Source: Phycisphaera sp.
Lineage (GTDB): Bacteria; Planctomycetota; Phycisphaerae; Phycisphaerales; UBA1924
Assembly (NCBI GenBank): GCA_025916675.1
Contig: CP098402.1
Span: 2,103,205-2,167,204, forward strand
Length of the DNA: 64,000 bases
Reading direction: 5' to 3'
Below the pieces are notes generated by a model that did not search any database, was not told the DNA's origin, and saw nothing but the letters and a program-made list of their open reading frames with translations. A program made the translations under genes and the position numbers. This document shows positions 1 through 64,000 of the stretch, piece after piece; the first letter of the stretch is position 1; each line of letters begins with the position of its first letter.

Positions 1-631
1 TGTACCCACGACCGGCGTCGAACTTGTCAACCGCACGGAGCAGGGCCATGTTGCCCTCGCTCACCAGGTCGGCAAAGTCCACCTCGCTCATGCGGGTGCG
101 TTTGGCCATAGCCAGCACCAGCGCGAGGTTGGTCTCGGCGATCTGCTCGCGGATCAGGTCGGCACGCCGATACCACCACAGGATCTTCTCGGCCTGCTCG
201 GGATTCGGCTTGCGATTCGGGTTTTCCCAGACTTCCTGCTGGAGCATCCACACCCGGTGTCGCGCGTAGTTGAACTGGTGGAACAGCACCTTTTCCTCGG
301 CGGCCGTCAGGATGACCTGCTGGCTGCTCTTCACGGTCCGGGTGCGGGTGGCCGACAGGTCGTCCATGACTGGGTGATACCACGCGGTATCGGGCTTCTG
401 AACATCAGGAGCCTCGTCGTAGATCTTCGTGTCGGCGGCGTCCTCGTAGAACGCCGGGCTGTCGATGTAGTCCATCTCCTGGGCCATGATCTGGTCCAGC
501 AGCCGCTCATCGTCGGGGCTCAGACGGCGCCGCGCTCCGCGCGCCACGGTGCCCTGACCCGCAATACCGGCGTGCTGCCGGCGGCGAGCCTGCTCAAGCG
601 GGCTTGGTCCCTGGCCTCGATTCTGCCTCAT
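1..631 (-). CDS. RNA polymerase sigma-70 family factor (C-terminus cut by window edge)
   Basis: The first 210 residues are visible; the rest lies beyond position 1. The visible end reads DLVSEGNMALLRAVDKFDAG, the highly conserved sigma region 2.1-2.2 that contacts core polymerase, preceded by the typical ETNLALVLAMAKR helix. The N-terminal ~80 residues are basic, then acidic and low-complexity, as in primary-like sigma factors without a canonical region 1.1. The ATG at 631 is chosen because an AAGGGAAG ribosome site lies just upstream. Promoter-recognition regions 3 and 4 are not visible, so housekeeping versus alternative sigma cannot be decided. The gene has a 600-bp gene-free leader. Confidence 0.9.
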   Translation of the reverse strand, partial: MRQNRGQGPSPLEQARRRQHAGIAGQGTVARGARRRLSPDDERLLDQIMAQEMDYIDSPAFYEDAADTKIYDEAPDVQKPDTAWYHPVMDDLSATRTRTVKSSQQVILTAAEEKVLFHQFNYARHRVWMLQQEVWENPNRKPNPEQAEKILWWYRRADLIREQIAETNLALVLAMAKRTRMSEVDFADLVSEGNMALLRAVDKFDAGRGY

Positions 632-1267
632 CGGTCACTTCCCTTCGCACTCGGCGTGGCCCGCATCGCTCGGGGCCCTGTGGCGGCTCGTGGTGAGCCT
701 TGCCTTGCCACACGCCATGCTGCCTGACGCCCGGACCGGCTCACCGGCCCGCACGTATAACCCAACACTTGGTGGTACGACCTTGTTCGCCCGAGCGATA
801 CCAAAACCCGAGCGGCCGCACCAACCCGACACTGCCCAAACTCTCCCCACCACGAGGAGCTCGAACACACCAATCTCGTCGCGGACCTCCGTGCCGCCGT
901 GGACTAAGACGCCGGGGATCTTCGCGGGATCGGCTCCCAGGGAATCCCTCGGCTTTGTCGCCCTCGGCTCTGGCAGCGGCCTTTGCTTTCGTGTAGGCTC
1001 GCCTGCCTTGGAGACGCACAATCATCATACGACGCGCACCAGACAAAAGTTTCCCCTTTCCAACGGACAAGGGGGCAACATTGCCAGAATGGCGTAAACC
1101 CTAAGAACCCCACGAACCTCGTCAGCGAGTCGATCCATCGCCATCCCTGCGACGACTCACGCGAGCACAGCCGTCAACATAACGGCAAATGCCCCTCCTG
1201 TCCATCCAAAATTATCCAGTTTTCCCCATAGGTTATCCCTAACAACGACCGCTCCCTACTATTGCCC
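632..1267. other. Gene-poor stretch upstream of the sigma factor
   Basis: About 630 bp between the sigma-factor start and a small putative membrane protein. Several overlapping open frames exist on both strands (for example 635-1021 minus) but they are Arg/Pro-rich, lack ribosome sites and match no family I know. It probably holds the sigma-gene promoter and leader. I see no strong terminator, tRNA or riboswitch-like fold. Confidence 0.5.
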
Positions 1268-1444
1268 ATGGCCAAACGGTCCCGACGAAATGGGTGGAAA
1301 AAGAACGCGATCGTGACAGGGGTGCTCCTGTCGCCGATCGCGATTCTGGCTCTCTTGTTCTGGCTACTGGCTGCGGCCTACCAATCGGAACTCGACCGGC
1401 CCCGGTCGGCAGGCCCGGGCGATCAGCCCTTGGCCTTGCCGTAA
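1268..1444 (+). CDS. Small single-pass membrane protein (putative)
   Basis: 58 residues: a strongly basic N-terminus ([13 protein letters not shown]), one hydrophobic segment at about residues 14-37, then a short polar tail. This positive-inside layout is what a genuine small membrane protein looks like and is unusual for a random high-GC frame. Its last 22 bases overlap convergently with the end of the superoxide dismutase gene. No clear Shine-Dalgarno is visible. No family is recognised, and a spurious frame remains possible. Confidence 0.4.
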
Positions 1445-2034
1445 AGCTCGGCCACCTTGGCCCAATTTACCACGTTCCACCACGACTTCACGTAGTCCGG
1501 GCGGCGGTTCTGGTAGTTCAGGTAGTACGCGTGCTCCCAGACGTCGACGCCCAGGATGGGGGTGTGGCCGTCCATGAGCGGGCTGTCCTGGTTGGGCGTG
1601 CTGGTGACCTGGAGCTTGCCGCCGCCATCGACGACCAGCCAGGCCCAGCCCGAGCCGAAGCGGCCGGCCGCGGCCGCGGCAAAATCGTCCTTAAACTTGT
1701 CCATGCCGCCCAGGTCGGCGTCGATGGCCTTGGCCAGGTCGCCGTCGGGGCTCCCGCCGCCCTTGGGGCCCATGACCTGCCAGAACAGGCTGTGGTTGGC
1801 GTGGCCGCCGCCGTTGTTGATTACGGCCTGCCGTTTATCTTGCGGCACGTCGTTGATGTTCTTGAGGACCTCCTCGACCGACTTGTTGGCCATCGGCGAG
1901 CCTTCGAGGGCAGCGTTGAGCTTGTCGACATAGCCCTGGTGGTGCTTGCCGTGGTGGATCTCCATCGTCTTCGCATCGATATGCGGCTCGAGGGCGTCCT
2001 TGGCGTAGGGCAGATCGGGCAGTGTGAATGCCAT
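1423..2034 (-). CDS. sodA: Superoxide dismutase, Fe/Mn family (Mn-like)
   Basis: Converts superoxide to hydrogen peroxide and oxygen, normally in the cytoplasm. The 203-aa protein is full length. Metal ligands are His27, His81, Asp164 and His168 (motifs [19 protein letters not shown] and [18 protein letters not shown]). Gln149 in the NQDSPL motif follows the manganese-type pattern of E. coli SodA; metal choice is inferred, not proven. The ATG at 2034 has an AAGGAG site upstream; an in-frame start 54 bases further upstream would add non-homologous residues. Monocistronic in appearance, with a hairpin terminator of the upstream gene at 2153-2173. Confidence 0.96.
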
Positions 2035-2152
2035 GGTAAATTCTCCTTCATCTCCGGGCCAATTGGTGTCGGAGGCGTAACACCGCATGATACCGGGTGC
2101 GGAGTGTTCGCGGGCGGGACGTGCCGATTGTCCTCACCCGCCAACGAAAGAA

Positions 2153-2173
2153 CCCCCCGTATCGCACGGGGGG
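2153..2173 (-). terminator. Rho-independent terminator after dockerin-tailed protein
   Basis: An 8-bp perfect stem (2153-2160 with 2166-2173) with a 5-base loop, followed in the minus direction by TTCTTTC. It sits about 30 bases beyond the stop of the 2205-2930 gene and separates it from sodA. Confidence 0.8.
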
Positions 2174-2204
2174 CTCTCGAAAAGTGCTGGTTGAGTCGAA
2201 CGGC

Positions 2205-2930
2205 TTACTCGCAGCCGGCGTCGAACTCGTTCTGGAAGGCCAGGAAATCGAAGATGGTGAGAGCGCCATCACCATCGAAGTCGGCCAGCAGGTCGCCCGC
2301 GTCGAAGGCGTTCTGGAAGGCCAGGAAGTCGAAGATGGTGAGCTGGCCGTCGCCATCGAAATCTGCCCGGCAGGGCTGGCCGCCGGCGTAGACCAAGTTG
2401 TCGGCGTCAAATATCTCGCCAACGGCAGTGCCGCCGTAGCTGGGCGCCGCGATGATGCGGACCTCGGTAATCGGCTCACTGCTGGTGAAGCCAAGGAAGA
2501 AGTCGCCGCTCAGGCCCAGGTCGAAGACGTCGACGACACCCTCGGTGGTCTCGATGGCGATGCCGATACCCGTGGCGGCGCCGAAGGTATCCCAGCCGAA
2601 AGCCTGGACCGAATCATCGAAGGTGAACACGTATGCGACGTGGGCGCTTGCCGGGAAGATCGAGCCCTGGAACTCGCCGCCATCGATAGCGGGAGAGCCG
2701 ATCGTGCCATCGATACCTTCCACGATCAACGAACCAAAATCAAAGGGAATCTCGCCCAGCGAAGGCTGGAGCGAATCGATAGCAAAGCTGTCGAAGTCTT
2801 CGGTCAGGAAGTCGCCGCCCACCAGCGGGTCGCCCTCCCAGGCGCCGCGGTCGGCGTACGCGGTGAACTGGGCCTGGGCGGCGGCGGCCACGCCAGCCAG
2901 CGCCACAACACTTGTGATACGATGGATCAT
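2205..2930 (-). CDS. Secreted protein with C-terminal GC-type dockerin-like repeats
   Basis: 241 aa with a signal peptide (about residues 1-20, ending AAAQAQ). A beta-rich body follows with no recognised enzyme motif. The C-terminal ~55 residues hold two near-identical copies of an EF-hand-like unit (ADFDGDGxLTIFDFLAFQN) and end in GCE. This matches the GC-type dockerin tail of Phycisphaerales exoproteins, where it is thought to act in surface anchoring. Start at 2930 is chosen for the GAGGGG site and the signal peptide; upstream in-frame codons lack both. It is divergent from the efflux operon at 3096. Function of the body is unknown. Confidence 0.88.
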   Translation of the reverse strand: MIHRITSVVALAGVAAAAQAQFTAYADRGAWEGDPLVGGDFLTEDFDSFAIDSLQPSLGEIPFDFGSLIVEGIDGTIGSPAIDGGEFQGSIFPASAHVAYVFTFDDSVQAFGWDTFGAATGIGIAIETTEGVVDVFDLGLSGDFFLGFTSSEPITEVRIIAAPSYGGTAVGEIFDADNLVYAGGQPCRADFDGDGQLTIFDFLAFQNAFDAGDLLADFDGDGALTIFDFLAFQNEFDAGCE

Positions 2931-3095
2931 GATGTACCCCTCTTCTCGAGATTGAAACGATACGGACGCTAATTGTACTGACGAACCCTCGGGTACTTCA
3001 ATCCCAAATTGCGGCCTCACGGGAAATCCGCGGGTGCGACATCCCAAAATAGTCCTACAACCACGCCCGATAGCGTGCAACCCTCGGAGACATCG

Positions 3096-4406
3096 ATGAT
3101 CAAGACCCTGATCGTGCTCGCGATAGTCCTGATAACCCTGGGTGTCGGGGGGGCTATCGGCGTGATGCAGATGGGCGGCCCCGAGGGCATCCGTGAGCGA
3201 TTCACACCAGAGGCTGAGACGACCCGGGTGGTCGTGGAGGACGCCCGCCTGAGCGACCTCCGCCGGACGATCAATGCCCCCGGGGCCATCGAGCCCAAAC
3301 AGATGGTGCAAATCTCGGCGGAAGTGAGTGCCCGGATCATGGCGCTGCCGTTCGTCGAGGGAGACGCCGTGCGGGAGGGCGACGTGGTCTGCCGGCTGGA
3401 TTCGGTCGACCTGCAGGCCCGGCTGGACGCGGCCGAGTCTCGGGTGCGGTCGCAGGAGTCACAACTGGAAGGCGCCCGGGCCGAGTTGGAACTCGCCCAA
3501 CTCGAACTCGGGCGGGCGCAAGAACTTCTGGACACCAAGGACATCGCCAAGACCGAGTTCGACGCGGCCAACACGCGAGCGTTGCAGGCGCGGAGCAGCA
3601 TGTCGGTGATCGAGGCGGGCATCGAGGCCGCCCGGGCCGACGTGCGGGCGGCCAAGCGCGACCTCGAAAACGCGGTCATCGTGAGCCCGATCAACGGGCG
3701 CATCGTCAACCTGCCCATGGAAGTGGGCGAGACCGTGCTTGGCACGTTCAATAACCAAGGGTCGCTGATCATGGAGATCGCCGACCTGGGCAAGATGGTC
3801 ATGCAGGCCCGCATCGACGAGTCGAGCGTGGGCTTGGTGCGCGAGGGGCAATCGGCCGACGTGCGGTTGCTGTCGTACGGTGATCGCGTCTTCGAGGGCG
3901 TGGTCGAGCGTGTCGGGCTGCAGCGGCGTGTCTTTACTGACGGCACGAGCTACGTGCAGGCCGAGATCCTGCTCGAGCAGAGCGAGGACGACTTGCTGCG
4001 GACCGGGCTGACATCGAACGCCGACGTCCACGTCGAGACCGTGCGCGATGCGATCGTGGTGCCCAGCCAGGCCGTGCTGGATCGTCGCGTGGAGAATCTA
4101 CCCGATGGCATTCGCACCTCGCCCCTGGTCGATCGCCTGCGCACGTTCACCAGCGTGGTGTATGTGCTCGAGGGTGGCAAGGCCCGGGCCCGCCCGGTGC
4201 GCACGGGCGTGAGCGACCTCACCGACACGATCATCCTCGAAGGCATCGAGGAAGGCGCCCAGGTCATCGTCGGGCCGTTCCGTGTGCTCCGCGACCTCGA
4301 GGACGGCAACGAAGTCGAGGCCGACGACACCACGGACGACGATACCGAAAACACCGGCGACGCACCCGCCGAAGGAGCCGGCGATGCTGGGCAGACGCCG
4401 GGCTGA
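3096..4406 (+). CDS. Periplasmic adaptor subunit of ABC-type efflux system (HlyD/MacA-like)
   Basis: 436 aa. One N-terminal membrane anchor (residues ~3-22) is followed by the membrane-fusion-protein plan: a biotinyl-lipoyl half (PKQMVQISAEVSARI), a coiled-coil hairpin rich in Glu/Ala/Leu heptads (~105-200), the second lipoyl half (VSPINGRIVNLPMEVGE), and beta-barrel/membrane-proximal domains ending in an acidic Asp/Glu/Thr tail. It bridges the inner-membrane transporter and an outer-membrane channel. The ATG at 3096 has a GGAGA site; 29 upstream in-frame residues look non-coding. It overlaps the ATPase start by 23 bases, implying translational coupling. Substrate unknown. Confidence 0.92.
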   Translation: MIKTLIVLAIVLITLGVGGAIGVMQMGGPEGIRERFTPEAETTRVVVEDARLSDLRRTINAPGAIEPKQMVQISAEVSARIMALPFVEGDAVREGDVVCRLDSVDLQARLDAAESRVRSQESQLEGARAELELAQLELGRAQELLDTKDIAKTEFDAANTRALQARSSMSVIEAGIEAARADVRAAKRDLENAVIVSPINGRIVNLPMEVGETVLGTFNNQGSLIMEIADLGKMVMQARIDESSVGLVREGQSADVRLLSYGDRVFEGVVERVGLQRRVFTDGTSYVQAEILLEQSEDDLLRTGLTSNADVHVETVRDAIVVPSQAVLDRRVENLPDGIRTSPLVDRLRTFTSVVYVLEGGKARARPVRTGVSDLTDTIILEGIEEGAQVIVGPFRVLRDLEDGNEVEADDTTDDDTENTGDAPAEGAGDAGQTPG

Positions 4407-5193
4407 TGCTGGCGCCGACGCGCCAGCCATCCGAGTTTCGGGGCTCGAGAAGGTCTACAAGATGGGCATGGAGCGGGTGCGCGCGCTCGACGGTGTCGAC
4501 CTGCAGATCAACGCGGGCGAGTTTGTTGCCATCATGGGCGCTTCCGGATCGGGCAAGAGCACGCTCATGAACATGCTGGGCTGCCTCGACCGCCCGAGCG
4601 CCGGCGAGTACGAGCTGGCGGGCATCCCCACACGCAAGATGAGCCCCACGCGGCTGGCCAAGGTCCGCAACGAGCGCATCGGGTTTATCTTCCAGACCTT
4701 CGAGCTGCTGCCCCGGGCGTCGGCGATCCAGAACGTCATGCTCCCCATGATCTATAGCAAGAAGCACCTGTTTGGCGCGCGCAAGCGTGCGAAGTCGGCA
4801 CTGCGACGGGTCGGACTGGGAGACCGGATGAGGCACCGGCCCAACCAGCTCTCGGGCGGGCAACGCCAGCGTGTCGCGGTCGCCAGGGCGCTGGTGAACG
4901 AGCCGGCGATATTGCTCGCCGATGAGCCCACCGGCAACCTTGACTCGCACACCACGACCGAGATTATCAGGCTCTTCACCGAGTTGCACGACGAGGGCCA
5001 AACCATCGTCATCGTGACGCACGAGGAGGAGGTCGCCGGCTACGCCGATCGCATCGTGCGGCTCCGCGACGGGAAGGTGTTCAGCGACATGCCCACCGAC
5101 GAAGACCCGCTGCACACGGCGTATCTGCAATCCATCGCCAGCACCGCCGCCCGGCGGGCCCACGTGTCGACCGAAGAAGGGGCTCCAGCATGA
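4384..5193 (+). CDS. ABC transporter ATP-binding protein (MacB/LolD type)
   Basis: 269 aa. Walker [10 protein letters not shown] (52-60), signature LSGGQ (156-160), Walker B ILLADEP (176-182) and switch His213 are intact. The sequence belongs to the MacB/LolD class that powers export or lipoprotein-release machines with FtsX-like permeases. The start at 4384 has an AAGGAG site inside the end of the adaptor gene, and its stop overlaps the permease start in an ATGA. Together with its neighbours it forms a four-gene efflux operon. Confidence 0.94.
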
Positions 5194-6431
5194 TCCTTGT
5201 CCGCTTGGTCATGCAGACCGTCGTGCTGGCCCTGGGCCAGATCTGGGCCAACAAGGTGCGCTCGCTGCTCACAACCCTGGGCATTGTCATCGGCGTGGCC
5301 GCCGTCGTCGCGACGGTCGCGGCAATCCAGGGCCTGCGGGGCTTCGTGCTCAATGAGTTCGAGACATTCGGGACCAACAAGGTCTTCATCGACGGCAGCC
5401 TGCCGCAGAGCTGGAGGGGCAGGATCTCCTGGCGTGAGGTGCAGCTCAAGATCGAGGAGGTCGACGGCATCCTCGAGCATGCCCCGTCGATCACCAATAT
5501 CAGCCCGCAGTGGCGCGCCTCGGCCCGCGTCGATTATGAGAACGTCGTGCTCGACTCGGCACCCATCATCGGGATCCGGCCTCAGTGGCACGATGTCGAG
5601 AACCGGCAGGTCACCATGGGGCGGCCGTTCAACAGGGTGGACGAGGAGCAGCGGCGCTACGTGATCCTCGTCAATGAGCAGGCGATCGAGGAATTGAACC
5701 TGCCCAAGACGCCCGTGGGCAGCTTCCTCCTCGTGGGCGGTCGGCGGTTCCTCATCGTGGGCGTGGTCGAGACGCTCGATTTATCCGGCATGTTTGGTGG
5801 CGGGGACAGCCGCGCCGAGTTCCTGGTCCCCTTCTCGACGGCGGTGATCCTCAACCCGAGCGGCTGGCTCAACTATGCGACGGCAACCATGGAGAGCCCC
5901 GAGCTGGCCGACGAGACCCGCGCCGAGATCGACTTCGTGCTCCGAACCATGCGCGGCCTGGAACCCGACGACGAGGCGACCTTCGACATCGAGATCGCGC
6001 AAGAGTACGTCGAGCAATTCAAATCACTCTCGGCCGGGCTCATCGCCGGGGCGACGGGCATCGTGGGCATCAGCCTGCTCGTGGGCGGCATCGGGATCAT
6101 GAACATCATGCTGGTGTCGGTCTCCGAACGAACGCGCGAGATCGGGTTGCGCAAGGCCGTGGGCGCCCGGCCACTGGTCGTGCTCATCCAGTTCCTCACC
6201 GAGGCCGTCGTGCTGTGCCTCATGGGCGGCGCCGTGGGCATTGTCATCGGGCAGGGCATCATCCTGCTGCTCAAGCAGATCCCCGACGCGCCGCTCGAAC
6301 ACGCCAACATGCCCGTGTGGGCCATCGTGCTGGCCGTGGGCTTCTGCGCGATCACCGGCGTCGTCTTTGGTGTGTTCCCGGCCATCAAGGCCGCACGGCT
6401 CGACCCGATCGTGGCGTTGCGTCACGACTGA
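5190..6431 (+). CDS. ABC transporter permease, MacB/FtsX type
   Basis: 413 aa. One N-terminal membrane helix (about 20-42) is followed by a large periplasmic MacB-PCD-like domain (~45-275) and three C-terminal helices (~282-310, 335-365, 375-402). The motif SERTREIGLRKAVGA before the second C-terminal helix is the hallmark of the FtsX permease domain. Here the permease is a separate protein from its ATPase, unlike fused E. coli MacB. It should use ATP hydrolysis in the cytoplasm to drive periplasmic conformational change and pass substrate to the adaptor/TolC channel. Confidence 0.94.
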   Translation: MILVRLVMQTVVLALGQIWANKVRSLLTTLGIVIGVAAVVATVAAIQGLRGFVLNEFETFGTNKVFIDGSLPQSWRGRISWREVQLKIEEVDGILEHAPSITNISPQWRASARVDYENVVLDSAPIIGIRPQWHDVENRQVTMGRPFNRVDEEQRRYVILVNEQAIEELNLPKTPVGSFLLVGGRRFLIVGVVETLDLSGMFGGGDSRAEFLVPFSTAVILNPSGWLNYATATMESPELADETRAEIDFVLRTMRGLEPDDEATFDIEIAQEYVEQFKSLSAGLIAGATGIVGISLLVGGIGIMNIMLVSVSERTREIGLRKAVGARPLVVLIQFLTEAVVLCLMGGAVGIVIGQGIILLLKQIPDAPLEHANMPVWAIVLAVGFCAITGVVFGVFPAIKAARLDPIVALRHD

Positions 6432-6454
6432 ATGGCAGACTTCTGGAGTTCTCG

Positions 6455-8134
6455 ATGTTCCGACTGGATCGCCGTGCTGCCATTGCCCTCCCGCTGCTGC
6501 TGGTCGCCGGGTGCGCGATGCCGTTCGATCGCGCACCGGCGGACGAGGCGTTGCTCGGACGGAATGGCCGGCTCAAGCACATCAAGCCGCTGGAGCTGCC
6601 AAGGACCGCCGTGATCGCCGGCGACGTGGAGCCAGCCCCAGAACTGCCGCGGGCGGTCGTGATCGACACCGGCGCGGGCGTCGTCCCGCTGACCATCGAG
6701 GCCGCCCGAGCGGCAGCGCTCGAGAACAACCTGGACGTTCGCGTCTCGCTCATCTCCCCCACCATCGCCGCAGAACGCGTCTCTGAGGAAGAGGCCGCGT
6801 TCGAGGCGGTGTTCCGCGTCTCGGCCGTCGCCCAGCAGACCGACACGCCAACATTCAGCACGCTCCAGGACGCCCAGCAGGAGTTCCAGTCGCTCAACCC
6901 ATCGCTGATCATCCCCACGCGCGTGGGCGGCAACTTCACGATCTCGGCCCCGTTCTCGCGGAATCAGACCAACAACCCCTTCGCCACGGTCGACCCCGCC
7001 TTCACCCAGGATCTGGAGTTCAGCCTGAGCCAGCCGCTGCTGCGCGGGGCCGGCCGGCGGGCGACCACGTCGGCCCTCCGCATCGCCGCGTTCGATCGCT
7101 CGCTGGCCGCGACGCGCACGAAGCTGGAGGTCATCGCCCAGCTCGCGGCCGTCGATCGCGCGTACTGGCAGCTCTACTCGGCCCGCCAAGAGATCGAGGT
7201 GCGCATCCAGCAGCGCGACCTCGCGATCGCCCAGCTCGAGCGGGCCCAGCGCCAACTGGAAGCCCAGCGCATCGCCGAGATCGAGGTACTCCGGGCCGAG
7301 AGCGGTGTGGCGGACCGGGCCGAAGCGATCATCGTCGCCCAGAACAACGCATCGTCCCGGCAGCGGGAGCTGAAGCGGCTGCTCAACCTGCCCGAGCTCC
7401 CTGTGCAGAGCGAGGCGGCGATCGGCCTGGCCAGCGTGCCCGACCCGGCGCTCTACGAGGCCAACAGCGACACGCTCATCGACAGCGCTCTGGCGTCTCG
7501 CATGGAGCTCCTGGAAGTCGAACTGCAGCTCGCCCAGGACCTCGTGCGGATCGACCTGGCCGAGAACCAGGCGTTGCCCGAGCTCAACCTCGACGCCCTC
7601 TATCGCATCAACGGCCTGGGCGGCAACCACGGCGGGGCCACCGAGGTGCTCGTCGAGAACGAGTTCGAGGACTGGCGCATCGGGCTCACCGCGTCGATCC
7701 CCATCGGCAACGAGGCCGCGGTGTCCCGACTCCGCCAGCTCGTGCTCAGTCGCCTGCAGCGCATCGCGACACGGCAACTCCGCGAGCAGACCATCCGCCA
7801 GGACGTGCTCAACGCGCTCGACGACATGGGCACGAGCTGGCAGCGTGTCATCGCCGCCCGCGAGCGTGTCCGGCTGGCCACGCGCACACTGCGGGCCGAG
7901 GAACGCCAGTTCAATGTCGGCCGAACGACCTCCACCGACGTGCTCGACGCCAGCGCCCGCCTGGCCGACGCCCAGCTCAGCGAGCTCTCGGCGATCGTCG
8001 ACTACCAGCTCGCGCAGGTGAACCTGGCCGTCTCGACGGGCACGCTGCTCGGGCAGGCCAAGGTGCACATCGAGCACGCGCCCAAGGTGGAGTTGGACGG
8101 CTTCCGCTACCGGCCCCAGGCGGACATCCGCTAA
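6455..8134 (+). CDS. TolC-like outer-membrane efflux lipoprotein
   Basis: 559 aa. Signal peptide with lipobox LLVAGC (Cys20), so probably lipid-anchored. The rest has the outer-membrane efflux protein pattern: two related halves of long amphipathic helices alternating with strands (for example DLEFSLSQPLLRGAGRR and the ARLADAQLSELSAIVDYQLAQV helix). It would complete the tripartite exporter encoded just upstream; the gap to the permease is 23 bp, with a GGAG site before the ATG at 6455. Its stop codon interlocks with that of the convergent DUF1294 gene. Confidence 0.9.
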   Translation: MFRLDRRAAIALPLLLVAGCAMPFDRAPADEALLGRNGRLKHIKPLELPRTAVIAGDVEPAPELPRAVVIDTGAGVVPLTIEAARAAALENNLDVRVSLISPTIAAERVSEEEAAFEAVFRVSAVAQQTDTPTFSTLQDAQQEFQSLNPSLIIPTRVGGNFTISAPFSRNQTNNPFATVDPAFTQDLEFSLSQPLLRGAGRRATTSALRIAAFDRSLAATRTKLEVIAQLAAVDRAYWQLYSARQEIEVRIQQRDLAIAQLERAQRQLEAQRIAEIEVLRAESGVADRAEAIIVAQNNASSRQRELKRLLNLPELPVQSEAAIGLASVPDPALYEANSDTLIDSALASRMELLEVELQLAQDLVRIDLAENQALPELNLDALYRINGLGGNHGGATEVLVENEFEDWRIGLTASIPIGNEAAVSRLRQLVLSRLQRIATRQLREQTIRQDVLNALDDMGTSWQRVIAARERVRLATRTLRAEERQFNVGRTTSTDVLDASARLADAQLSELSAIVDYQLAQVNLAVSTGTLLGQAKVHIEHAPKVELDGFRYRPQADIR

Positions 8135-8433
8135 CGCGCGAACACCCACCAGCCGATGCCGCACAGGATCGCCCCGTGCACCGCCGCGATGAGCAGCGTT
8201 AACGCGCGAAAGCCTGGCTTGCTCGTCTTGTGGCGAAGCACTCTCTGAGCGACAACGGCCCCGAACGCACCACCCAGCAGTTCGATGCGGCGGAGCTTGG
8301 CTTCTGGAAAGCGGTGATGGCCGCGCTGGGCGGCGCGCTTATCGCGGGCATAGACCAGGCAAGCGGAAGCGCCCGCGACGAGATACCACATGAGGGCGGC
8401 AAAGAGCAGGATCAGCCTCGGATTGTCGGGCAC
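8131..8433 (-). CDS. DUF1294 family membrane protein
   Basis: 100 aa with about three hydrophobic segments (8-28, 50-64, 78-98). The segments YARDKRAAQ, RFPEAKLRRIELLGG, and RHKTSKPGF are the conserved core of DUF1294 proteins, whose function is unknown. The GTG at 8433 follows directly after the stop of the FG-GAP gene, so translation is likely coupled; an ATG at residue 15 would cut the first helix. It is convergent with the efflux operon, with stop codons overlapping by 4 bases. Confidence 0.8.
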   Translation of the reverse strand: MPDNPRLILLFAALMWYLVAGASACLVYARDKRAAQRGHHRFPEAKLRRIELLGGAFGAVVAQRVLRHKTSKPGFRALTLLIAAVHGAILCGIGWWVFAR

Positions 8434-9993
8434 CTATCGCGGCTCGACGACCGTGAGAAGCTGGTTCGCGTCGACGTCTTCCATCACGACCTCGCGGCCG
8501 CTGGGGAAGCGCACACGCAGCTCGTCGATGGTCGCGGTCGCACCGAGGCCGAAGTGGGCCTCGAGCGGCGGGGCGTTGTAGAAGCTGCCGCCAACGAAGA
8601 TATCGCTCCGCCACGTCCTGTCGCCCACGGTCACCCAGACCTTGCTGCCGACGCCGTTGCGATTGCTCACGGTGCCCTGGGCCTTGACGCGGAGCCAGGC
8701 GTTGCCGGAGCGATCGGTATCGTTGCGGAGCACCACGGCCGGGCCATACACGTCGGTCAGGATGAAGTCGACGTCGCCGTCGTTGTCGAGGTCGACCGGT
8801 GCGAGGCCGCGTGTGTCGCCGCGATGGTCGAGCCCGCTGCCCAGGCCGGCGTCCTGGAATCGCCCGTCGCCAAGGCCCCGGAAGAAGACCGCCCTCGTGT
8901 GCCACTCGGGCTGGATCCAGCCGTTAACGGCCATGAGGTCGAGGTGGCCGTCCAGGTCCGCGTCCCACAGCCACGTGCCCCAACTGAAGTGCGTCTTGTC
9001 GACACCGCCTTCGGTGGCCAGTTGCTCGAACACGCCCGAGCCGTCGTTCATGTAGAGCGCGTTGGGCCCCGGCTCGTCGTTGGTGTTGAAGGGGCTGAAG
9101 CCCATGTTGGTCGTGTACATGTCCAGCGCGCCGTTGCCGTCGACATCGCCCACGGCCACACCCATGTCGTTGGCCACGTGGATGAGGCCCCACGCGTGGC
9201 TGACATCGGTGAACGTGCCGTCGCCGTTGTTGCGCAGGGCGTAGTCCTCGTGGAAATCGATCGCCGCATAGATGTCCAGCAGCCCGTCGTCGTTGAGGTC
9301 GAGCATCACCGGCTGCCAGTGGAAGCGCTCGTCCGGCGGGAAACCGCCAACGTCCTGAGCAATCTCGGTGAACCGGAAGCTGCCGTCGTTGCGATACAGG
9401 AGCGTGCTGGCCTCGTACCAGCCGCCGATGAAGATGTCCAGGTCGCCGTCGCCGTCGATGTCGCCTGCCGTCGCGCCGCCGTGGGTCGCCTCGTGGTACT
9501 CGAGCCCGCTGGCCGCGGTCATGTCGGTGAAGGTACCGTCACCGTCGTTGCGATACACGCGGCTGGTCGGGAAGCTGTCGTCGAAGAACGAGGAGTCGTT
9601 GAACACGACCAGGTCGTCGAAGCCGTCGTTGTTGAGATCCAGCCAGAGCGCTTGCTTGCTGAACCCGTCGATGTGATCCACGCCCGCGGCCGCGCCCACC
9701 TCGGTAAAGGTGCCATCGCCGTTGTTGTGGTACAGGTGGTTGGCAAAGCCGGCTGAGTTGGGAATGTAGGCGTCGTAGAACCCGTCGTTGTCGAAGTCGC
9801 CGATGGCAGCGCCCACGCCGAAACGCTCGTTCTGCCCGGGGAACAGCGGCGGCACGGGCCAGGCGGCCTGCTGGTGGGTGAAGTCGATGCCGCAGGTGTC
9901 GGTCATATCGGCGTAATGCACGCCCTGTGCGACCGCACCCGAAGCACACGCCGCGCCGGCAGCCCCGATCAACATCCTGACCTTGCTCATCAT
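8434..9993 (-). CDS. Secreted FG-GAP/VCBS repeat protein with ASPIC/UnbV (CRTAC1-like) C-terminus
   Basis: 519 aa with a signal peptide ending around SGAVAQ. At least seven FG-GAP/VCBS blades follow, each carrying a calcium-binding DxDxDG-like loop (DFDNDGFYD, DIDGDGDLD, DLNDDGLLD, DVDGNGALD, DADLDGHLD, DLDNDGDVD), predicting a beta-propeller. The C-terminal ~75 residues (NRNGVGSKVWV ... FGLGATATIDELRVRFPSG) are an ASPIC/UnbV domain. Such proteins are numerous in planctomycetes; their roles in adhesion or polysaccharide handling are inferred. ATG at 9993 (or 9990) follows a GAGGAGGG site. Confidence 0.9.
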   Translation of the reverse strand: MMSKVRMLIGAAGAACASGAVAQGVHYADMTDTCGIDFTHQQAAWPVPPLFPGQNERFGVGAAIGDFDNDGFYDAYIPNSAGFANHLYHNNGDGTFTEVGAAAGVDHIDGFSKQALWLDLNNDGFDDLVVFNDSSFFDDSFPTSRVYRNDGDGTFTDMTAASGLEYHEATHGGATAGDIDGDGDLDIFIGGWYEASTLLYRNDGSFRFTEIAQDVGGFPPDERFHWQPVMLDLNDDGLLDIYAAIDFHEDYALRNNGDGTFTDVSHAWGLIHVANDMGVAVGDVDGNGALDMYTTNMGFSPFNTNDEPGPNALYMNDGSGVFEQLATEGGVDKTHFSWGTWLWDADLDGHLDLMAVNGWIQPEWHTRAVFFRGLGDGRFQDAGLGSGLDHRGDTRGLAPVDLDNDGDVDFILTDVYGPAVVLRNDTDRSGNAWLRVKAQGTVSNRNGVGSKVWVTVGDRTWRSDIFVGGSFYNAPPLEAHFGLGATATIDELRVRFPSGREVVMEDVDANQLLTVVEPR

Positions 9994-10099
9994 CGATTCC
10001 CTCCTCGCAGAGGCTATACGCACGCCAACAGCCCAGCGTTTTGCCAGGCACACTCGGGGTTATCGGGATATGGAGAGGCCCGCTTGAGCTCGATCCGCC

Positions 10100-11254
10100 T
10101 CACGCCAGCGCGTCGAGCAACTCGGCGATGCCCTGGCCGTGGGTCGCCACGGTCTCCAGGATCGGCCGACGGCCTGCAATGTCCCGCAGGTCGCGCACCA
10201 GCTCGTTCTCGCCCGGGTGATCGGCCTTGTTGCACACGAACAGGTCGGCGATCTCCAGGATACCCGCCTTGTCCATCTGCACGGCGTCGCCCATGCCCGG
10301 GGTCAGCACGACGATCGTCTTGTCGACGTGGTCGCGGATGCGGGTCTCGTTCTGGCCGGCACCGACGGTCTCGATGAACAGCGTGTCGTACGCGTCATTA
10401 CCCTCACACGCGCCACCGATGAGGTCGGTCACGTCCTCGAGCGCGTGGTAGTCCTCGCCCCGAATCGCCAACGAGCGGTAGTAGGCCGCCTCGCCCAGCC
10501 GGTTGAAGTCCACACGCAGCCGATCGCCCAGCAACGCGCCGCCGGTGATCGGGCTCATCGGGTCGAACGCCACGACGGCGCAGCGGCCGAGGCTCGCGTT
10601 CTCCTCGGCCCGACGCGCGTGCTCGGCCACGAGCTGCGCCACCAGCGTGCTCTTGCCCGCACCGGGGGAACCCGTGATACCGATGACGCGCTTGGGCCGG
10701 CGGCGAACCGCGTTCTTGCGCACGGGCCGCTCGAGGTGGGCCAGCGAGATATCGCGGGCGAGCTGGGCCGTCGCGTGCCCGCCGGGCACTTCTTGCGGGT
10801 ACGCCGCCACCGTCGAGGCCGCCGCGTCCACGATGTCCATCAGCCCGACGCCGGTCGTGAAGCACCGGGCGATGCCGGCCTCCTTGAGGGCGGGCAGGTC
10901 TTCCTGCGGAAGGATGCCGCCCATGTGGACGGGTACGTCCTTGCGTCCGACGCCGTCGAGCGCCTTGAGCAGGTTGGGCCCCAGCGTCATGTGGCTATTG
11001 CTCATCATGCTGGCGGCGATGACGTCCACGTCCTCGTCCCGGGCGCTGATGGCCAGGCTCTTGGGCGTCTGCCAGAGCCCCGAGTAGATCACGTGCACGC
11101 CCGAATCGCGCATCGCGCGCGCGATGACCTTCACGCCGCGGTCGTGGCCGTCCAGCCCCATCTTGCCCAGCAGCACGCGGGGGCGGTGGTCGAGCTCGCC
11201 GCAGCGGTCGGCCTTCTCGAATTCGGTGGTGGCAGCGCCGAGTGGCTGGGCCAT
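10100..11254 (-). CDS. Cobalamin-binding domain fused to MeaB/ArgK-type GTPase
   Basis: 384 aa with two domains. Residues ~24-160 form a B12-binding domain with the base-off motif DGHDRG (35-40) supplying the lower-axial His37, plus GLWQTP and MMSNSH segments as in methylmalonyl-CoA mutase alpha-chain C-termini. Residues ~185-384 are a MeaB G-protein: Walker A GSPGAGKST (195-203), switch segment with SPITGGALLGDR, and NKAD (342-345). MeaB proteins gate cofactor loading and protection of acyl-CoA mutases. The B12+GTPase order matches the front two domains of IcmF, but the mutase part is absent here. ATG at 11254 has an AGGAG site. Confidence 0.92.
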   Translation of the reverse strand: MAQPLGAATTEFEKADRCGELDHRPRVLLGKMGLDGHDRGVKVIARAMRDSGVHVIYSGLWQTPKSLAISARDEDVDVIAASMMSNSHMTLGPNLLKALDGVGRKDVPVHMGGILPQEDLPALKEAGIARCFTTGVGLMDIVDAAASTVAAYPQEVPGGHATAQLARDISLAHLERPVRKNAVRRRPKRVIGITGSPGAGKSTLVAQLVAEHARRAEENASLGRCAVVAFDPMSPITGGALLGDRLRVDFNRLGEAAYYRSLAIRGEDYHALEDVTDLIGGACEGNDAYDTLFIETVGAGQNETRIRDHVDKTIVVLTPGMGDAVQMDKAGILEIADLFVCNKADHPGENELVRDLRDIAGRRPILETVATHGQGIAELLDALA

Positions 11255-11389
11255 GGAAGCTCCTGGAGGGTGCGCAAGGACCTGGCGGGCGTGGGCCGCA
11301 CGAACAACTCCCGATCGGCCCGCCGCCACCGGGGAGATCGACAGGGTATGCGTCGCGGGCCACAGCCGCCGGGCCCTATCGTGGCTGCT

Positions 11390-12388
11390 ATGCCAGCTCC
11401 ACTGCGCGTCGGCCTGGTCCACAACCGCTTCTCGGGCAAGGGCCGGGGGCCCGACTTCGTGTCGCGGCTCCGCGCCCGGGCCGAGCCGCTCGGGTGGCTC
11501 GACCTGATCGACCTGCCGCTCGATCTCGCGCTCTGCGACGGTGCCTTAGACGCCTTGGACGCGGTGGTCATCATCGGCGGCGACGGCACCGTCCATCACG
11601 CCCTGACGGCCCTCACACGGGCCAAGCACGGCCGCGGCGTGCCCACGCTCATCGCGCCGCTGGGCACCGAGAACGTGGTTGCCAAGGAGCTGGGCCTCAA
11701 GCCCCGGGTGAGCACGGTCTTGGCGTCGCTCGAGGCCTTCGCCGACAACACGCACACCGTGCGGAGCGACCTGGGCGTGGTCCATCATCCCAGCGGCGCC
11801 GACCCGACGCTGTTCGCCCTCATGCTCACGACCGGCCCAGACGCCGCCGTGCTCCACAGCGTCGCCCGGGCCCGCGTGGGCACGACCAGCAAGCTGGACT
11901 ACGTCGTGCCCACCGTCACCCGGGCCCTGCGGCCGAGGGTCGGCCGCCTGAGCGTGACCGTCGACGGCCAGCCACTGGCCGACCACCGCCGCGGCTGCCT
12001 CATCGTCGCCGTCGGCCCGCGCTACCCGCTGAAGCTCGACCTCGCTCGCAAGGCCAGCCGGACCGACGGCCTGCTCGACGCCCTGTTCCTGCCCGCGTCC
12101 AACACGGCGAGCCTGCTGGGCTGGGCGGGCATGGCCCGGCTCGGGCTGCACGTGCGCCACCCCCAGGCCCGCTACGCCCAGGGCACGCGGATCGAGCTCA
12201 CGATGCACGACCACGATCCCGCCGCCGAGACGATGGAAGCCCTCCAGATCGACGGCGAGATCGAACGCGTGGCGTGCGACGCGCAGGGCGCGATGGTGAT
12301 CGAGACGGTGCCCAGCGCGCTGCCGCTGATCATGCCAGCGGCGAAGGAGCCCGTGGCGCGGGCGAAGCCGGCGATGGCGGGCGGGTAG
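11390..12388 (+). CDS. Diacylglycerol kinase catalytic-domain protein (YegS/BmrU-like lipid kinase)
   Basis: 332 aa. The N-terminus VGLVHNRFSGKG and the nucleotide loop VVIIGGDGTVHHAL at residues ~58-71 are the DAGK catalytic signature; PLGTENVVAKELG is the second conserved element (normally PxGTxNxxA). The C-terminal half is the beta-rich lobe seen in YegS/BmrU lipid kinases. It would phosphorylate a lipid hydroxyl such as diacylglycerol or sphingoid base; the substrate cannot be read from sequence. Start at 11390 is the most homologous-looking; an in-frame ATG at 11348 is the alternative. Divergent from the MeaB fusion, 135 bp apart. Confidence 0.85.
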   Translation: MPAPLRVGLVHNRFSGKGRGPDFVSRLRARAEPLGWLDLIDLPLDLALCDGALDALDAVVIIGGDGTVHHALTALTRAKHGRGVPTLIAPLGTENVVAKELGLKPRVSTVLASLEAFADNTHTVRSDLGVVHHPSGADPTLFALMLTTGPDAAVLHSVARARVGTTSKLDYVVPTVTRALRPRVGRLSVTVDGQPLADHRRGCLIVAVGPRYPLKLDLARKASRTDGLLDALFLPASNTASLLGWAGMARLGLHVRHPQARYAQGTRIELTMHDHDPAAETMEALQIDGEIERVACDAQGAMVIETVPSALPLIMPAAKEPVARAKPAMAGG

Positions 12389-12394
12389 GGCCCC

Positions 12395-12679
12395 ATGACC
12401 CTCGCGGGCCTGCTCGGCATGGGCATCTTCATCGTCGGCCTGGCGACCGTGGCGCTGGGCCTGCTCGCGACCATGCACGGCGACGAGCAGGTCGAGGCCT
12501 GCCGGGCGCCCGCCTTCACGATCGAGGGCTCGGACGACCAACGCTGCGAAGCCCTGCGCTTCGTGGGCCACCGCCCCGGCCTGACCGCCGCCCTCCTGCC
12601 CGAGTGGGGCATCGAGCGCCGCGGCCCGATCGAGTACTGGCTCCAGGCCGAGCGGCACCGCCCCATCGACGAGGTTTGA
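12395..12679 (+). CDS. Small membrane-anchored protein, unknown
   Basis: 94 aa beginning six bases after the kinase stop, so probably co-transcribed. Residues ~4-27 are a hydrophobic helix; the remaining polar part has two cysteines (CRAPAFTIEGSDDQRC) that could form a disulfide if exported. No family recognised. Followed by 500 bp of repeat-rich DNA. Confidence 0.6.
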   Translation: MTLAGLLGMGIFIVGLATVALGLLATMHGDEQVEACRAPAFTIEGSDDQRCEALRFVGHRPGLTAALLPEWGIERRGPIEYWLQAERHRPIDEV

Positions 12680-12824
12680 ACTGAACTCGGCTTCGAGTGA
12701 GGCGGCCGGGCCGGGGCCGCCAATCCAGATTATCGGTCTCTTCGGCTCCTCGATCGGCCCGCCGGGGCGAAAACCGGCCCCGGAGCGGCGTTTCTCGGCT
12801 TCGCCGGTCCGGATAATCGCGTGG

Positions 12825-12950
12825 CCGGGCTCCCCGATCACGCGCTCGGGCTCTCCGATCGCCCCGCCGGGCTCCCCAATCACGCGCTCGGGCTGCCCGA
12901 TCGCACGCCCGGGCGATCCGGCGGGGCAATCGGGCCGCCCGGGCGCGTCC
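12825..12950. repeat. Degenerate 21-bp tandem repeats (42-bp higher-order unit)
   Basis: Six consecutive 21-base units with a shared shape: a (C/T)CGGG start, then GCTCCCCGATCACGCGC-like sequence. Units 1+2 (12825-12866) and 3+4 (12867-12908) form a 42-base unit repeated with few mismatches; units 5 and 6 are more diverged. The stretch lies in the noncoding gap upstream of aspS. No gene is supported here: open frames across it are translations of the repeat. Confidence 0.75.
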
Positions 12951-13042
12951 CCAACTACCCCCACCGCCCCCACTGCCCTCCCCCTCCGGGCCCTCTGCGA
13001 CCTCCGCGTTCGGGCCTCTTTTCCCCCTCCCCCTTCGAGGCC

Positions 13043-13083
13043 CCCGCTCGCTTCGCGTTCGATCCCTCCGCGAAGCGAGCGGG
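13043..13083. repeat. Strong 15-bp-stem hairpin upstream of aspS
   Basis: Bases 13043-13057 pair perfectly with 13069-13083, around an 11-base loop. No U-tract follows on the plus strand, so a simple intrinsic terminator is not indicated. The 12-base core GCGAAGCGAGCG recurs at 54965-54976 in another noncoding structured region, suggesting a dispersed element. Confidence 0.75.
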
Positions 13084-13180
13084 CGTGCGCCGGGGCCCCG
13101 TTGGTTCGATCCCTACAGTTGCCGCCCGAGCCGGGGATCAGGACACGTCGGCCGGGGCATTCCAACGAGGGAGTCAGACA

Positions 13181-15046
13181 ATGCTTCAGCGCACCGCCGC
13201 CTGCGGCGAGCTTCGGATCGACCACGCCGGCACGCCCGCGACCCTGGCCGGGTGGGTGAATAACTACCGCGACCACGGCACGGGCCTGGTCTTCATCGAC
13301 CTGCGCGACCACACCGGGCTCACGCAGCTCGTGTTTGATAAAGAAGACGCCCCGGCGGGCATCGTCGAGGCGGCGGATAAACTGCGGGGCGAGGACGTGA
13401 TCGCCGTGAGGGGCGCCGTCCGCGAGCGCGAGGGCGGGCCCAACCCCAAGCTGCCCACCGGCGCCATCGAGCTGGTCGTCGAAGAACTGGAAGTCCTGGC
13501 CAAGGCCGACACGCCGCCCTTCCAGCCCGGCGACGAGAGCAATTTACCAGGCGAAGAAACCCGCCTGCGCTACCGCTACCTCGACCTGCGCCGCCCACGC
13601 ATGCAGCACATCCTGCGCACGCGGCACAAGGTCACCAAGATCACCCGCGACTTCTTCGACGCGCTGGGGTTCATCGAGGTCGAGACGCCCAATTTGTGCC
13701 GGTCGACGCCCGAGGGCGCCCGCGACTTCCTGGTGCCCAGCCGCCAGCAGCCCGGCGAGTTCTACGCGCTCCCACAGAGCCCGCAGCTCTTCAAGCAGAT
13801 CCTGATGGTCGCCGGGGCCGACCGGTACCTGCAGATCTGCCGGTGCTTCCGGGACGAGGACCCGCGGGCCGACCGGCAGGCCGAGTTCACGCAGATCGAT
13901 CTGGAGATGGCCTTCGTCGATCGCGAGCAGGTGCTCGAGACGATGGAGGCCTTCGCCCGCACGCTGTGGAAGGAGGTCCTGGGCGTCGAGGTGCCGGGCT
14001 TCCCGCGCATGACCTGGCAGGAGGCGATGGACACCTACGGCAGCGACCGGCCCGATCTCAGATATGGTCTGCAATTGGTGGACATCAGCGACCTGGCGGC
14101 GAAGACCGACTTCAAGGTCTTCCAGCAGGCGCTCGACAAGAACACCGGCACGGGCCATCCGTCGACGCGCGATGGCGGGGTGGTGAAAGCGTTCCGCATT
14201 CCCGGCGGGGCCGAGAAGCTCACCCGCAAGCTGACCGACGGCTACGCCGAGTTCGTGAAGCAGTTCGGGGCCGGCGGCGCGCCGGTGACCAAGGTCACCG
14301 CCACCGGCTTCGAGACCGGCATCGCCCGCTTCATCGAGCCGATCACCGCCGAGCTCAAGGACCGCATGGGCCTGGAGCCCGGCGACTCGGTCGTCTTCGG
14401 CGCCGACGGCTACAACACGTGCTCCAAGGCGCTCGGCGAGCTGCGCATGAAGGTCGCGAAGGACCTCGGGCTCATCGACGAGGGCAAGTGGGCGTTCCTC
14501 TGGGTCGTCGACTTCCCGATGTTCGAGTACGACGACGAGACGAAACGCTACTACGCCCTGCACCACCCCTTCACCGCGCCCCGCGCCGACCAGGCCGAGA
14601 CCTTGCTGGGTGCCAAGGCGGAGGACAAGCAGACCCTGCTGGGCGTGCTCAGCGATGGGTACGACATGGTCTGCAACGGCAGCGAGGTCGGCGGCGGCTC
14701 CATCCGCATCCACCGCCGCGACGTGCAGCAGAAGGTCTTCGGGCTGCTGGGCCTCGACGACGAGGAGGCCAAGGCCAAGTTCGGATTCCTGCTCGACGCC
14801 CTGCGCTTCGGCGCCCCGCCCCACGGCGGCGTCGCGTTCGGGTTGGATAGGTTGGTCATGCACCTGGCCGGCACCGAGAACATCCGCGACGCCATCGCCT
14901 TCCCCAAGACGCAGACGGGGGCTGATTTGATGACCGAGGCGCCCTCGGGCGTGGACGACGCGCAGTTGAAGGATCTGCACATCCGGGTCGTCGATGCCGA
15001 CCCGAAGGCGGTGGAGGCCAGGAAGCTGAGCGCCAACCCGACCTAG
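13181..15046 (+). CDS. aspS: Aspartyl-tRNA synthetase, bacterial type (possibly non-discriminating)
   Basis: 621 aa, the usual bacterial length. N-terminal anticodon-binding OB fold (~1-110), class II core with motif 2 CFRDEDPRADRQAEFTQIDLEM-type sequence, an inserted GAD-like domain (~300-430), and motif 3 ending FGLDRL. It charges tRNA-Asp in the cytoplasm. In the anticodon-binding domain the sequence YRDHGTG carries His32 where E. coli has Leu; that His is linked to non-discriminating enzymes that also charge tRNA-Asn, an inference needing GatCAB in the genome. ATG at 13181 has a GAGGGAG site. A tRNA-Asp gene lies 650 bp downstream. Confidence 0.96.
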   Translation: MLQRTAACGELRIDHAGTPATLAGWVNNYRDHGTGLVFIDLRDHTGLTQLVFDKEDAPAGIVEAADKLRGEDVIAVRGAVREREGGPNPKLPTGAIELVVEELEVLAKADTPPFQPGDESNLPGEETRLRYRYLDLRRPRMQHILRTRHKVTKITRDFFDALGFIEVETPNLCRSTPEGARDFLVPSRQQPGEFYALPQSPQLFKQILMVAGADRYLQICRCFRDEDPRADRQAEFTQIDLEMAFVDREQVLETMEAFARTLWKEVLGVEVPGFPRMTWQEAMDTYGSDRPDLRYGLQLVDISDLAAKTDFKVFQQALDKNTGTGHPSTRDGGVVKAFRIPGGAEKLTRKLTDGYAEFVKQFGAGGAPVTKVTATGFETGIARFIEPITAELKDRMGLEPGDSVVFGADGYNTCSKALGELRMKVAKDLGLIDEGKWAFLWVVDFPMFEYDDETKRYYALHHPFTAPRADQAETLLGAKAEDKQTLLGVLSDGYDMVCNGSEVGGGSIRIHRRDVQQKVFGLLGLDDEEAKAKFGFLLDALRFGAPPHGGVAFGLDRLVMHLAGTENIRDAIAFPKTQTGADLMTEAPSGVDDAQLKDLHIRVVDADPKAVEARKLSANPT

Positions 15047-15627
15047 AGGACCATCGTCCAGAGCATGTACGCGGTGCCGCCGGTGGCCAGGAGCGCGACC
15101 ACGACGGCCACGCCGTCGCGCGCCGACAGCGCCAACCCGAAGAACAGGATCGCCCCGGCGGGCGCCGCCACGGCGAAGGGGATGAACCCCAGCGGGAACA
15201 TCGAAACCGCAAGGGCGATCGAAACCAGGCTGATCACCCGCTCCATGATCGATCCGGTCAGCCACCGCAACCGGGGCTTGAGCAGGATGTCCACCCGGCG
15301 GGCCCAGGGCCTGGCCTTGTCGCGAGCCTTGTCCCACCTTTCCTTCGAGACCGACCGCCCGGTCAGCTTCTGCGGCAGCCAGGGATGGTCGCGGCCGAAC
15401 AGGTGCTGGCCGGCCACCAGGATGACAAAGGCGGCGATGATGGCGGGCGCGCCGGGCACGGCCCCGAGCGGGGTCAGGCCGATGAGCCCGGGCAACGCCA
15501 GCAAGGGCCCGAACGAACGGCTGCCGAAGGCGTCGAGGATGTCGCTGACGGCCAGCGACGCATCGCCATCGATCTGCTCATCGAGGTCGTTGATGAGGTC
15601 GGTGAGCTTCTTCGGTGCTTCGGGCAT
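15043..15627 (-). CDS. ExoD family (exopolysaccharide synthesis) membrane protein
   Basis: 194 aa. The N-terminal TDLINDLDEQIDGDASLAVSDILDAFGSRSFGPLL and the following PLGAVPGAPA segment are typical of ExoD proteins, which are associated with exopolysaccharide production but have no assigned reaction. Three to four membrane helices (~45-72, 132-150, 152-170, 173-192). Its stop codon overlaps the aspS stop on the opposite strand. Start at 15627 lies 27 bp after the tRNA terminator hairpin. Confidence 0.82.
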   Translation of the reverse strand: MPEAPKKLTDLINDLDEQIDGDASLAVSDILDAFGSRSFGPLLALPGLIGLTPLGAVPGAPAIIAAFVILVAGQHLFGRDHPWLPQKLTGRSVSKERWDKARDKARPWARRVDILLKPRLRWLTGSIMERVISLVSIALAVSMFPLGFIPFAVAAPAGAILFFGLALSARDGVAVVVALLATGGTAYMLWTMVL

Positions 15628-15653
15628 GGCGCTATCCCGATCGGCTCATGACA

Positions 15654-15690
15654 AACGCCCCCGGTACGCTTTGCAGCGTTCGGGGGCGTT
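15654..15690 (-). terminator. Terminator of tRNA-Asp transcript
   Basis: Two stacked perfect stems: 15654-15663 with 15681-15690 (10 bp) and inside it 15666-15670 with 15675-15679 (5 bp, TTGC-type loop). In the minus direction it begins six bases after the tRNA 3' end and is followed by GTTTGT. It lies directly before the ExoD start, so read-through could also serve that gene. Confidence 0.8.
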
Positions 15691-15695
15691 CTAAG

Positions 15696-15769
15696 CGAGG
15701 CGGACGAGACTCGAACTCGCAACCTTCGGATCGACAGTCCGATGCTCTAACCAATTGAGCTACCGCCCC
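15696..15769 (-). tRNA. tRNA-Asp (anticodon GTC)
   Basis: 74 bases fold as a standard cloverleaf: acceptor GGGGCGG/CCGCCTC, D-arm GCTC/GAGC, anticodon stem TCGGA/TCCGA with loop CTGTCGA, T-arm GCGAG/CTCGT with TTCGAGT loop, discriminator G (the Asp identity element). CCA is not encoded. The GTC anticodon reads GAC/GAU. A strong terminator follows. Confidence 0.97.
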
Positions 15770-15893
15770 GAGTTTTCCAACAAGATGTCGCGGCTTCCCG
15801 CGGCTCTCACGAGCGTGACAAGCGTAGCCGCCACGGATTCGCGGTCAAGATGCTAGGGCGATCCAATCCTCGGACCAACCCGGCCGCCAGCGA

Positions 15894-16103
15894 TCACTCG
15901 GGCAGCTTGATCGGCGTGTTGGGGTCGTCGTCGTGCATCACCCAGGGCTTGCCATCCGGGCTCACCGCCGCGGTCGCGGGCCACATGTACGCGCAGGCGG
16001 CAACCATCGCCACAAGAGACAAAAGCAGCAGCGCATCGATCAATCCAACACTCGGGCCGCGGGACGAACGCCCGCCGGGCATCTGCATTCCGTATTGACT
16101 CAT
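15894..16103 (-). CDS. Small single-pass membrane protein, unknown
   Basis: 69 aa: a polar N-terminus (MSQYGMQMPGGRSSRG), one membrane helix (~22-42, with one Cys), and a short polar tail ending PNTPIKLPE. An AGGGAG ribosome site precedes the ATG at 16103. It starts 26 bp after the stop of the coiled-coil protein and could share its transcript. No family recognised. Confidence 0.65.
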   Translation of the reverse strand: MSQYGMQMPGGRSSRGPSVGLIDALLLLSLVAMVAACAYMWPATAAVSPDGKPWVMHDDDPNTPIKLPE

Positions 16104-16129
16104 GAGAGTGCTCCCTGTCTAGCCCGGGT

Positions 16130-16972
16130 TTATCGGCGGATGTCCGAGACGACGATGTCGCCGCGACGGGGGGTGAGTTCGAGGCCCAGGGTATCGACGA
16201 CGCCCTCGGCAAACTGCAGGTCCGCCGACCGCACGTTGAAGTGACCGACGAGGCGGCGCGTACCGCCGTCGTTGCGGATGACGAAGAGCCGCTTGCCGCG
16301 GGTCAGACCGTCCTGCGACCCCAGATCGACACGGGCCAGCGTGACACCGGAGGCATCGCGCTCGGTCTCCATGATCTGGCCGGTGACGAACGCGGTCACG
16401 TCGGTGCTGCCGGTCCCGGTCTCGCCGCCCTGGTCGTCGTCCATGCGGGCGATCTGCTCACGCAATCCGCGGACGGTGGCGGTCAGCGACTCGTTGTTGC
16501 TCTGCAGGTCGGCGATGCGATCGAGCAGATCGATCTCGTTCTGGCGGAGGTTCAGCTCGGTCGAGCGAAGCTCGGTGACCTCGGCCGCGAAGCGATCGCT
16601 CAGCTCGGTGAGCATGCGCGTGGTCTCGTTGCTCTGCGAGATCTGGTTCTGCAGCGTGGTCACCAGCTGGGTCGCGGTGAGCTTGTCGCGGCGAAGCTCG
16701 GCCGTCTCGCCTTGCAAGCGGAGCAACTCCGCGGCGCTGGCGCTGATCTGCTGGCGGAGGGCGTCCTGCTCGCGGCGGAGGCGATCGGCCTCGGCCTGAG
16801 CGGTGGCCGACGACTCCTGAGCGCTGGCCTGCAGCACCTGGTTGGCCGACCTCAGCTCGGCATAGTCGGTCAGCACGCTCCGGTTGTTCACCGCAAACGC
16901 GATGGTGAGCGAGGACAGCGCGATGCCCGCGGCCGCGGCCAGGACGACAAGGAACTTCGTAATCGTGTGCAT
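16130..16972 (-). CDS. Membrane-anchored or exported coiled-coil protein
   Basis: 280 aa. A hydrophobic segment (~7-28) anchors or exports it. Residues ~35-180 are a long Leu/Glu/Gln/Arg heptad coiled coil. The C-terminal ~90 residues form a beta-rich domain (FVTGQIMETERDASGVTLAR ... GLTRGKRLFVIR) similar in style to domains of planctomycete envelope proteins with an MreC-like plan, though I do not recognise a defined family. No Shine-Dalgarno is visible at 16972. A structural or scaffolding envelope role is plausible but unproven. Confidence 0.75.
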   Translation of the reverse strand: MHTITKFLVVLAAAAGIALSSLTIAFAVNNRSVLTDYAELRSANQVLQASAQESSATAQAEADRLRREQDALRQQISASAAELLRLQGETAELRRDKLTATQLVTTLQNQISQSNETTRMLTELSDRFAAEVTELRSTELNLRQNEIDLLDRIADLQSNNESLTATVRGLREQIARMDDDQGGETGTGSTDVTAFVTGQIMETERDASGVTLARVDLGSQDGLTRGKRLFVIRNDGGTRRLVGHFNVRSADLQFAEGVVDTLGLELTPRRGDIVVSDIRR

Positions 16973-17388
16973 CGTGTGAAAACCCGTGTATTGGCCGTAA
17001 GGAGGCCCGTGTGAGAGTCGAATACCGGTTCGTGGCTTCGACCTGGTGCTGGCTCGCTACGTCCCTGGCCCGGAGACCGTTTCCGTTCGTACAACCGCTT
17101 GCCGACCCGCGTCATGCCGGGCACGCCCCGGTCCGCCGCTTCATGTTCTCAAACCTTCGATTCCGAAACCATCAAAGGCAAGAGCCCGCTAAACCAACCG
17201 AGAAACCCCTGCGGGCGGCCCGAGCGGGCAGCCATAGCCCCCGCGGACGGGCCCCGGGTGGGCGTCGATACGCCCCTGGGGTCCAATAGGTTGCCTGCGG
17301 CTCCGTCCGAACAGGCCAACTCGCTCGATCCTGCCCCGCCGAGAGCCCAAGGGCAATCCCATGATCCGCCCGGCAAGGGGACAGGTTA
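16973..17388. other. Gene-free gap with a structured element
   Basis: 416 bp between two minus-strand genes. No supported coding frame. It contains a compact double-stem hairpin at 17249-17284 (annotated separately) and presumably the promoter of the coiled-coil gene. Confidence 0.5.
17249..17284. repeat. Nested GC hairpin, possible terminator or RNA structure
   Basis: Outer stem 17249-17255 with 17278-17284 (7 bp including one G-T) and inner stem 17260-17265 with 17270-17275 (6 bp, CGAT loop). It lies about 105 bp beyond the stop of the HEAT-repeat gene. No T-tract follows on either strand, so terminator function is uncertain. Confidence 0.5.
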
Positions 17389-18420
17389 TCACGGTCGTGT
17401 CAGCCGGACAACAGCGGCGGCGGCATGAACACGAACCGAGGGGTCGGGGTCGCCCATCATCATTTCGAGGGTGCCCAGGTGTTCGGCCTTTCCGATCTCC
17501 CCAAGGGCCAGCGCGGATAGCCCCCTGACGGCCGGCATCGGATCGTCGACATAGGCCAGCGCGAACGCATCGCCCTGGGTGCGGCCGAGCTGGGCCATCG
17601 CGTACACCGCCGACAGCCTGACCTCGGGCGGCATCATGTTGCCCCGCCCATCCAGCCGGGCGGTCAGCAGGGCGAGCTGGTTCTCGGAAGCGTGATCGCC
17701 GACCTCGCCCAGAATGCGAGCCGCCAGGGCGGTAGCTTCCAGATCCTCGGCCCGAGCCGGGTACAGGGCGGCCCGGATGGGCTGGATCTGGTCGGGTTCC
17801 CCCAGCTTGACCATCGCCTCCCCCATCTGGAGGCTCATGAGCCTGAACTGGCCGGGCGGGGCCATGGGCATCGGCCTGGCAAGGGCTTCACGCAAGAGCG
17901 GCAGTGCCGACTGGTTTCCCAACTCGCCCAGCACCAACGCCGCCTGTGCCCGCAGCCGGGGATTGTCCGATTCCAGCAGCGCCCGAACGATCTCGTGGGA
18001 GCCGCTGTGATCGCCGTTGGCCGCCATCGCATACGCCGCGCCCAGCCGCACCCAAGGCGAACGGTCGCGCAGCAACGGCTTGGCTTGCAAGGCCAGCTCG
18101 CCCCGATGGGCCCGGCCGACGCCCATCAGCGCGACGGCGCGCACGCCCGGATCCGCGTCGGCCATGCCACGCGCGAGCCACTCGCTCGCCCGGCCGGGGG
18201 CCTCCAGCAGCCCCTCGATCGCGTTCGCCCTAATCTGCGGATCGGCATGGGTGGCAAGGCCCTCGAGCGACTCGATCGCCCGCTCGCGGGCGCGAGAGAT
18301 CTCGATCGCGTCGACCGGCTGGCCCGTTGCGACCGTCGATCTCGAACCGCCCGAGCACGAGGCCAGCCCGATCGAGACCCCCACACACACGCACGCCGCC
18401 AGTGTCCCTATCCGCCGCAT
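17389..18420 (-). CDS. HEAT-repeat lipoprotein
   Basis: 343 aa. Lipoprotein signal peptide with lipobox GLASC. The mature part is a chain of about nine HEAT-like helical pairs (for example DPQIRANAIEGLL, DPGVRAVALMGVG, NPRLRAQAALVLGELG, DPSVRVHAAAAVVRL), predicting an alpha-solenoid used as a protein-binding surface. Located after lnt, whose product would acylate its N-terminal cysteine. ATG at 18420 is preferred because the AAGGG site is too close to the ATG at 18432; the latter is the alternative. Partner unknown. Confidence 0.82.
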   Translation of the reverse strand: MRRIGTLAACVCVGVSIGLASCSGGSRSTVATGQPVDAIEISRARERAIESLEGLATHADPQIRANAIEGLLEAPGRASEWLARGMADADPGVRAVALMGVGRAHRGELALQAKPLLRDRSPWVRLGAAYAMAANGDHSGSHEIVRALLESDNPRLRAQAALVLGELGNQSALPLLREALARPMPMAPPGQFRLMSLQMGEAMVKLGEPDQIQPIRAALYPARAEDLEATALAARILGEVGDHASENQLALLTARLDGRGNMMPPEVRLSAVYAMAQLGRTQGDAFALAYVDDPMPAVRGLSALALGEIGKAEHLGTLEMMMGDPDPSVRVHAAAAVVRLTRP

Positions 18421-18503
18421 CGCGTTCACCATCCCTTCGAGCAGGCTCGCATCCAGAGCTCCGGACCCGACCGTACGACCCCAGACACCCGGTGTTCACC
18501 CGG

Positions 18504-20270
18504 TCAGGCCGGCCGCCGGCCCGAGCCCAACCCCCGCACCAGCACCACCAGCCCCGCAAAGAACACCAGCCACGGCGTCAGATGCCCCAGCCTCGAGAAT
18601 GGCGTGGCCTTGGTCGTCCGGCCCGGCACGTCCCCTACGACCACCTGGGGCGTACGCGTGGCGAACTCCTGGCCGGCCGTGGTCACCGCGTGATCGCCCG
18701 GCCCTTCCGGGTGGGTCGTCTGCGTGGTCGCGATGCGGCCTTGCGAATCGATGATGGTCGAGATGCCGGTGTTGGCGGCCCGCACGATGGGCACCCCGTT
18801 CTCGAGCGCCCGCCAGCGGGCGAGCTTGAGGTGCATGGCCCGACCGGAATCACTCGTCGAGAACCAGCCGTCGTTGGTGAGATTGACCAGCGCATCAACG
18901 CGATCGCCCCCGCCGCGCGCCAATCGGCGGCTCACTCCGGCGTAGGCCACCTCGAAGCAGATGGGCGTGCCCACACGGATCTCGCCGCCGTCCACCAGCG
19001 GCACGTCAAACCACAACGGCCGCCTGCCCGCGTCCAGATCAAAGCTCATGCCGCCCGCGCCGATTGCCAGCAGTTGCCTTTCGAGCCACTCCCACCGCGA
19101 TACCAGCGGCAGCACCTCGCCGAAGATGGTGAGCTTCAGCTTGTCGTACCGAACGGCCGAGAGCTGGCCGCCGACGAAGAGGTGGGCGCTGTTGTACAGC
19201 CCGGCCTGGTCCTGGGTCACCTCGCCATCGGGCGTGCTCGAGAGCCGCAGCCCATCAATGCCGGCGGCACCGACGATCATCGGCACGCCAATGTCCTGCT
19301 GCAGCAAGGCCGCCTCGTCGGCGAAGATCGTCGCGGGTAGTTGTTCCAACCCTGGGATCTCGGTGGCGTACACCAGCCCGAACCGGCGCATCTCTTCGAG
19401 CGCCTGGGGGCTGATGGGCGGGCCGGGCAGCATGGTTTCCGGCCACACCACGAAGTCCGCCGTGCCGCGCGCCGTTTCGGTCATGCCGGCGAATGTCTCG
19501 TAGAGCCGCACCTGGTCGCCCATCGACCACGACAGGCGGTTGTCCTGGGGCACGTTGGTCTGGATGATGGCGGCGCGAGCGCCGGTCGGCTGGCCGGCCG
19601 GTGGCGCGAGCAGGCCGAGCAGGCCCAACGCCAGCCAGGGAACAACGACCACCGCGCCCCTGCGCCACACGTCGTCCCGTGAATGGGCGAGCAGCACGAG
19701 CCCCGCGGCGCTCATCGCGATCGCCAATCCCACGCCATACGCCCCCAGCACGGCGCCGCTCTTGAACACGTATGGCGCATCGATCAGCGGGTGGCCAATC
19801 AGCAGCCATGCGTACCCGCCGAAGAGGACGCTGCCGCGGAAGACCTCGACGAACGACCAGGTGATCGCGAGGGCGAACGCCGTAGCCGCCAGCCCGCCGC
19901 GCCCGCGGACGGCGATGGCCGCGAGCAGCACGAACAGCCCGGCGTACGAGCCTTGCAGCAGCATGCCCGGGAAAAAGCCCACGGGCGAGACCTTGAAGAT
20001 CCAGGCGTGGGTGATGACCCACAGGGGCAACGACCCGACCCATGCCCCAGCCGCCGCGCGCCACACGGCCCGGCGGCCGGATCTCGACACGAACAGGGCC
20101 ATCGCCATGAGCGGAACCGGCGCGAGCAGCGCCAGGGGCCACCACGCAATGGGCTCGCTCGCGAGCAACCCCAGGATGGCGTACGCCATTCCGGCAGCCA
20201 CGCCGAACAGGGCCCAGTGCAACCACTTCGATGGGCGCACCAGGGACGCGTTGCGGGTCTGGGGACTCAC
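18504..20270 (-). CDS. lnt: Apolipoprotein N-acyltransferase
   Basis: 588 aa. N-terminal half has about seven membrane helices; the C-terminal half is a nitrilase-like periplasmic domain. The catalytic triad is visible as Glu278 (WPETMLP), Lys377 (YDKLKLTIFGE) and Cys438 (TPICFEVAY). It transfers the third acyl chain onto the N-terminal cysteine of lipoproteins in the inner membrane, implying a Gram-negative-style lipoprotein pathway; several lipoproteins are encoded in this window. The start overlaps the accD stop by 4 bases. Longer than E. coli Lnt (512 aa), partly through extra residues near 280-360. Confidence 0.95.
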   Translation of the reverse strand: MSPQTRNASLVRPSKWLHWALFGVAAGMAYAILGLLASEPIAWWPLALLAPVPLMAMALFVSRSGRRAVWRAAAGAWVGSLPLWVITHAWIFKVSPVGFFPGMLLQGSYAGLFVLLAAIAVRGRGGLAATAFALAITWSFVEVFRGSVLFGGYAWLLIGHPLIDAPYVFKSGAVLGAYGVGLAIAMSAAGLVLLAHSRDDVWRRGAVVVVPWLALGLLGLLAPPAGQPTGARAAIIQTNVPQDNRLSWSMGDQVRLYETFAGMTETARGTADFVVWPETMLPGPPISPQALEEMRRFGLVYATEIPGLEQLPATIFADEAALLQQDIGVPMIVGAAGIDGLRLSSTPDGEVTQDQAGLYNSAHLFVGGQLSAVRYDKLKLTIFGEVLPLVSRWEWLERQLLAIGAGGMSFDLDAGRRPLWFDVPLVDGGEIRVGTPICFEVAYAGVSRRLARGGGDRVDALVNLTNDGWFSTSDSGRAMHLKLARWRALENGVPIVRAANTGISTIIDSQGRIATTQTTHPEGPGDHAVTTAGQEFATRTPQVVVGDVPGRTTKATPFSRLGHLTPWLVFFAGLVVLVRGLGSGRRPA

Positions 20271-21139
20271 AGGCCGGCGTAATCGATGAGGCGTGCGAGT
20301 TCGTTCCGCAGTTCGGCGCGGTGCACGATCTTGTCGATCAGCCCGTGGTCGAGGCAGAACTCCGACCGCTGGAAGCCCTCGGGCAGCTCCTGCCGGATCG
20401 TCTGGCGAATCACGCGTGGGCCGGCGAAGCCGATCAGGGCCTTGGGCTCGGCCACGATCACGTCGCCAAGCATCGCGAACGAGGCGGTCACGCCGCCCGT
20501 GGTCGGATCGGCCAGCACGCTGATGAACAGCCCCCCGGCCCGGTCATGGCGCGCCAGGGCGGCGCTGCTCTTGGCCATCTGCATCAGGCTCAGCGTGCTC
20601 TCTTGCATGCGAGCCCCGCCCGAGCAGCTCACGACGATGACCGGCAATTTGCGCTCGGTGGCAAGCTCGATCGACCGCGTGACGGTCTCGCCCACCACGC
20701 TGCCCATCGAGCCCATCATGAACCCCAGGTCGAGCGAGCACAGCACCGCCTGGCGGCCCTTGATGAAACCGACCCCGGCGACGACCGCGTCGGGGCGGCC
20801 CGTGCGCTTCTGCTCGGCCTGCAACCGGCCGGCATAGGGCTTGAGGTCCTCGAACTTCAACGGGTCTTCGGGGCGCAGGTCCTCGAACATCGCCTCGAAG
20901 CTGCCCTGGTCGGCGAGCTGGTTGATGCGCTCGCCCGCCTGGATGCGGTAGTGGTGCCCGCACTCAGGGCAAACGTGGAGGTTGGCCTCCATCTGCTTGC
21001 GGTAGATGAGCTGCTCGCAGCCGGGGCAGCGCAGCCACAGGCCCTCGGGCACCTGGCTGCGTCGCTCGGGCCGGATGTCCGACCAGCTACGCGGTGACTT
21101 GGCGGTCGTGGATGCTGCCATGGACCGATTGTTGGCCAT
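20267..21139 (-). CDS. accD: Acetyl-CoA carboxylase carboxyltransferase subunit beta
   Basis: 290 aa. A four-cysteine zinc ribbon (Cys38, Cys41, Cys57, Cys60) precedes the crotonase-like carboxyltransferase domain with the SCSGGARMQES and DPTTGGVTASFAMLGD motifs. With AccA it transfers carboxyl from biotin to acetyl-CoA to make malonyl-CoA for fatty acid synthesis. An extended N-terminus of about 30 residues precedes the zinc ribbon. Start 21139 has an AGGGG site; ATG at 21121 is possible. Overlaps lnt by 4 bases, so membrane lipid and lipoprotein synthesis are coupled genetically. Confidence 0.96.
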   Translation of the reverse strand: MANNRSMAASTTAKSPRSWSDIRPERRSQVPEGLWLRCPGCEQLIYRKQMEANLHVCPECGHHYRIQAGERINQLADQGSFEAMFEDLRPEDPLKFEDLKPYAGRLQAEQKRTGRPDAVVAGVGFIKGRQAVLCSLDLGFMMGSMGSVVGETVTRSIELATERKLPVIVVSCSGGARMQESTLSLMQMAKSSAALARHDRAGGLFISVLADPTTGGVTASFAMLGDVIVAEPKALIGFAGPRVIRQTIRQELPEGFQRSEFCLDHGLIDKIVHRAELRNELARLIDYAGL

Positions 21140-21203
21140 CGGGACCCCTGGGATTCAGTTTTTGTTTTCGGACGTTGCTGGTGCCTGCCGCTGAGCCCGC
21201 CAA

Positions 21204-21812
21204 TTAGACGGCCTTGGCCGGCACGATCTCGTCGCGCCTCACCCGCATGGGCACGAGCTTGGGCCCCACTGCCGCGGCGTCCCAGCCGTCGACGAGGTCC
21301 AGGCCCTGGAGGCGGTTGCGGAGCACGTGAAAGGCCATCGGCCGGAGCACCACGGCCACATGCCGGCCCTTGCCATTGAGCTTGTCGAGCCCCTTCGCGA
21401 GTGCGTTCAGCAGCCGCGTCTCGGCGTCGGCGAAGGACTCGCCCTCGGGTGAGACCACCGAGGTGGGGTCTTCCTTCCACTGCTTGAAGGCTGCGGGGAA
21501 CCGCTCGACGAGTTGCTCCATCCGCTGGCCTTCCCAGAGGCCAAGGTCGATCTCGCGGAGGTCGTCGATGGTGCGGACCTTCTTGTCGGCTAGCTTGCCG
21601 ATGTGATGGGCGGTCTGGGTCGAAGCCTCGTCGGGGCTGGTCAGGATTCCGGTGATGGCGGACAGGTCGTGATCCCGCAGGGCCGCGGTGAGTTCCTCGC
21701 CCCAGGCCTTGCACGCGGGCAGGTCGCAGTCGCCGCCCAAGCGGGCGGTCTCGTCCCACTCGGTCCGGGAGCCCCGGACCAGCAGCAGTTCAACTTCGGA
21801 TGGCGTAGCCAT
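21204..21812 (-). CDS. Histidine phosphatase-superfamily protein, catalytic residues lost
   Basis: 202 aa with the overall phosphoglycerate-mutase-like layout, including the REIDLGLWEGQ segment with Glu88. The defining LVRHGxT motif reads LVRGSRTEW: the phospho-accepting His is replaced by Gly14 and the next Gly by Ser. The second catalytic His (normally VSHGG) is Arg157 in VVLRPMA, and the QTA-preceding Arg is also missing. It is therefore most likely non-catalytic, perhaps a ligand-binding or regulatory relative. ATG at 21812 has a GAGGAA site. Located 65 bp upstream of accD. Confidence 0.75.
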   Translation of the reverse strand: MATPSEVELLLVRGSRTEWDETARLGGDCDLPACKAWGEELTAALRDHDLSAITGILTSPDEASTQTAHHIGKLADKKVRTIDDLREIDLGLWEGQRMEQLVERFPAAFKQWKEDPTSVVSPEGESFADAETRLLNALAKGLDKLNGKGRHVAVVLRPMAFHVLRNRLQGLDLVDGWDAAAVGPKLVPMRVRRDEIVPAKAV

Positions 21813-22040
21813 GCATTCCTCGCAACGCCGGTGGACGGGATCGGGCACCAGCCCTCCCCGCCCGCCGATTGGTCCCGGTCGCAACAACCGGAACGCAAAC
21901 TGTACCGGGTCAATACGCCCGGCTCGGCATGAAAGCATCGCATTCCTGGCGAATCCTGATCGCGGAAAGCGCTACCTACGACCGGATAACCGTCGGTGGT
22001 CCCGTTTTGATCCCTATGGACCGCCCATTTCGCCACATAC

Positions 22041-22748
22041 TCAGCCACGCATTCGGGTGATCACCGACGCTCGCTCGTTCGGGGAAACCTTGAACACAGC
22101 CGAGGCCGCAGCGAGGACGTCCGCCCCGGCCTCGAGCAAATCTGGGGCTTGCCTGGGCCCCACGCCGCCGTCGACCTCGATGCGGGTCTCGGGCACGACC
22201 CGGCGGACGTGCCGGATCTTGTCGAGGGCGGCGGGGTCGAAGGCCTGGCCGGCGAAACCGGCCCGGATGGCCATGACCAGCACCAGATCGACATGGGGCA
22301 GTAAGGCGTCCGCCTTCTCGATGGGCGTGGGGCCGTCGATGGCGATGCCGACGGACATGCCCAAACCTCGGACCTTGTCGAACAGGGCCCTCGCATCGTC
22401 GCCATCGAGTGCCTCGATGTGGAAGGTCAGGTGGCCGGCACCGGCCTGGGCGAAGGGCTCCGCGAAGAGATCGGGCCGCTCGATCATGAGGTGGACGTCG
22501 AAGAAGGCGTCGGGCAGGTCGGCCTTGAGCGAGGCCAGCATGTCGACGCCCAGGGCCAGATTGGGCACGAGGTGGCCGTCCATCACGTCGTAGTGCAGAA
22601 GGTCGCCGCCGGCATCAAGGGCGCTGCGGCACTCCTCGCCGAGCTTCGCGTAGTTGGCCGCCAGGATGGAGGGGGCCACCAGGGGCAGGCGAACGGGATG
22701 GGTGATGGGGTTGGTCAGGGCCGTCTCCGACTGGGCTTGGGTTGGCAT
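22041..22748 (-). CDS. rpe: Ribulose-phosphate 3-epimerase
   Basis: 235 aa TIM barrel interconverting ribulose-5-phosphate and xylulose-5-phosphate in the pentose phosphate pathway. Conserved elements: APSILAANYAKL, HYDVMDGHLVPN (catalytic Asp and metal ligands), DVHLMIE, and IEVDGGV (second catalytic Asp). The usual NPGFGGQ phosphate-side loop reads RAGFAGQ, a small departure. An N-terminal extension of ~22 residues precedes the barrel. 228 bp of noncoding DNA separates it from the phosphatase-like gene. Confidence 0.93.
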   Translation of the reverse strand: MPTQAQSETALTNPITHPVRLPLVAPSILAANYAKLGEECRSALDAGGDLLHYDVMDGHLVPNLALGVDMLASLKADLPDAFFDVHLMIERPDLFAEPFAQAGAGHLTFHIEALDGDDARALFDKVRGLGMSVGIAIDGPTPIEKADALLPHVDLVLVMAIRAGFAGQAFDPAALDKIRHVRRVVPETRIEVDGGVGPRQAPDLLEAGADVLAAASAVFKVSPNERASVITRMRG

Positions 22749-22818
22749 GGCGGGATCGTAAACCCCTCGCGGGGCTCTACCATCGCGGGCTGACTCGTTT
22801 TACCGCCTTCGAGAGAGG

Positions 22819-24267
22819 ATGACCAGCTTCATGACGACCTCCCAAGCCGCCGTGGGCACGCTCGATGACATTGCGCCGGCCGTCAAGGCCTCCGGGCAGG
22901 GGCATCTATTGTCGTTCGCCGATTCGCTGTCTGCCCAGGAAAAGGCCTCCTTTGCGCGCGAGTTGGCGGCGGTCGACTGGCCGACGATCCCCAGCGTCAT
23001 TAAGCGGTTCCGCAAGGCTGGCGCGGCCGAGTCGTACGGCGAGTTCGAGCCGCCGGTGGTGTGCTGCGTCAAAGGCACGGCGGGCGACCACTCGATTGAT
23101 GGTGATGCTGCGCGGGATGCTGGCTTGGAGATGATCAAGGGTGGCAAGGTTGCCGCGCTCACGGTGGCCGGCGGGCAGGGCACGCGGCTGGGGTTCGACG
23201 GCCCTAAGGGCACGCTGCCGATCGGGCCGACGAGCGGGCGGACGCTGTTCGAGGTGTTCGCCGACCAGATCAGGGCCGCCGGCGATTGGGCGCGGCGGCC
23301 GATCCCGTGGCTGATCATGACCAGCCCGCAGAATCATGGGCAGACTCTGGCGTTCTTCGAGGAACGGGAGTGGCTTGGGCTCGATCGCGAGCAGTTGCGG
23401 TTCTTCCAGCAGGGGGTGATGCCGAGTTTCTGCCCGGAAACGGGACGCCTGCTGCTGGCGGGTAAGGGGCACCTGGCGACGAACCCGGACGGGCATGGCG
23501 GCGTCGTTCGCGCGTTGTCGAAGAGCGGCGAGCTCGATCGCCTGGAGGGCGAGGGCGTGGAGCACCTGAGCTACTTCCAGGTCGACAACCCGCTGGTGCC
23601 GCCATTGGACCCCGTGTTTTTGGGCGCGCACGCTGGTGCGGGCGGCGCGGCCAGCTCGGGGCAGTTCTCGAGCAAGATGGTGGCGAAGGCGGCGGCCTCG
23701 GAGAAGGTTGGCGTGTTCGCGCGGTGCGATGGGAAGACGCGGGTGGTCGAGTATTCGGACATGCCCGAGGCGCTCTCGAACGCGACGGACGACACTGGGA
23801 AGTTGAAATTCGAGGCCGGATCGGTGGCGATCCATGCGGCCTCGGTGGCGTTCTTGCGATCGATCGACGAAGCGGGCGAAGCGGCATTGCCGTTCCACCG
23901 GGCGTTCAAGAAGGTGCCGCATGTGGACGTGATGAAGGGCACGCTGATGGAGCCGGGCGAGCCCAACGCCGTCAAGCTGGAGCGGTTTGTGTTCGATGCG
24001 ATCCCGGTTGCCGACCAATCGCTGGTGCTGCGCGTCGCACGCGAGCGTGAGTTTGCGCCCACGAAGAACCCGACGGGTGTCGATAGCGTTGAGAGCGCGC
24101 GGCACATGCAGAGCCAGCGGGCCGAGGCGTGGCTGCAAGAGCGCGGGTTTAAGGTGCCGGCGGGCTGCACGCTCGAGCTCTCGGGCGCGGCGGCTTGGGC
24201 CGATGTCGCCGGTCTGGAGTACACCCCCACCGCGACCCCCGAGGCCGGGCAGGGCGTGGTGCTCTGA
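22819..24267 (+). CDS. UDPGP-family nucleotidyltransferase (UDP-sugar pyrophosphorylase)
   Basis: 482 aa. Contains the UDPGP signature AGGQGTRLGFDGPKGTLP at about residues 117-134, the LSYFQVDNPL uridine/sugar site, and a C-terminal left-handed helix-like portion. Such enzymes make UDP-N-acetylglucosamine or UDP-glucose from the sugar-1-phosphate and UTP; which sugar cannot be decided here. It could feed the UDP-glucuronate decarboxylase and heptose genes elsewhere in the window. Start at 22819 (ATG at 22831 is an alternative with better ribosome-site spacing). Overlaps the next gene as TGATG. Confidence 0.88.
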   Translation: MTSFMTTSQAAVGTLDDIAPAVKASGQGHLLSFADSLSAQEKASFARELAAVDWPTIPSVIKRFRKAGAAESYGEFEPPVVCCVKGTAGDHSIDGDAARDAGLEMIKGGKVAALTVAGGQGTRLGFDGPKGTLPIGPTSGRTLFEVFADQIRAAGDWARRPIPWLIMTSPQNHGQTLAFFEEREWLGLDREQLRFFQQGVMPSFCPETGRLLLAGKGHLATNPDGHGGVVRALSKSGELDRLEGEGVEHLSYFQVDNPLVPPLDPVFLGAHAGAGGAASSGQFSSKMVAKAAASEKVGVFARCDGKTRVVEYSDMPEALSNATDDTGKLKFEAGSVAIHAASVAFLRSIDEAGEAALPFHRAFKKVPHVDVMKGTLMEPGEPNAVKLERFVFDAIPVADQSLVLRVAREREFAPTKNPTGVDSVESARHMQSQRAEAWLQERGFKVPAGCTLELSGAAAWADVAGLEYTPTATPEAGQGVVL

Positions 24268-25103
24268 TGGCCGGCTCGTACCCCGGGGCCGCCCTGAAGC
24301 TGGCGAGCGCGCTCGAGGAGCGCACGAAACGCGAGACGCTGGCGGGGGCTATACCCGCGCTCATCGCACACCCCGACTGGGAGACGCCCGCGCCGCTGGT
24401 GCTGTGGATGCACGGACGGACGAGCCGCAAGGAGATCGATTCGGGGCGGTACCTGCGGCTGATCCGGGCTGGCATAGCCGTGTGCGCGATCGACCTGCCG
24501 GGGCATGGGGATCGGGCTGACGAATCGCTCCAGACCGCCAGCGGCACGGTGGAGGTGCTCACGCGGGCGCTGCCCGAGGTGGATGTTGCGATCGAGGCGC
24601 TGCTGCAGGGGCCGCATGCGTCGGTATTCGATGGCAAACGCCTCGGCATCGGCGGCATCTCGGCGGGCGGCATGGTGGCACTGCGGCGGCTGTGCGAGCC
24701 GCACGGATTCTCGTGCGCGGCGGTCGAAGCGACGACTGGGTGGCTTGAGGGGTTGTACTTCCCAGAGGACGGTGGCCCGCATCGCTGGCCCGTGGACCAC
24801 GCACGCGAAGCCGTCGAAGCGATCGACCCGATGGCGCACCTGGATGGGTTCGAGCCGTTGCCGTTGATGGCGATGCATAGCGAGGCGGACGAATTGGTGC
24901 CGTTCTCGGTGCAAGCGAAGTTCATCGAGAGGTTGCTTGAGCATTACGAGGCCAGAGGTGACAGGCCGGGCATGATCGAACTGGTGACGTGGCCAGAAAC
25001 CGGCGCTCCGCAGGAGCATCTCGGGTTCGGGCGTCACGCGCATGAGGCCAAGAACATGCAGGTCGACTTCTTCAAGACGCACCTGGTGGGCGCGGGCAAG
25101 TGA
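24267..25103 (+). CDS. Alpha/beta-hydrolase family protein
   Basis: 278 aa. LVLWMHGRTSRK gives the oxyanion-side HG motif, GIGGISAGGM carries the nucleophile elbow (GxSxG), and DELVPF plus a late His supply the likely acid and base. The family includes acyl-peptide hydrolases and dienelactone-hydrolase-like esterases; substrate unknown. It sits between a nucleotide-sugar enzyme and a transporter with 1-base and 4-base start/stop overlaps, so the three are surely co-translated. Confidence 0.83.
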   Translation: MAGSYPGAALKLASALEERTKRETLAGAIPALIAHPDWETPAPLVLWMHGRTSRKEIDSGRYLRLIRAGIAVCAIDLPGHGDRADESLQTASGTVEVLTRALPEVDVAIEALLQGPHASVFDGKRLGIGGISAGGMVALRRLCEPHGFSCAAVEATTGWLEGLYFPEDGGPHRWPVDHAREAVEAIDPMAHLDGFEPLPLMAMHSEADELVPFSVQAKFIERLLEHYEARGDRPGMIELVTWPETGAPQEHLGFGRHAHEAKNMQVDFFKTHLVGAGK

Positions 25104-26548
25104 GGCTTAATCCGTTCCATGGCCTGCCCAACCCCAGGGAGGTGTGGGCGTGGGGCATGTTTGACTTCGCCAACCAGAGCTTCACGCTGCTGATCATCAC
25201 GCTGCTGTTCAGCCTGTACGTCACGCGGGTGGTCGTGCCGCAGCCGGTGCTCGATCCGGCGGTCGAGGAACAGATCAAACTCATCAACGACAACAAGCTG
25301 GCCAAGGCCGACGCATCGCAGGACGTGCAGGACGCGTACGACAAGGTCGAAGCGGCCCAGGCCAAGGGCAAGTTCGTGTGGTCGATCTTGCAAGGCTCGT
25401 CGCTGCTGGTCGTGGTAGCGATCAGCCCGTTCATCGGGGCGTGGGGCGATATCCGCGGCAAACGCAAGCTGATCCTGATGTCCACGGGCATCGCGTGCGG
25501 CGTGCTGACGTGCATGCTGGGGTTTGTCGGGCCGGGCATGGTGATCCTGGCGGCGGCGCTTTACATCCCGGCGAATATCTGCTATCAGGTGGGCGAAAAC
25601 TTTTTGGCGTCGTTCCTACCGGACGTGTCGAGTCGGCGGACCATTGGGCGGGTCAGTGCCATCGGCTGGACGATGGGCTATATCGGCGCGCTGCTGCTGC
25701 TGGTTATCGTCGTCACGCTCATGCTGCTGTTCGGGCTCAAGGACGCCGCCCACTGGCGGGTGTTCTTCGTGTTCGCGGGCGTGTGGTTCTTGCTGGGCAT
25801 CATCGCGCCGGGGGTGATCCTGCGGCGCGACCAGCGGCCGGCGGTCGAGTCGCTCGACCCGCTGCGCGAGGCGGTACGGCGTGTGCGGAAGTCGCTGGCC
25901 GGGGCTGCGGAGTTTGGCGAGTTGCGGCAGTTCCTGGTCGCGTTCCTGGTATATGGGTTCGGCGTGCAGACGTTCATCGCGTTCGCGGCGATCATCGCGG
26001 GCGATTTTGGGTTTACCGACGTGCTGCTGGTGGCGTTTACGGCGCAGCTCACGGTGACGGCAGGTGTCGCGGCAGTGGTGACCAGCACGTTCCAGGATCG
26101 CGTGGGCGCGAAGGTGACCGTGCTGGTGTACCTTGGCGTGTGGGTGGCCAGTTGCCTGGCGATGGTGGCGATGAGCATCGTCTGGCCGCACGGCGGGCCG
26201 CAGTGGCCCGTGTGGGTGGTGGGCAACGGGCTGGGCTTCGGGCTGGGCGGCATCGGGACGGCCTCGCGGTCGATGGTGGGCCGATTGACGCCGAGCCACC
26301 GGACGGCGGAGTTCTTCGGGCTCTGGGGCATGGTGTACAAGTTCGCCGGGGCGATTGGCGTGCTGGGGTTCGGGGCTGTTGCCCGGTTTGCGGGCGAGAC
26401 AGCCTCGCTGCTGCTGCTGGCGGGGTTCTTCGCCGGCGGGCTGCTGCTGGTGCTGCGGGTGGGCGAGACGAAGGGTGTTCGGCAAGCCCGGAAGGCAGAG
26501 CGGAGGCTTGCGCGTGAGTTGGCCGTGGCACCGCTAAGCACGAGTTAG
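25100..26548 (+). CDS. MFS transporter, UMF1 (Atg22-like) family
   Basis: 482 aa with about 12 membrane helices and a ~45-residue charged loop (residues ~45-85) between the first and second. The start VWAWGMFDFANQSF matches the UMF1 signature WxxYDxANSxF. Atg22-like proteins in fungi export amino acids; bacterial members have no settled substrate. GTG at 25100 overlaps the preceding TGA as GTGA. Last gene of the 22.8-26.5 kb operon. Confidence 0.86.
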   Translation: MRLNPFHGLPNPREVWAWGMFDFANQSFTLLIITLLFSLYVTRVVVPQPVLDPAVEEQIKLINDNKLAKADASQDVQDAYDKVEAAQAKGKFVWSILQGSSLLVVVAISPFIGAWGDIRGKRKLILMSTGIACGVLTCMLGFVGPGMVILAAALYIPANICYQVGENFLASFLPDVSSRRTIGRVSAIGWTMGYIGALLLLVIVVTLMLLFGLKDAAHWRVFFVFAGVWFLLGIIAPGVILRRDQRPAVESLDPLREAVRRVRKSLAGAAEFGELRQFLVAFLVYGFGVQTFIAFAAIIAGDFGFTDVLLVAFTAQLTVTAGVAAVVTSTFQDRVGAKVTVLVYLGVWVASCLAMVAMSIVWPHGGPQWPVWVVGNGLGFGLGGIGTASRSMVGRLTPSHRTAEFFGLWGMVYKFAGAIGVLGFGAVARFAGETASLLLLAGFFAGGLLLVLRVGETKGVRQARKAERRLARELAVAPLSTS

Positions 26549-26608
26549 CGGGCGTTAGTCGGGAAATCGTGCAGACCCTGGCGTGGGTCGTCTTGCTATG
26601 CTGGCGGC

Positions 26609-29600
26609 ATGAACAGATCCCTGCGTTCTGCCGTTCGTCGCTTGGTTTTGGTCGGCGTGGCCCTGGTGGCCGGCACTTCGGCCCTGGCCCAGCCTTCCAG
26701 CCAGTCCACCAGCGACTCGCCGCTCGCGGACCGGCCCAATGGTCCGAGGCATGCCCAGCCGGATCGCTTCGCGGTCGTTGGCGGCATGATCCATGCCAAG
26801 CCGGGCGAGGATGCGTTCGAGGGCACGGTGTACATCGAGCATGGGCGGATCACGCTGGTGGATCGCGCGGGCGGCGAGCCGCCGGCGGGGTTCGCGATCA
26901 TCGACGCGAGCGGGCTGCACGTGTATCCGGGATTTGTCGAGGCGTACTACGAGGTCGACACGCCGTCGCCCGGCACGCCAGGGTCTCCGGGCGTGCATTG
27001 GAGCTCGCTGGTGACGCCGCAGCGTTCGGCGTTGGATGCCGAGTGGCTGGATTCGGGCTCGCGTGAGGGGCTTCGAAAGCTGGGCTTCGGTGCGGTTGGC
27101 ATCTCGCCGGGCAGCGGCATCCTTCGCGGGTCGAACGCGGTGATCTCGCTCTCGGAGCCCGAGGGCGACGCGAGCGGGCATCGGCCGATGGTGCTGCGGG
27201 ACAACGTCGGGCAGGTGCTCGCCTTCGAGAGCAGCGGTTGGGGGAGTCGAGCCTATCCGACGAGCCAGATGGGCTCGATCGCGCTCGTTCGGCAGACACT
27301 GCTCGATGCGCGGTGGCAGGCGGATCAAGATGGCACGACGCCCAACGCGTTGACCCCGCTCGAAGACGGTGACGTGGCATTGTGGTTCGATGTGCCGGGT
27401 GAGCTTGAGGCGCTGCGGGGCATCTCGATGGCGCGGGAGTTCGACCGATCCGTTGTGATCGTGGGCAGTGGTACCGAGTATCAGCGGCTGGATGCGTTCA
27501 AGCAAGACGCCGAGGATGGCGAGCTGACGCTGGTCGTGCCGCTGCGGTTCCCCAAGGCCCCGCGTGTGAAGTCGCTGGCCGACACCGAGGCGATCGACCT
27601 GAACACGCTGATGGAGTGGGAGCAGGCCCCGACAAATCCACGGCGGTTGCAGGAGGCTGGCTTGGACATCGTGCTGACCAGCAGCAAAGTTCCGAGCGGC
27701 ATCGGCGGGCGGGGGGGCTTCTATAAGCTGCTGCGCAAGGCGATCGAGCACGGGCTGAGCGAAGGTGACGCGCTGGCGGCGCTCACGACGCGGCCGGCTG
27801 AGTTGCTGGGCGTCTCGGACCATGTCGGCACGATCGAGCCCGACAAGCTGGGCAACCTCATCGTGGCGACCGAGCCGATCTTCGACGAGAAGAGCAAGAT
27901 CCTCGACGTGTGGGTCGAGGGCAAGCGGTACGAGATCAACCAGCCGAAGGCCGAGAGCCTTGAGGGCACGTGGGAACTGACCCTGGCGGGGCAATTCCGG
28001 CTGGACCTGACCATCGACGACAAGGGCAAGGGCACGATCACCGACCCGGCCTTCGAAGCGGTCGAGCCGGCCGAGGGTGAAGAGGCGGAAGGAGCTGCCG
28101 AGGGCGAGGAGCCGCCCAGCGCGAAGGCCACGGTGGAGCGGTCACTGGACACGCTGACGGTGCTGTTCGACCACGAGCCGTTCGGCATGGAGGGTGTCTT
28201 CACGCTGACCGGCACGGTGAGCGGCGACGAGATCGTCGGCGCGGGTGCGCGGCCCGATGGCGTGGCGTTCGAGTTTGCGGGCCAACGCCTGGAACGTGAC
28301 GAGGCCGAAGAAGCCGACGACGACAAGAAGAACGAGGACAACGACGAACAGCTCCCGCCCGAAGATCTGGGTGGGTATCCGTTTGGCGCGTACTCGGTGG
28401 CCGAGATTCCCGAGCAGGGCGGCGTGGTCATCACGAACGCGACGATCTGGACGGCGAGCGATCGTGGCATCATCGAGAATGGGTGGATCGCGTTCAGCGG
28501 CGGCAAGATCGATGCGATCGGGCAAGGGATGGTGCCGAATCGCCGGGGCGCGACGGTGATCGACGCCAGGGGCAAGCACGTGACCCCGGGCTTGATCGAT
28601 GCCCACAGCCACACCGGCACCTGGACCGCGGGCACCAACGAGAGCGGGCAGGCCGTGACCGCCGAGGTGCGCATGGGCGACACGACCGACCCCAACCCGG
28701 TGAACTGGTACCGCCAGCTCGCCGGCGGGGTGACAACGGTCAACACGCTGCACGGCTCGGCCAACCCCATCGGCGGGCAGAACGTGATCCAGAAGGTCCG
28801 CTGGGGTGCGGTGCATCCGACCGACATGCACCTGGAGGGTGCCAAGCCCGGCATCAAGTTCGCCCTGGGCGAGAACGTGAAGCAGAGCAACTGGGGCAGC
28901 AACTTCACCGGCCGCTACCCGCAGACGCGCATGGGCGTGGAGACGCTGATCCGCGATCGGTTCGTGGCCGCAAGGGAGTATGCCGACAACGGCATGAAGA
29001 CCGAGAACGGCCGCACGGACACCGAGCTCGAGGCGCTGGCCGAGATCCTCGCCGGCGATCGGCTGATCCACTGCCACAGCTACCGGCAGGACGAGATCCT
29101 GATGCTGTGCCGCGTGGCCGAGGAGTTCGGCTTCAAGATCGGCACATTCCAGCACGGCTTGGAGTGCTACAAGGTGGCCGAGGCGGTGAAGGAGAACGCG
29201 ATCGGCGCGAGCATCTTCACCGACTGGTGGGCGTACAAGGTGGAGGTGCAGGACGCGATCCCGTACGCCGGGCCGATCCTGCACGAGGCGGGCGTGAACG
29301 TGAGCTTCAACAGCGACAGCGACGAACTCGCACGTCGCATGAACGTGGAGGCGGCTAAGGCCGTGAAGTACGGCGGGCTCACTCCCGGAGAGGCCATCAA
29401 GTTCGTCACGATCAACCCGGCGATCCAGCTCGCGATCGAGGAACGGGTTGGTTCATTGGAAGCGGGCAAGGATGCGGACGTCGTGATCTGGAGCGGTGAT
29501 CCGCTGTCGACCATGAGCCGGGCCGAGCGGGTGTTCGTGGATGGGCGCGAGTACTTCAGTCTCGAACGGGACAGGGCCCACCGCGAGCGCATCGCCAGCG

Positions 29601-29842
29601 AGCGTGAGCGGCTGATCCAGAAGCTCATGCGTGAGCAGGCCAAGCTGCCCGAGAAGAAGGACGACCCAGAAGACACTGACGAGGGTGACGACACCGAGGA
29701 AGCCGACGATCCAGGCCGTCGCGGTGTGTACGCGTGGTTCTATGGGCACGACGGCCAGGAAGGCGCAGGCGCGAGCATGTGCGGCACCTGCGGCGTGATG
29801 CCGGCCGAGTATGTTGAGATGATGGAACAGGAGGCCCGCTGA
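26609..29842 (+). CDS. Secreted double-domain amidohydrolase (first domain degenerate)
   Basis: 1077 aa with signal peptide (~1-28). Residues ~50-450 resemble an amidohydrolase in which the metal HxH after the YPG turn is replaced by EAYYEV, so this half is probably inactive. A beta-rich linker and acidic region (~450-590) follow. Residues ~600-1010 are a complete imidazolonepropionase-like amidohydrolase: KHVTPGLIDAHSH, LIHCHS, FQHG and NSDSDE supply the metal ligands. The C-terminal tail is highly charged (Glu/Asp/Lys) and ends with a CGTCG motif. Likely hydrolyses a cyclic amide or peptide-like substrate in the periplasm. The gene overlaps the next by 1 base. Confidence 0.85.
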   Translation: MNRSLRSAVRRLVLVGVALVAGTSALAQPSSQSTSDSPLADRPNGPRHAQPDRFAVVGGMIHAKPGEDAFEGTVYIEHGRITLVDRAGGEPPAGFAIIDASGLHVYPGFVEAYYEVDTPSPGTPGSPGVHWSSLVTPQRSALDAEWLDSGSREGLRKLGFGAVGISPGSGILRGSNAVISLSEPEGDASGHRPMVLRDNVGQVLAFESSGWGSRAYPTSQMGSIALVRQTLLDARWQADQDGTTPNALTPLEDGDVALWFDVPGELEALRGISMAREFDRSVVIVGSGTEYQRLDAFKQDAEDGELTLVVPLRFPKAPRVKSLADTEAIDLNTLMEWEQAPTNPRRLQEAGLDIVLTSSKVPSGIGGRGGFYKLLRKAIEHGLSEGDALAALTTRPAELLGVSDHVGTIEPDKLGNLIVATEPIFDEKSKILDVWVEGKRYEINQPKAESLEGTWELTLAGQFRLDLTIDDKGKGTITDPAFEAVEPAEGEEAEGAAEGEEPPSAKATVERSLDTLTVLFDHEPFGMEGVFTLTGTVSGDEIVGAGARPDGVAFEFAGQRLERDEAEEADDDKKNEDNDEQLPPEDLGGYPFGAYSVAEIPEQGGVVITNATIWTASDRGIIENGWIAFSGGKIDAIGQGMVPNRRGATVIDARGKHVTPGLIDAHSHTGTWTAGTNESGQAVTAEVRMGDTTDPNPVNWYRQLAGGVTTVNTLHGSANPIGGQNVIQKVRWGAVHPTDMHLEGAKPGIKFALGENVKQSNWGSNFTGRYPQTRMGVETLIRDRFVAAREYADNGMKTENGRTDTELEALAEILAGDRLIHCHSYRQDEILMLCRVAEEFGFKIGTFQHGLECYKVAEAVKENAIGASIFTDWWAYKVEVQDAIPYAGPILHEAGVNVSFNSDSDELARRMNVEAAKAVKYGGLTPGEAIKFVTINPAIQLAIEERVGSLEAGKDADVVIWSGDPLSTMSRAERVFVDGREYFSLERDRAHRERIASERERLIQKLMREQAKLPEKKDDPEDTDEGDDTEEADDPGRRGVYAWFYGHDGQEGAGASMCGTCGVMPAEYVEMMEQEAR

Positions 29843-31188
29843 TGCGACGCGCTATTGCAACCCTGACGATGCTCGCGCTGGCCGCCACGGCCGCCGCCCA
29901 AGACCTGACGCCGCGCGGCGAGGTGCCCGACCACCCCATCGCCATCACCGGCGCGACCATCCACACGATGGTCGAGGGTGAGGATCCGATCGAGGACGGC
30001 TGGATCCTGCTCCAGGACGGCACCATCACCGGCGTGGGCTCGGGCGACCGCATGTTCATTGCGACGACGCGGATCATCGACGGCTCGGGCAAGCACGTGT
30101 ACCCCGGCATGATCGCCGCCAGCACGCGACTGGGGCTCACCGAGATCGGCTCGGTGCGGGCGATGCGTGACTACAGCGAGACCGGCAGCGTGAAGCCCGA
30201 GGTGCGGGCGGTCGTTGCCATCAATCCCGATTCGACCCTGCTGCCCGTCGCGCGGAGTAACGGGATCCTGCTCGTCGGCAGCTTCCCCACGGGTGGGCTC
30301 GTGAGCGGGCAGGCGGGCGTGATCAAGCTCGACGGCTGGACGTGGGAGGACATGACCGCCAACGCCAACGCGGGCATCGTCCTCAACTGGCCGAGCGTGC
30401 GCGATCGCTACCGCTCATTCGGCGGCGGGCAGACCTTGTCGGAGGACGACGTGCGTCGCCGGCTGGACACGGTCGACGAACTCTTCGACACGGCCGAGGC
30501 GTATCGCGACGCGAAGGATGCCGACCCCAATACGCCCGTTGATCTTCGGTTGGAAGCGATGCAGAGCGTGCTTCCAGGGGCCGAAGATCAGAAGCCGCTC
30601 ATCATCAACGCCGACAGCGTGGAGCGGATCCAGAGTGCCGTGACATGGGCGGCGGGGCGTGACCTGAAGGTCATCATCATGGGCGGCCGCGATGCGCCGC
30701 TGCTGGCCGAATTGCTCAAGAAGCACGACGTGGCGGTGATTGTCCGGGGTGTGCATAGCTTCCCCCGCCGCAACGACAGCGACTACGACGAGGCGTTTAC
30801 GCTGCCGGCCAGGCTCGAAGCCGCGGGTGTGCGGTGGTGCCTGTCGCCGGGCAATGTTGACGAGAACGTGCGAAACCTGCCGTACGAGGCGGCGATGGCC
30901 GTGGCGTACGGGCGTGATATGGGCTTCGACGAGGCCGACGCGATGGCGTCGATCACCCGCGACGCGGCCCAGATCATGGGCATCGGCGACGACTACGGCA
31001 CCCTGGAGGTGGGCAAGAGCGCCACGCTGTTGCTGACCGATGGCACCCCGCTGGAGATGACCACGACGATCGAGGCGGCGTTCATCGACGGGGCCCGGGT
31101 CGACCTGAGCAACAAGCAGACGGTGCTGCGCGACCGCTACCGCGAGAAGTACCGCCGGCAGGGCATCATCGAGGATGACGGGAAGTAA
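29842..31188 (+). CDS. Secreted amidohydrolase-like protein lacking the metal HxH
   Basis: 448 aa with signal peptide (~1-20). The amidohydrolase frame is clear (AITGATIHTMVEG, GSGKHVYPGMIAAS, and the C-terminal GTLEVGKSATLLLTDG), but the ligand pair that should follow the YPG turn is AASTRL, so no HxH. GGLVSGQAGVIKLDGWTWEDM is a conserved block of this subgroup. TGATG overlap with the preceding active enzyme implies equal expression, so it may be a non-catalytic partner subunit. Substrate unknown. Confidence 0.82.
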   Translation: MRRAIATLTMLALAATAAAQDLTPRGEVPDHPIAITGATIHTMVEGEDPIEDGWILLQDGTITGVGSGDRMFIATTRIIDGSGKHVYPGMIAASTRLGLTEIGSVRAMRDYSETGSVKPEVRAVVAINPDSTLLPVARSNGILLVGSFPTGGLVSGQAGVIKLDGWTWEDMTANANAGIVLNWPSVRDRYRSFGGGQTLSEDDVRRRLDTVDELFDTAEAYRDAKDADPNTPVDLRLEAMQSVLPGAEDQKPLIINADSVERIQSAVTWAAGRDLKVIIMGGRDAPLLAELLKKHDVAVIVRGVHSFPRRNDSDYDEAFTLPARLEAAGVRWCLSPGNVDENVRNLPYEAAMAVAYGRDMGFDEADAMASITRDAAQIMGIGDDYGTLEVGKSATLLLTDGTPLEMTTTIEAAFIDGARVDLSNKQTVLRDRYREKYRRQGIIEDDGK

Positions 31189-31794
31189 TCAACCCGGTGC
31201 CAGCACGAAGTCGTTGCTGGCGACCACGTCCTCGCCCCCGGCCATGGTGGCCTGGTAGACCACACGGACGGTGAGGCGGCCCGCAAAGCTGCGGTAGGCC
31301 ACGTTGCCGTCGGCCTTGGCCGCTTCGAGTTCTTCGAGTGCTCGGGGCAGCCACTCGGGCATCGCCTCCTGGGGCACCTCAAGCACGTAGGTGCGGGTGA
31401 CGTGGTCGTAGTGGCTGCGGTTGGTCTCCAAGTCGTTGAGGTTGATCTCTTCCCACGCCACGGGCTCGATTCGGTCGCCGTCGACCTCGCCCGCGGCGAA
31501 CAGCTGCACTTGCACGCGGCCGAGCCCCTTCACCTGGTCGTCCCAGGCGTCGAGGAAGAAGAAGTGGACCCGCAGCCTCCACTCGCCCTCGCGGGTGGTG
31601 GCCGCCCGCGTGAGGGGATGCACCAGCACGCGGTTGGGCACGAATGGATAGTCGGGGGGGGTCTCGGCCCAGAGCCCGTCTGTCCAAGACCGCTCGTTGT
31701 CGGCGCAGCCCGACAGACCCGCCGCCAGGAGGAGAGAAACAGCCACACCGCTGACAAGACCACGCACGTTCACTGCCCAACGATACCCGCGCAT
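31189..31794 (-). CDS. Putative lipoprotein, unknown
   Basis: 201 aa with lipobox LSGC after a hydrophobic signal (residues ~8-30). The mature part is acidic with aromatic strands (REGEWRLRVHFFFLDAWDDQ) and reads like a beta-sandwich. No family recognised. ATG at 31794 forms a CATG shared with the start codon of the divergent aminotransferase; a GTG at 31773 would give a shorter signal peptide and is the alternative. Ends immediately next to the convergent amidohydrolase gene. Confidence 0.7.
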   Translation of the reverse strand: MRGYRWAVNVRGLVSGVAVSLLLAAGLSGCADNERSWTDGLWAETPPDYPFVPNRVLVHPLTRAATTREGEWRLRVHFFFLDAWDDQVKGLGRVQVQLFAAGEVDGDRIEPVAWEEINLNDLETNRSHYDHVTRTYVLEVPQEAMPEWLPRALEELEAAKADGNVAYRSFAGRLTVRVVYQATMAGGEDVVASNDFVLAPG

Positions 31795-33169
31795 GCCTAC
31801 CCAAGCCCCCAAGACCAGCCCCCCATCGCCCGGCCTCCTCGCTCGGCATTGGATCCACGAACCGGGGATCACCTTCCTCAACCACGGCTCGTTCGGTGGG
31901 TGTCCCCAGGCGGTGCTCGAGACGCAGGCCGCGTGGCGGGCCAGGCTCGAGGGCGAGCCGGTGCGGTTCTTTGCCGAGGACCTGTTCGGGTTGATCGATT
32001 GGGCCCGGGCCAACGTGGCGCGGTTCATCGGCTGCGATGCCGACGGTTTGGTCTTCGTGCCCAACGCTACGACCGGCGCGGCGACGGCGATCCACAGCCT
32101 GATCGCCAGCGGCCAGGCGGAGGCGGGCGACGAGGTGCTGCTGACCGATCACGAGTACATGGCCTGCGCGAACAACCTCAGGCATATGGCCAAAGCGGCG
32201 GGGCTCGGCGTAGTGACGGCCACGCTGCCCTTCCCCAATCCGACGCCCCAGGGTGTGATCGAGGCGGTGCTGGGCGCGGTCACGCCGCGAACAAAGATCG
32301 CGCTGCTCAGCCACATCACCAGCGCGAGCGCGATGGTGCTGCCGGCCAAGGAACTCGTGGAAGCACTCGAGGGCCGGGGCGTGCGGGTCGTGCTCGACGG
32401 CGCGCACGCGCCGGGGCATATCGACCTTGATGTCGGCACACTGAGGCCGAGCTATTACACAGCCAACCTGCACAAGTGGGTGTGCTCGCCAAAGGGCTCG
32501 GCGGTGCTGTGGGTCCACCCGGATCAGCGGGAGCGGTGCCGCCCGCTGGTTCTTTCGAACATGGCAAACAATCCCCAGCCGGGCCGCCCGCACCTGCACA
32601 CCGAGTTCGATTACGTCGGGACGAACGACCCAACGGCGATACTCGTTGTGCCCGCCGCGCTGCGGATCATGGCGGCTATCACTCGCGGCGAGCTACCCAA
32701 GCGGTTCGCGGCCGAGGCGTTCGACACGAGCGGTGATTCCGAAACACTCGATGCGTCGTGGGCGGACATCCGATCTCGGAATACCTCGATGGCCTTCGAC
32801 GCCCAGCGGTTGCTCAGCCGTGAACTGGGTACGACGGCCCCTGTGCCCGAAGACATGACCGCGTGCATCGCTATGGTGTCGCTGCCCGGTGTCGATGCGG
32901 ATACGTGGGATCGGCTCTCAGAGCGGCCAACCAAGCATAATGACGCGCTCCAGGACGCCCTGATCGCCAACTGGGGCATCCAGGTTCCGGTCACCCTGCC
33001 CCCCACCGCTGAGCGGCAAGGAGTGCCATTACGGTGTGTGCGGCTTTCCGCCCAGCTCTACAACAGCCCCGAGCAGTACTCATATCTTGCGGAGGCGCTC
33101 AAGGCCGAATTGGCCGTCGAAGTCGGCGACGGGCAAAAACGCCCGTATACTGCTCGTGCGACCCTATGA
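31793..33169 (+). CDS. Class V aminotransferase (isopenicillin-N epimerase-like PLP enzyme)
   Basis: 458 aa fold-type I PLP enzyme. ITFLNHGSFGG at the N-terminus and RFFAEDLF are typical of the CefD/isopenicillin-N-epimerase-like subgroup; Asp202 in LDGAHAPG pairs with the pyridine nitrogen and Lys228 in NLHKWVCSPKG is the Schiff-base lysine. The subgroup also contains cysteine-desulfurase- and cysteine-sulfinate-like enzymes. The ATGA overlap with a cysteine dioxygenase gene suggests a substrate in cysteine metabolism, which is inference. Divergent from the lipoprotein with overlapping start codons. Confidence 0.88.
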   Translation: MPTQAPKTSPPSPGLLARHWIHEPGITFLNHGSFGGCPQAVLETQAAWRARLEGEPVRFFAEDLFGLIDWARANVARFIGCDADGLVFVPNATTGAATAIHSLIASGQAEAGDEVLLTDHEYMACANNLRHMAKAAGLGVVTATLPFPNPTPQGVIEAVLGAVTPRTKIALLSHITSASAMVLPAKELVEALEGRGVRVVLDGAHAPGHIDLDVGTLRPSYYTANLHKWVCSPKGSAVLWVHPDQRERCRPLVLSNMANNPQPGRPHLHTEFDYVGTNDPTAILVVPAALRIMAAITRGELPKRFAAEAFDTSGDSETLDASWADIRSRNTSMAFDAQRLLSRELGTTAPVPEDMTACIAMVSLPGVDADTWDRLSERPTKHNDALQDALIANWGIQVPVTLPPTAERQGVPLRCVRLSAQLYNSPEQYSYLAEALKAELAVEVGDGQKRPYTARATL

Positions 33170-33705
33170 CGACGCCCATAACAACCTGTGAGGTGCCCCC
33201 GAAGCTCGCCGAACTGGTGGGTTACCTGTCCGCGCTCGACGCGCGGGCGGACTTGGGCGAGCTCGAACGCGAGTTGCAAACGCTCGATATCACCCGCCAT
33301 GATATCTCGCCGGCGTGCGTCTTCGGCACGAGGGGATATCGGCGCAACACGATCGCGCGGGGCGAGTGGTTCGAGTTGCTGGCCTTGTGCTGGCGCAGCG
33401 GCGATTGCACTCCCATCCACGACCACGAGGGCTCGAGCTGTGCGTTCAAGGTCATCGAGGGCCAGGGTACCGAGATCCGATACGAGCCCACGGCCTGCGG
33501 CATGGTGTGCCCCACTGGTCGTCGCATGCTCGAGCCGGGCACCGTGTGTGCGGCCGAGGACGACGACATCCATCAGGTCGCCAACATGCAGGCCAAGGGC
33601 GTCGACCTGATCACGCTGCACATCTACTCGCCACCCATCAAGCAGATGGGCACGTACGACTTCGCATCGGGCGAGCGCACCGACGCGAGCCCCGACACGG
33701 ACTGA
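33166..33705 (+). CDS. Cysteine dioxygenase type I
   Basis: 179-aa cupin that oxidises cysteine to cysteine sulfinate with Fe(II) and oxygen. All hallmark residues align with mammalian CDO: iron ligands His85, His87 and His136 (IHDHEGSSC, IHQVAN), substrate residues Tyr58 and Arg60 (GYRRN), and Tyr154 in the YSPP motif. Cys92 sits where the Cys-Tyr crosslink cysteine (Cys93) lies; many bacterial CDOs have Gly there. Its ATG overlaps the aminotransferase stop (ATGA), so the two are co-translated. Confidence 0.94.
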   Translation: MTTPITTCEVPPKLAELVGYLSALDARADLGELERELQTLDITRHDISPACVFGTRGYRRNTIARGEWFELLALCWRSGDCTPIHDHEGSSCAFKVIEGQGTEIRYEPTACGMVCPTGRRMLEPGTVCAAEDDDIHQVANMQAKGVDLITLHIYSPPIKQMGTYDFASGERTDASPDTD

Positions 33706-33776
33706 ACCCGGACCGCACTCTCAACCAAGGCTGAGGCGGCGATCCGAAAACCCTCTTTGGGACCACCGGCCTGGGA

Positions 33777-34466
33777 TCACCGGGCCGCGGTCATTTCGGC
33801 CGTCGCCGACCAACCCAGCGCCTCGAGCGCACCGCACCAGCGATCGCGGCACGCGTTCGCACGATCGGCGAGCACCGCGTCCTTGGTCCGCTTCCCGGTG
33901 GTCGCCTCCCACCACCAAGCCCGCCAGATGGGCACGTCCAGGTCGAGGGCCATCTCGGCCACCTGCGTGTCGCTCAGATCCATCAGCGGGGTCTGCACCT
34001 CGAACACGCCCACGCCATGCTCGGCCGCGTCGAGGGTGACCAACCGCGACACAAGCAGAGCGCGGTCGAGTTCTCGGGCCAGGCCGTCGACGCCGGGCAG
34101 CTCGTCGGCGTCCCGGGTCTTCTCGGGATCGAACGTTTCGGCCTGCCACGGGCAGACCAGCGTGGTGTAGCCGTTCGAGATCGCGTGGTAGACCGCTTCG
34201 GATAGATAGCGGGTGCGGCGGTGTCCGGTGCTGAGCGAGGCCGGAGCAACTGCTGGGAAGTCGAGGCACTCGGCGGCCTGGGCGTCGGCCATCGCACGAA
34301 TGCGGGAATTGATGCCTTCGGCGCTGCTCTGGGTCACTGGTCCCGATAACACGCCGCTGGCACCGAGGCCACCAAGGGCATCCTGGGCCAGGCTCAGGGC
34401 CACCATGCCGGGCAGGTCACCGTCGCACAGCACGAGGGGCTTCTTCGAGGAATTTGGGTGGGCCAT
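33777..34466 (-). CDS. QueC-like (7-cyano-7-deazaguanine synthase) protein with degenerate PP-loop
   Basis: 229 aa. The C-terminal part TPLMDLSDTQVAEMALDLDVP and the ACRDRWCGALEALG ending follow the QueC/PP-loop ATP-pyrophosphatase pattern. However, the ATP-binding SGGLDS loop reads CDGDLPG, and the WSC plus CxxC zinc-cysteine cluster is mostly gone (WWWEA; two cysteines remain). It probably lacks preQ0 synthase activity. No other queuosine-precursor gene is adjacent, though tgt lies 10 kb away. The fold assignment is an inference from motif spacing; ATG at 34466 has only a weak ribosome site. Confidence 0.6.
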   Translation of the reverse strand: MAHPNSSKKPLVLCDGDLPGMVALSLAQDALGGLGASGVLSGPVTQSSAEGINSRIRAMADAQAAECLDFPAVAPASLSTGHRRTRYLSEAVYHAISNGYTTLVCPWQAETFDPEKTRDADELPGVDGLARELDRALLVSRLVTLDAAEHGVGVFEVQTPLMDLSDTQVAEMALDLDVPIWRAWWWEATTGKRTKDAVLADRANACRDRWCGALEALGWSATAEMTAAR

Positions 34467-34629
34467 GCCCTGATTATCGGCAGGCCAGGGCGACCGTGCC
34501 GAGTGCTGGCTTTTGATCGAACGGGTGTCCACCACGATCGCGAGTCTTTTTTTGGGATTTGCTGGTCAATTGCCAGTCTTGGGGCATGTTGTCTTCGAGT
34601 CTCTGTGAGAAGAGAGCGGGAGATAGACT

Positions 34630-35436
34630 ATGAAGACACCGAGCATTATCCTTACGCTTGCGACCGGACTGGCCCTATCGGCCACCCAGACGGCGCTGGC
34701 GCAGTACGACGCGGGCGATGCCTGGCACCGTGCCAGCGATTGGGCCCCCGGCGTGATCCCCGGCAGCACCTCCGGCAACCCCGGCCCCGGCTTTGACGGC
34801 GTTGGCGTGTGGCAGTACGAGTACTCACAAGGTGGCGGCGGCCTGAGCAGCGACACCCCGTGGTACGCCCAGGAGACCACGCTGCTGAGCTGGGACAACA
34901 ACTGGTGGGGACACGGAACCGGCGTGTGGAGCAAGGGCAACGACGATAACCCGCCCATCCGTCAAGGCAAGATGACCCACAACCTCGTGGGGAGCTATTA
35001 CGACGAGGCTCCGATCGTTCGCTGGATGATGCCCGACGGCACGCCGGAGCTCAACCTCAACATCAGCGGCGAGTTCGACGTGCTCTGGACCGGCCACGAG
35101 CTGCGCGGCACCGACATCGACGTTGAGTTGGTGATCGCCCGTGAGACCGTTGACGGCCAGTACGACGTGCTCTTCAGCGACGTGCTGAGCAAGCCCACCG
35201 CTGGCACGAGTGTTGGCGACAGCGCGACCTCGGCAGTCGACCTGAGCGGCATCACCCTCCTCGAGGGCGAGTCGCTGGTTATGTCTGGCCGTGGCGTCTC
35301 GAGCGTCGGCTGGACCGAGGGCCGCTGGATCGGCATCAGCGACGACCTGACCATCAGCGTGGCTCCGGTGCCCGCGCCGGCCTCGCTGGCTCTGCTCGGC
35401 CTGGGCGGCTTCGCCGCCGCTCGTCGCCGCCGCTAA
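34630..35436 (+). CDS. PEP-CTERM-like sorted secreted protein
   Basis: 268 aa with a signal peptide (~1-24, ALAQ). The body is beta-rich with Trp/Gly/Asp-rich segments and no recognised catalytic motif. The C-terminus VPAPASLALLGLGGFAAARRRR is a PEP-CTERM-type sorting tail: a Pro-containing motif, hydrophobic helix and basic end, removed by an exosortase in species with that system. GGGAG precedes the ATG at 34630. A strong terminator follows at 35479, so it is a single-gene unit. Surface or exopolysaccharide-associated role inferred. Confidence 0.85.
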   Translation: MKTPSIILTLATGLALSATQTALAQYDAGDAWHRASDWAPGVIPGSTSGNPGPGFDGVGVWQYEYSQGGGGLSSDTPWYAQETTLLSWDNNWWGHGTGVWSKGNDDNPPIRQGKMTHNLVGSYYDEAPIVRWMMPDGTPELNLNISGEFDVLWTGHELRGTDIDVELVIARETVDGQYDVLFSDVLSKPTAGTSVGDSATSAVDLSGITLLEGESLVMSGRGVSSVGWTEGRWIGISDDLTISVAPVPAPASLALLGLGGFAAARRRR

Positions 35437-35478
35437 GCCCGATCGGCCCCTCTCACCAGGTGCCAACCAGACCCACCA

Positions 35479-35514
35479 AAAACCCCGGGCTGGATTCGTC
35501 CAGAACGGGGTTTT
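35479..35514 (+). terminator. Rho-independent terminator after PEP-CTERM gene
   Basis: Outer stem AAAACCCCG/CGGGGTTTT (35479-35487 with 35506-35514) with an inner CTGGA-TTCG-TCCAG hairpin. The 3' arm ends in four T. The symmetric A/T flanks mean it could also act on minus-strand transcription. Confidence 0.88.
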
Positions 35515-35652
35515 CCTCTGCGCGGAGAGCATCCCGGCCGTCGCGGCGAGTTTTCGATTGTCGTCTCGCGCCGCGGACTTGTCCGACAATGTCGTCGAGG
35601 GTGATCACGACGGCACGAGGGTCGATGCCATTGACGGGAAGCAGTACTTCGC

Positions 35653-36828
35653 ATGAGTGACTTTGGCGAGCGGTCTGTCGAGCTTCACTCGAGTCATCGC
35701 GGCAAGATCGAGACTGGCGTCAAGGTGCCGCTCGGGTCTCGCGACGACCTGTCCATCGCGTACACGCCGGGCGTGGCCGAGCCGTGCCTGCTGATCGCCA
35801 AAGACGTGGAACGGTCGTTTGATCTGACGTGCCGGGGCAACACCGTGGCGATCCTGACCGACGGATCGGCTGTTCTGGGCTTGGGCAACATCGGACCCAC
35901 TGCCGCGATGCCGGTGATGGAAGGCAAGGCGGCGTTGTTCAAGAAGTTTGCCGATGTCGACGCGTGGCCGATTTGCGTTGATTCGCAGGATGCCGGCGAA
36001 CTGGTCCGGGTTGCCCGGTTGCTCGCGCCAACGTTCGGCGGTATCAACCTGGAAGACATCTCCGCACCCCGGTGCTTCGAGATCGAGCAGCAGTTGCAAG
36101 ACCTTGGCATCCCGGTGTTCCATGACGATCAGCACGGAACGGCGATCGTGCTGCTGGCGGCGATGATCAACGCGTCCAGGCTGGTCGGCAAGGAACTCAG
36201 CGATCTTACTGTCGTGGTCTCGGGCGCGGGTGCTGCCGGCACGGCTATCGCTCAGCTCTTGCGATGCGTGAACCAGGATCCGACCCTGTGCGTGCCGGTG
36301 CGCGACATCATCGTGTGCGATTCGACGGGGGCGATCCACGCCCAACGAGAGAGACTGAGCCCAGAGAAGGCCAGCCTCTTGTCCTATACGAACCGCCACG
36401 GCAGGAGCGGCAGCGTGCATGACGTGCTCGAAGGGGCCGACGTGTTCATCGGCGTGAGCGTTGGTGGATTGCTGGCTCGCAATGACATCGAGCGGATGGC
36501 CCGCGACCCGATCATCCTCGCGATGGCCAACCCCGAGCCCGAGATCATGCCCGATGTTGCCCGCAGCGCCGGAGCCGCGGTGATCGGCACCGGCCGCAGC
36601 GACTTCCCGAACCAGGTGAACAACGTTCTGGCATTCCCGGGCATCTTCCGTGGCGCGCTCGACTGCCGGGCACCACGCATCACGTCGAAGATGAAGCTGG
36701 CCGCCGCGTTCGCGCTGGCCGAGGCGGTGGAGAGCCCCACCGCCGAGATGATCCTGCCCGATCCGCTGGATCTGTCGGTGCCGCCGAAGGTTGCCGCAGC
36801 GGTGCGCGAGGCGGCGGAGTCTGGTTGA
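35653..36828 (+). CDS. NAD(P)-dependent malic enzyme
   Basis: 391 aa, the short bacterial form without the phosphotransacetylase-like domain of MaeB. Motifs: AYTPGVAEPC, LTDGSAVLGLGNIGP, the catalytic region EGKAALFKKF, FHDDQHGTA (metal and substrate), and the Rossmann loop SGAGAAGTAIA. It decarboxylates malate to pyruvate with NAD(P)H production, at the TCA/gluconeogenesis junction. Convergent with the GNAT gene, nine bases apart. NAD versus NADP preference is not assigned. Confidence 0.94.
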   Translation: MSDFGERSVELHSSHRGKIETGVKVPLGSRDDLSIAYTPGVAEPCLLIAKDVERSFDLTCRGNTVAILTDGSAVLGLGNIGPTAAMPVMEGKAALFKKFADVDAWPICVDSQDAGELVRVARLLAPTFGGINLEDISAPRCFEIEQQLQDLGIPVFHDDQHGTAIVLLAAMINASRLVGKELSDLTVVVSGAGAAGTAIAQLLRCVNQDPTLCVPVRDIIVCDSTGAIHAQRERLSPEKASLLSYTNRHGRSGSVHDVLEGADVFIGVSVGGLLARNDIERMARDPIILAMANPEPEIMPDVARSAGAAVIGTGRSDFPNQVNNVLAFPGIFRGALDCRAPRITSKMKLAAAFALAEAVESPTAEMILPDPLDLSVPPKVAAAVREAAESG

Positions 36829-36837
36829 GCCAAGCGT

Positions 36838-37302
36838 TCAACCGAGCGAGATGCGGTAGCAGCGGATATCGCAGACTGGCTCGAAACCCAGGGCCTTGTG
36901 AGCAGCCTGGCTGGCGAGATTGTCCATCTCGGCGTCGGAGGCGAATTCTCTGCACCCCTTCGATCGGGCCCAGGCTTTTGCGGACTCGACGAGTGCCTTG
37001 CCAACGCCCATCCCGCGGCACGACGAGTCGACGAACCAGCCCTCGAGGTAGCCAACGGGCGAGCTCTCGCATCCCTCGGCGAACTGGCGCAGCGAGACCT
37101 CGGCCATGCCCACGCGATCGTCGCCACGCCACGCGATGAGCACGGTGTGGGGCAGGTGGTCGATGGTGCCGGTGTCGAAGTACTCCGCGACCATGCGCTC
37201 GGCGTGGGGCGTGACCCAGTCGGGCCCAAGAGCCTGGCGCATGGCGAGCCAATGCGGGGCGTCACCTTGAAGTGCGGGCTTGACGGTGATGGCGTCGGCC
37301 AT
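36838..37302 (-). CDS. GNAT acetyltransferase, AAC(6')-like
   Basis: 154 aa. Motif A SSCRGMGVGKALVE binds acetyl-CoA; YLEGWFVD before it and CREFASDAEMDNLASQAAHKALGFE after it match the aminoglycoside 6'-N-acetyltransferase-like branch of GNATs. Chromosomal members of this branch often have other or unknown substrates, so resistance should not be assumed. It is the last gene of the long minus-strand run, 11 bp after the UDP-glucuronate decarboxylase. Confidence 0.85.
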   Translation of the reverse strand: MADAITVKPALQGDAPHWLAMRQALGPDWVTPHAERMVAEYFDTGTIDHLPHTVLIAWRGDDRVGMAEVSLRQFAEGCESSPVGYLEGWFVDSSCRGMGVGKALVESAKAWARSKGCREFASDAEMDNLASQAAHKALGFEPVCDIRCYRISLG

Positions 37303-37313
37303 CGATGAATCCT

Positions 37314-38284
<971 letters not shown>

Positions 38285-38288
<4 letters not shown>

Positions 38289-39301
38289 CGCTTGGCTCCA
38301 CTGTGCTGCTTGAGGTACGACGCGTACCCGGTGATCGCTTCGACGGGGTCGTACGTGGGCGTGAAGCCCAGGCCCCGCTCGGTCTGGGCCATGTCGGCCA
38401 GGGTGAAGTCTTGATAGAACCTGCGGACGTTGGCGGGCATGTCGAAGTACTCGGTGGGCAACTCGCTTGCCTTGAGCCCGAGACCCGCCCGTACGGCGTC
38501 GGTGAGCTGGTTGAAGGTTGTGGGCTTGCCGCTGCCCAGGTTGTACACGCCCGGCGTGGGTTGCTTGAAGTCGCCAAGGCCGAGGCCCGCGAGCACGCAA
38601 TCGACCACGTCGTCGACGTAGACCTGGTCTCTCGCCTGGTCGCCCGGCGTGAACAGCCGGGGCGCGGTGCCGGCAAGCATCTGCTGGGCGAGCTTGTAGG
38701 CCATCGAGGCCATCGCGCCCTTGTTCGACTCGCCCGGGCCGAAGACGTTGAAGAAGCGCAGGCCGACGATCGACGCGTTCGAGTCTTGCTGCTGCACGCG
38801 GCGGTGGCTGTTCTCCATGACCCACTTGCTGAAGCCGTAGATATTGTCGGGCTTGCCGGCCGCATCGAGGGGGAAGGGCTGGTGCTCGGCCGCTTGCGTG
38901 GGCGTGCCATAGGTCGCGGCGCTGCTGGCGTAGACCAGCTTGTGGCCGGCCTCGAGCACGGACTCGAGCAGTCCGTCCCAAGCCGGGCCGGCGTTGTCGT
39001 CGAGCATCTGGGCCTGATCTTCGACCGTGGTGTCGGTGATGGCGGCCATGTGGACGAGGCCCACCGACTTGTGGCCGATGAGCGTGAGCAGGTAGGTCCA
39101 GTCCTGGGCGATGACCTCGCAGGAGACCGGGCCCAGTTCGTGGCGGTCGTAGGCCTCGACGAGGTTGCGGAACGAGCCCACGCGGAAGTCGTCGATGCAG
39201 ATGATCTGGGCGTCGGGCCGAGCGCGCGAGAGGGCGGCGCAGCAGTTGGAACCCACAAAGCCGGCACCGCCGGTCACGATATAGGTCGATGGCTCGGGCA
39301 T
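38285..39301 (-). CDS. hldD: ADP-glyceromanno-heptose 6-epimerase
   Basis: 338 aa extended [12 protein letters not shown] at the N-terminus binds [36 protein letters not shown] and the [22 protein letters not shown] block are characteristic of HldD/RfaD, the last step of ADP-L-glycero-D-manno-heptose synthesis for LPS inner core. Its presence points to a heptose-containing lipopolysaccharide or glycan. Coupled to the next gene by a 4-base overlap. Confidence 0.92.
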
Positions 39302-39328
39302 GCCGCCAAGGGTAGGTCGACCAAGGGG

Positions 39329-40033
39329 CTATTTCGGCTCTTTGGGGATGTGCAGCACCTGGCCCGGGCGAATGGACCGGATCGACCGGAGGCCCAGCCG
39401 CTCCTTGTTGAAGGCGTAGATGAATTCGGCGTGCTGGGTCGTGTCGTAGTGGAACTTCGAGATGGCCCCAAAGTTGTCGTTGTCCTTGACGACGTACTCG
39501 GTGTACTCGGTCGACAGGGCCTGCGGTGGCGGCACCTCGGCCGGGTTGCCAAGGGGGTCGACGATGATGCCCTGGATGTTGTCCGGGTTGATCGGCACGC
39601 GCCAGACCTGCCCCTCCTTCAGGCGACTGGGATCTTTGAAGGGGTTGGCCTGGGCGATGATGGCCGAGAGTTTCTTGTCGCCGTAGTAATGGCTGGCGAT
39701 GTCGCCAAGGTTTCGATCGTTCCTGGTCGTGGTGTGCATGTGGAACTGCGGCGGCAGCACGCCCAACGCGCCGTCGGGGTCGTGCACCACAGGATCGATG
39801 ATGAGCGGCCGGGCGGGCTCGGGATCGGGATCGCCCATGGTCAGCGTGGGTGGCTCGGGATCGGCATCGTGCTCGGGCTGAGCTTCCTCGTCCACCGTGC
39901 TAGCCATGACCACGGGCGCCTCGCGGTGGACTGGCCACAGCCAGTAGACGGCATTCCATAGGGCGGCCAGGGCCAGCAGCCCGATCGCCGTCTGCCGGAA
40001 CGAGCCCGGGTTGGCCTGTGGCGTGGTGGTCAT
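39329..40033 (-). CDS. Membrane-anchored protein with two LysM-type domains
   Basis: 234 aa. One N-terminal membrane helix (~15-33), an acidic/proline-rich linker (~45-90), then two LysM-like modules (~100-147: [21 protein letters not shown] ... VWRVP; ~178-230: [23 protein letters not shown] ... VLHIP). LysM domains bind peptidoglycan N-acetylglucosamine, so it may tether the inner membrane to the wall. It begins four bases after the secDF stop. Confidence 0.85.
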
Positions 40034-40037
40034 GCGA

Positions 40038-43000
40038 TTAGCTCATCGGCTGGTCGGGCTCCTGGGCTGTCGTGGGGGCGGGCTGGGAGCCCGAAAACCC
40101 GCTAGCCGCCTCGGCATCATCGGTGCCACCCGAGGGATCGGCCTTGCGCGACCACACCAGCGGCGCGGCGACGGCGACCGACGAGTAGGTACCCACCATG
40201 ACGCCGATCAGCAGGACGTACGCGAACGGCCGCAGGCCCTCACCACCCATAAAGTAGAGCACGGAAACGGCGAACAGGGTGGTGCCCGACGTGATGACCG
40301 TGCGGCTGAGGGTCTGGTTGATCGACAGGTTCACCACGCGCCGGTTGGCGTAGGGCAGCTTGCCCCGGTTCTCGCGGATGCGGTCCATGATGATGATCGT
40401 GTCGTTCAGCGAGTAGCCGATGATGGTCAGCAGCGCGGCGACGGTGTTGAGATCGATGCGGAAGGGGAGCACGCTGAGGCTGCTGGCGACCTTGGCCCCG
40501 CTTGGGAACTCGTACACCAGTTCGGCGATGGCGATCATGCCAAGGGCGATGAGCACGTCGTGGGCGAGCGCCGTGAGCGCGACCAGCGAGTAGCGGACCG
40601 AGCCGAAGCGGACCCAGATGTAGATCGTGATCAGCACGAAGCTGATCACGACGGCGAACACGGCGCGGCCCCGGAACTCCTGGGCGATGGCCGGGCTGAA
40701 GTTGCTGACGCTTGCCAGCGTCGTCGAGGTCGTGAGCGCCTCGCGCAGCACACGCCACTCCAACTGGCCCACGTCCTGCCACCAGCGATCCCGATCGCCG
40801 AAGTAACTGGTCTGGGGATCAATGGTCAGCAGCACCACCGAGCGGACAGTGCCATCGTCGTACCGATCGAGCACGCGCATCTCGCGCGGGCGACCGAGCG
40901 TGGACGAGAAGTCGGCCTGGCCTCGCAGCAGATCGATGCGCTGTTCGAGTTGCTCGAGCGTCTGGCCCTGGGTGATGTCCTGGAGGACAAGGGCGGCACC
41001 GCCAACGTACCCGTCGACTTCGTCGCGGTACTGAGGCTGGCCGATGTGGGTGCCCAGCGGGGTCGGGCTCGAGATCGGGTAGACCGGCGCGCGGCGTGCG
41101 TCGGTTTCGTCGGATTGAGCAAAGCTGACAGCCGCCTGGACGTCGAGCACGTCCTCGAACGCCCGGGCCAGGGCGTCCTGCACGTCGTCGGCGTTGGTGG
41201 CCAGCGTCTTGATCTGGAAGGTATCGCTCGTCACCCCGTCGTCGTCGGGGTCGAGCGGCACGATGTCGGCCTGCTCGAGCAGCGCGAGCTCGCTGCCCTG
41301 GGGCGCGGCCTCGGCCACTTCCATCACGCGCTCGAGCACCTCGGGACGGGCCAGCTTCTGCTGCTGTCCGGTCGCGTCGTCGGTGCCGAAACGCAGAACG
41401 ACCTGCGTGCCGCCAACGAACTCGGTGTCGAGCATGCGGTCGCGCTGGGTGATGATCAGCGCGATGCTTCCCAGCACCGCAAAGAGCGAGATGGCGTAGG
41501 TGATGTGCCGCAGGCTGACCCAGTTGATCTTGGGCTCGAGCACGCGATCGATGAGCGGGATGGCCGTGGCCAGCATCGACGTCTTGGGCTTGCCAAGCGC
41601 CTTGAGGTTCACGTCGTCGACCAGCACCGATAGCAGCAAGCGGCTGATGACCAGGGCGGCGATCATGGTGCAGACCACGCCGACGCCCAGGGTGATCGCG
41701 AAGCCCTTGACCTCTTGCGTGCCCACGCCAACGAGCACGACGCAGACGATGAGGTTGGTCACGTTGCCATCAACGATGGCCGACAGCGCCCGCTGGTAGC
41801 CCAGCTTGGCGGCCTGGGAGAGGTCGAGCCCGTTTCGCAGTTCTTCGCGGATGCGCTCGAAGATGAGCACGTTAGCGTCCACCGCCATACCGAACGTGAG
41901 CACCACGCCCGCGATGCCGGGCATGGTGAAGGCCGACTGGTTGTGGGCCATCGCGCCCAGGATGAGGGCGGCGTTGCAGCCCAGGGCGATCACCGCAATG
42001 ATGCCGTAGGTGAAGTAGTAGAGCACCATGAAGATGCTGACGGCGATGAGGGCGTAGATGCCGGCCTGCAGCCCGGCGTCGAGGTTGTCCTTACCCAGGC
42101 TCGGGCCGATGGTGTTCTCGCTGATGGGCTCGGGCGACAGGCGGGCCTGGAGTGCGCCGGCGTTGAGGATCTGGATGATGTCGCTGAGTTCTTCGGGTGA
42201 GAAGTCTCCCGAGATGCTGCCGTTGGTTGAGATCCGGCCCTGGAGCGTCGGGGCGGTGATGATGCGATCGTCGAGGATGACCGCCATGTTGTCGCCCACG
42301 TGCTCGCGGGTCAGCTCGCCCAGGCGCTGGCCGCCCAGGGTGTCCATGTTGAAGACGATGTTGCTGCGCCCCAGCTCATCGCGGCCCTGGTAAGAACGGG
42401 TTACCTGCCAGTCGCCCTCGGCGCTGGTCATGCGGTTGCCGACCTGGTCCCAGACCAGCATCCAGTATTGCCCGTCGTACGGCTCGACCACGAAGCCGTC
42501 GCCGCCGCGGTTGGCGAAGAAGCCGACCGGGTCGGCTTCGAGCGCCTCGGACTGCGCGATCGTGTCGAACCACGACTCGATCTTGGCTAGCTGGAGCCAC
42601 ACGGCGCCATCGGGGCTGGCATTGCGCGGGCCGAGCTCTTGAAGCTCTTCGCGCAGGCTGGTCTCGTCGGCCCGGCTATTGGCATCGACGGTGATGCGGA
42701 AGTCGAGCTCGCCCGAACCACGCAGCAGCCGCTTGAGGTCCTGCGGGTCGTCGAGCGAGCGGCGCTCGGCGGTGTACGTGTCGTACGAGGCCTCGATGCG
42801 CTTGAGCTGGGCCTGGAGCGAGCTCTCGCCCTCGGCTTCGCCCGAGCCGGCACGCGCCATCATCGCGTCCCACGCCCGCTGGAACGGGCTTGGCAGCGTC
42901 ACGGGCTCGTTGGCGACGGTGTCCATCTTGCGGGTTTCTTCCCGCGAGAACTCGAGCACGCGCCGCACTTCGGCCGGGGTGATGGACAGCTTCAGGGCCG

Positions 43001-43604
43001 CGTCGCGGGCCGCGTCGTAATCGAGCGCCGCGTCGGCGGCCTGGAACTCGGCCTCGTCGAGCGCGTCCGGATCGGGGTCGGCCTGGCTCAGCAGGTCGCG
43101 GTACGCGTTCTCGGCCGCGACGAGGCGGTCGTAGGCCTGTGCGGCGGTCTGGAGGCGATCGGCCAGCTCGGGGCTGTTCGTGCTGATCTCTTCGATCGAG
43201 GCGGCCCGCTCCTGGGCGTCCTCGCCCATCAGGCGCTCGAACCGCACCGGGTCGATCGTGTACTGGCGGATACGCTCGAGCTCGGCGTCGAATTCCCGCC
43301 GGAGGACCTTCACGTTCTCGGTTGGCAGGGGCATCGTGATCTCGAGGCGGTCTCGCCCCACAGGCACGATGCTGATGTCCATCTGGTTGCCGGGATCGAT
43401 GCGCTCGCCCAGCACGGTGGCCAGCTGGTTGAGGATGTCCTGGGCGTTCTGCCCGGGCTCGATCTGGACGGCGTAGGTGAGCGTCACGCCACCGGCCAGG
43501 TCCTTGCCTAGGCGGAGCTTCTCTTTGGGGGGCATGAAGCCCCAGAACGCGAAGGCGAGCATCGCCATCGCCAGTAGGCCCCATCCCAGTCGGTTGCGCA
43601 TCAT
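40038..43604 (-). CDS. secDF: Fused protein-export protein SecD-SecF
   Basis: 1188 aa, SecD (~1-690) followed by SecF (~700-1170) in one chain. SecD signatures: LGKDLAGGVTLTY, and DANVLIFERIREEL in its helix bundle. SecF signatures: FVGGTQV and the SLNDTIIIMDRIREN helix. About 12 membrane helices are expected. It uses the proton gradient to pull preproteins across the membrane after SecA. The first periplasmic region is expanded (~95-330) with a long charged helical insert that standard SecD lacks. A Pro/Thr/Gln-rich tail ends the protein. Follows yajC by 92 bp. Confidence 0.95.
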   Translation of the reverse strand: MMRNRLGWGLLAMAMLAFAFWGFMPPKEKLRLGKDLAGGVTLTYAVQIEPGQNAQDILNQLATVLGERIDPGNQMDISIVPVGRDRLEITMPLPTENVKVLRREFDAELERIRQYTIDPVRFERLMGEDAQERAASIEEISTNSPELADRLQTAAQAYDRLVAAENAYRDLLSQADPDPDALDEAEFQAADAALDYDAARDAALKLSITPAEVRRVLEFSREETRKMDTVANEPVTLPSPFQRAWDAMMARAGSGEAEGESSLQAQLKRIEASYDTYTAERRSLDDPQDLKRLLRGSGELDFRITVDANSRADETSLREELQELGPRNASPDGAVWLQLAKIESWFDTIAQSEALEADPVGFFANRGGDGFVVEPYDGQYWMLVWDQVGNRMTSAEGDWQVTRSYQGRDELGRSNIVFNMDTLGGQRLGELTREHVGDNMAVILDDRIITAPTLQGRISTNGSISGDFSPEELSDIIQILNAGALQARLSPEPISENTIGPSLGKDNLDAGLQAGIYALIAVSIFMVLYYFTYGIIAVIALGCNAALILGAMAHNQSAFTMPGIAGVVLTFGMAVDANVLIFERIREELRNGLDLSQAAKLGYQRALSAIVDGNVTNLIVCVVLVGVGTQEVKGFAITLGVGVVCTMIAALVISRLLLSVLVDDVNLKALGKPKTSMLATAIPLIDRVLEPKINWVSLRHITYAISLFAVLGSIALIITQRDRMLDTEFVGGTQVVLRFGTDDATGQQQKLARPEVLERVMEVAEAAPQGSELALLEQADIVPLDPDDDGVTSDTFQIKTLATNADDVQDALARAFEDVLDVQAAVSFAQSDETDARRAPVYPISSPTPLGTHIGQPQYRDEVDGYVGGAALVLQDITQGQTLEQLEQRIDLLRGQADFSSTLGRPREMRVLDRYDDGTVRSVVLLTIDPQTSYFGDRDRWWQDVGQLEWRVLREALTTSTTLASVSNFSPAIAQEFRGRAVFAVVISFVLITIYIWVRFGSVRYSLVALTALAHDVLIALGMIAIAELVYEFPSGAKVASSLSVLPFRIDLNTVAALLTIIGYSLNDTIIIMDRIRENRGKLPYANRRVVNLSINQTLSRTVITSGTTLFAVSVLYFMGGEGLRPFAYVLLIGVMVGTYSSVAVAAPLVWSRKADPSGGTDDAEAASGFSGSQPAPTTAQEPDQPMS

Positions 43605-43696
43605 GGTGTCACGATTCCTCGTCGAGCGTGCTCGGTCGCCCTTAATCTGATCAGTTGTTCGATCGGGCCCGGCCGGTCTCTCATTTAGTCAGTCGG

Positions 43697-44215
43697 TTAG
43701 CTGTTCGTGGCCAGGGCTTCTTCTTCGACCGGGGCGGCCTCGGCCGACCCTCCGCGAGACGAGATGACCTGCTGGATGGCGCTGCGGGCGAATCGGACGC
43801 GGTTCTGGCCCGAATCGTCGACCTTGAGCACGACCTCGTCGGTGCGCACCTCGGCCACGACGCCGATGATGCCGCCGATGGTCTGGACCTTGTCGTTGCG
43901 CTTCAGGGCGTTGAGCATATCGTCGCGCTCGCGCTTCTCTTTCTTTTGGCGGCGGCCGCCGGTGAAGATCATCATCACCAGGAACACGCCCATGCCCAGC
44001 ATGAGGATGAGCATCATGTCCGGGCCGCCCTGCTGGCCAGTCGGTTGGGCACCCCCACCACCGGTCGTGCCGGGGGCTCCCGTCGTGCCGGGCTGGGCCG
44101 TGCTGCCGGCGGGCGCTTCACCGCTCAGCGGCCCCGCCTCCTGATAGGCCAGGGTGGTCGAGAAACTGGAGAAGTCGAGAACGGGAAGAGAGTTGGGCGA
44201 AAAGATGCCATCCAC
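43697..44215 (-). CDS. yajC: Preprotein translocase subunit YajC
   Basis: 172 aa. A Gly/Thr/Pro-rich N-terminal stretch (~25-65) precedes one membrane helix (~66-86) and the YajC core: RRQKKEKRERDDMLNALKRNDKV and TIGGIIGVVAEV. It is longer than E. coli YajC (110 aa) because of the N-terminal extension and acidic tail. YajC associates with SecDF in the holotranslocon, and here directly precedes secDF, the usual arrangement tgt-yajC-secDF. Confidence 0.94.
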   Translation of the reverse strand: MDGIFSPNSLPVLDFSSFSTTLAYQEAGPLSGEAPAGSTAQPGTTGAPGTTGGGGAQPTGQQGGPDMMLILMLGMGVFLVMMIFTGGRRQKKEKRERDDMLNALKRNDKVQTIGGIIGVVAEVRTDEVVLKVDDSGQNRVRFARSAIQQVISSRGGSAEAAPVEEEALATNS

Positions 44216-44263
44216 GGTCGCGCGGTCCTATTCGTTGCTGGGCCCGGCAGAGAGCCGGGCGGA

Positions 44264-45529
44264 TCAAACCTCACCAACGCCGGACGGGCCGACGCGGGGG
44301 GCATGGTAAGCGGCCTGTGGGATGCCCGACGCCGCGGAGGGCCAGCGATCGGCGAACCCGGCCCAATCGTCGCCGGCGATGGTGGCCCGCAGGTCCATCA
44401 TCAGCCGCTGGTAGAACCGGAGATTGTGCAGCGAGACCAGGATCGGGCCCAGCATCTCCTGGGACATGAACAAATGCCTGATATAGGCCCGGCTGGCCGA
44501 GCGGCCGTGCGTGGGCTGGCAGGCCGGGCAATCGCAGCCGGGCTCCAGGGGCTCGGGATCCTCGGTAAATTTGGCGTTTCGGAGCCTGATCTGGCCCTGC
44601 GGCACGAAGGCGTTGGCGTTGCGGCCATTCCTGCCTGGCAGCACACAGTCGAACATGTCGACCCCCGCGCAGACCGCCGCCACGATGTCCCGCGGGTAGC
44701 CCACGCCCATCAAGTATCGGGGCTTGCCTTCGGGCATCAACGGCGCGGTGAAGCGGACGATGCGGGCGATGTCCTCGCTGGTCTCCCCCACGCTCACCCC
44801 GCCGATGGCGTAGCCGGGCAGGTCGACATTGGTGACTCGCTCGGCCGACCATCGTCGGGCGTCCTCGCTCGTGCCGCCCTGGACGATGCCGAAGAGAGCC
44901 TGCGCGTCGGGCTTGGTATGGGCCTTAGCGCAGCGCTCGAGCCAACGTATGGTGCGCTCGTTGGCGAGTTTGAGGCGGGCGGCGTGGTCGTAGCCATTCC
45001 TGGTGCGATCACGGTCGTGGGCGGCCTGGAGCTTGAGGCGGGTTTGCGAGGCCGGCCCATCGGCCAACTCGATCGCCGGCGGGCAGTCATCGAAGGCCAT
45101 GATGATGTCGGCGCCGATCTTGTTCTGGATGTCCATGGACGCCTCGGGCGTCATGCGGAGCTTCCGACCATCCAGGATCGACCGGAACGTGACGCCGTCC
45201 TCGTCGATGGCGTTGGTGTCGGCCATCGAATACGCCTGGTAGCCGCCCGAGTCGGTGAGGATCGGGCCGTCCCAGCCCATGAAGGCGTGCGCACCACCCA
45301 TGCGGTCGACGAGTTCTGGCCCCGGACGCAGCCAGAGGTGATAGGCGTTGTTGAGCACGACCTGCGCGCCGACCTGGCGGAGCTGCTCGTTGGTCACGCC
45401 CCGCACCGTGGCGCGGGTGCCCACGGTCATGAAGGCTGGCGTGTCGAACACGCCGTAGGGCGTGGTGACGGTTCCCACCCGGCCCTGTGTGCTGCGGCTC
45501 TTTGTCGCGATATCAAAGGTGATGGCCAT
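44264..45529 (-). CDS. tgt: Queuine/preQ1 tRNA-guanine transglycosylase
   Basis: 421 aa TIM-barrel enzyme exchanging G34 of GUN-anticodon tRNAs for the queuosine precursor. Visible: TDSGGYQ, FDDCPP, FGIVQGG, the nucleophile segment FDCVLPGRNGRNA, and a zinc site CDCPACQ ... His in RHLF. The common PTRxARNG turn is PGRNGRNA here. The tRNA-Asp(GTC) in this window is a natural substrate type. It precedes yajC-secDF as in many bacteria. The C-terminal ~45 residues are an extra Pro/Ala-rich part. Confidence 0.95.
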   Translation of the reverse strand: MAITFDIATKSRSTQGRVGTVTTPYGVFDTPAFMTVGTRATVRGVTNEQLRQVGAQVVLNNAYHLWLRPGPELVDRMGGAHAFMGWDGPILTDSGGYQAYSMADTNAIDEDGVTFRSILDGRKLRMTPEASMDIQNKIGADIIMAFDDCPPAIELADGPASQTRLKLQAAHDRDRTRNGYDHAARLKLANERTIRWLERCAKAHTKPDAQALFGIVQGGTSEDARRWSAERVTNVDLPGYAIGGVSVGETSEDIARIVRFTAPLMPEGKPRYLMGVGYPRDIVAAVCAGVDMFDCVLPGRNGRNANAFVPQGQIRLRNAKFTEDPEPLEPGCDCPACQPTHGRSASRAYIRHLFMSQEMLGPILVSLHNLRFYQRLMMDLRATIAGDDWAGFADRWPSAASGIPQAAYHAPRVGPSGVGEV

Positions 45530-45535
45530 GCCCGC

Positions 45536-46489
45536 TCAGCCCCGGCGTTGCCGGTCGGTGGCGTGGCGGAGGGTTTCTTTTTCCTTGTCGGTCAGGCTAC
45601 CCAGGCCCGAGGCCTGGACCTTGTCGAGCACACGGTCGACCTCCTGCTGGCTGATCCCGCCTTGTGCCCTTGGCCGTCCCCTGCCACCCCTTGGTCCTTT
45701 TGGCCCCTTTGGCTTGCGGGAATCGCCGAAGACGTCGAAGAAGTCGATGAGGTGGTGGGTGTTGCGGATAAAGTAGAAGCCCGCGATGGCGCCGCCCAGG
45801 TGGGCCGCCTCGCCGCCGGCGTTCCTGGAACCCGTAAAGAGCATGAAGAACGCGATCGCGACGAAGCCGTAGGCGAAGGTCTTCATCTTGAGCGGGATGG
45901 GCGGGAAGAGCAACTGCACGACGGTGTTGGGCGAGATGTACGCGCAGGCGATCACGATGCCGAACACGCCGGCGGACGCACCAACCAACGGCGTGGCCGG
46001 GTCGCCGGGCAGCAGCAGCGGCAGATTGAGCCCGATCACGCCGCCGAGCAGGTTAAGCAGCAGGTATAAGAGCCCGCCGAAGATGCCGCAGACCAGGTAG
46101 AAGGCGAGGAACTTCTTGGGCCCGAGTTGGTCCTCGACGAGCCGGCCGAAGATGAACAGCCCGAACATGTTGAAGATCAGGTGCATCCAGCCGCCGTGGA
46201 GGAACTGGAACGTGAGGAAGCGCCAGAACTCGAGCCCAAAGATGACCTCGTTGGTCGAGAAGTGGCCGTAGAGCGTCACGGCGTCGACTGGCCCGATGCC
46301 AGGAACGGCATCCGTGGGTTGGCGGATCCACTGGAGCCCCCAGGCGTTCAGAGCGACCAACTGGAACAGGAAGATCGCGACGTTAGCGATGATCAGCGCA
46401 ATCGTCGCTGACACAGGCCAACCGCGATCGGGCCTCAAGCCCGGCGGTGCCTGGTCGCCTCGCATGTAGTTTCGATCGTGCAGCCCCAT
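45536..46489 (-). CDS. Rhomboid-family intramembrane serine protease
   Basis: 317 aa. Six or seven membrane helices; catalytic Ser172 in GASAG and His230 in AAHLGGAIAGF, with Asn107 in the HLIFNMFGL helix. It cleaves membrane-spanning substrates within the bilayer. After the last helix comes a basic Gly/Pro/Arg linker (~258-280) and a C-terminal motif (VLDKVQASGLGSLTDKEKE ...) resembling the DUF6576 tail of Bacteroidetes rhomboids. The same motif ends the neighbouring site-2-type protease. Ends 6 bp before tgt. Confidence 0.93.
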   Translation of the reverse strand: MGLHDRNYMRGDQAPPGLRPDRGWPVSATIALIIANVAIFLFQLVALNAWGLQWIRQPTDAVPGIGPVDAVTLYGHFSTNEVIFGLEFWRFLTFQFLHGGWMHLIFNMFGLFIFGRLVEDQLGPKKFLAFYLVCGIFGGLLYLLLNLLGGVIGLNLPLLLPGDPATPLVGASAGVFGIVIACAYISPNTVVQLLFPPIPLKMKTFAYGFVAIAFFMLFTGSRNAGGEAAHLGGAIAGFYFIRNTHHLIDFFDVFGDSRKPKGPKGPRGGRGRPRAQGGISQQEVDRVLDKVQASGLGSLTDKEKETLRHATDRQRRG

Positions 46490-46579
46490 GGTGCGTTCAT
46501 CGTCCTTGATCTGGGAGGATACTTGGGAAAACCGGCCCGAATCTTGCGGGTGGTGCGGCTCGCGGCCTGATCCTATCGC

Positions 46580-47584
46580 CTATCCGGCCTTGCCCTGGCG
46601 CTTCTTCTCCGATACGCGGTCGAGGAACTTGCGTTCGCGCGGGGTGAGCGAGCTCATGCCCTGCTCGGCGATCTTCTCAAGCAGCTTATCGAACCTGGCC
46701 TCTTCCTCCTGACGCTTCTTGATGGCCGAGAGCTGGGCGCGTGAGGGCTTCTTGGGGCGGCTGTCATCGGTGGCCTGGTAGGCCGCGGCGTACTGGGGCT
46801 CGAAGCCCATCATCTTGAGGCTCTGCTTCTGCTGCCAGCAGGTGAGCCCGCCGAAGAGAGCGATGCCCAATAGAAGCATCTTGTCGAACCCGAAGGCAAA
46901 GACGGCGACGACCACGGCGGCCCCAAAGCCGATGTTGCAGGAAATCCACAGGCTCTTCTCGTAGCCTATCTTGCGCCACATGAGGCACTGCACGATGCGG
47001 CCGCCGTCCATGGGGAACATCGGCAGCATCACGTTGAAAGCCAGCAACAGCGTATTGATGACGTGCAGCAGGAAAATGGTGCGCTCGGCGTAGCCACCGG
47101 GCGGCCCGACGAGTTCCAAGGGGTTGAAGAAGACGTACCGCCAGCTGCCGGTGACGAAGTACGTGGCAAGCCCGAAGATCGGCAGCAGCGCCACGTTGAC
47201 CGCTGGCCCGCCAACCACCGTGATCAACTCGGACTTCCAATCGTGTGGCGGCCGGCAGTACGCCAGACCGCCCAGCGGCCAGAGCAGGATCTCGTCGGCC
47301 TCGCCCTTCACCGATCGGCACGCGAAGCAGTGGCCGTACTCGTGCAGCAGCACGATGCCAAATAGGCAGGTCAGCCAGATCGCAGTCATCGTGAACCCAT
47401 AGCTGCTGGGCCCGGCAGAGCGGATGAACTCGATGGCGATGAAGATGATGAAGAACAGGTGGAGCTTGACGGTGATGCCCCACAGCCGGTAGAGCGGCAG
47501 CGCCCAGCGCATGGGGTTGTCGCCCTCGCCGAAGACGCGCGACATGAAGCCGCGCGGGCCGCTCCCTCTCCAGTTCTCCGTCAC
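46580..47584 (-). CDS. Site-2-type intramembrane zinc metalloprotease (M50 family)
   Basis: 334 aa. HEYGH (81-85) gives the zinc-binding HExxH, and NVMLPMFPMDGGR (184-196) the third ligand region. About six membrane helices. Such proteases release anti-sigma factors or clear signal peptides. After a basic linker the C-terminal ~40 residues (FDKLLEKIAEQGMSSLTPRE...) share the motif seen in the adjacent rhomboid. Start GTG at 47584 overlaps the Nudix stop as GTGA; ATG at 47545 is the alternative. It lacks a PDZ domain, so is not a standard RseP. Confidence 0.9.
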   Translation of the reverse strand: MTENWRGSGPRGFMSRVFGEGDNPMRWALPLYRLWGITVKLHLFFIIFIAIEFIRSAGPSSYGFTMTAIWLTCLFGIVLLHEYGHCFACRSVKGEADEILLWPLGGLAYCRPPHDWKSELITVVGGPAVNVALLPIFGLATYFVTGSWRYVFFNPLELVGPPGGYAERTIFLLHVINTLLLAFNVMLPMFPMDGGRIVQCLMWRKIGYEKSLWISCNIGFGAAVVVAVFAFGFDKMLLLGIALFGGLTCWQQKQSLKMMGFEPQYAAAYQATDDSRPKKPSRAQLSAIKKRQEEEARFDKLLEKIAEQGMSSLTPRERKFLDRVSEKKRQGKAG

Positions 47585-48153
47585 TGGCCAAGCCCCAGCA
47601 GGCCGGCGGCGTGGGCGCGCACGATGGGGATCACGCTCTTGGCGTCCATCAGCCGGCCGTCGTCGATCATCGCCAGCGCCTCGTCGGCTGTCACTTCGTG
47701 CACCTCGATGTGCTCGCCCTCGTCCAAGTCCTGGCCCACGTGGGTCAGCCCACGGGCCACGAACACGTGCATCACCTCGTCGGTCATGCCCGGCGTGGTA
47801 TAGAACCGCCCGAACGGCTCCAATGTTGCGGCCTTGTAGCCGGTTTCTTCGATCAATTCGCGCCCGGCGCACACGAGCGGCTCCTCGCCCGGATCGATCG
47901 TGCCCGCGGGGATCTCCCAGAGCGATTGCCCCACCGCGGGCCGCTGGTTGCGGATGAGCACCAGGGTGGCGGGTTCGTGCTCGGTGGCCTCGGTCAGGAT
48001 GGGCAGGATGGCGCAGGCACCGGGGTGGCGGACGATCGCCATCTCGCGCGTGCCATCATCCGCGGGCAGCGTGAGCAGTTCGACGTTGAACTTGGCACCC
48101 TCGTAGAGCACCTTGGTGTCAATGGGCTTGGGTGTGGCATCAGTGCCGGCCAT
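47581..48153 (-). CDS. Nudix hydrolase, ADP-ribose pyrophosphatase-like
   Basis: 190 aa. The Nudix box runs from GTIDPGEE to RELIEETGY, with REUxEExGU intact. The N-terminal strand exchange domain and RNQRPAVGQSLWEIPAGTID layout match ADP-ribose/ADP-sugar pyrophosphatases. It would hydrolyse ADP-ribose or a nucleotide sugar. It begins right at the enolase stop and overlaps the protease start, so all three are co-transcribed. Confidence 0.9.
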   Translation of the reverse strand: MAGTDATPKPIDTKVLYEGAKFNVELLTLPADDGTREMAIVRHPGACAILPILTEATEHEPATLVLIRNQRPAVGQSLWEIPAGTIDPGEEPLVCAGRELIEETGYKAATLEPFGRFYTTPGMTDEVMHVFVARGLTHVGQDLDEGEHIEVHEVTADEALAMIDDGRLMDAKSVIPIVRAHAAGLLGLGQ

Positions 48154-49446
48154 TCACGCGCTCCCGGCGAAGAGCGCACTGCTGCCGAGTTCTTGCGCGA
48201 TCACCAGCAGCCGGTTGTACTTGGCGTTGCGATCGCTGCGGCAGGGCGCGCCGGTCTTGATCTGTCCGCAATTGGTCGCGACGGCCAAGTCGGCGATGGT
48301 GCTGTCCTCGGTCTCGCCGCTGCGGTGGCTCATGACCGCGCCGTAGCCGTTGCGGCGGGCGAGGTCGACGGCCTCAAGGGTTTCACTGAGCGTGCCGATC
48401 TGGTTGGGCTTGATGAGGATGGCGTTGGCGCAGCCCTCGTCCAGGCCGCGCTGGAGGAACTTGATGTTGGTGACGAACAAATCGTCGCCGACGAGCTGCA
48501 CTTTGTCGCCCAGCCGCTCGGTGAGCTTCTTCCAGCCGGCCCAGTCGTTCTCGTCGAGGCCATCCTCGATGGAGCGCACGGGGTAGTTGTCGCACCAGTT
48601 GGCCCAGGTGTCGATGAGTTCGTCGCTGGTGATGACGGCTTGGTCGCTCTTGAACCGTTTATAGCCTTCTTTCCCGGCCTTCTTCGCCTCATTGGCCAAC
48701 TCGCTGGCGGCGGGGTCGAGGGCGATGGAGATCTGCGTGCCCCACGCGTACCCGGCCTTCTTCGTGGCCTTCTCAAGGTATTGCAACGCCTCCTCGGCGC
48801 TCTTGAAATCGGGCGCGAAGCCGCCCTCGTCGCCAACAGCCGTGCTCAGTCCGGCCTCGTGCAGCAGACCGCGCAGTGAATGATAAATCTCAACCCCCGC
48901 GCGGAGCGCGGTCTCGAAGTCGTCGAAGCCCCAGGGCTGGACCATGAACTCCTGGAAGTCCAGGTTGTTGTCGGCGTGCTTGCCGCCGTTGATGACGTTG
49001 AGCATGGGCACGGGTAGCGTGCGGCCGCCCGCGCCACCAACGCTGCGATACAGCGGCAGCCCCGCCTCGGCGGCCACGGCGTGGGCGCACGCGAGCGAGA
49101 CGCCCAGGATCGCGTTCGCGCCCACCTTGCCCTTGTTGTCGGTGCCGTCGGCGGCCAGCATGGTGTGGTCGAGGGCGGCCTGGTCGCGGGCGTCGAGGCC
49201 GACGACGGCCGGGGCGAGCTTCTCGCCCACGTTTCGCACCGCGGCGCTGACGCCCTTGCCGCCGAACACGCCCTTGTCGCCATCTCGCAGCTCGACGGCC
49301 TCGTGCTCGCCGGTGCTGGCCCCGCTGGGGACCATCGCCACGCCCACGGCCCCGCCGGCCAGCTCGGCCTGGACCCGCACGGTGGGGTTGCCCCGGGAAT
49401 CCAGGATCCACCGGGCGCTGAGGCTCTCGACGCAGAACTCGTTCAT
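48154..49446 (-). CDS. eno: Enolase
   Basis: 430 aa, typical length. Converts 2-phosphoglycerate to phosphoenolpyruvate. Motifs: [13 protein letters not shown] at the N-terminus, [27 protein letters not shown] (catalytic Glu), [11 protein letters not shown] (metal ligand), and [16 protein letters not shown] with the catalytic Lys and SHRSGETED. First gene of the 49.4-36.8 kb minus-strand run, with a 164-bp divergent promoter region shared with the PhoU-like gene. Confidence 0.98.
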
Positions 49447-49610
49447 AGGGTGTCGGGCTCCTGCTCAGATCGGCGTATGGGACGGTCAAAAACGGGCCTG
49501 GGGCTACGCTAGGCCCCCCCATCCGGCTGCCGCCGTGGGTACCCTCTCTTATCGTCCGCTATGGGCACCAACTGGTGCCCCACTGGTTCTCGAACGGAGC
49601 GATCCGCCCC

Positions 49611-50321
49611 ATGCCCACCACCCCCGAGGGTTTTAAGGAACGCCTGGCCGCGCTGGGCACGAGCCTGAGCGATCAGGGGACGCTGGTGCTCCAGATGGTC
49701 GAGGGCGGCTTCGACCACATCTTCGCCCCCGGCCGCGATGGGCTGCTGGGCATGGAGGCCGCCGAGGACGCGGTGGACAAGGCCGACGTGGGCATCGAGA
49801 AGGCCGCCGTCGCGCTGCTGGCCGACGCGACCGAGGGCGCCCGCCGCCTGCCCGACGCCGACCTGAGGAACCTGCTGACCATCGTGAAGGTCAACAACGA
49901 GCTCGAGCGCATCGCCGACGCGGCCCTCGCCTGCGCCACGCTGGGCCAACGCCTCACCGATGCTGGGGCCGCCCCGCCCAACACCTTCCGCGTGCTGACC
50001 AACAGCGTGGTGGGCATCGTCCGCGACGCGGTGAAGGCCCTAGCCACCGGCGACGCGCGGCTGGCCCGCATAGTCCTCCTCAGCGACGACACGGTCGAAG
50101 CCTTCAAGGCCACCCTGATGCGTGACGCCGAGGCCAAGCTGCGGGCGAACGAGCTCGACGCCGCCGCCGCGTTCATCCTCTTAGAGATCGCCACCGCCAC
50201 CCACGCCATCGCCGAGCACGCGGCCAACATCGCCGAGCAGCTCTTGTACCTGCACACCGGCACGATCGTGCGACACGTGGAGGGGAAGTGGCGCGAGGTT
50301 GAGGTGGACGGGACACAATAA
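49611..50321 (+). CDS. PhoU-domain protein
   Basis: 236 aa, almost all helical. Two PhoU-like three-helix repeats are visible (LLTIVKVNNELERIADAALACA and LLEIATATHAIAEHAANIAEQLLY), where Glu/Asp residues bind metal in PhoU. PhoU proteins modulate phosphate transport and the PhoR/PhoB system; no pst or pho genes are adjacent, so the partner is unknown. ATG at 49611 is chosen as the first residue of the helical fold; the upstream in-frame ATG at 49575 adds unrelated residues. Confidence 0.85.
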   Translation: MPTTPEGFKERLAALGTSLSDQGTLVLQMVEGGFDHIFAPGRDGLLGMEAAEDAVDKADVGIEKAAVALLADATEGARRLPDADLRNLLTIVKVNNELERIADAALACATLGQRLTDAGAAPPNTFRVLTNSVVGIVRDAVKALATGDARLARIVLLSDDTVEAFKATLMRDAEAKLRANELDAAAAFILLEIATATHAIAEHAANIAEQLLYLHTGTIVRHVEGKWREVEVDGTQ

Positions 50322-50377
50322 ATTGGCCAGTATTGCCCTGACGGATAAAACTCCTTACAAGAATTGATGCCGCAAAC

Positions 50378-53053
50378 CTAAGGGTGAATCAGTGGCGACT
50401 GGTATCCCTTGACACGAGGATGCAGGGAGGGGATCGCGGCGGCATCAATAATGTCCTGTGGGACCTGCTTGACCATCATATTCGTGTCGCGAGCGAACTG
50501 CATTGTCACAGCCGGCAACACGGCATCAGCATCAGTTCCATCGGGGTCGGTGCATGTCATGTACTTGATCAACTTGTCTTCGATGAATGCTCGACCGAAT
50601 TCACGCGGCTCACCCACCCCGGGGCCCTCGTAGTAGTTCGTATCCCAGCAAAACGTGATCGGGAGTGCCGCCTGGCCACTCTCTGCGATACCCCTGGATA
50701 CCTGCACATTGATGATGTCGGATCGATCGAATTCATCAAGAAACACGTTCTGCTGGACAAACCAGTTCGCAGAACAGTTGTCGAAGTAGAGGTGCGCGAC
50801 CGCATTGCTGTTCGGGAGCCGCCCGTTCGGCGCCACGTCGTCTACGTAGTTCTCGGCGACCCATGCTCGCTTCGGGCTGGTGCATGAGCCGAAAGGCCCG
50901 TCGCAGTCACACAATGGAGAGATCCGAGCGGCACTGGGGTAGCAAGTCTGCCCCGGGGATCCTCGCAAGTAGATCGCCGCGCCGTCCGTCATCACGCCCA
51001 TCGTGTTCAGCACGCGGTTCCCGAGAACGATAAAGTCCCCACGAAGTGAGGTGTATCGGTCAGCATCCTTGTCAACGCCCGTCGCAGGTCTGCCGCAAGT
51101 TTCCGTGATGTCGATCACGCCACAAATGTCCTGTACTATGGTCGTTTCAACCATCTGGTTGCTGACGCCGCCATAGATCCCCGAGTCCATCGACCCGTCG
51201 ATCTCGTTAAAATAGATCTCGACGTCCTGCGTCCCTCGGCACCAGATGGCGGCCGAGGAGTAGTACCGAACACCGATGTCGTGAAAGTAGTTGGCGGACA
51301 CAATGACATTCGCTGGGCTGTGGATGCTGAATTCGGCCTCGGGGCCCGAAGGGACCGCATCGAACTGGACCCCGGCGAAGACGAATTCATCGAACTTGGA
51401 AAGCGCGAGCGCGGTGCCACCAATGTCAAAGAACTCGGTCTGCTGGACGAGGATCCCATCGATATCTGGATCTCCACAGAAGTAGCTTGGGCGAACGGGG
51501 GTGAAGGCATTGATCGCGTTGCCACCGGTATGCGCGAATCGGCAACCGACGACGTACAGGCCTTCGACGTACTTCGCTTCAAATGCGGCCGGGAGCACGT
51601 TCTGGCCGACACCCTGCTTGATCTTTGGAGTCCATGGATTGTCGATGTGCTGGATCCCGCGAGAACTAATCGACTGAGGGGTGTACTCCGTCTCGTCATG
51701 CAGGCCGGGCCGGACGTAGTTGGTGAACCCAAACATGAGGTCCAGAAATATCACGCCCTTCACCGGCGCCTCTTGGGAGCCCGTCAATCGAACCAGGGTC
51801 TGTTGCTTCGGCAAAATCGTCGTCGCCGTGTTTGGATCGATGATGTCAACCCCAGCAGCGTGGGGAAGACGGATGTTGACCTGCTGGCACACGCTGGTTT
51901 GCGCCTGGTACCATTCGTACTGCTGGTCCATGAATCGCTTGTCGCCTTCCACGAACAGGCGATCGTCCTTGGTAGTATTCAGCTCGCAAGCCCCACCATT
52001 GGGGGCATGAGGCTCAAACCCCGTTGGCCAAGTGGTCTTCATTGTGACATCCGGCCACATCTGGCTGTGGGAATCTAGACCTCGTCCTCGAATGGTAAAG
52101 AAGGCAGGGTAATAGCTCACTGCACCTTCTGTGCAACCAGGCGCGCCGCCAATCTTTCCCAGTGGCGCATCGGGCGAAAAAATAAGCGTGGCGTTGCCAG
52201 ATATCGTGCCTCCGGGGCCCGCGAACGTTGATGTCCCGAGTGGCATGCTCCTGTGCACGTTCCACTCATGGATCGCGACCGCTTCGATGTACCCGGTATT
52301 GCCGCCACCACACGCCGCTGAGCCTCGCATGCGAAGCCCATCATCGATCTCGTACGACCGTTCAAACGTATCAGTGGGACCCAGATCATCGTGGACCTTG
52401 GATTTGAGGATGTATGCAAATCCGGTCCCAAGCTCTCCGGCACCCAGGTCGGGCTCTCGCGCCAGCGTCATGCGTTCGTTGTCGATGTAAATGTCAGAAG
52501 TTGGCCAGTCAATATTGAGAGTCCCCCACCACCGGCTCATCGTGCCACCCGCGTCGTCCGACTGAACACCCCCCGCCGTCCAGCCGTCCACTTCTACTCC
52601 ACCGGTCAGCAAGACGTCCTCGGGGTTGAACTGTGGGGACGATTGATAGGCACGGTACGTGATGTAGTAGCCCGCGATGGGGTTGCCCGAGTCCTGCGCC
52701 TCTAACTCGAATGTGTCTTCGCCGGTAACGCCTTGCGGCGTTGTGGTCTCGAACATCTCGTACACGCCGCCTCGGATCCAGACCGTGATGTCTCGATCCA
52801 ACTCTGCGCCCATGAGGCATTGCGTCTTGTAGCTGCGGATGGCATCTCGCGCCTCCGCGAGCGTCCGGTATGGGGCGTTGATGTTGTTGATGCGTTGGCA
52901 CCAGGTCAGGTTCGCCGGGGTTGCGGCGGCATCGACGTAGAAATTGAACTCCCCGGCAGGGAGCGTACCACAGTTGCAGTTCTGGCTCGCCGCCTCTGCG
53001 GCCACGCAGAAAAAGAACATTCCGACAACAATTATTTGTATCCGTGCGAGCAT
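50378..53053 (-). CDS. Secreted right-handed beta-helix protein (GH141/polysaccharide-lyase-like)
   Basis: 891 aa with signal peptide (~1-24) and many cysteines. The N-terminal pattern (NFYVDAA, PYRTLAEARDAIR, VWIRGGVYEM, ITYRAYQSSPQFNPEDVLLTGG, VDGWT) is the hallmark of GH141-type and related parallel beta-helix glycan enzymes. Later NxIxxNxFxDI-like rungs (VIVSANYFHDIG, VEIYFNEIDG, FIVLGNRVLN) support the helix. Substrate and exact family are not determined. GC is visibly lower than in neighbours and codon choice is less biased, suggesting horizontal acquisition. AAGGAG precedes the ATG at 53053. Confidence 0.8.
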   Translation of the reverse strand: MLARIQIIVVGMFFFCVAAEAASQNCNCGTLPAGEFNFYVDAAATPANLTWCQRINNINAPYRTLAEARDAIRSYKTQCLMGAELDRDITVWIRGGVYEMFETTTPQGVTGEDTFELEAQDSGNPIAGYYITYRAYQSSPQFNPEDVLLTGGVEVDGWTAGGVQSDDAGGTMSRWWGTLNIDWPTSDIYIDNERMTLAREPDLGAGELGTGFAYILKSKVHDDLGPTDTFERSYEIDDGLRMRGSAACGGGNTGYIEAVAIHEWNVHRSMPLGTSTFAGPGGTISGNATLIFSPDAPLGKIGGAPGCTEGAVSYYPAFFTIRGRGLDSHSQMWPDVTMKTTWPTGFEPHAPNGGACELNTTKDDRLFVEGDKRFMDQQYEWYQAQTSVCQQVNIRLPHAAGVDIIDPNTATTILPKQQTLVRLTGSQEAPVKGVIFLDLMFGFTNYVRPGLHDETEYTPQSISSRGIQHIDNPWTPKIKQGVGQNVLPAAFEAKYVEGLYVVGCRFAHTGGNAINAFTPVRPSYFCGDPDIDGILVQQTEFFDIGGTALALSKFDEFVFAGVQFDAVPSGPEAEFSIHSPANVIVSANYFHDIGVRYYSSAAIWCRGTQDVEIYFNEIDGSMDSGIYGGVSNQMVETTIVQDICGVIDITETCGRPATGVDKDADRYTSLRGDFIVLGNRVLNTMGVMTDGAAIYLRGSPGQTCYPSAARISPLCDCDGPFGSCTSPKRAWVAENYVDDVAPNGRLPNSNAVAHLYFDNCSANWFVQQNVFLDEFDRSDIINVQVSRGIAESGQAALPITFCWDTNYYEGPGVGEPREFGRAFIEDKLIKYMTCTDPDGTDADAVLPAVTMQFARDTNMMVKQVPQDIIDAAAIPSLHPRVKGYQSPLIHP

Positions 53054-53862
53054 TGGATCGGCTCCTTGAACGCCTACGCCACCGAAATAGTGGAGATGTG
53101 GATGTTGTACTCGAAAAAACGGATGGAGCGGTAACTTTTTCTTCGTTGTTGAATTTCACCAAGCATGTCCAACTACGTAACCACTTGCATCGCAAATATT
53201 TAGGACCAATACAGGGAACTTCCCTAGCTTAGTACAAGTACCACCGCCGTCAGAACGAGCATGGGAACATGCGAATGAAATTCCCAGTTGCCAGTCGAAT
53301 CCCGGCCTGCGTGCTTGTGATATGGACGAAATGCGCGGGGTAGTGGGTAGCCGGGCCATTGGGGAGCGGCTCGCGTCAACGCACAAGTCGATCGCCCCAG
53401 CCCACCGACGTTCCATGTCAGCGAGCACTCCACTCGCATCAGCGCGCAAGCCGTTTTACACGGCGCACAAGCTGACCGTCTCCGCGCGCCAGCCGCTCCA
53501 CCCAGCGCCCAAGCGTGTTGTGTGCCGCCCTTCTCGGGCCCTCACCCCATTTTGCGCGGGCGCCCAAGCGGATGTTCCAAACATAAACCGATCAAAATTG
53601 CTCCGGAGGTTAAAAAAATGAGGAGACCGAGAATTCCAACTGGAGTCGCCCTCTCGCATGCTCGATACCCGGAGAAACCCGGCCGTTGTGGTCCGGGAAG
53701 TTTCCTTGTTCGCCGCGGGCCCACGCCGTTCCGGGTTGCCGCAGGAGACGGATCGATGCTCCATGATTCTGTTCTGCCGTTGCCGGCCCCCAGCGCAGGG
53801 GCCGGGCCGCACATCCGCACCAGCACCGGCGTGGCGCGCGCCGCCATCGAAGGAGCCGAGCA
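53054..53862. other. Long intergenic region with AT-rich leader and degenerate repeats
   Basis: About 800 bp with no convincing gene. The first ~180 bp are strikingly AT-rich for this chromosome and should hold the promoter of the beta-helix gene; a 13-base palindrome AGGGAACTTCCCT lies at 53213-53225. From ~53375 to 53580 there are six or seven loosely repeated ~21-base units with a GCGC(A/C)CAAGC-like core. Open frames here (for example 53322-53621 plus) simply translate the repeat. Confidence 0.6.
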
Positions 53863-54540
53863 ATGAGCACCGTCCCACGCAAGGGCACCGACGCCATCCC
53901 CTGGTGCCTGGCCCACATCACCCCATGGAACGACAACGCCGTCGCGCTCAAGCTCGACTCGGCCGACGTGGCCGAGCTGGCCTCGCTCACGGCCGTCGCC
54001 CAGCAGAGCCGCACGGACCTGGACGCCGCCGAGGACGCGTACCGCAGCGCGGTGGCGGGCTACAACCAGGCGGTGAAGGACATGCGCACCCTGGCCAGCG
54101 GGCAGGTGGCGATCATCCGGGCGACGGCTCGCAACAGCGACGACCCCACCAGCATCTACACGCTGGGCGCCATCCCCGCGCCCGCCGACCCGCAGCCCGC
54201 GCCCGCCCCGGGCACGGCGACCAGCTTCAAGGTCGAGCTGCTCCAGGGCGGGGCCATCACCCTGCGCTTCAAGTGCCCCAACCCGCCGCGCACCGGGCCG
54301 GTGACCTACCGCGTCGAGCGGCAGGTGGCCAGCCAATCTCCCTTCACCTTCTTCGCGAACGCGAAGGAGCGCACCTTCACCGACGCGACCATCCCGCCGG
54401 GCACGGCCCAGGTGGTGTACCGCATCACCGCCCAGACCTCGACCAAGGACGGCAACCCGGCCGTCTTCGGCGTGCAGTTCGGCGCGGGCAACCAGGCGAC
54501 GGTGTTCGAGATGCCCTCGGACGCCAAGACGGCGGCCTGA
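53863..54540 (+). CDS. Conserved-looking protein with helical and Fn3-like parts, unknown
   Basis: 225 aa without signal peptide. Residues ~30-90 are helical (LASLTAVAQQSRTDLDAAEDAYRSAVAGYNQAV), then a Pro/Ala linker (~105-118) and a beta-sandwich resembling fibronectin type III (~120-215: FKVELLQGGAITLRFKC ... YRVERQ). AAGGAG precedes the ATG and a textbook terminator follows, so it is an authentic single-gene unit. I know no function; the N-terminal PRKGTDAIPWCLAHI is distinctive enough for a family search. Confidence 0.8.
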   Translation: MSTVPRKGTDAIPWCLAHITPWNDNAVALKLDSADVAELASLTAVAQQSRTDLDAAEDAYRSAVAGYNQAVKDMRTLASGQVAIIRATARNSDDPTSIYTLGAIPAPADPQPAPAPGTATSFKVELLQGGAITLRFKCPNPPRTGPVTYRVERQVASQSPFTFFANAKERTFTDATIPPGTAQVVYRITAQTSTKDGNPAVFGVQFGAGNQATVFEMPSDAKTAA

Positions 54541-54568
54541 GCCGCGGGTCGTGAATTCGTATACCTCG

Positions 54569-54607
54569 AACCGCCGCGGGCGCCCCATGGGTGCCCGCGG
54601 CGGTTTT
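54569..54607 (+). terminator. Rho-independent terminator
   Basis: A 13-bp perfect stem (54569-54581 with 54593-54605), 11-base loop, and a TTTT end, 28 bp beyond the stop of the 53863-54540 gene. Confidence 0.92.
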
Positions 54608-54731
54608 GTGGTGATGGGGTCGGGTGGTTCTGGCTCTTGTATTGTGCCGATGGCGCGTTCTTGGCGCTCGGCCGCTGCGGCGGGGCGGAAGACCGCCGCG
54701 CCTCCGCTGCGCTCCGTTTGGTTGTTCTTGA

Positions 54732-54977
54732 GCGCTCGCGTTGCTCGCTTGCGGGCTACCGCCCGGGCCACAGGAGCGGCCGCGCCTCTCGCATGCGCTG
54801 TCGCTCGAAGACTCGCTCGGCGGATGCTTCGGCGTCAAGAGCCCTTGGCGCACGTCTACACAAGGCACCCGGGCGACGGGACATCCGCACCAGCCCGTCT
54901 TCGGGCGCAGGGCGCATGTCCCGGCGCGGCGGCCCCGGCCGCCCGGCCGTTAGGCCGCAAGCGAGCGAAGCGAGCGC
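54732..54977. repeat. Inverted repeat arms enclosing nested hairpins
   Basis: Arms 54732-54754 and 54955-54977 are reverse complements at 21 of 23 bases, 200 bp apart. Inside, GGGACAT (54878-54884) pairs with ATGTCCC (54916-54922) around a GCCCG-TCTT-CGGGC hairpin (54893-54906). The right arm carries the GCGAAGCGAGCG core also present in the hairpin upstream of aspS. Confidence 0.65.
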
Positions 54978-55006
54978 CCAAAACAAGCAACGATGGGGCA
55001 GCTCTG

Positions 55007-55131
55007 GCGCAGCCGTCTTCGGCTCCGCCAGAGCGTCGAACGTGCAAGCACGGCCGTCAGCACAAGCCGAACACCACGAACCGCCCGGGCGCAGCCGTCT
55101 TCCGCTCCGCCAGAGCGTCGAACGTGCAAGC
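55007..55131. repeat. 43-base direct repeat (two copies, 82-bp period)
   Basis: Copies 55007-55049 and 55089-55131 differ at one base. The first copy, with six more bases upstream, folds as GCTCTGGCG/CGCCAGAGC with an inner AGCCG-TCTT-CGGCT stem (55001-55034). The second copy has lost the matching left arm. The identity at the DNA level in noncoding sequence points to a recent duplication. Confidence 0.75.
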
Positions 55132-55197
55132 CCAGTCCAACAACACAACTCGAGCAACCAGGACCGCCCCACCACTCCTGCCCCCCTAACCTCCCCC

Positions 55198-55947
55198 ATG
55201 TTCGCCCTCACCGGCATCCGCAAGGCCTTCGGCGAAGCTGTCGTCCTCGACGGCATCGACCTGACCATCGAGCCGCGCACGACGGTGGCGCTCATCGGGC
55301 CCAGCGGGTGCGGCAAGTCGACGCTGCTGCGGCTGATGAACGGGCTCTTGGCACCCGATGCGGGCGTGGTCCGCTTCGATGGTGCCGAGATGGTTGGTGC
55401 CGCGCTGACGCCGGCACGGCGGCGCATCGGCTACGTCGTGCAGGAGGGGGGCCTGTTCGCGCACCTGACGGCGCGGCAGAACGTGACGCTGCTGGGGCGG
55501 CGGCTGGGGTGGAGCAAGCCGCAGGCCCGCGACCGCGCGGCCGAGCTGGCCGAGATGGCCCGGCTCGATCTGTCGCTGCTCGATCGATACCCGCACGAGC
55601 TTTCGGGCGGCCAGCGGCAGCGCGTGGCGCTTATGCGGGCGCTCGCGAACGAGCCCGAGGCGCTGCTGCTCGACGAGCCGCTGGGGGCCCTCGACCCGAT
55701 GGTGCGGGCCGATTTGCAGGACGAGCTCAAGGCGCTCTTCGAGCGGCTGGACAAGACCGTGGTGCTGGTGACCCACGACCTGGCCGAGGCCCAGCACCTG
55801 GCCGGCCGGGTGGTGCTGCTGCACGATGGCAGCATCGCGCAGGACGGTCCGCACGAAGCGATGCTGCGCGAGCCGGCCAGCGACTTCGTCCGCCGGTTCG
55901 TGAACGCCCAGCGGCGGCTGCACGGCATGGAAGGGGCGGCGTCGTGA
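55198..55947 (+). CDS. Osmoprotectant-type ABC transporter ATPase (candidate EgtV)
   Basis: 249 aa. Walker A GPSGCGKST (34-42), signature LSGGQ (135-139), Walker B LLLDEP (156-161), and the VTHDLAEA switch. Closest in style to OpuCA/ProV ATPases of betaine/choline importers, but without a CBS regulatory tail. It pairs with the fused binding-protein/permease gene that overlaps its stop (GTGA). Because egtB and egtD lie next in the same direction, ergothioneine or its precursors are plausible substrates; compatible solutes are the alternative. Confidence 0.92.
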   Translation: MFALTGIRKAFGEAVVLDGIDLTIEPRTTVALIGPSGCGKSTLLRLMNGLLAPDAGVVRFDGAEMVGAALTPARRRIGYVVQEGGLFAHLTARQNVTLLGRRLGWSKPQARDRAAELAEMARLDLSLLDRYPHELSGGQRQRVALMRALANEPEALLLDEPLGALDPMVRADLQDELKALFERLDKTVVLVTHDLAEAQHLAGRVVLLHDGSIAQDGPHEAMLREPASDFVRRFVNAQRRLHGMEGAAS

Positions 55948-57476
55948 GGTGGGTTGCCGTCATGCGGCTTGCGGTCCTGGTCGTGCTGTGCCTCGCGTGC
56001 GCCGTTGTCGCCCAGGAAGAAGAAGCCCCCGCCGGGCGGCTGACCATCGGCTCGAAGAGTTTTACCGAATCGGTGCTGCTGGGCGAACTGCTCGCCGAAA
56101 GGGCCCGGCGCGAGGGGCTCAGGGTCGAGTACAAGGACTCGCTGCGCGGCACGCGGCTGGTGTTCGAGTCGGTCAAGAGCGGCGCCATCGACGTGTATCC
56201 CGAGTACACCGGCACGCTGCTGCGCGAGATCTTCGCCGATCAGGGAATGGAAACCGAGGCCGAGTTGCGTGCGGCTCTGGCCGAACTGGGCCTGGCGATG
56301 AGCGAGCCCATCGGCTTCAACAACACCTACGCCATCGGCGTGCTGCCCGCGACGGCCGAGGAGTACGGGCTCGAGACCATCGCCGACTTGCGCGACGCCC
56401 CGGACCTCAGGATGGGCTTCACCAACGAGTTCATCGAGCGGGACGATGGCTGGCGGCCGCTGAAGGCCGCCTACGACCTGCCGCAGGCCGACATCCGCGG
56501 CATCGACCACGACCTGGGCTACCAGGCCCTGGGCAGCGGGGCCATCGACGCCAAGGAGATCTACACCACCGACGCGAAGATCCAGAGCATGGGCCTGGCC
56601 GTGCTGCGCGACACGATCGACCACTTCCCGCGCTACGACGCGGTGTGGATCTACCGGGCCGACCTCGCGCAGCGCAATCCTGCGGCGATGCGCGCGATCG
56701 AGTCGCTCACCGGCGTGCTCGACGAGGCGGCCATGTCGGCGCTCAACGCCCAGGTCGAGGTCGACGGGCGCACCGAGGCCGAGGTCGCGAAGAACTACTT
56801 CGACGCCGGCGGTGCCGCGGTGGGCACGCTGACGCTCGGCGACCGCGTGCGGCGCGCGGCCGCCGACATCCCACGCACGACCGTCGAGCACGCCGTGCTC
56901 GTCGGCGCGTCGATGCTGCTGGCCATCGCCATCGCCATCCCGCTAGGCGTGCTGGCCGCGCACTCGAAGAGATTCGAGCAGGTCGTGCTGAACACCAGCG
57001 GCATTTTGCAGACCATCCCCAGCCTCGCGTTGCTCGCGCTGCTGGTCAGCCTGCTGGCGATCACCGGGCAGATCCCCACGATCATCGCGCTGTTCGTGTA
57101 CTCGCTGTTACCCATCGTGCGCACGACGCACGCGGGGCTCACGCAGATCCCGCAATCGGTGCGCGACTCTGCACGCTCGCTGGGGTTGCCGACCGGACGC
57201 ACGCTGCTGTTCGTCGAGCTGCCGCTGGCGCTGCCGAGCATCTTCGCGGGCATCAAGACGGCGGTGGTCATCAACGTGGGCACGGCGACGCTCGGCGGGT
57301 TCATCGCCGCGGGCGGGTACGGCGACCCGATCCTGGCGGGCATCCGGCGTGTCGACACCGTGCTCATCCTGGCGGGGCTCATCCCCGCGGCCCTGATGGC
57401 CATCGTGCTGACGCTACTGCTCGACACGGCCGAGCGTGCGATCTCCCCGGCCGGCGTGCGGGGCGAAAAGCGTTAG
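55944..57476 (+). CDS. ABC transporter fused substrate-binding protein and permease, OpuC/EgtU class
   Basis: 510 aa. Signal-anchor (~5-22), then a periplasmic binding domain (~30-300) with TIGSKSFTESVLLGELL and YPEYTGTLL, the OpuBC/ProX-type signature. From ~310 there is a permease domain of about five helices with the EAA-like loop DSARSLGLPTGRTLLFVELPLALPSI. Fusion of binding protein and permease is typical of EgtU and some OpuC proteins, but EgtU has permease first and binding domain last; here the order is reversed. GTG at 55944 (ATG at 55962 possible). 114 bp before egtB. Confidence 0.9.
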   Translation: MRWVAVMRLAVLVVLCLACAVVAQEEEAPAGRLTIGSKSFTESVLLGELLAERARREGLRVEYKDSLRGTRLVFESVKSGAIDVYPEYTGTLLREIFADQGMETEAELRAALAELGLAMSEPIGFNNTYAIGVLPATAEEYGLETIADLRDAPDLRMGFTNEFIERDDGWRPLKAAYDLPQADIRGIDHDLGYQALGSGAIDAKEIYTTDAKIQSMGLAVLRDTIDHFPRYDAVWIYRADLAQRNPAAMRAIESLTGVLDEAAMSALNAQVEVDGRTEAEVAKNYFDAGGAAVGTLTLGDRVRRAAADIPRTTVEHAVLVGASMLLAIAIAIPLGVLAAHSKRFEQVVLNTSGILQTIPSLALLALLVSLLAITGQIPTIIALFVYSLLPIVRTTHAGLTQIPQSVRDSARSLGLPTGRTLLFVELPLALPSIFAGIKTAVVINVGTATLGGFIAAGGYGDPILAGIRRVDTVLILAGLIPAALMAIVLTLLLDTAERAISPAGVRGEKR

Positions 57477-57590
57477 AAATCCCTCATGTACCGCTGAGTT
57501 TCCGCTATGTCCGTCCCGCGGGATGACCCCCCACCCGACCGGCGCTAACCTCCTGCGAACGGAACTGCCCAGCACGAAGGGACGGGCGCC

Positions 57591-58901
57591 ATGGGATTCA
57601 GCATCAGCAGCGCGCCGCTCGTCGGTGCTTCCCTGGCCGACCGGTACGAGGCGGTCCGTTCGACAACCGACGCGTTGCGTGCGCCGTTGTCTCCCGAGGA
57701 CTGCGTTGTCCAATCCATGACCGACGCGAGCCCGGCCAAGTGGCACCTGGCGCACACGACGTGGTTCTTCGAGCAATTCGTGCTCTCGCGCGTCGATCCC
57801 GGGTGCCGATTCGACGAGCGATTCGCCTACCTGTTCAACAGCTACTACACGCAGATCGGCGATCGCCAGCCGCGGCACTCGCGTGGCATGATGACCCGCC
57901 CTTCGCTCGATTCGATCCTGGCGTATCGCGCACATGTCGATGAACGCATGATGGAGCTGCTCTCGGGCGATCGCCTGAGCGAAGAAGCGGCACGCGTGAC
58001 CGAGATCGGCCTGAACCACGAGCAGCAGCACCAGGAGCTCTTGCTCACCGACATCCGCCACGCGCTGTGGTGCGGGGCGGCGTGCGAGGCGTACGACCCG
58101 CGCCCGCATGACACGTCTGAATCGAACCCCTGCCTACCCACGGAGTGGGTCGAGTTCGAGGCCGGGTTGCTCTGGGTGGGCTGCGACGGGCAGGAGTTCT
58201 CGTATGACAACGAGCAGCCGAGCCACAAGGTGTACTTGCGTCCGTTCGCCGTCGCCAGCCGGCCGGTGACCTGCGGGCAGTACATCGAGTTCATCGAGGA
58301 CAACGGCTACGCCCGTGAGCATTTATGGCTCGACGAGGGTGCCGCGGCGGTGAAGGCTGAGGGCTGGGTAGCGCCCATGTACTGGACGCGACGCGACGGT
58401 ACCTGGCGCGTCGCAACTATGCATGGTGAGCGCACCGTCGATCCCAACGAACCCGTCACAAACATCAGCTTCTTCGAGGCCGAAGCGTTCGCGCGGTGGG
58501 CGGGCGCACGCTTGCCGACCGAATCCGAATGGGAGGCCGCGTGCCTGCGCGATCTCGAGCGTGCCGGCGTCCATTGGCGCGATGCGCTCCAGCACGCCCA
58601 TTTGCTTGAGCGCGCCGTCTTCCACCCGAGCGCACCGTCGAGCGGATCCGGGCACCTCGACGGCATGTTCGGCGGCGTATGGGAGTGGACCCGCAGCGGC
58701 TACGACCCCTATCCGGGGTACACCGCCGAAACCGGAGCGCTCGGTGAGTACAATGGCAAGTTCATGAGCAGCCAGTACGTGCTGCGTGGCGGGTCGTGCG
58801 CAACACCCGCGGACCACATCCGCCCGACGTACCGCAATTTCTTCCACCCCACCAAGCGCTGGCAGTTCTCCGGCGTGCGACTCGCGAAAGACACAGCCTG
58901 A
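57591..58901 (+). CDS. egtB: Ergothioneine biosynthesis sulfoxide synthase EgtB
   Basis: 436 aa. N-terminal DinB-like helical domain with SPAKWHLAHTTWFFEQFV and iron-binding NHEQQHQELLLTD (His143, His147 plus His52 or His55), followed by a formylglycine-generating-enzyme-like C-terminal domain (FEAEAFARWAGARLPTESEWE, GGVWEWT, LRGGSC). EgtB uses Fe(II) and oxygen to join trimethylhistidine (hercynine) to cysteine or gamma-glutamylcysteine. No EgtA or EgtC gene is nearby. ATG at 57591 follows GAAGGGAC; its stop overlaps egtD as TGATG. Confidence 0.93.
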   Translation: MGFSISSAPLVGASLADRYEAVRSTTDALRAPLSPEDCVVQSMTDASPAKWHLAHTTWFFEQFVLSRVDPGCRFDERFAYLFNSYYTQIGDRQPRHSRGMMTRPSLDSILAYRAHVDERMMELLSGDRLSEEAARVTEIGLNHEQQHQELLLTDIRHALWCGAACEAYDPRPHDTSESNPCLPTEWVEFEAGLLWVGCDGQEFSYDNEQPSHKVYLRPFAVASRPVTCGQYIEFIEDNGYAREHLWLDEGAAAVKAEGWVAPMYWTRRDGTWRVATMHGERTVDPNEPVTNISFFEAEAFARWAGARLPTESEWEAACLRDLERAGVHWRDALQHAHLLERAVFHPSAPSSGSGHLDGMFGGVWEWTRSGYDPYPGYTAETGALGEYNGKFMSSQYVLRGGSCATPADHIRPTYRNFFHPTKRWQFSGVRLAKDTA

Positions 58902-59944
58902 TGCCAACCACTGGAACCGACACCGACCCAAGCGTCGAGCGCCGCGCCGTGGTGCTCGACTTCTCCGAATCGCATAGTCGGCCTGATGCCGACGAATCCC
59001 AGGGACGCGATGCCGAAGATGCCTCGTTCCGTGCCGACGCCCTGGCTGGGCTTGCGCAGGACCAAAAATCGATCCCCAGCAAGTACCTGTACGACACCAT
59101 CGGCGCGGGGCTCTTCGAGCGCATCACCGAGCAGCCCGAGTACTACCCGACGAAGACCGAGATCGCCCTGCTCCGCCAGTACGCCGGCGAGATCGCCCGT
59201 GAGATCGGCCCGAACGCCACCATCGTCGAGCCGGGCAGCGGCGCGGGCGAGAAGGTCGAGATCCTCCTGGAAGCCCTGCAGCACCCGCGCGCGATGGTGC
59301 CGGTCGATATCGCGCGCGAGCAGCTCCGCAGCGTGGCCCGCACGCTCGCGTCGCGGCACCCATCGCTGAGCATCGTGCCGCTTTGGGCCGACTTCACCCA
59401 TCCCATCGATCTGCCCGATGCCATCGCCCGCCTGCACCCGCGATTGGTCTTCTTCCCCGGCTCCACGATTGGTAACTTCATGCCTGGCGTGCAGCGCGAG
59501 CTCTTGAGCACCCTTGCCAAGCTGGCAGGAGGCGACGGAGCGTTGCTCATCGGCTTCGATCGGATCAAAGACGAATCGGTGCTCATCCCCGCCTACGACG
59601 ATCCCGCGCGCGTGACGCGCGAGTTCGAGCTGAACATTCTCACCCGCATGAACCGCGAGCTGGACGCTGATTTTAGTCTTGAGAATTTCCACTACGACGC
59701 ACGATGGAACGCCGACGATGCGCGGATCGAGATGCACCTGGAGGCCACCAAGGCCCATGCGGTCACCGTCGCCGGCGAGCGGTTCGAGTTCGCCCGGGGC
59801 GAAACGCTCTGGAACGAGAGCAGCCACAAGTACGACATGGGCCGCATCGAGTCGCTGGCCGCCAGCGCGGGGCTGGGGGTCGACCGGGCCTGGAGTGACG
59901 AGCGCGAGTGGTTCACGATCGCGTTGCTGCGTCCTGCGAATTGA
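58901..59944 (+). CDS. egtD: L-histidine N(alpha)-methyltransferase EgtD
   Basis: 347 aa SAM-dependent enzyme making hercynine from histidine. Motifs typical of EgtD: SIPSKYLYDTIGAGLFERIT, EYYPTKTEIALL, the SAM loop VEPGSGAGEKVEILL, VPVDIAREQL, FFPGSTIGNF, and IGFDRIKDESVLIPAYDD. A ~40-residue acidic N-terminal extension precedes the core. It overlaps egtB by one base; together they are the minimal set for ergothioneine, with the C-S lyase step supplied elsewhere. Confidence 0.95.
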   Translation: MPTTGTDTDPSVERRAVVLDFSESHSRPDADESQGRDAEDASFRADALAGLAQDQKSIPSKYLYDTIGAGLFERITEQPEYYPTKTEIALLRQYAGEIAREIGPNATIVEPGSGAGEKVEILLEALQHPRAMVPVDIAREQLRSVARTLASRHPSLSIVPLWADFTHPIDLPDAIARLHPRLVFFPGSTIGNFMPGVQRELLSTLAKLAGGDGALLIGFDRIKDESVLIPAYDDPARVTREFELNILTRMNRELDADFSLENFHYDARWNADDARIEMHLEATKAHAVTVAGERFEFARGETLWNESSHKYDMGRIESLAASAGLGVDRAWSDEREWFTIALLRPAN

Positions 59945-60066
59945 CCGGGATCAAGCTCGCCCGAGCCAATGCCGCCGGCCTCGGCCTACTCGAACCTGGT
60001 GGCCGCGAGTGAGCCCGCCAGTGCAACCTCATCGGCTGCCATTCGCGGAATTCTGATTGCCAATCC

Positions 60067-61035
60067 TCACACCGCCGGGATCGACGCCACGACGCTCGCC
60101 TCGCCGTTCTCCACCCGCGCCACCCGGATCCGCCCACCCCGATCGCTGATCTCGCTGATATGCACGCGGCCGCTCGGCCCTATAGCTACCCCCACCGGCG
60201 CCCAATCGTCGTCGCTGGTGTGCAGCGTCGTGAGCGTGCCATCGGGCGCGATGCGCAGGACGCGGCGACCGGCGTTGTAGGCGACCAGGGCGTTGCCCTC
60301 CGCGTCGACCGCCAGCCCGTACAAGCGGTTCCACGTGGTCTCGGGCCCGCCGCGCGTGGGCGGGTCGGCGGGCTTGGCGTCGATGAGGCTGGGGCCCTGA
60401 GTCGTCACAGTGAAGGAGCCATCCTCTGTCGGCGTCATCCGGCGCACGCGGTCGCGGTCGAGCAGCACGATGGTGCCGTCGGCCAGCAGCCGCATGTCGA
60501 CGATCATTCGGAAGGTCGCCTCCATCGCCGGGCCGTCGAGGTACAACCCACCCTCTGTCGCCCCGGCAACGGTGCGCACGCGCGAGCCGTCGTGGTCGTC
60601 GGCATCGCGCTGGCGAATGATCGCCCGCCACTTGCCATCCTCGCCGCGGACGGTGTGGGCGAAGGTGACCACGCCGTTGGGCCCGCGGCAGAAGGCGTTG
60701 GAGCCGAAGCGGCCGCGATCGGGCGGCGGTTGGATGAGCACCGCCCTCTGGCCATCGGGCGCGATCGTGCGGAGCGATTGGGGGGCCTGCTCATACCCGG
60801 TGTGCTCGCGTTCGTACAACAGCGTGCCGTCGGCCAGCAACTGCATCTCGTGCGTCCAGCTGTTGGTGACCAGCGGCGACACCGAGCCATCGGGTGCGAC
60901 CCGCCAGATCGTCTCGCTACCCACGTCGGCAACGTACATCGTGCCGTCGGCGGCGACCTCGAGCCCCGAGCCGGGGTGGGCCGTGAGCGTAAGCGGGAGC
61001 AGGCGAAGGACGGTCAGGACGAGTGCGGCGGACAT
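60067..61035 (-). CDS. Secreted NHL/SMP-30-like beta-propeller protein
   Basis: 322 aa with an N-terminal hydrophobic signal (~1-20). The body is a series of NHL-like blades with recurrent xADGTxYVADxG and IAPDG motifs (LEVAADGTMYVADVGSETI, LAVDAEGNALVAYNAGRRV, VAIGPSGRVHISEISD). Propellers of this kind bind ligands or act as lactonases; metal-site residues for SMP-30 activity are not evident. ATG at 61035 is supported by GGAGG six bases upstream, against 61050. Convergent with egtD. Confidence 0.78.
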   Translation of the reverse strand: MSAALVLTVLRLLPLTLTAHPGSGLEVAADGTMYVADVGSETIWRVAPDGSVSPLVTNSWTHEMQLLADGTLLYEREHTGYEQAPQSLRTIAPDGQRAVLIQPPPDRGRFGSNAFCRGPNGVVTFAHTVRGEDGKWRAIIRQRDADDHDGSRVRTVAGATEGGLYLDGPAMEATFRMIVDMRLLADGTIVLLDRDRVRRMTPTEDGSFTVTTQGPSLIDAKPADPPTRGGPETTWNRLYGLAVDAEGNALVAYNAGRRVLRIAPDGTLTTLHTSDDDWAPVGVAIGPSGRVHISEISDRGGRIRVARVENGEASVVASIPAV

Positions 61036-61095
61036 GATGCACCTCCGCACACGCGGATGCGCGGCACGGGCGGCCCAGTCACCGGATGATCGTGA

Positions 61096-62061
61096 TCAGC
61101 TGAGGACGAGCACCACCGGCAAAGCCACCAGCACCAGCACAGCCGCGACGGGCAGCGACCAATCCGCATACCCCCAGAACCGCGCCAGAGAACCGGGCTT
61201 CTCGACATGCTCGCCCGCCGCCGGCTTGCGCGCGGCCAGGTACACCTCTTGCCCCAGGCTCGGGAAGAGCACGCCCCAGAGCTGGTTCAGGCGGATCCAC
61301 CAGCCAAAGTTCTCCAGCGGGCTCTTGGTCTGGCGGATGGCGTGCGAGCCGGTCATCATCTCGATGTCCAGCCCCGCGTGCCGGCACAGCGTGCGCCAAC
61401 TGGCCGGGCAGAACTTGCGGATGTGCCCCCAGTGGCGGTTACGCCCCTGGCGGTCGCGCTCGACGAGCTGCTTCGTGCGCATGATCGCCAGCGGCGTCGG
61501 GCCAACCGGCGTGCCCGCCAGGAACACGCCGCCGGGCTTGAGCATCCGGGCGACTTCCTTCGCGGGGCCCTCGACGTCCTTGAGGTGCTCGAACACGTGC
61601 AGGCACACGACCGCGTCGGCGGTGTCGTCCGGCACGGGCAGCGCCGCAAGGAAGTCGCACGCGTGCGTCTCGTCGTAATGCGAGGCCTCGAGCGAGGGAT
61701 GGTCGAGGTTGCCATCCAGGCCGATCCAACGGATGTTGGTCGGGGCGTCCTCTTCACCCTCAGTAAACCGCTTCATCCACCCACGCTCGCAGCCAAGATC
61801 GACCACGACATACTCGCGGCCCTCCTTCGCGGCCTGCCGAGCACCGTCCTGGATGGCCCGGGCCGCCCACCAGTAGCGTTGCAGCCGCAGGCTGTACTTC
61901 GCGTTGCCGATGTGCCCGGTGAGCCCCTCGTTGGGCTCGGCGAGGTCGACCGCGTTGCGGTAGTCCATGAGGGGCCAGCGGAGGAAGGCCATGCGGCCGA
62001 TACGGGGCGTCCGTGCGGGAGTTGTTGGGGTGGTGGTTGAGACCGTGGTCGCTGTGGCCAT
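61096..62061 (-). CDS. Class I SAM-dependent methyltransferase with C-terminal membrane helix
   Basis: 321 aa. VVVDLGCERGWMKRF is the SAM-binding loop, IRWIGLDGNLDHP the acidic second strand, and LHVFEHLKDVEGPAKEVARMLKPGGVFL the post-motif. Residues ~299-320 form a hydrophobic tail likely anchoring it to the membrane. This type (Methyltransf_11/23) is frequent in glycan and lipid modification; substrate unknown. It is 48 bp upstream-adjacent in the same direction as the desaturase, in the order desaturase, methyltransferase, propeller. Confidence 0.85.
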   Translation of the reverse strand: MATATTVSTTTPTTPARTPRIGRMAFLRWPLMDYRNAVDLAEPNEGLTGHIGNAKYSLRLQRYWWAARAIQDGARQAAKEGREYVVVDLGCERGWMKRFTEGEEDAPTNIRWIGLDGNLDHPSLEASHYDETHACDFLAALPVPDDTADAVVCLHVFEHLKDVEGPAKEVARMLKPGGVFLAGTPVGPTPLAIMRTKQLVERDRQGRNRHWGHIRKFCPASWRTLCRHAGLDIEMMTGSHAIRQTKSPLENFGWWIRLNQLWGVLFPSLGQEVYLAARKPAAGEHVEKPGSLARFWGYADWSLPVAAVLVLVALPVVLVLS

Positions 62062-62109
62062 GGGGTTCCCCTGCCGCCCCGCCGCCGTGCGGGGTGGATG
62101 AAAAACATT

Positions 62110-63246
62110 TTAGGCCCGCGCCTCACGGTACCGAACCAGCCGCTCGTGCTCGCGGTCCCACAGGTTCAGCCGTAGGCAGGCCACGATGTCGCGCGGGCGC
62201 AACGACGTCGCCACGGCGTCCTGCAACTCGGGGATGGCCGCCATCGCCTCGGGCAGGCGGTAGAAGGGGATCAGGGGGTTCAGGTGGTGGATGTGGTGGT
62301 AGCCAATGTTGCCGGTAAACCACTGCATCACCTTGCCCAACCGCATGTAGCTGGACGACTCGGTGGCGCCGAGGTAGTACGACCAGTGGTCGGGCAGCAG
62401 GATGCGCATGCCCTCGTAGTTGTGCTGGGCGTAGAAGAGGTACGCGCCCATGGCCGAGGCGATGGCAAAGGGCAGCATGAGCCCGAAGAACATCGCCCAG
62501 AATCCGCCCAGCAGCCACAGCCCCGCGAGCACGCCCAAGTGCAGCACGATGGCGATGGCCCCATCCCAGTATCGACGCGGGTTGCGCAGCGTGGGCAGCA
62601 GGCTCAGGCTAAAGAAGAAGACCGTGACATACGCCAGCGCGATGGTCGCCCAGTGCCGCTTGACGCGGTAGCGAAGACGCTGGGGAAACGTCGCACGCTG
62701 CCACGCTTCGGTGGACATCAGCGGGAACGAGCCTAGGTCGGAAATCAGCAACAACTCGGCGCCCCTCGCCTCGGCGTGGCCCTCTGGCTCGTCGGTGCCC
62801 ATGCCCGCCCCAGCCATCGTGGCGCCCACGATGCCCGCGTCGATGGCCGTCTTGGGCTCCAGGGGCTTGCCAACGTTGCCGTGATGGAAGTTGTGGCTGT
62901 GCCGCCAGTATGTTGGCGGCGTGAGCATCAGCATCCCCACGGGGTAGAACATGACCTTGCCCCAGCGCGAGTTGCGCAGCAGGGCCTTGTGGATGAAATC
63001 GTGGTACAGGATGAACCCGCGGACCAGTAGCAGCCCGCCCAGCACCGATGCCGTCAGCCGCACGGGCACCCAGGGCGATATCACGGCCATCGCGAGCGCC
63101 ACCACGATGGCCGCGAGCGTCGACAGCACGTACCACCACGTGCGACCGGGCGACTCGACGCCAAAGGGTTTGGTGGCTTGGAACAGGGCCTTGCCGCTGC
63201 GTCCCGATCCACCGATGCGTGCTGTTTGATCTCGGTCGTTGGACAT
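62110..63246 (-). CDS. Membrane fatty acid desaturase
   Basis: 378 aa. Three histidine boxes for the di-iron site are present: HDFIH (82-86), HSHNFHH (116-122) and HHIHH (317-321), with membrane helices between them (~40-78, 200-220, 230-275). The layout matches the acyl-lipid delta-12/omega-3-like desaturases (FADS). It would introduce double bases in membrane acyl chains using oxygen and a ferredoxin-type donor. A ~65-residue insert between boxes 2 and 3 (~135-195) is hydrophilic. ATG at 63246 lacks a clear ribosome site; an upstream in-frame GTG at 63378 seems unlikely. Confidence 0.9.
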   Translation of the reverse strand: MSNDRDQTARIGGSGRSGKALFQATKPFGVESPGRTWWYVLSTLAAIVVALAMAVISPWVPVRLTASVLGGLLLVRGFILYHDFIHKALLRNSRWGKVMFYPVGMLMLTPPTYWRHSHNFHHGNVGKPLEPKTAIDAGIVGATMAGAGMGTDEPEGHAEARGAELLLISDLGSFPLMSTEAWQRATFPQRLRYRVKRHWATIALAYVTVFFFSLSLLPTLRNPRRYWDGAIAIVLHLGVLAGLWLLGGFWAMFFGLMLPFAIASAMGAYLFYAQHNYEGMRILLPDHWSYYLGATESSSYMRLGKVMQWFTGNIGYHHIHHLNPLIPFYRLPEAMAAIPELQDAVATSLRPRDIVACLRLNLWDREHERLVRYREARA

Positions 63247-63418
63247 GCGTGCGTAAATCTTGATGCCTGCGAAGCCATCGTATGTTACGCCGTGTCCCCC
63301 GCTCCCGGGACTCGCGATCGCCATGCCGCCCAGGACGCTCTCACGCCCCGAACAGTCTCTCTTCCTCTCTTCAGTCACCCGGTCGATGGGCCCTTGGGAT
63401 CAGGCCCACCCGCTTGCG

Positions 63419-63595
63419 CTACGGCTTGGTGGTCGCGGGCTTCTGACCTTGCTGCTGGTTAGGCTGCTTGTCGCCGCCGACGCCCTGGCCGGGCTTGCTA
63501 TCGCCGGGCTTGTTCTCACCGGTCTTGTTCTCGGCGGGCTTGGGTGCCGACGCGTCGGGCTTCATGGTCTGCTCGTTCTTGTTCTCGATGGTCAT
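63419..63595 (-). CDS. Small Lys/Asn/Gln/Pro-rich peptide, unknown
   Basis: 58 aa with no hydrophobic segment: short ENKxGxxKPG-like repeats and a QQQ tract, so it should be disordered and soluble. AAGGAG eight bases before the ATG at 63595 is one of the best ribosome sites in the window, which makes it a real gene despite its size. Directly upstream lie three palindromes spaced exactly 25 bp. Low-complexity hydrophilic peptides of this sort are sometimes stress-related, but no function can be assigned. Confidence 0.7.
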   Translation of the reverse strand: MTIENKNEQTMKPDASAPKPAENKTGENKPGDSKPGQGVGGDKQPNQQQGQKPATTKP

Positions 63596-63615
63596 GCGAA
63601 GACTCCTTTGTTGAT

Positions 63616-63690
63616 CGCCGCGCGTGCGGCGGTGATGTATCGCCGCGGGTGCGGCGTCGTGAATTCGCCGCGCGTGCGGCGGAGTTGGTT
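63616..63690. repeat. Three tandem palindromes with 25-bp period
   Basis: CGCCGC-GCGT-GCGGCG copies at 63616-63631, 63641-63656 (one changed base in the loop) and 63666-63681, each followed by nine variable bases. They lie 21-86 bp upstream of the 58-aa peptide start, in its leader or promoter. Each could form a 6-bp hairpin in RNA or be a dimeric-protein site repeated at 25-bp spacing. Confidence 0.8.
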
Positions 63691-63978
63691 GGTACAAAGA
63701 ACGTCGGCCCATCGCCACGTGCGCATCCCAGAACGATCCCCCGCACACTTCAGAGAAGGGCGCGGGCGTCGGCGTGGTCGGAGCAATCCAATCGATGCGG
63801 CGCGGATAATGCCGGCTTTCCGCGAGCGTGATTCGACGCGTGCCCGAGGGCCGCAAGTCGTGAAGCTCGCATAAGAGCATAGCTGGTAGGCTGATCGCCA
63901 AGGGCTCGACGGCCCAATGCACGGGGAAACACATTCACCGTAGTGGCGTCAGAGCACGCACGGGCCACAAATATAAAA
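63691..63978. other. Gene-free stretch before terminal hairpin
   Basis: Nearly 290 bp with no supported coding frame. Presumably the promoter of the 58-aa peptide lies here. I see no RNA gene. Confidence 0.45.
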
Positions 63979-63999
63979 AGGAAGCCTGCGTGGCTTCCT
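63979..63999 (-). terminator. Rho-independent terminator of a gene beyond the right edge
   Basis: 8-bp stem AGGAAGCC/GGCTTCCT (63979-63986 with 63992-63999), 5-base loop, followed in the minus direction by TTTTATATTTG. It must end a minus-strand transcript coming from outside the window. Confidence 0.88.
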
Positions 64000-64000
64000 C

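Follow-up and report, generated by a model that had tools for sequence, protein, structure and literature searches.

Rhomboid serine proteases of the GlpG type (S54) and site-2 metalloproteases (M50) belong to two unrelated families of intramembrane proteases, and the membrane topology of GlpG and of site-2 proteases is known. To our knowledge, bacterial rhomboids are mostly without known substrates and partners. At some loci unrelated sequences alternate between constant flanks, as in the non-orthologous displacement of genes in place and in the mating-type idiomorphs of fungi. DUF6576 (PF20216), a C-terminal element that we find on proteases of both families, is a Pfam family of unknown function. 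The Bacillus subtilis rhomboid YqgP is described as both a protease and a catalysis-independent adaptor of FtsH that bears a cytosolic regulatory domain (PMC7231995), indicating that such a noncatalytic role exists for a bacterial rhomboid. The literature that we searched yielded no paper on DUF6576, none joining rhomboid, site-2 protease and planctomycetes, and none on the non-orthologous displacement of a rhomboid, and one rhomboid review (PMC12615303) makes no mention of planctomycetes. In that literature we met no description of unrelated intramembrane protease cores being swapped while a common tail is kept.

A rhomboid and a site-2 protease with a common C-terminal tail

The window, a 64,000-nucleotide stretch of a Phycisphaera sp. 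genome (contig CP098402.1), was initially annotated as carrying a rhomboid beside a site-2 protease, and the coordinates and residues of both genes bear this out, with the catalytic residues of both enzymes in place (Table 1). For the M50 gene we chose a GTG start at 47584, the longest open reading frame reaching 47872; read from the sequence, this GTG overlaps the stop codon of the NUDIX gene by 4 bases. At the other end of the pair, the presumed tgt gene begins 6 bases past the rhomboid stop codon. AlphaFold2, given alignments of 47 rows each (the window protein with 46 of 80 M50s, or with 46 of 67 rhomboids), modeled the M50 in the S2P fold (solved-structure match 3b4r_A, E 9.6e-12, TMt 0.79) and the rhomboid in the GlpG fold (2irv_B, TMt 0.72). 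The first protein thus has the HExxH motif, distal DG aspartate and S2P fold of a site-2 protease, and the second has the GxS serine, TM6 histidine and fold of a rhomboid serine protease.

Table 1. Features of the protease pair and its neighbors (positions within the window)
Feature	Position	Strand	Evidence
NUDIX hydrolase, upstream of the protease slot	47581..48153	-	PF00293, 64.6 bits
M50 (site-2) metalloprotease	46580..47584	-	334 aa; PF02163, 47.9 bits
M50 zinc site HEYGH, residues 81-85	47330..47344	-	Translation; H81, E82 and H85 invariant
M50 distal Asp193 (FPMDGG)	47006..47008	-	Translation; D193 invariant; third zinc ligand by analogy
M50 DUF6576 tail, residues 290-327	46604..46717	-	PF20216, 38.3 or 41.9 bits; predicted two-helix hairpin (AlphaFold2)
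Rhomboid serine protease, GASA motif, clade RHO-A	45536..46489	-	317 aa; PF01694, 102.2 bits
Rhomboid N-terminal motif MGLHDRNY	46466..46489	-	Translation; M1 and Y8 invariant in 47 aligned rhomboids
Rhomboid catalytic Ser172 (in GASA)	45974..45976	-	Invariant in 47-row alignment
Rhomboid catalytic His230	45800..45802	-	Invariant in 47-row alignment
Rhomboid DUF6576 tail, residues 280-307	45569..45652	-	PF20216, 35.5 bits; predicted two-helix hairpin (AlphaFold2)
tgt (presumed)	44264-45529	-	Named from sequence; downstream neighbor
yajC	43697-44215	-	Pfam; downstream of the protease pair
secDF (presumed)	40038-43604	-	Named from sequence; downstream neighbor

The matching tail first noticed at the C-termini of both proteases is DUF6576 in each case: both ends exceed the curated cut-off of 27.3 bits, and they are the only two matches to the family in the 3.6 Mb genome. 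A profile built from rhomboid tails only matched all 57 tailed M50s of the class sample described below (median 54.5 bits) and none of the 57 once their last 60 residues had been shuffled; conversely, a profile of M50 tails matched 84/84 rhomboids and 0/84 shuffled ones (E 1e-3). The tails do align in orthologues, and the shuffled-end controls rule out a chance likeness. Recent gene conversion between the window’s own two tails was also ruled out, as they are 23% identical over the aligned stretch. Against other Pfam families the tail gave weak matches only (E 0.012 or worse).

The predicted hairpin consists of helices 281-294 and 301-316 in the rhomboid and of helices 282-308 and 315-333 in the M50, with mean pLDDT of 91-95 in most ten-residue blocks of the two tails and of 68, 77 and 83 at the edges. 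Within the M50 tail, L302, K304, G309, L313, E317 and L321 are as invariant as the active-site residues H81, E82, H85 and D193 among the 39 of 57 tailed M50s that were aligned.

Alternation of rhomboid and M50 cores behind a NUDIX gene

DUF6576 is present in 184/199 genomes of a phylum-wide sample and in 117/120 genomes of a sample of the window’s class, with one genome per species. The most constant neighbor that we found for the tailed proteases in this class is a NUDIX gene, which often overlaps the protease gene by 4 bases and is encoded on the strand of the protease, no more than 300 bp upstream of it, at 77 of 127 loci, with none in that interval at the remaining 50. It is present at 32/41 M50-only, 29/69 rhomboid-only and 16/17 two-gene loci; 40 rhomboid-only loci lack it, 26 of them in families f4-f6, f86, f95, f96 and f97 and 4 with no space upstream for such a gene. 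The initial annotation had instead placed the pair beside tgt-yajC-secDF, and these genes (block 40038..45529) do adjoin the proteases in the window and its order, at 17/127 loci of families f1, f2, f3, f81 and f82 when about 5 kb on either side is considered. As a general context they were rejected, because within such flanks, where we surveyed the 60 largest gene clusters and skipped those found in fewer than three families, they were seen in the window’s order alone, and the NUDIX gene is the more general neighbor.

Across the class, the slot behind the NUDIX gene is occupied at some loci by a rhomboid and at others by an M50. A NUDIX tree was built for 80 class loci, the other 47 of 127 having no usable NUDIX ORF. 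Among the 62 of the 80 loci that carry a single protease, this tree requires 10 or more changes of slot content; with branches under 80, 95 or 99 collapsed, at least 9, 4 or 2 changes are left. The changes are read from short NUDIX trees, and the counts reported here cluster by family.

Close relatives reveal how far each exchange extends, as three pairs of genomes have homologous flanks around a nonhomologous core. G200, with a rhomboid, and G228, with an M50, are single-contig genomes of one genus whose flanks are colinear at 82-85% nucleotide identity; the identity runs through the first codons of the protease gene (MSWEHR), those of the N-terminal motif described below, drops to background, and resumes at the tail (EVDRILEKVHQNGIQSLTEREKKTLADATHKQQA), such that the core alone differs. 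Within another genus of the same family, G306 (M50) and G308 (rhomboid) have flanks at 84-86%, with the 3′ seam at the start of the tail and the 5′ seam at the end of the NUDIX gene; as the latter precedes the start codon, the N-terminus came with the core there. In family f2, G185 carries two rhomboids where G246 carries a rhomboid and an M50, the flanks being 69-75% identical; at the same position, the second genes have tails with 77% identity over 69 nt. As a whole, the 17 genomes of family f84 comprise 8 with a tailed M50, 8 with a tailed rhomboid, none with both, and 1 with neither, the last being a 75%-complete genome. A quick NUDIX tree of 16 of them, in which 6 of 13 forks are weak, calls for 6 or more switches, of which two fall within genera. 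Searching the f84 genomes that have a tailed M50 for a rhomboid returned the tail match and at most one distant, weak second match. The split within f84 looks like substitution rather than sequence.

The resumption of identity at the tail may be read in more than one way. Somewhat short of an even chance, in our estimation, is that this is a locus of alternative alleles, in which rhomboid and site-2 cores replace each other by recombination, flanked by unchanging upstream DNA and by an unchanging cytosolic tail that forms one of the seams. Under this reading the resulting enzymes would share a function and a partner that binds the tail, with degenerate cores surviving as tail-bearing adaptors. 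The seam at the tail could also reflect just where recombination is possible.

A second shared element lies at the other end of the gene. Many rhomboids and M50s begin with M-x-W/I/L-x-D-R-x-Y, and a start of the form M-G/S/A-W/I/L/F/Y-x-D/E/N-R-x-Y (the scripted pattern being slightly wider) was found on 75 of 84 scored tailed rhomboids and 32 of 57 tailed M50s, against 0/20 tail-less M50 paralogues and 6/20 tail-less rhomboids, controls that were hand-picked from longer lists. Used as a DNA pattern, the W form of the motif matched 52 times in the 120 genomes: 45 matches were at starts of tailed proteases, as judged by eye against the fetched genes (the G233 rhomboid among them), and 7 were elsewhere, the same number as given by a backward control. 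A wider use of the motif was considered and rejected: a tail-anchored zinc-ribbon protein of G235 starts with MGWQDRDY, but among 24 proteins examined from its family, itself included, it alone does so. The window’s own M50 lacks the motif, as do 12/12 tailed M50s examined outside the class, where 12/24 rhomboids have it.

Among class M50s the motif is present on 30 of the 34 whose genome lacks a tailed rhomboid versus 2 of the 23 whose genome has one. This is no general rule, since a genome scan that used tailed M50s as seeds, and from which the best 80 of 358 loci were kept, includes 28 M50s that match a loose form of the motif (position 8 being aromatic in 19), most of them beside a tailed rhomboid. 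An M50 that took the place of a rhomboid may have taken over the rhomboid’s start as well, and some lineages, the window’s included, may later have lost the motif. The start that came with the core in G306/G308 indicates that such a take-over was not the only route.

A history of loss without exchange could also leave a single protease in most lineages. If a tailed rhomboid and a tailed M50 once stood in tandem, and one of them was deleted in each lineage through junctions in the repeated ends, the present distribution would need no common function of those ends. Tandems of this kind do exist, as rhomboid-M50 in f2, f93 and f94 and as M50-rhomboid in f1, f81 and f82. Moreover, FastTree separates 20 tail-less M50 paralogues from the 57 tailed M50 cores by one branch (98), and the tailed cores group largely by family, with f87 falling in two places; likewise, G200 groups with the rhomboid of G239 and G228 with the M50 of G245, or, with more rows, with G314 (support 81). 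A later tree of rhomboid cores was set aside, its G239 row having come from a wrong ORF and its G316 row being truncated. However, to account for the f84 switches, a tandem would need to have survived unobserved up to those splits, and the lack of any f84 genome with both proteases argues for exchange over loss. Differential loss also supplies a route but not a reason for a tail conserved as strictly as an active site, and we consider it unlikely as the main explanation.

Paired proteases and degenerate members

The initial annotation also envisaged that the shared tail would bring rhomboid and site-2 protease to one substrate for cleavage in two successive steps, and that pair and tail would co-occur across Planctomycetota. 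In the window’s order, co-occurrence is pronounced. All 80 M50s at the best 80 of the 358 scanned loci are tailed, and 66 of them adjoin a tailed rhomboid; at one locus the rhomboid has no detected tail, and 13 loci have no rhomboid. At four of these 13, a contig end lies about 0.8 kb away or closer. In the class sample, the tailed pair is adjacent in 8/8 genomes of the window’s family (window included), and adjacent pairs also occur in families f2, f81, f82, f93 and f94. Two genomes, G257 and G269, have retained both proteases even with the M50 on another contig. That the pair is mostly kept together in this order indicates that the two enzymes are not simply redundant there, which leaves room for a joint role where the pair is conserved.

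In most of the class, the expectation of co-occurrence did not hold. DUF6576 marks 117 class genomes: a lone tailed rhomboid is found in 60, a lone tailed M50 in 30, and two tailed proteins in 27, where G077 (rhomboid without a detectable tail) and G233 (rhomboid tail diverged) count as M50-only though the rhomboid adjoins the M50 in both. The 27 divide into 23 genomes with one protease of each kind (the window’s included), 2 with two rhomboids, and 2 with two M50s, so both tailed proteases are found in 23/117 genomes and not wherever the system occurs. Outside the class, none of 34 loci examined had an adjacent rhomboid-M50 pair.

We therefore regard sequential cleavage as improbable, even more so than differential loss. 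Besides the adjacent pairs and the two genomes with separated genes, it draws some support from the tails themselves, which are slightly more alike within a genome than between genomes (0.464 vs 0.437 for 58 of 66 pairs, 8 having been dropped for want of a clear tail pattern; 0/5000 permutations were as high, with relatedness uncontrolled). Nevertheless, a pathway that requires both enzymes is at odds with the single tailed protease of 90/117 class genomes and with f84, where the two proteases are equally frequent and 0/17 genomes have both. It is also at odds with the finding that either partner can lose catalytic residues while the other stays intact.

Scoring catalytic residues by alignment column, with the partial rhomboids of G220, G268 and G244 left out, we found ten tailed class proteins that lack one: five rhomboids of family f95 and the M50s of G282, G288, G272, G295 (E82D) and G259. 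In nine of these cases the genome also encodes an intact tailed partner; in G259, the tenth, one tailed M50 with H85R stands alone. At least one intact tailed protease is accordingly present in 113 of 114 class genomes, with 3 partial-sequence genomes set aside. Degenerate members are concentrated in genomes with two tailed proteins (Fisher p 0.0008), but five of the nine come from one family. The degenerate f95 rhomboids retain both ends, which is what a separate function of the ends would lead one to expect.

A proposed shared attachment and its relation to known systems

All 180 DUF6576 hosts examined in Planctomycetota are rhomboids, M50s, or degenerate forms of either. Within the class, 144/144 hosts are of these two kinds (86 rhomboids, 56 M50s and the window’s two), 15 of the 142 outside the window having been assigned by eye from sequence. 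The 36 hosts examined from other classes, part of those matched in the phylum sample and typed by the higher of two profile scores, are 24 rhomboids and 12 M50s. By pattern rather than alignment, 13 of these 24 rhomboids lack a G[AS]S motif (one has GPSG) and 1 of the 12 M50s lacks HExxH. A generic helical hairpin acting in folding, stability or degradation, with no common partner and with NUDIX linkage and swaps that merely reflect recombination-prone ends, would suit a tail that is short and charged and that RHO-A rhomboids can do without, but it would be expected on other membrane proteins too, and its confinement to these proteases makes this the least credible of the explanations.

The RHO-A clade, to which the window’s rhomboid belongs, occurs with the tail in f1, f2, f81 and f82 and without it in f85, f87 and G077, and the tail is thus not essential to RHO-A rhomboids. 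GASA is typical of the clade but does not divide it cleanly from others, as it is also found in f5, f83, f90 and f91, and RHO-A has GASG rhomboids, from f3 and G185, as its neighbors in the tree (99). The window pair is therefore an M50 behind a NUDIX gene together with a RHO-A rhomboid that also bears the tail.

Taken together, the tail is confined, in 180/180 hosts examined, to two unrelated families of intramembrane protease, is conserved like their active sites, and stays when the core changes, which supports the common docking tail proposed at first, though not the two-step pathway that was attached to it. The reading that we favor, with a modest balance of probability behind it, is that rhomboid and site-2 protease cores are interchangeable on one shared cytosolic attachment, and that the window is one arrangement of a wider planctomycetal system. 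The attachment would be the DUF6576 hairpin, often together with the N-terminal motif, carried by either a serine rhomboid or a zinc site-2 core. From the topology of GlpG and of site-2 proteases, and from the basic linkers that precede the tails, the ends of both enzymes would be expected on the cytosolic side. There, at the inner membrane, they might bring both enzymes to a common putative partner or complex, and a membrane protein could then be cut equivalently by either core, such that one, the other, or both would suffice. As the most constant neighbor, and one whose gene often overlaps that of the protease by 4 bases, the NUDIX protein is the first candidate for such a partner, a suggestion that comes from gene position.

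A tail that is found on both classes and kept through exchange of the core suggests that rhomboid and site-2 chemistry can be functionally equivalent. It also points to a single putative cytosolic partner, for which a 40-residue peptide could serve as bait. If correct, our favored reading would offer a direct handle on the function of planctomycetal intramembrane proteases and pseudoproteases, as well as a natural experiment in which one protease chemistry is replaced by another within the same gene.

Among described systems, YqgP-FtsH joins a rhomboid with a cytosolic domain to an adaptor role, which would fit the degenerate tailed rhomboids found here; as described, however, the cytosolic domain of YqgP is N-terminal and metal-binding and its partner is FtsH (PMC7231995), whereas the tail in Planctomycetota is C-terminal. 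The window M50 shares the HExxH and DG site of the site-2 protease/SpoIVFB group, with 3b4r and 8vjm/8vjl as its best solved folds, but adds the DUF6576 tail, and many of its relatives add a rhomboid-like N-terminal motif. Similarly, the window rhomboid has the Ser-His dyad and fold of GlpG-type rhomboids and adds to them the N-terminal motif and the tail. With respect to DUF6576 itself, we describe here its M50 hosts and the exchange of cores. Finally, in contrast to idiomorphs and to other cases of displacement in place, the alternatives at this locus are cores of a single open reading frame, whose C-terminal tail remains constant.

Tailed proteases lacking catalytic signatures

By pattern match, the serine motif G[AS]S was absent from 13 of the 24 rhomboids outside the Phycisphaerae that carry the C-terminal DUF6576 tail, and these 13 are apparent bacterial pseudo-rhomboids bearing the tail. 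The same matching found GPSG and no G[AS]S in the L194 rhomboid. Tailed M50 (site-2) proteases with the HExxH zinc site were also present in four of the genomes encoding such rhomboids (G161, G188, G044 and G108).

In family f95, a rhomboid lacking catalytic residues retains both the tail and the N-terminal motif M-x-W/I/L-x-D-R-x-Y; an intact tailed M50 protease, without this motif, lies 19 kb from the degenerate rhomboid or on a separate contig. A second type of degenerate tailed core occurs in genome G152, from another class, where a tailed M50 protease lacks HExxH and a tailed rhomboid with GASA is additionally encoded.

Termini of other proteins

In tail-less M50 paralogues from genomes that also encode tailed proteases, a zinc-ribbon-like CPxC...CxxC stretch forms the C-terminus in place of DUF6576. 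The N-terminal motif was seen in a tail-anchored zinc-ribbon protein of genome G235, which begins MGWQDRDY; this was the only one of 24 members of its family read to have it.

Arrangement of the tailed protease genes

Two tailed M50 genes stand in tandem about 1.4 kb apart in genome G006, with no rhomboid within the fetched stretch. In genus g216, the M50 gene directly follows the rhomboid gene in genome G257 and occupies a different contig in G269, homology between the two stopping at the rhomboid stop codon; both proteases are retained in each genome despite the differing M50 location.

Fetched loci and coordinates of the features described
Feature	Locus	Coordinates	Strand
Tailed rhomboids without G[AS]S, outside the class	L194, L195, L196, L201, L322, L323, L326, L327, L329, L331, L334, L335, L341
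Degenerate rhomboid, f95	L170, L124, L162, L173, L180
M50 without HExxH, G152	L188
Rhomboid with GASA, G152	L189
Tail-less M50 paralogues, CPxC...CxxC end	L282-L288, L293, L294, L297-L300
Zinc-ribbon protein, G235	L354	1126-1524	-
M50 tandem, G006	L197
Rhomboid and M50, g216	L107, L171, L092
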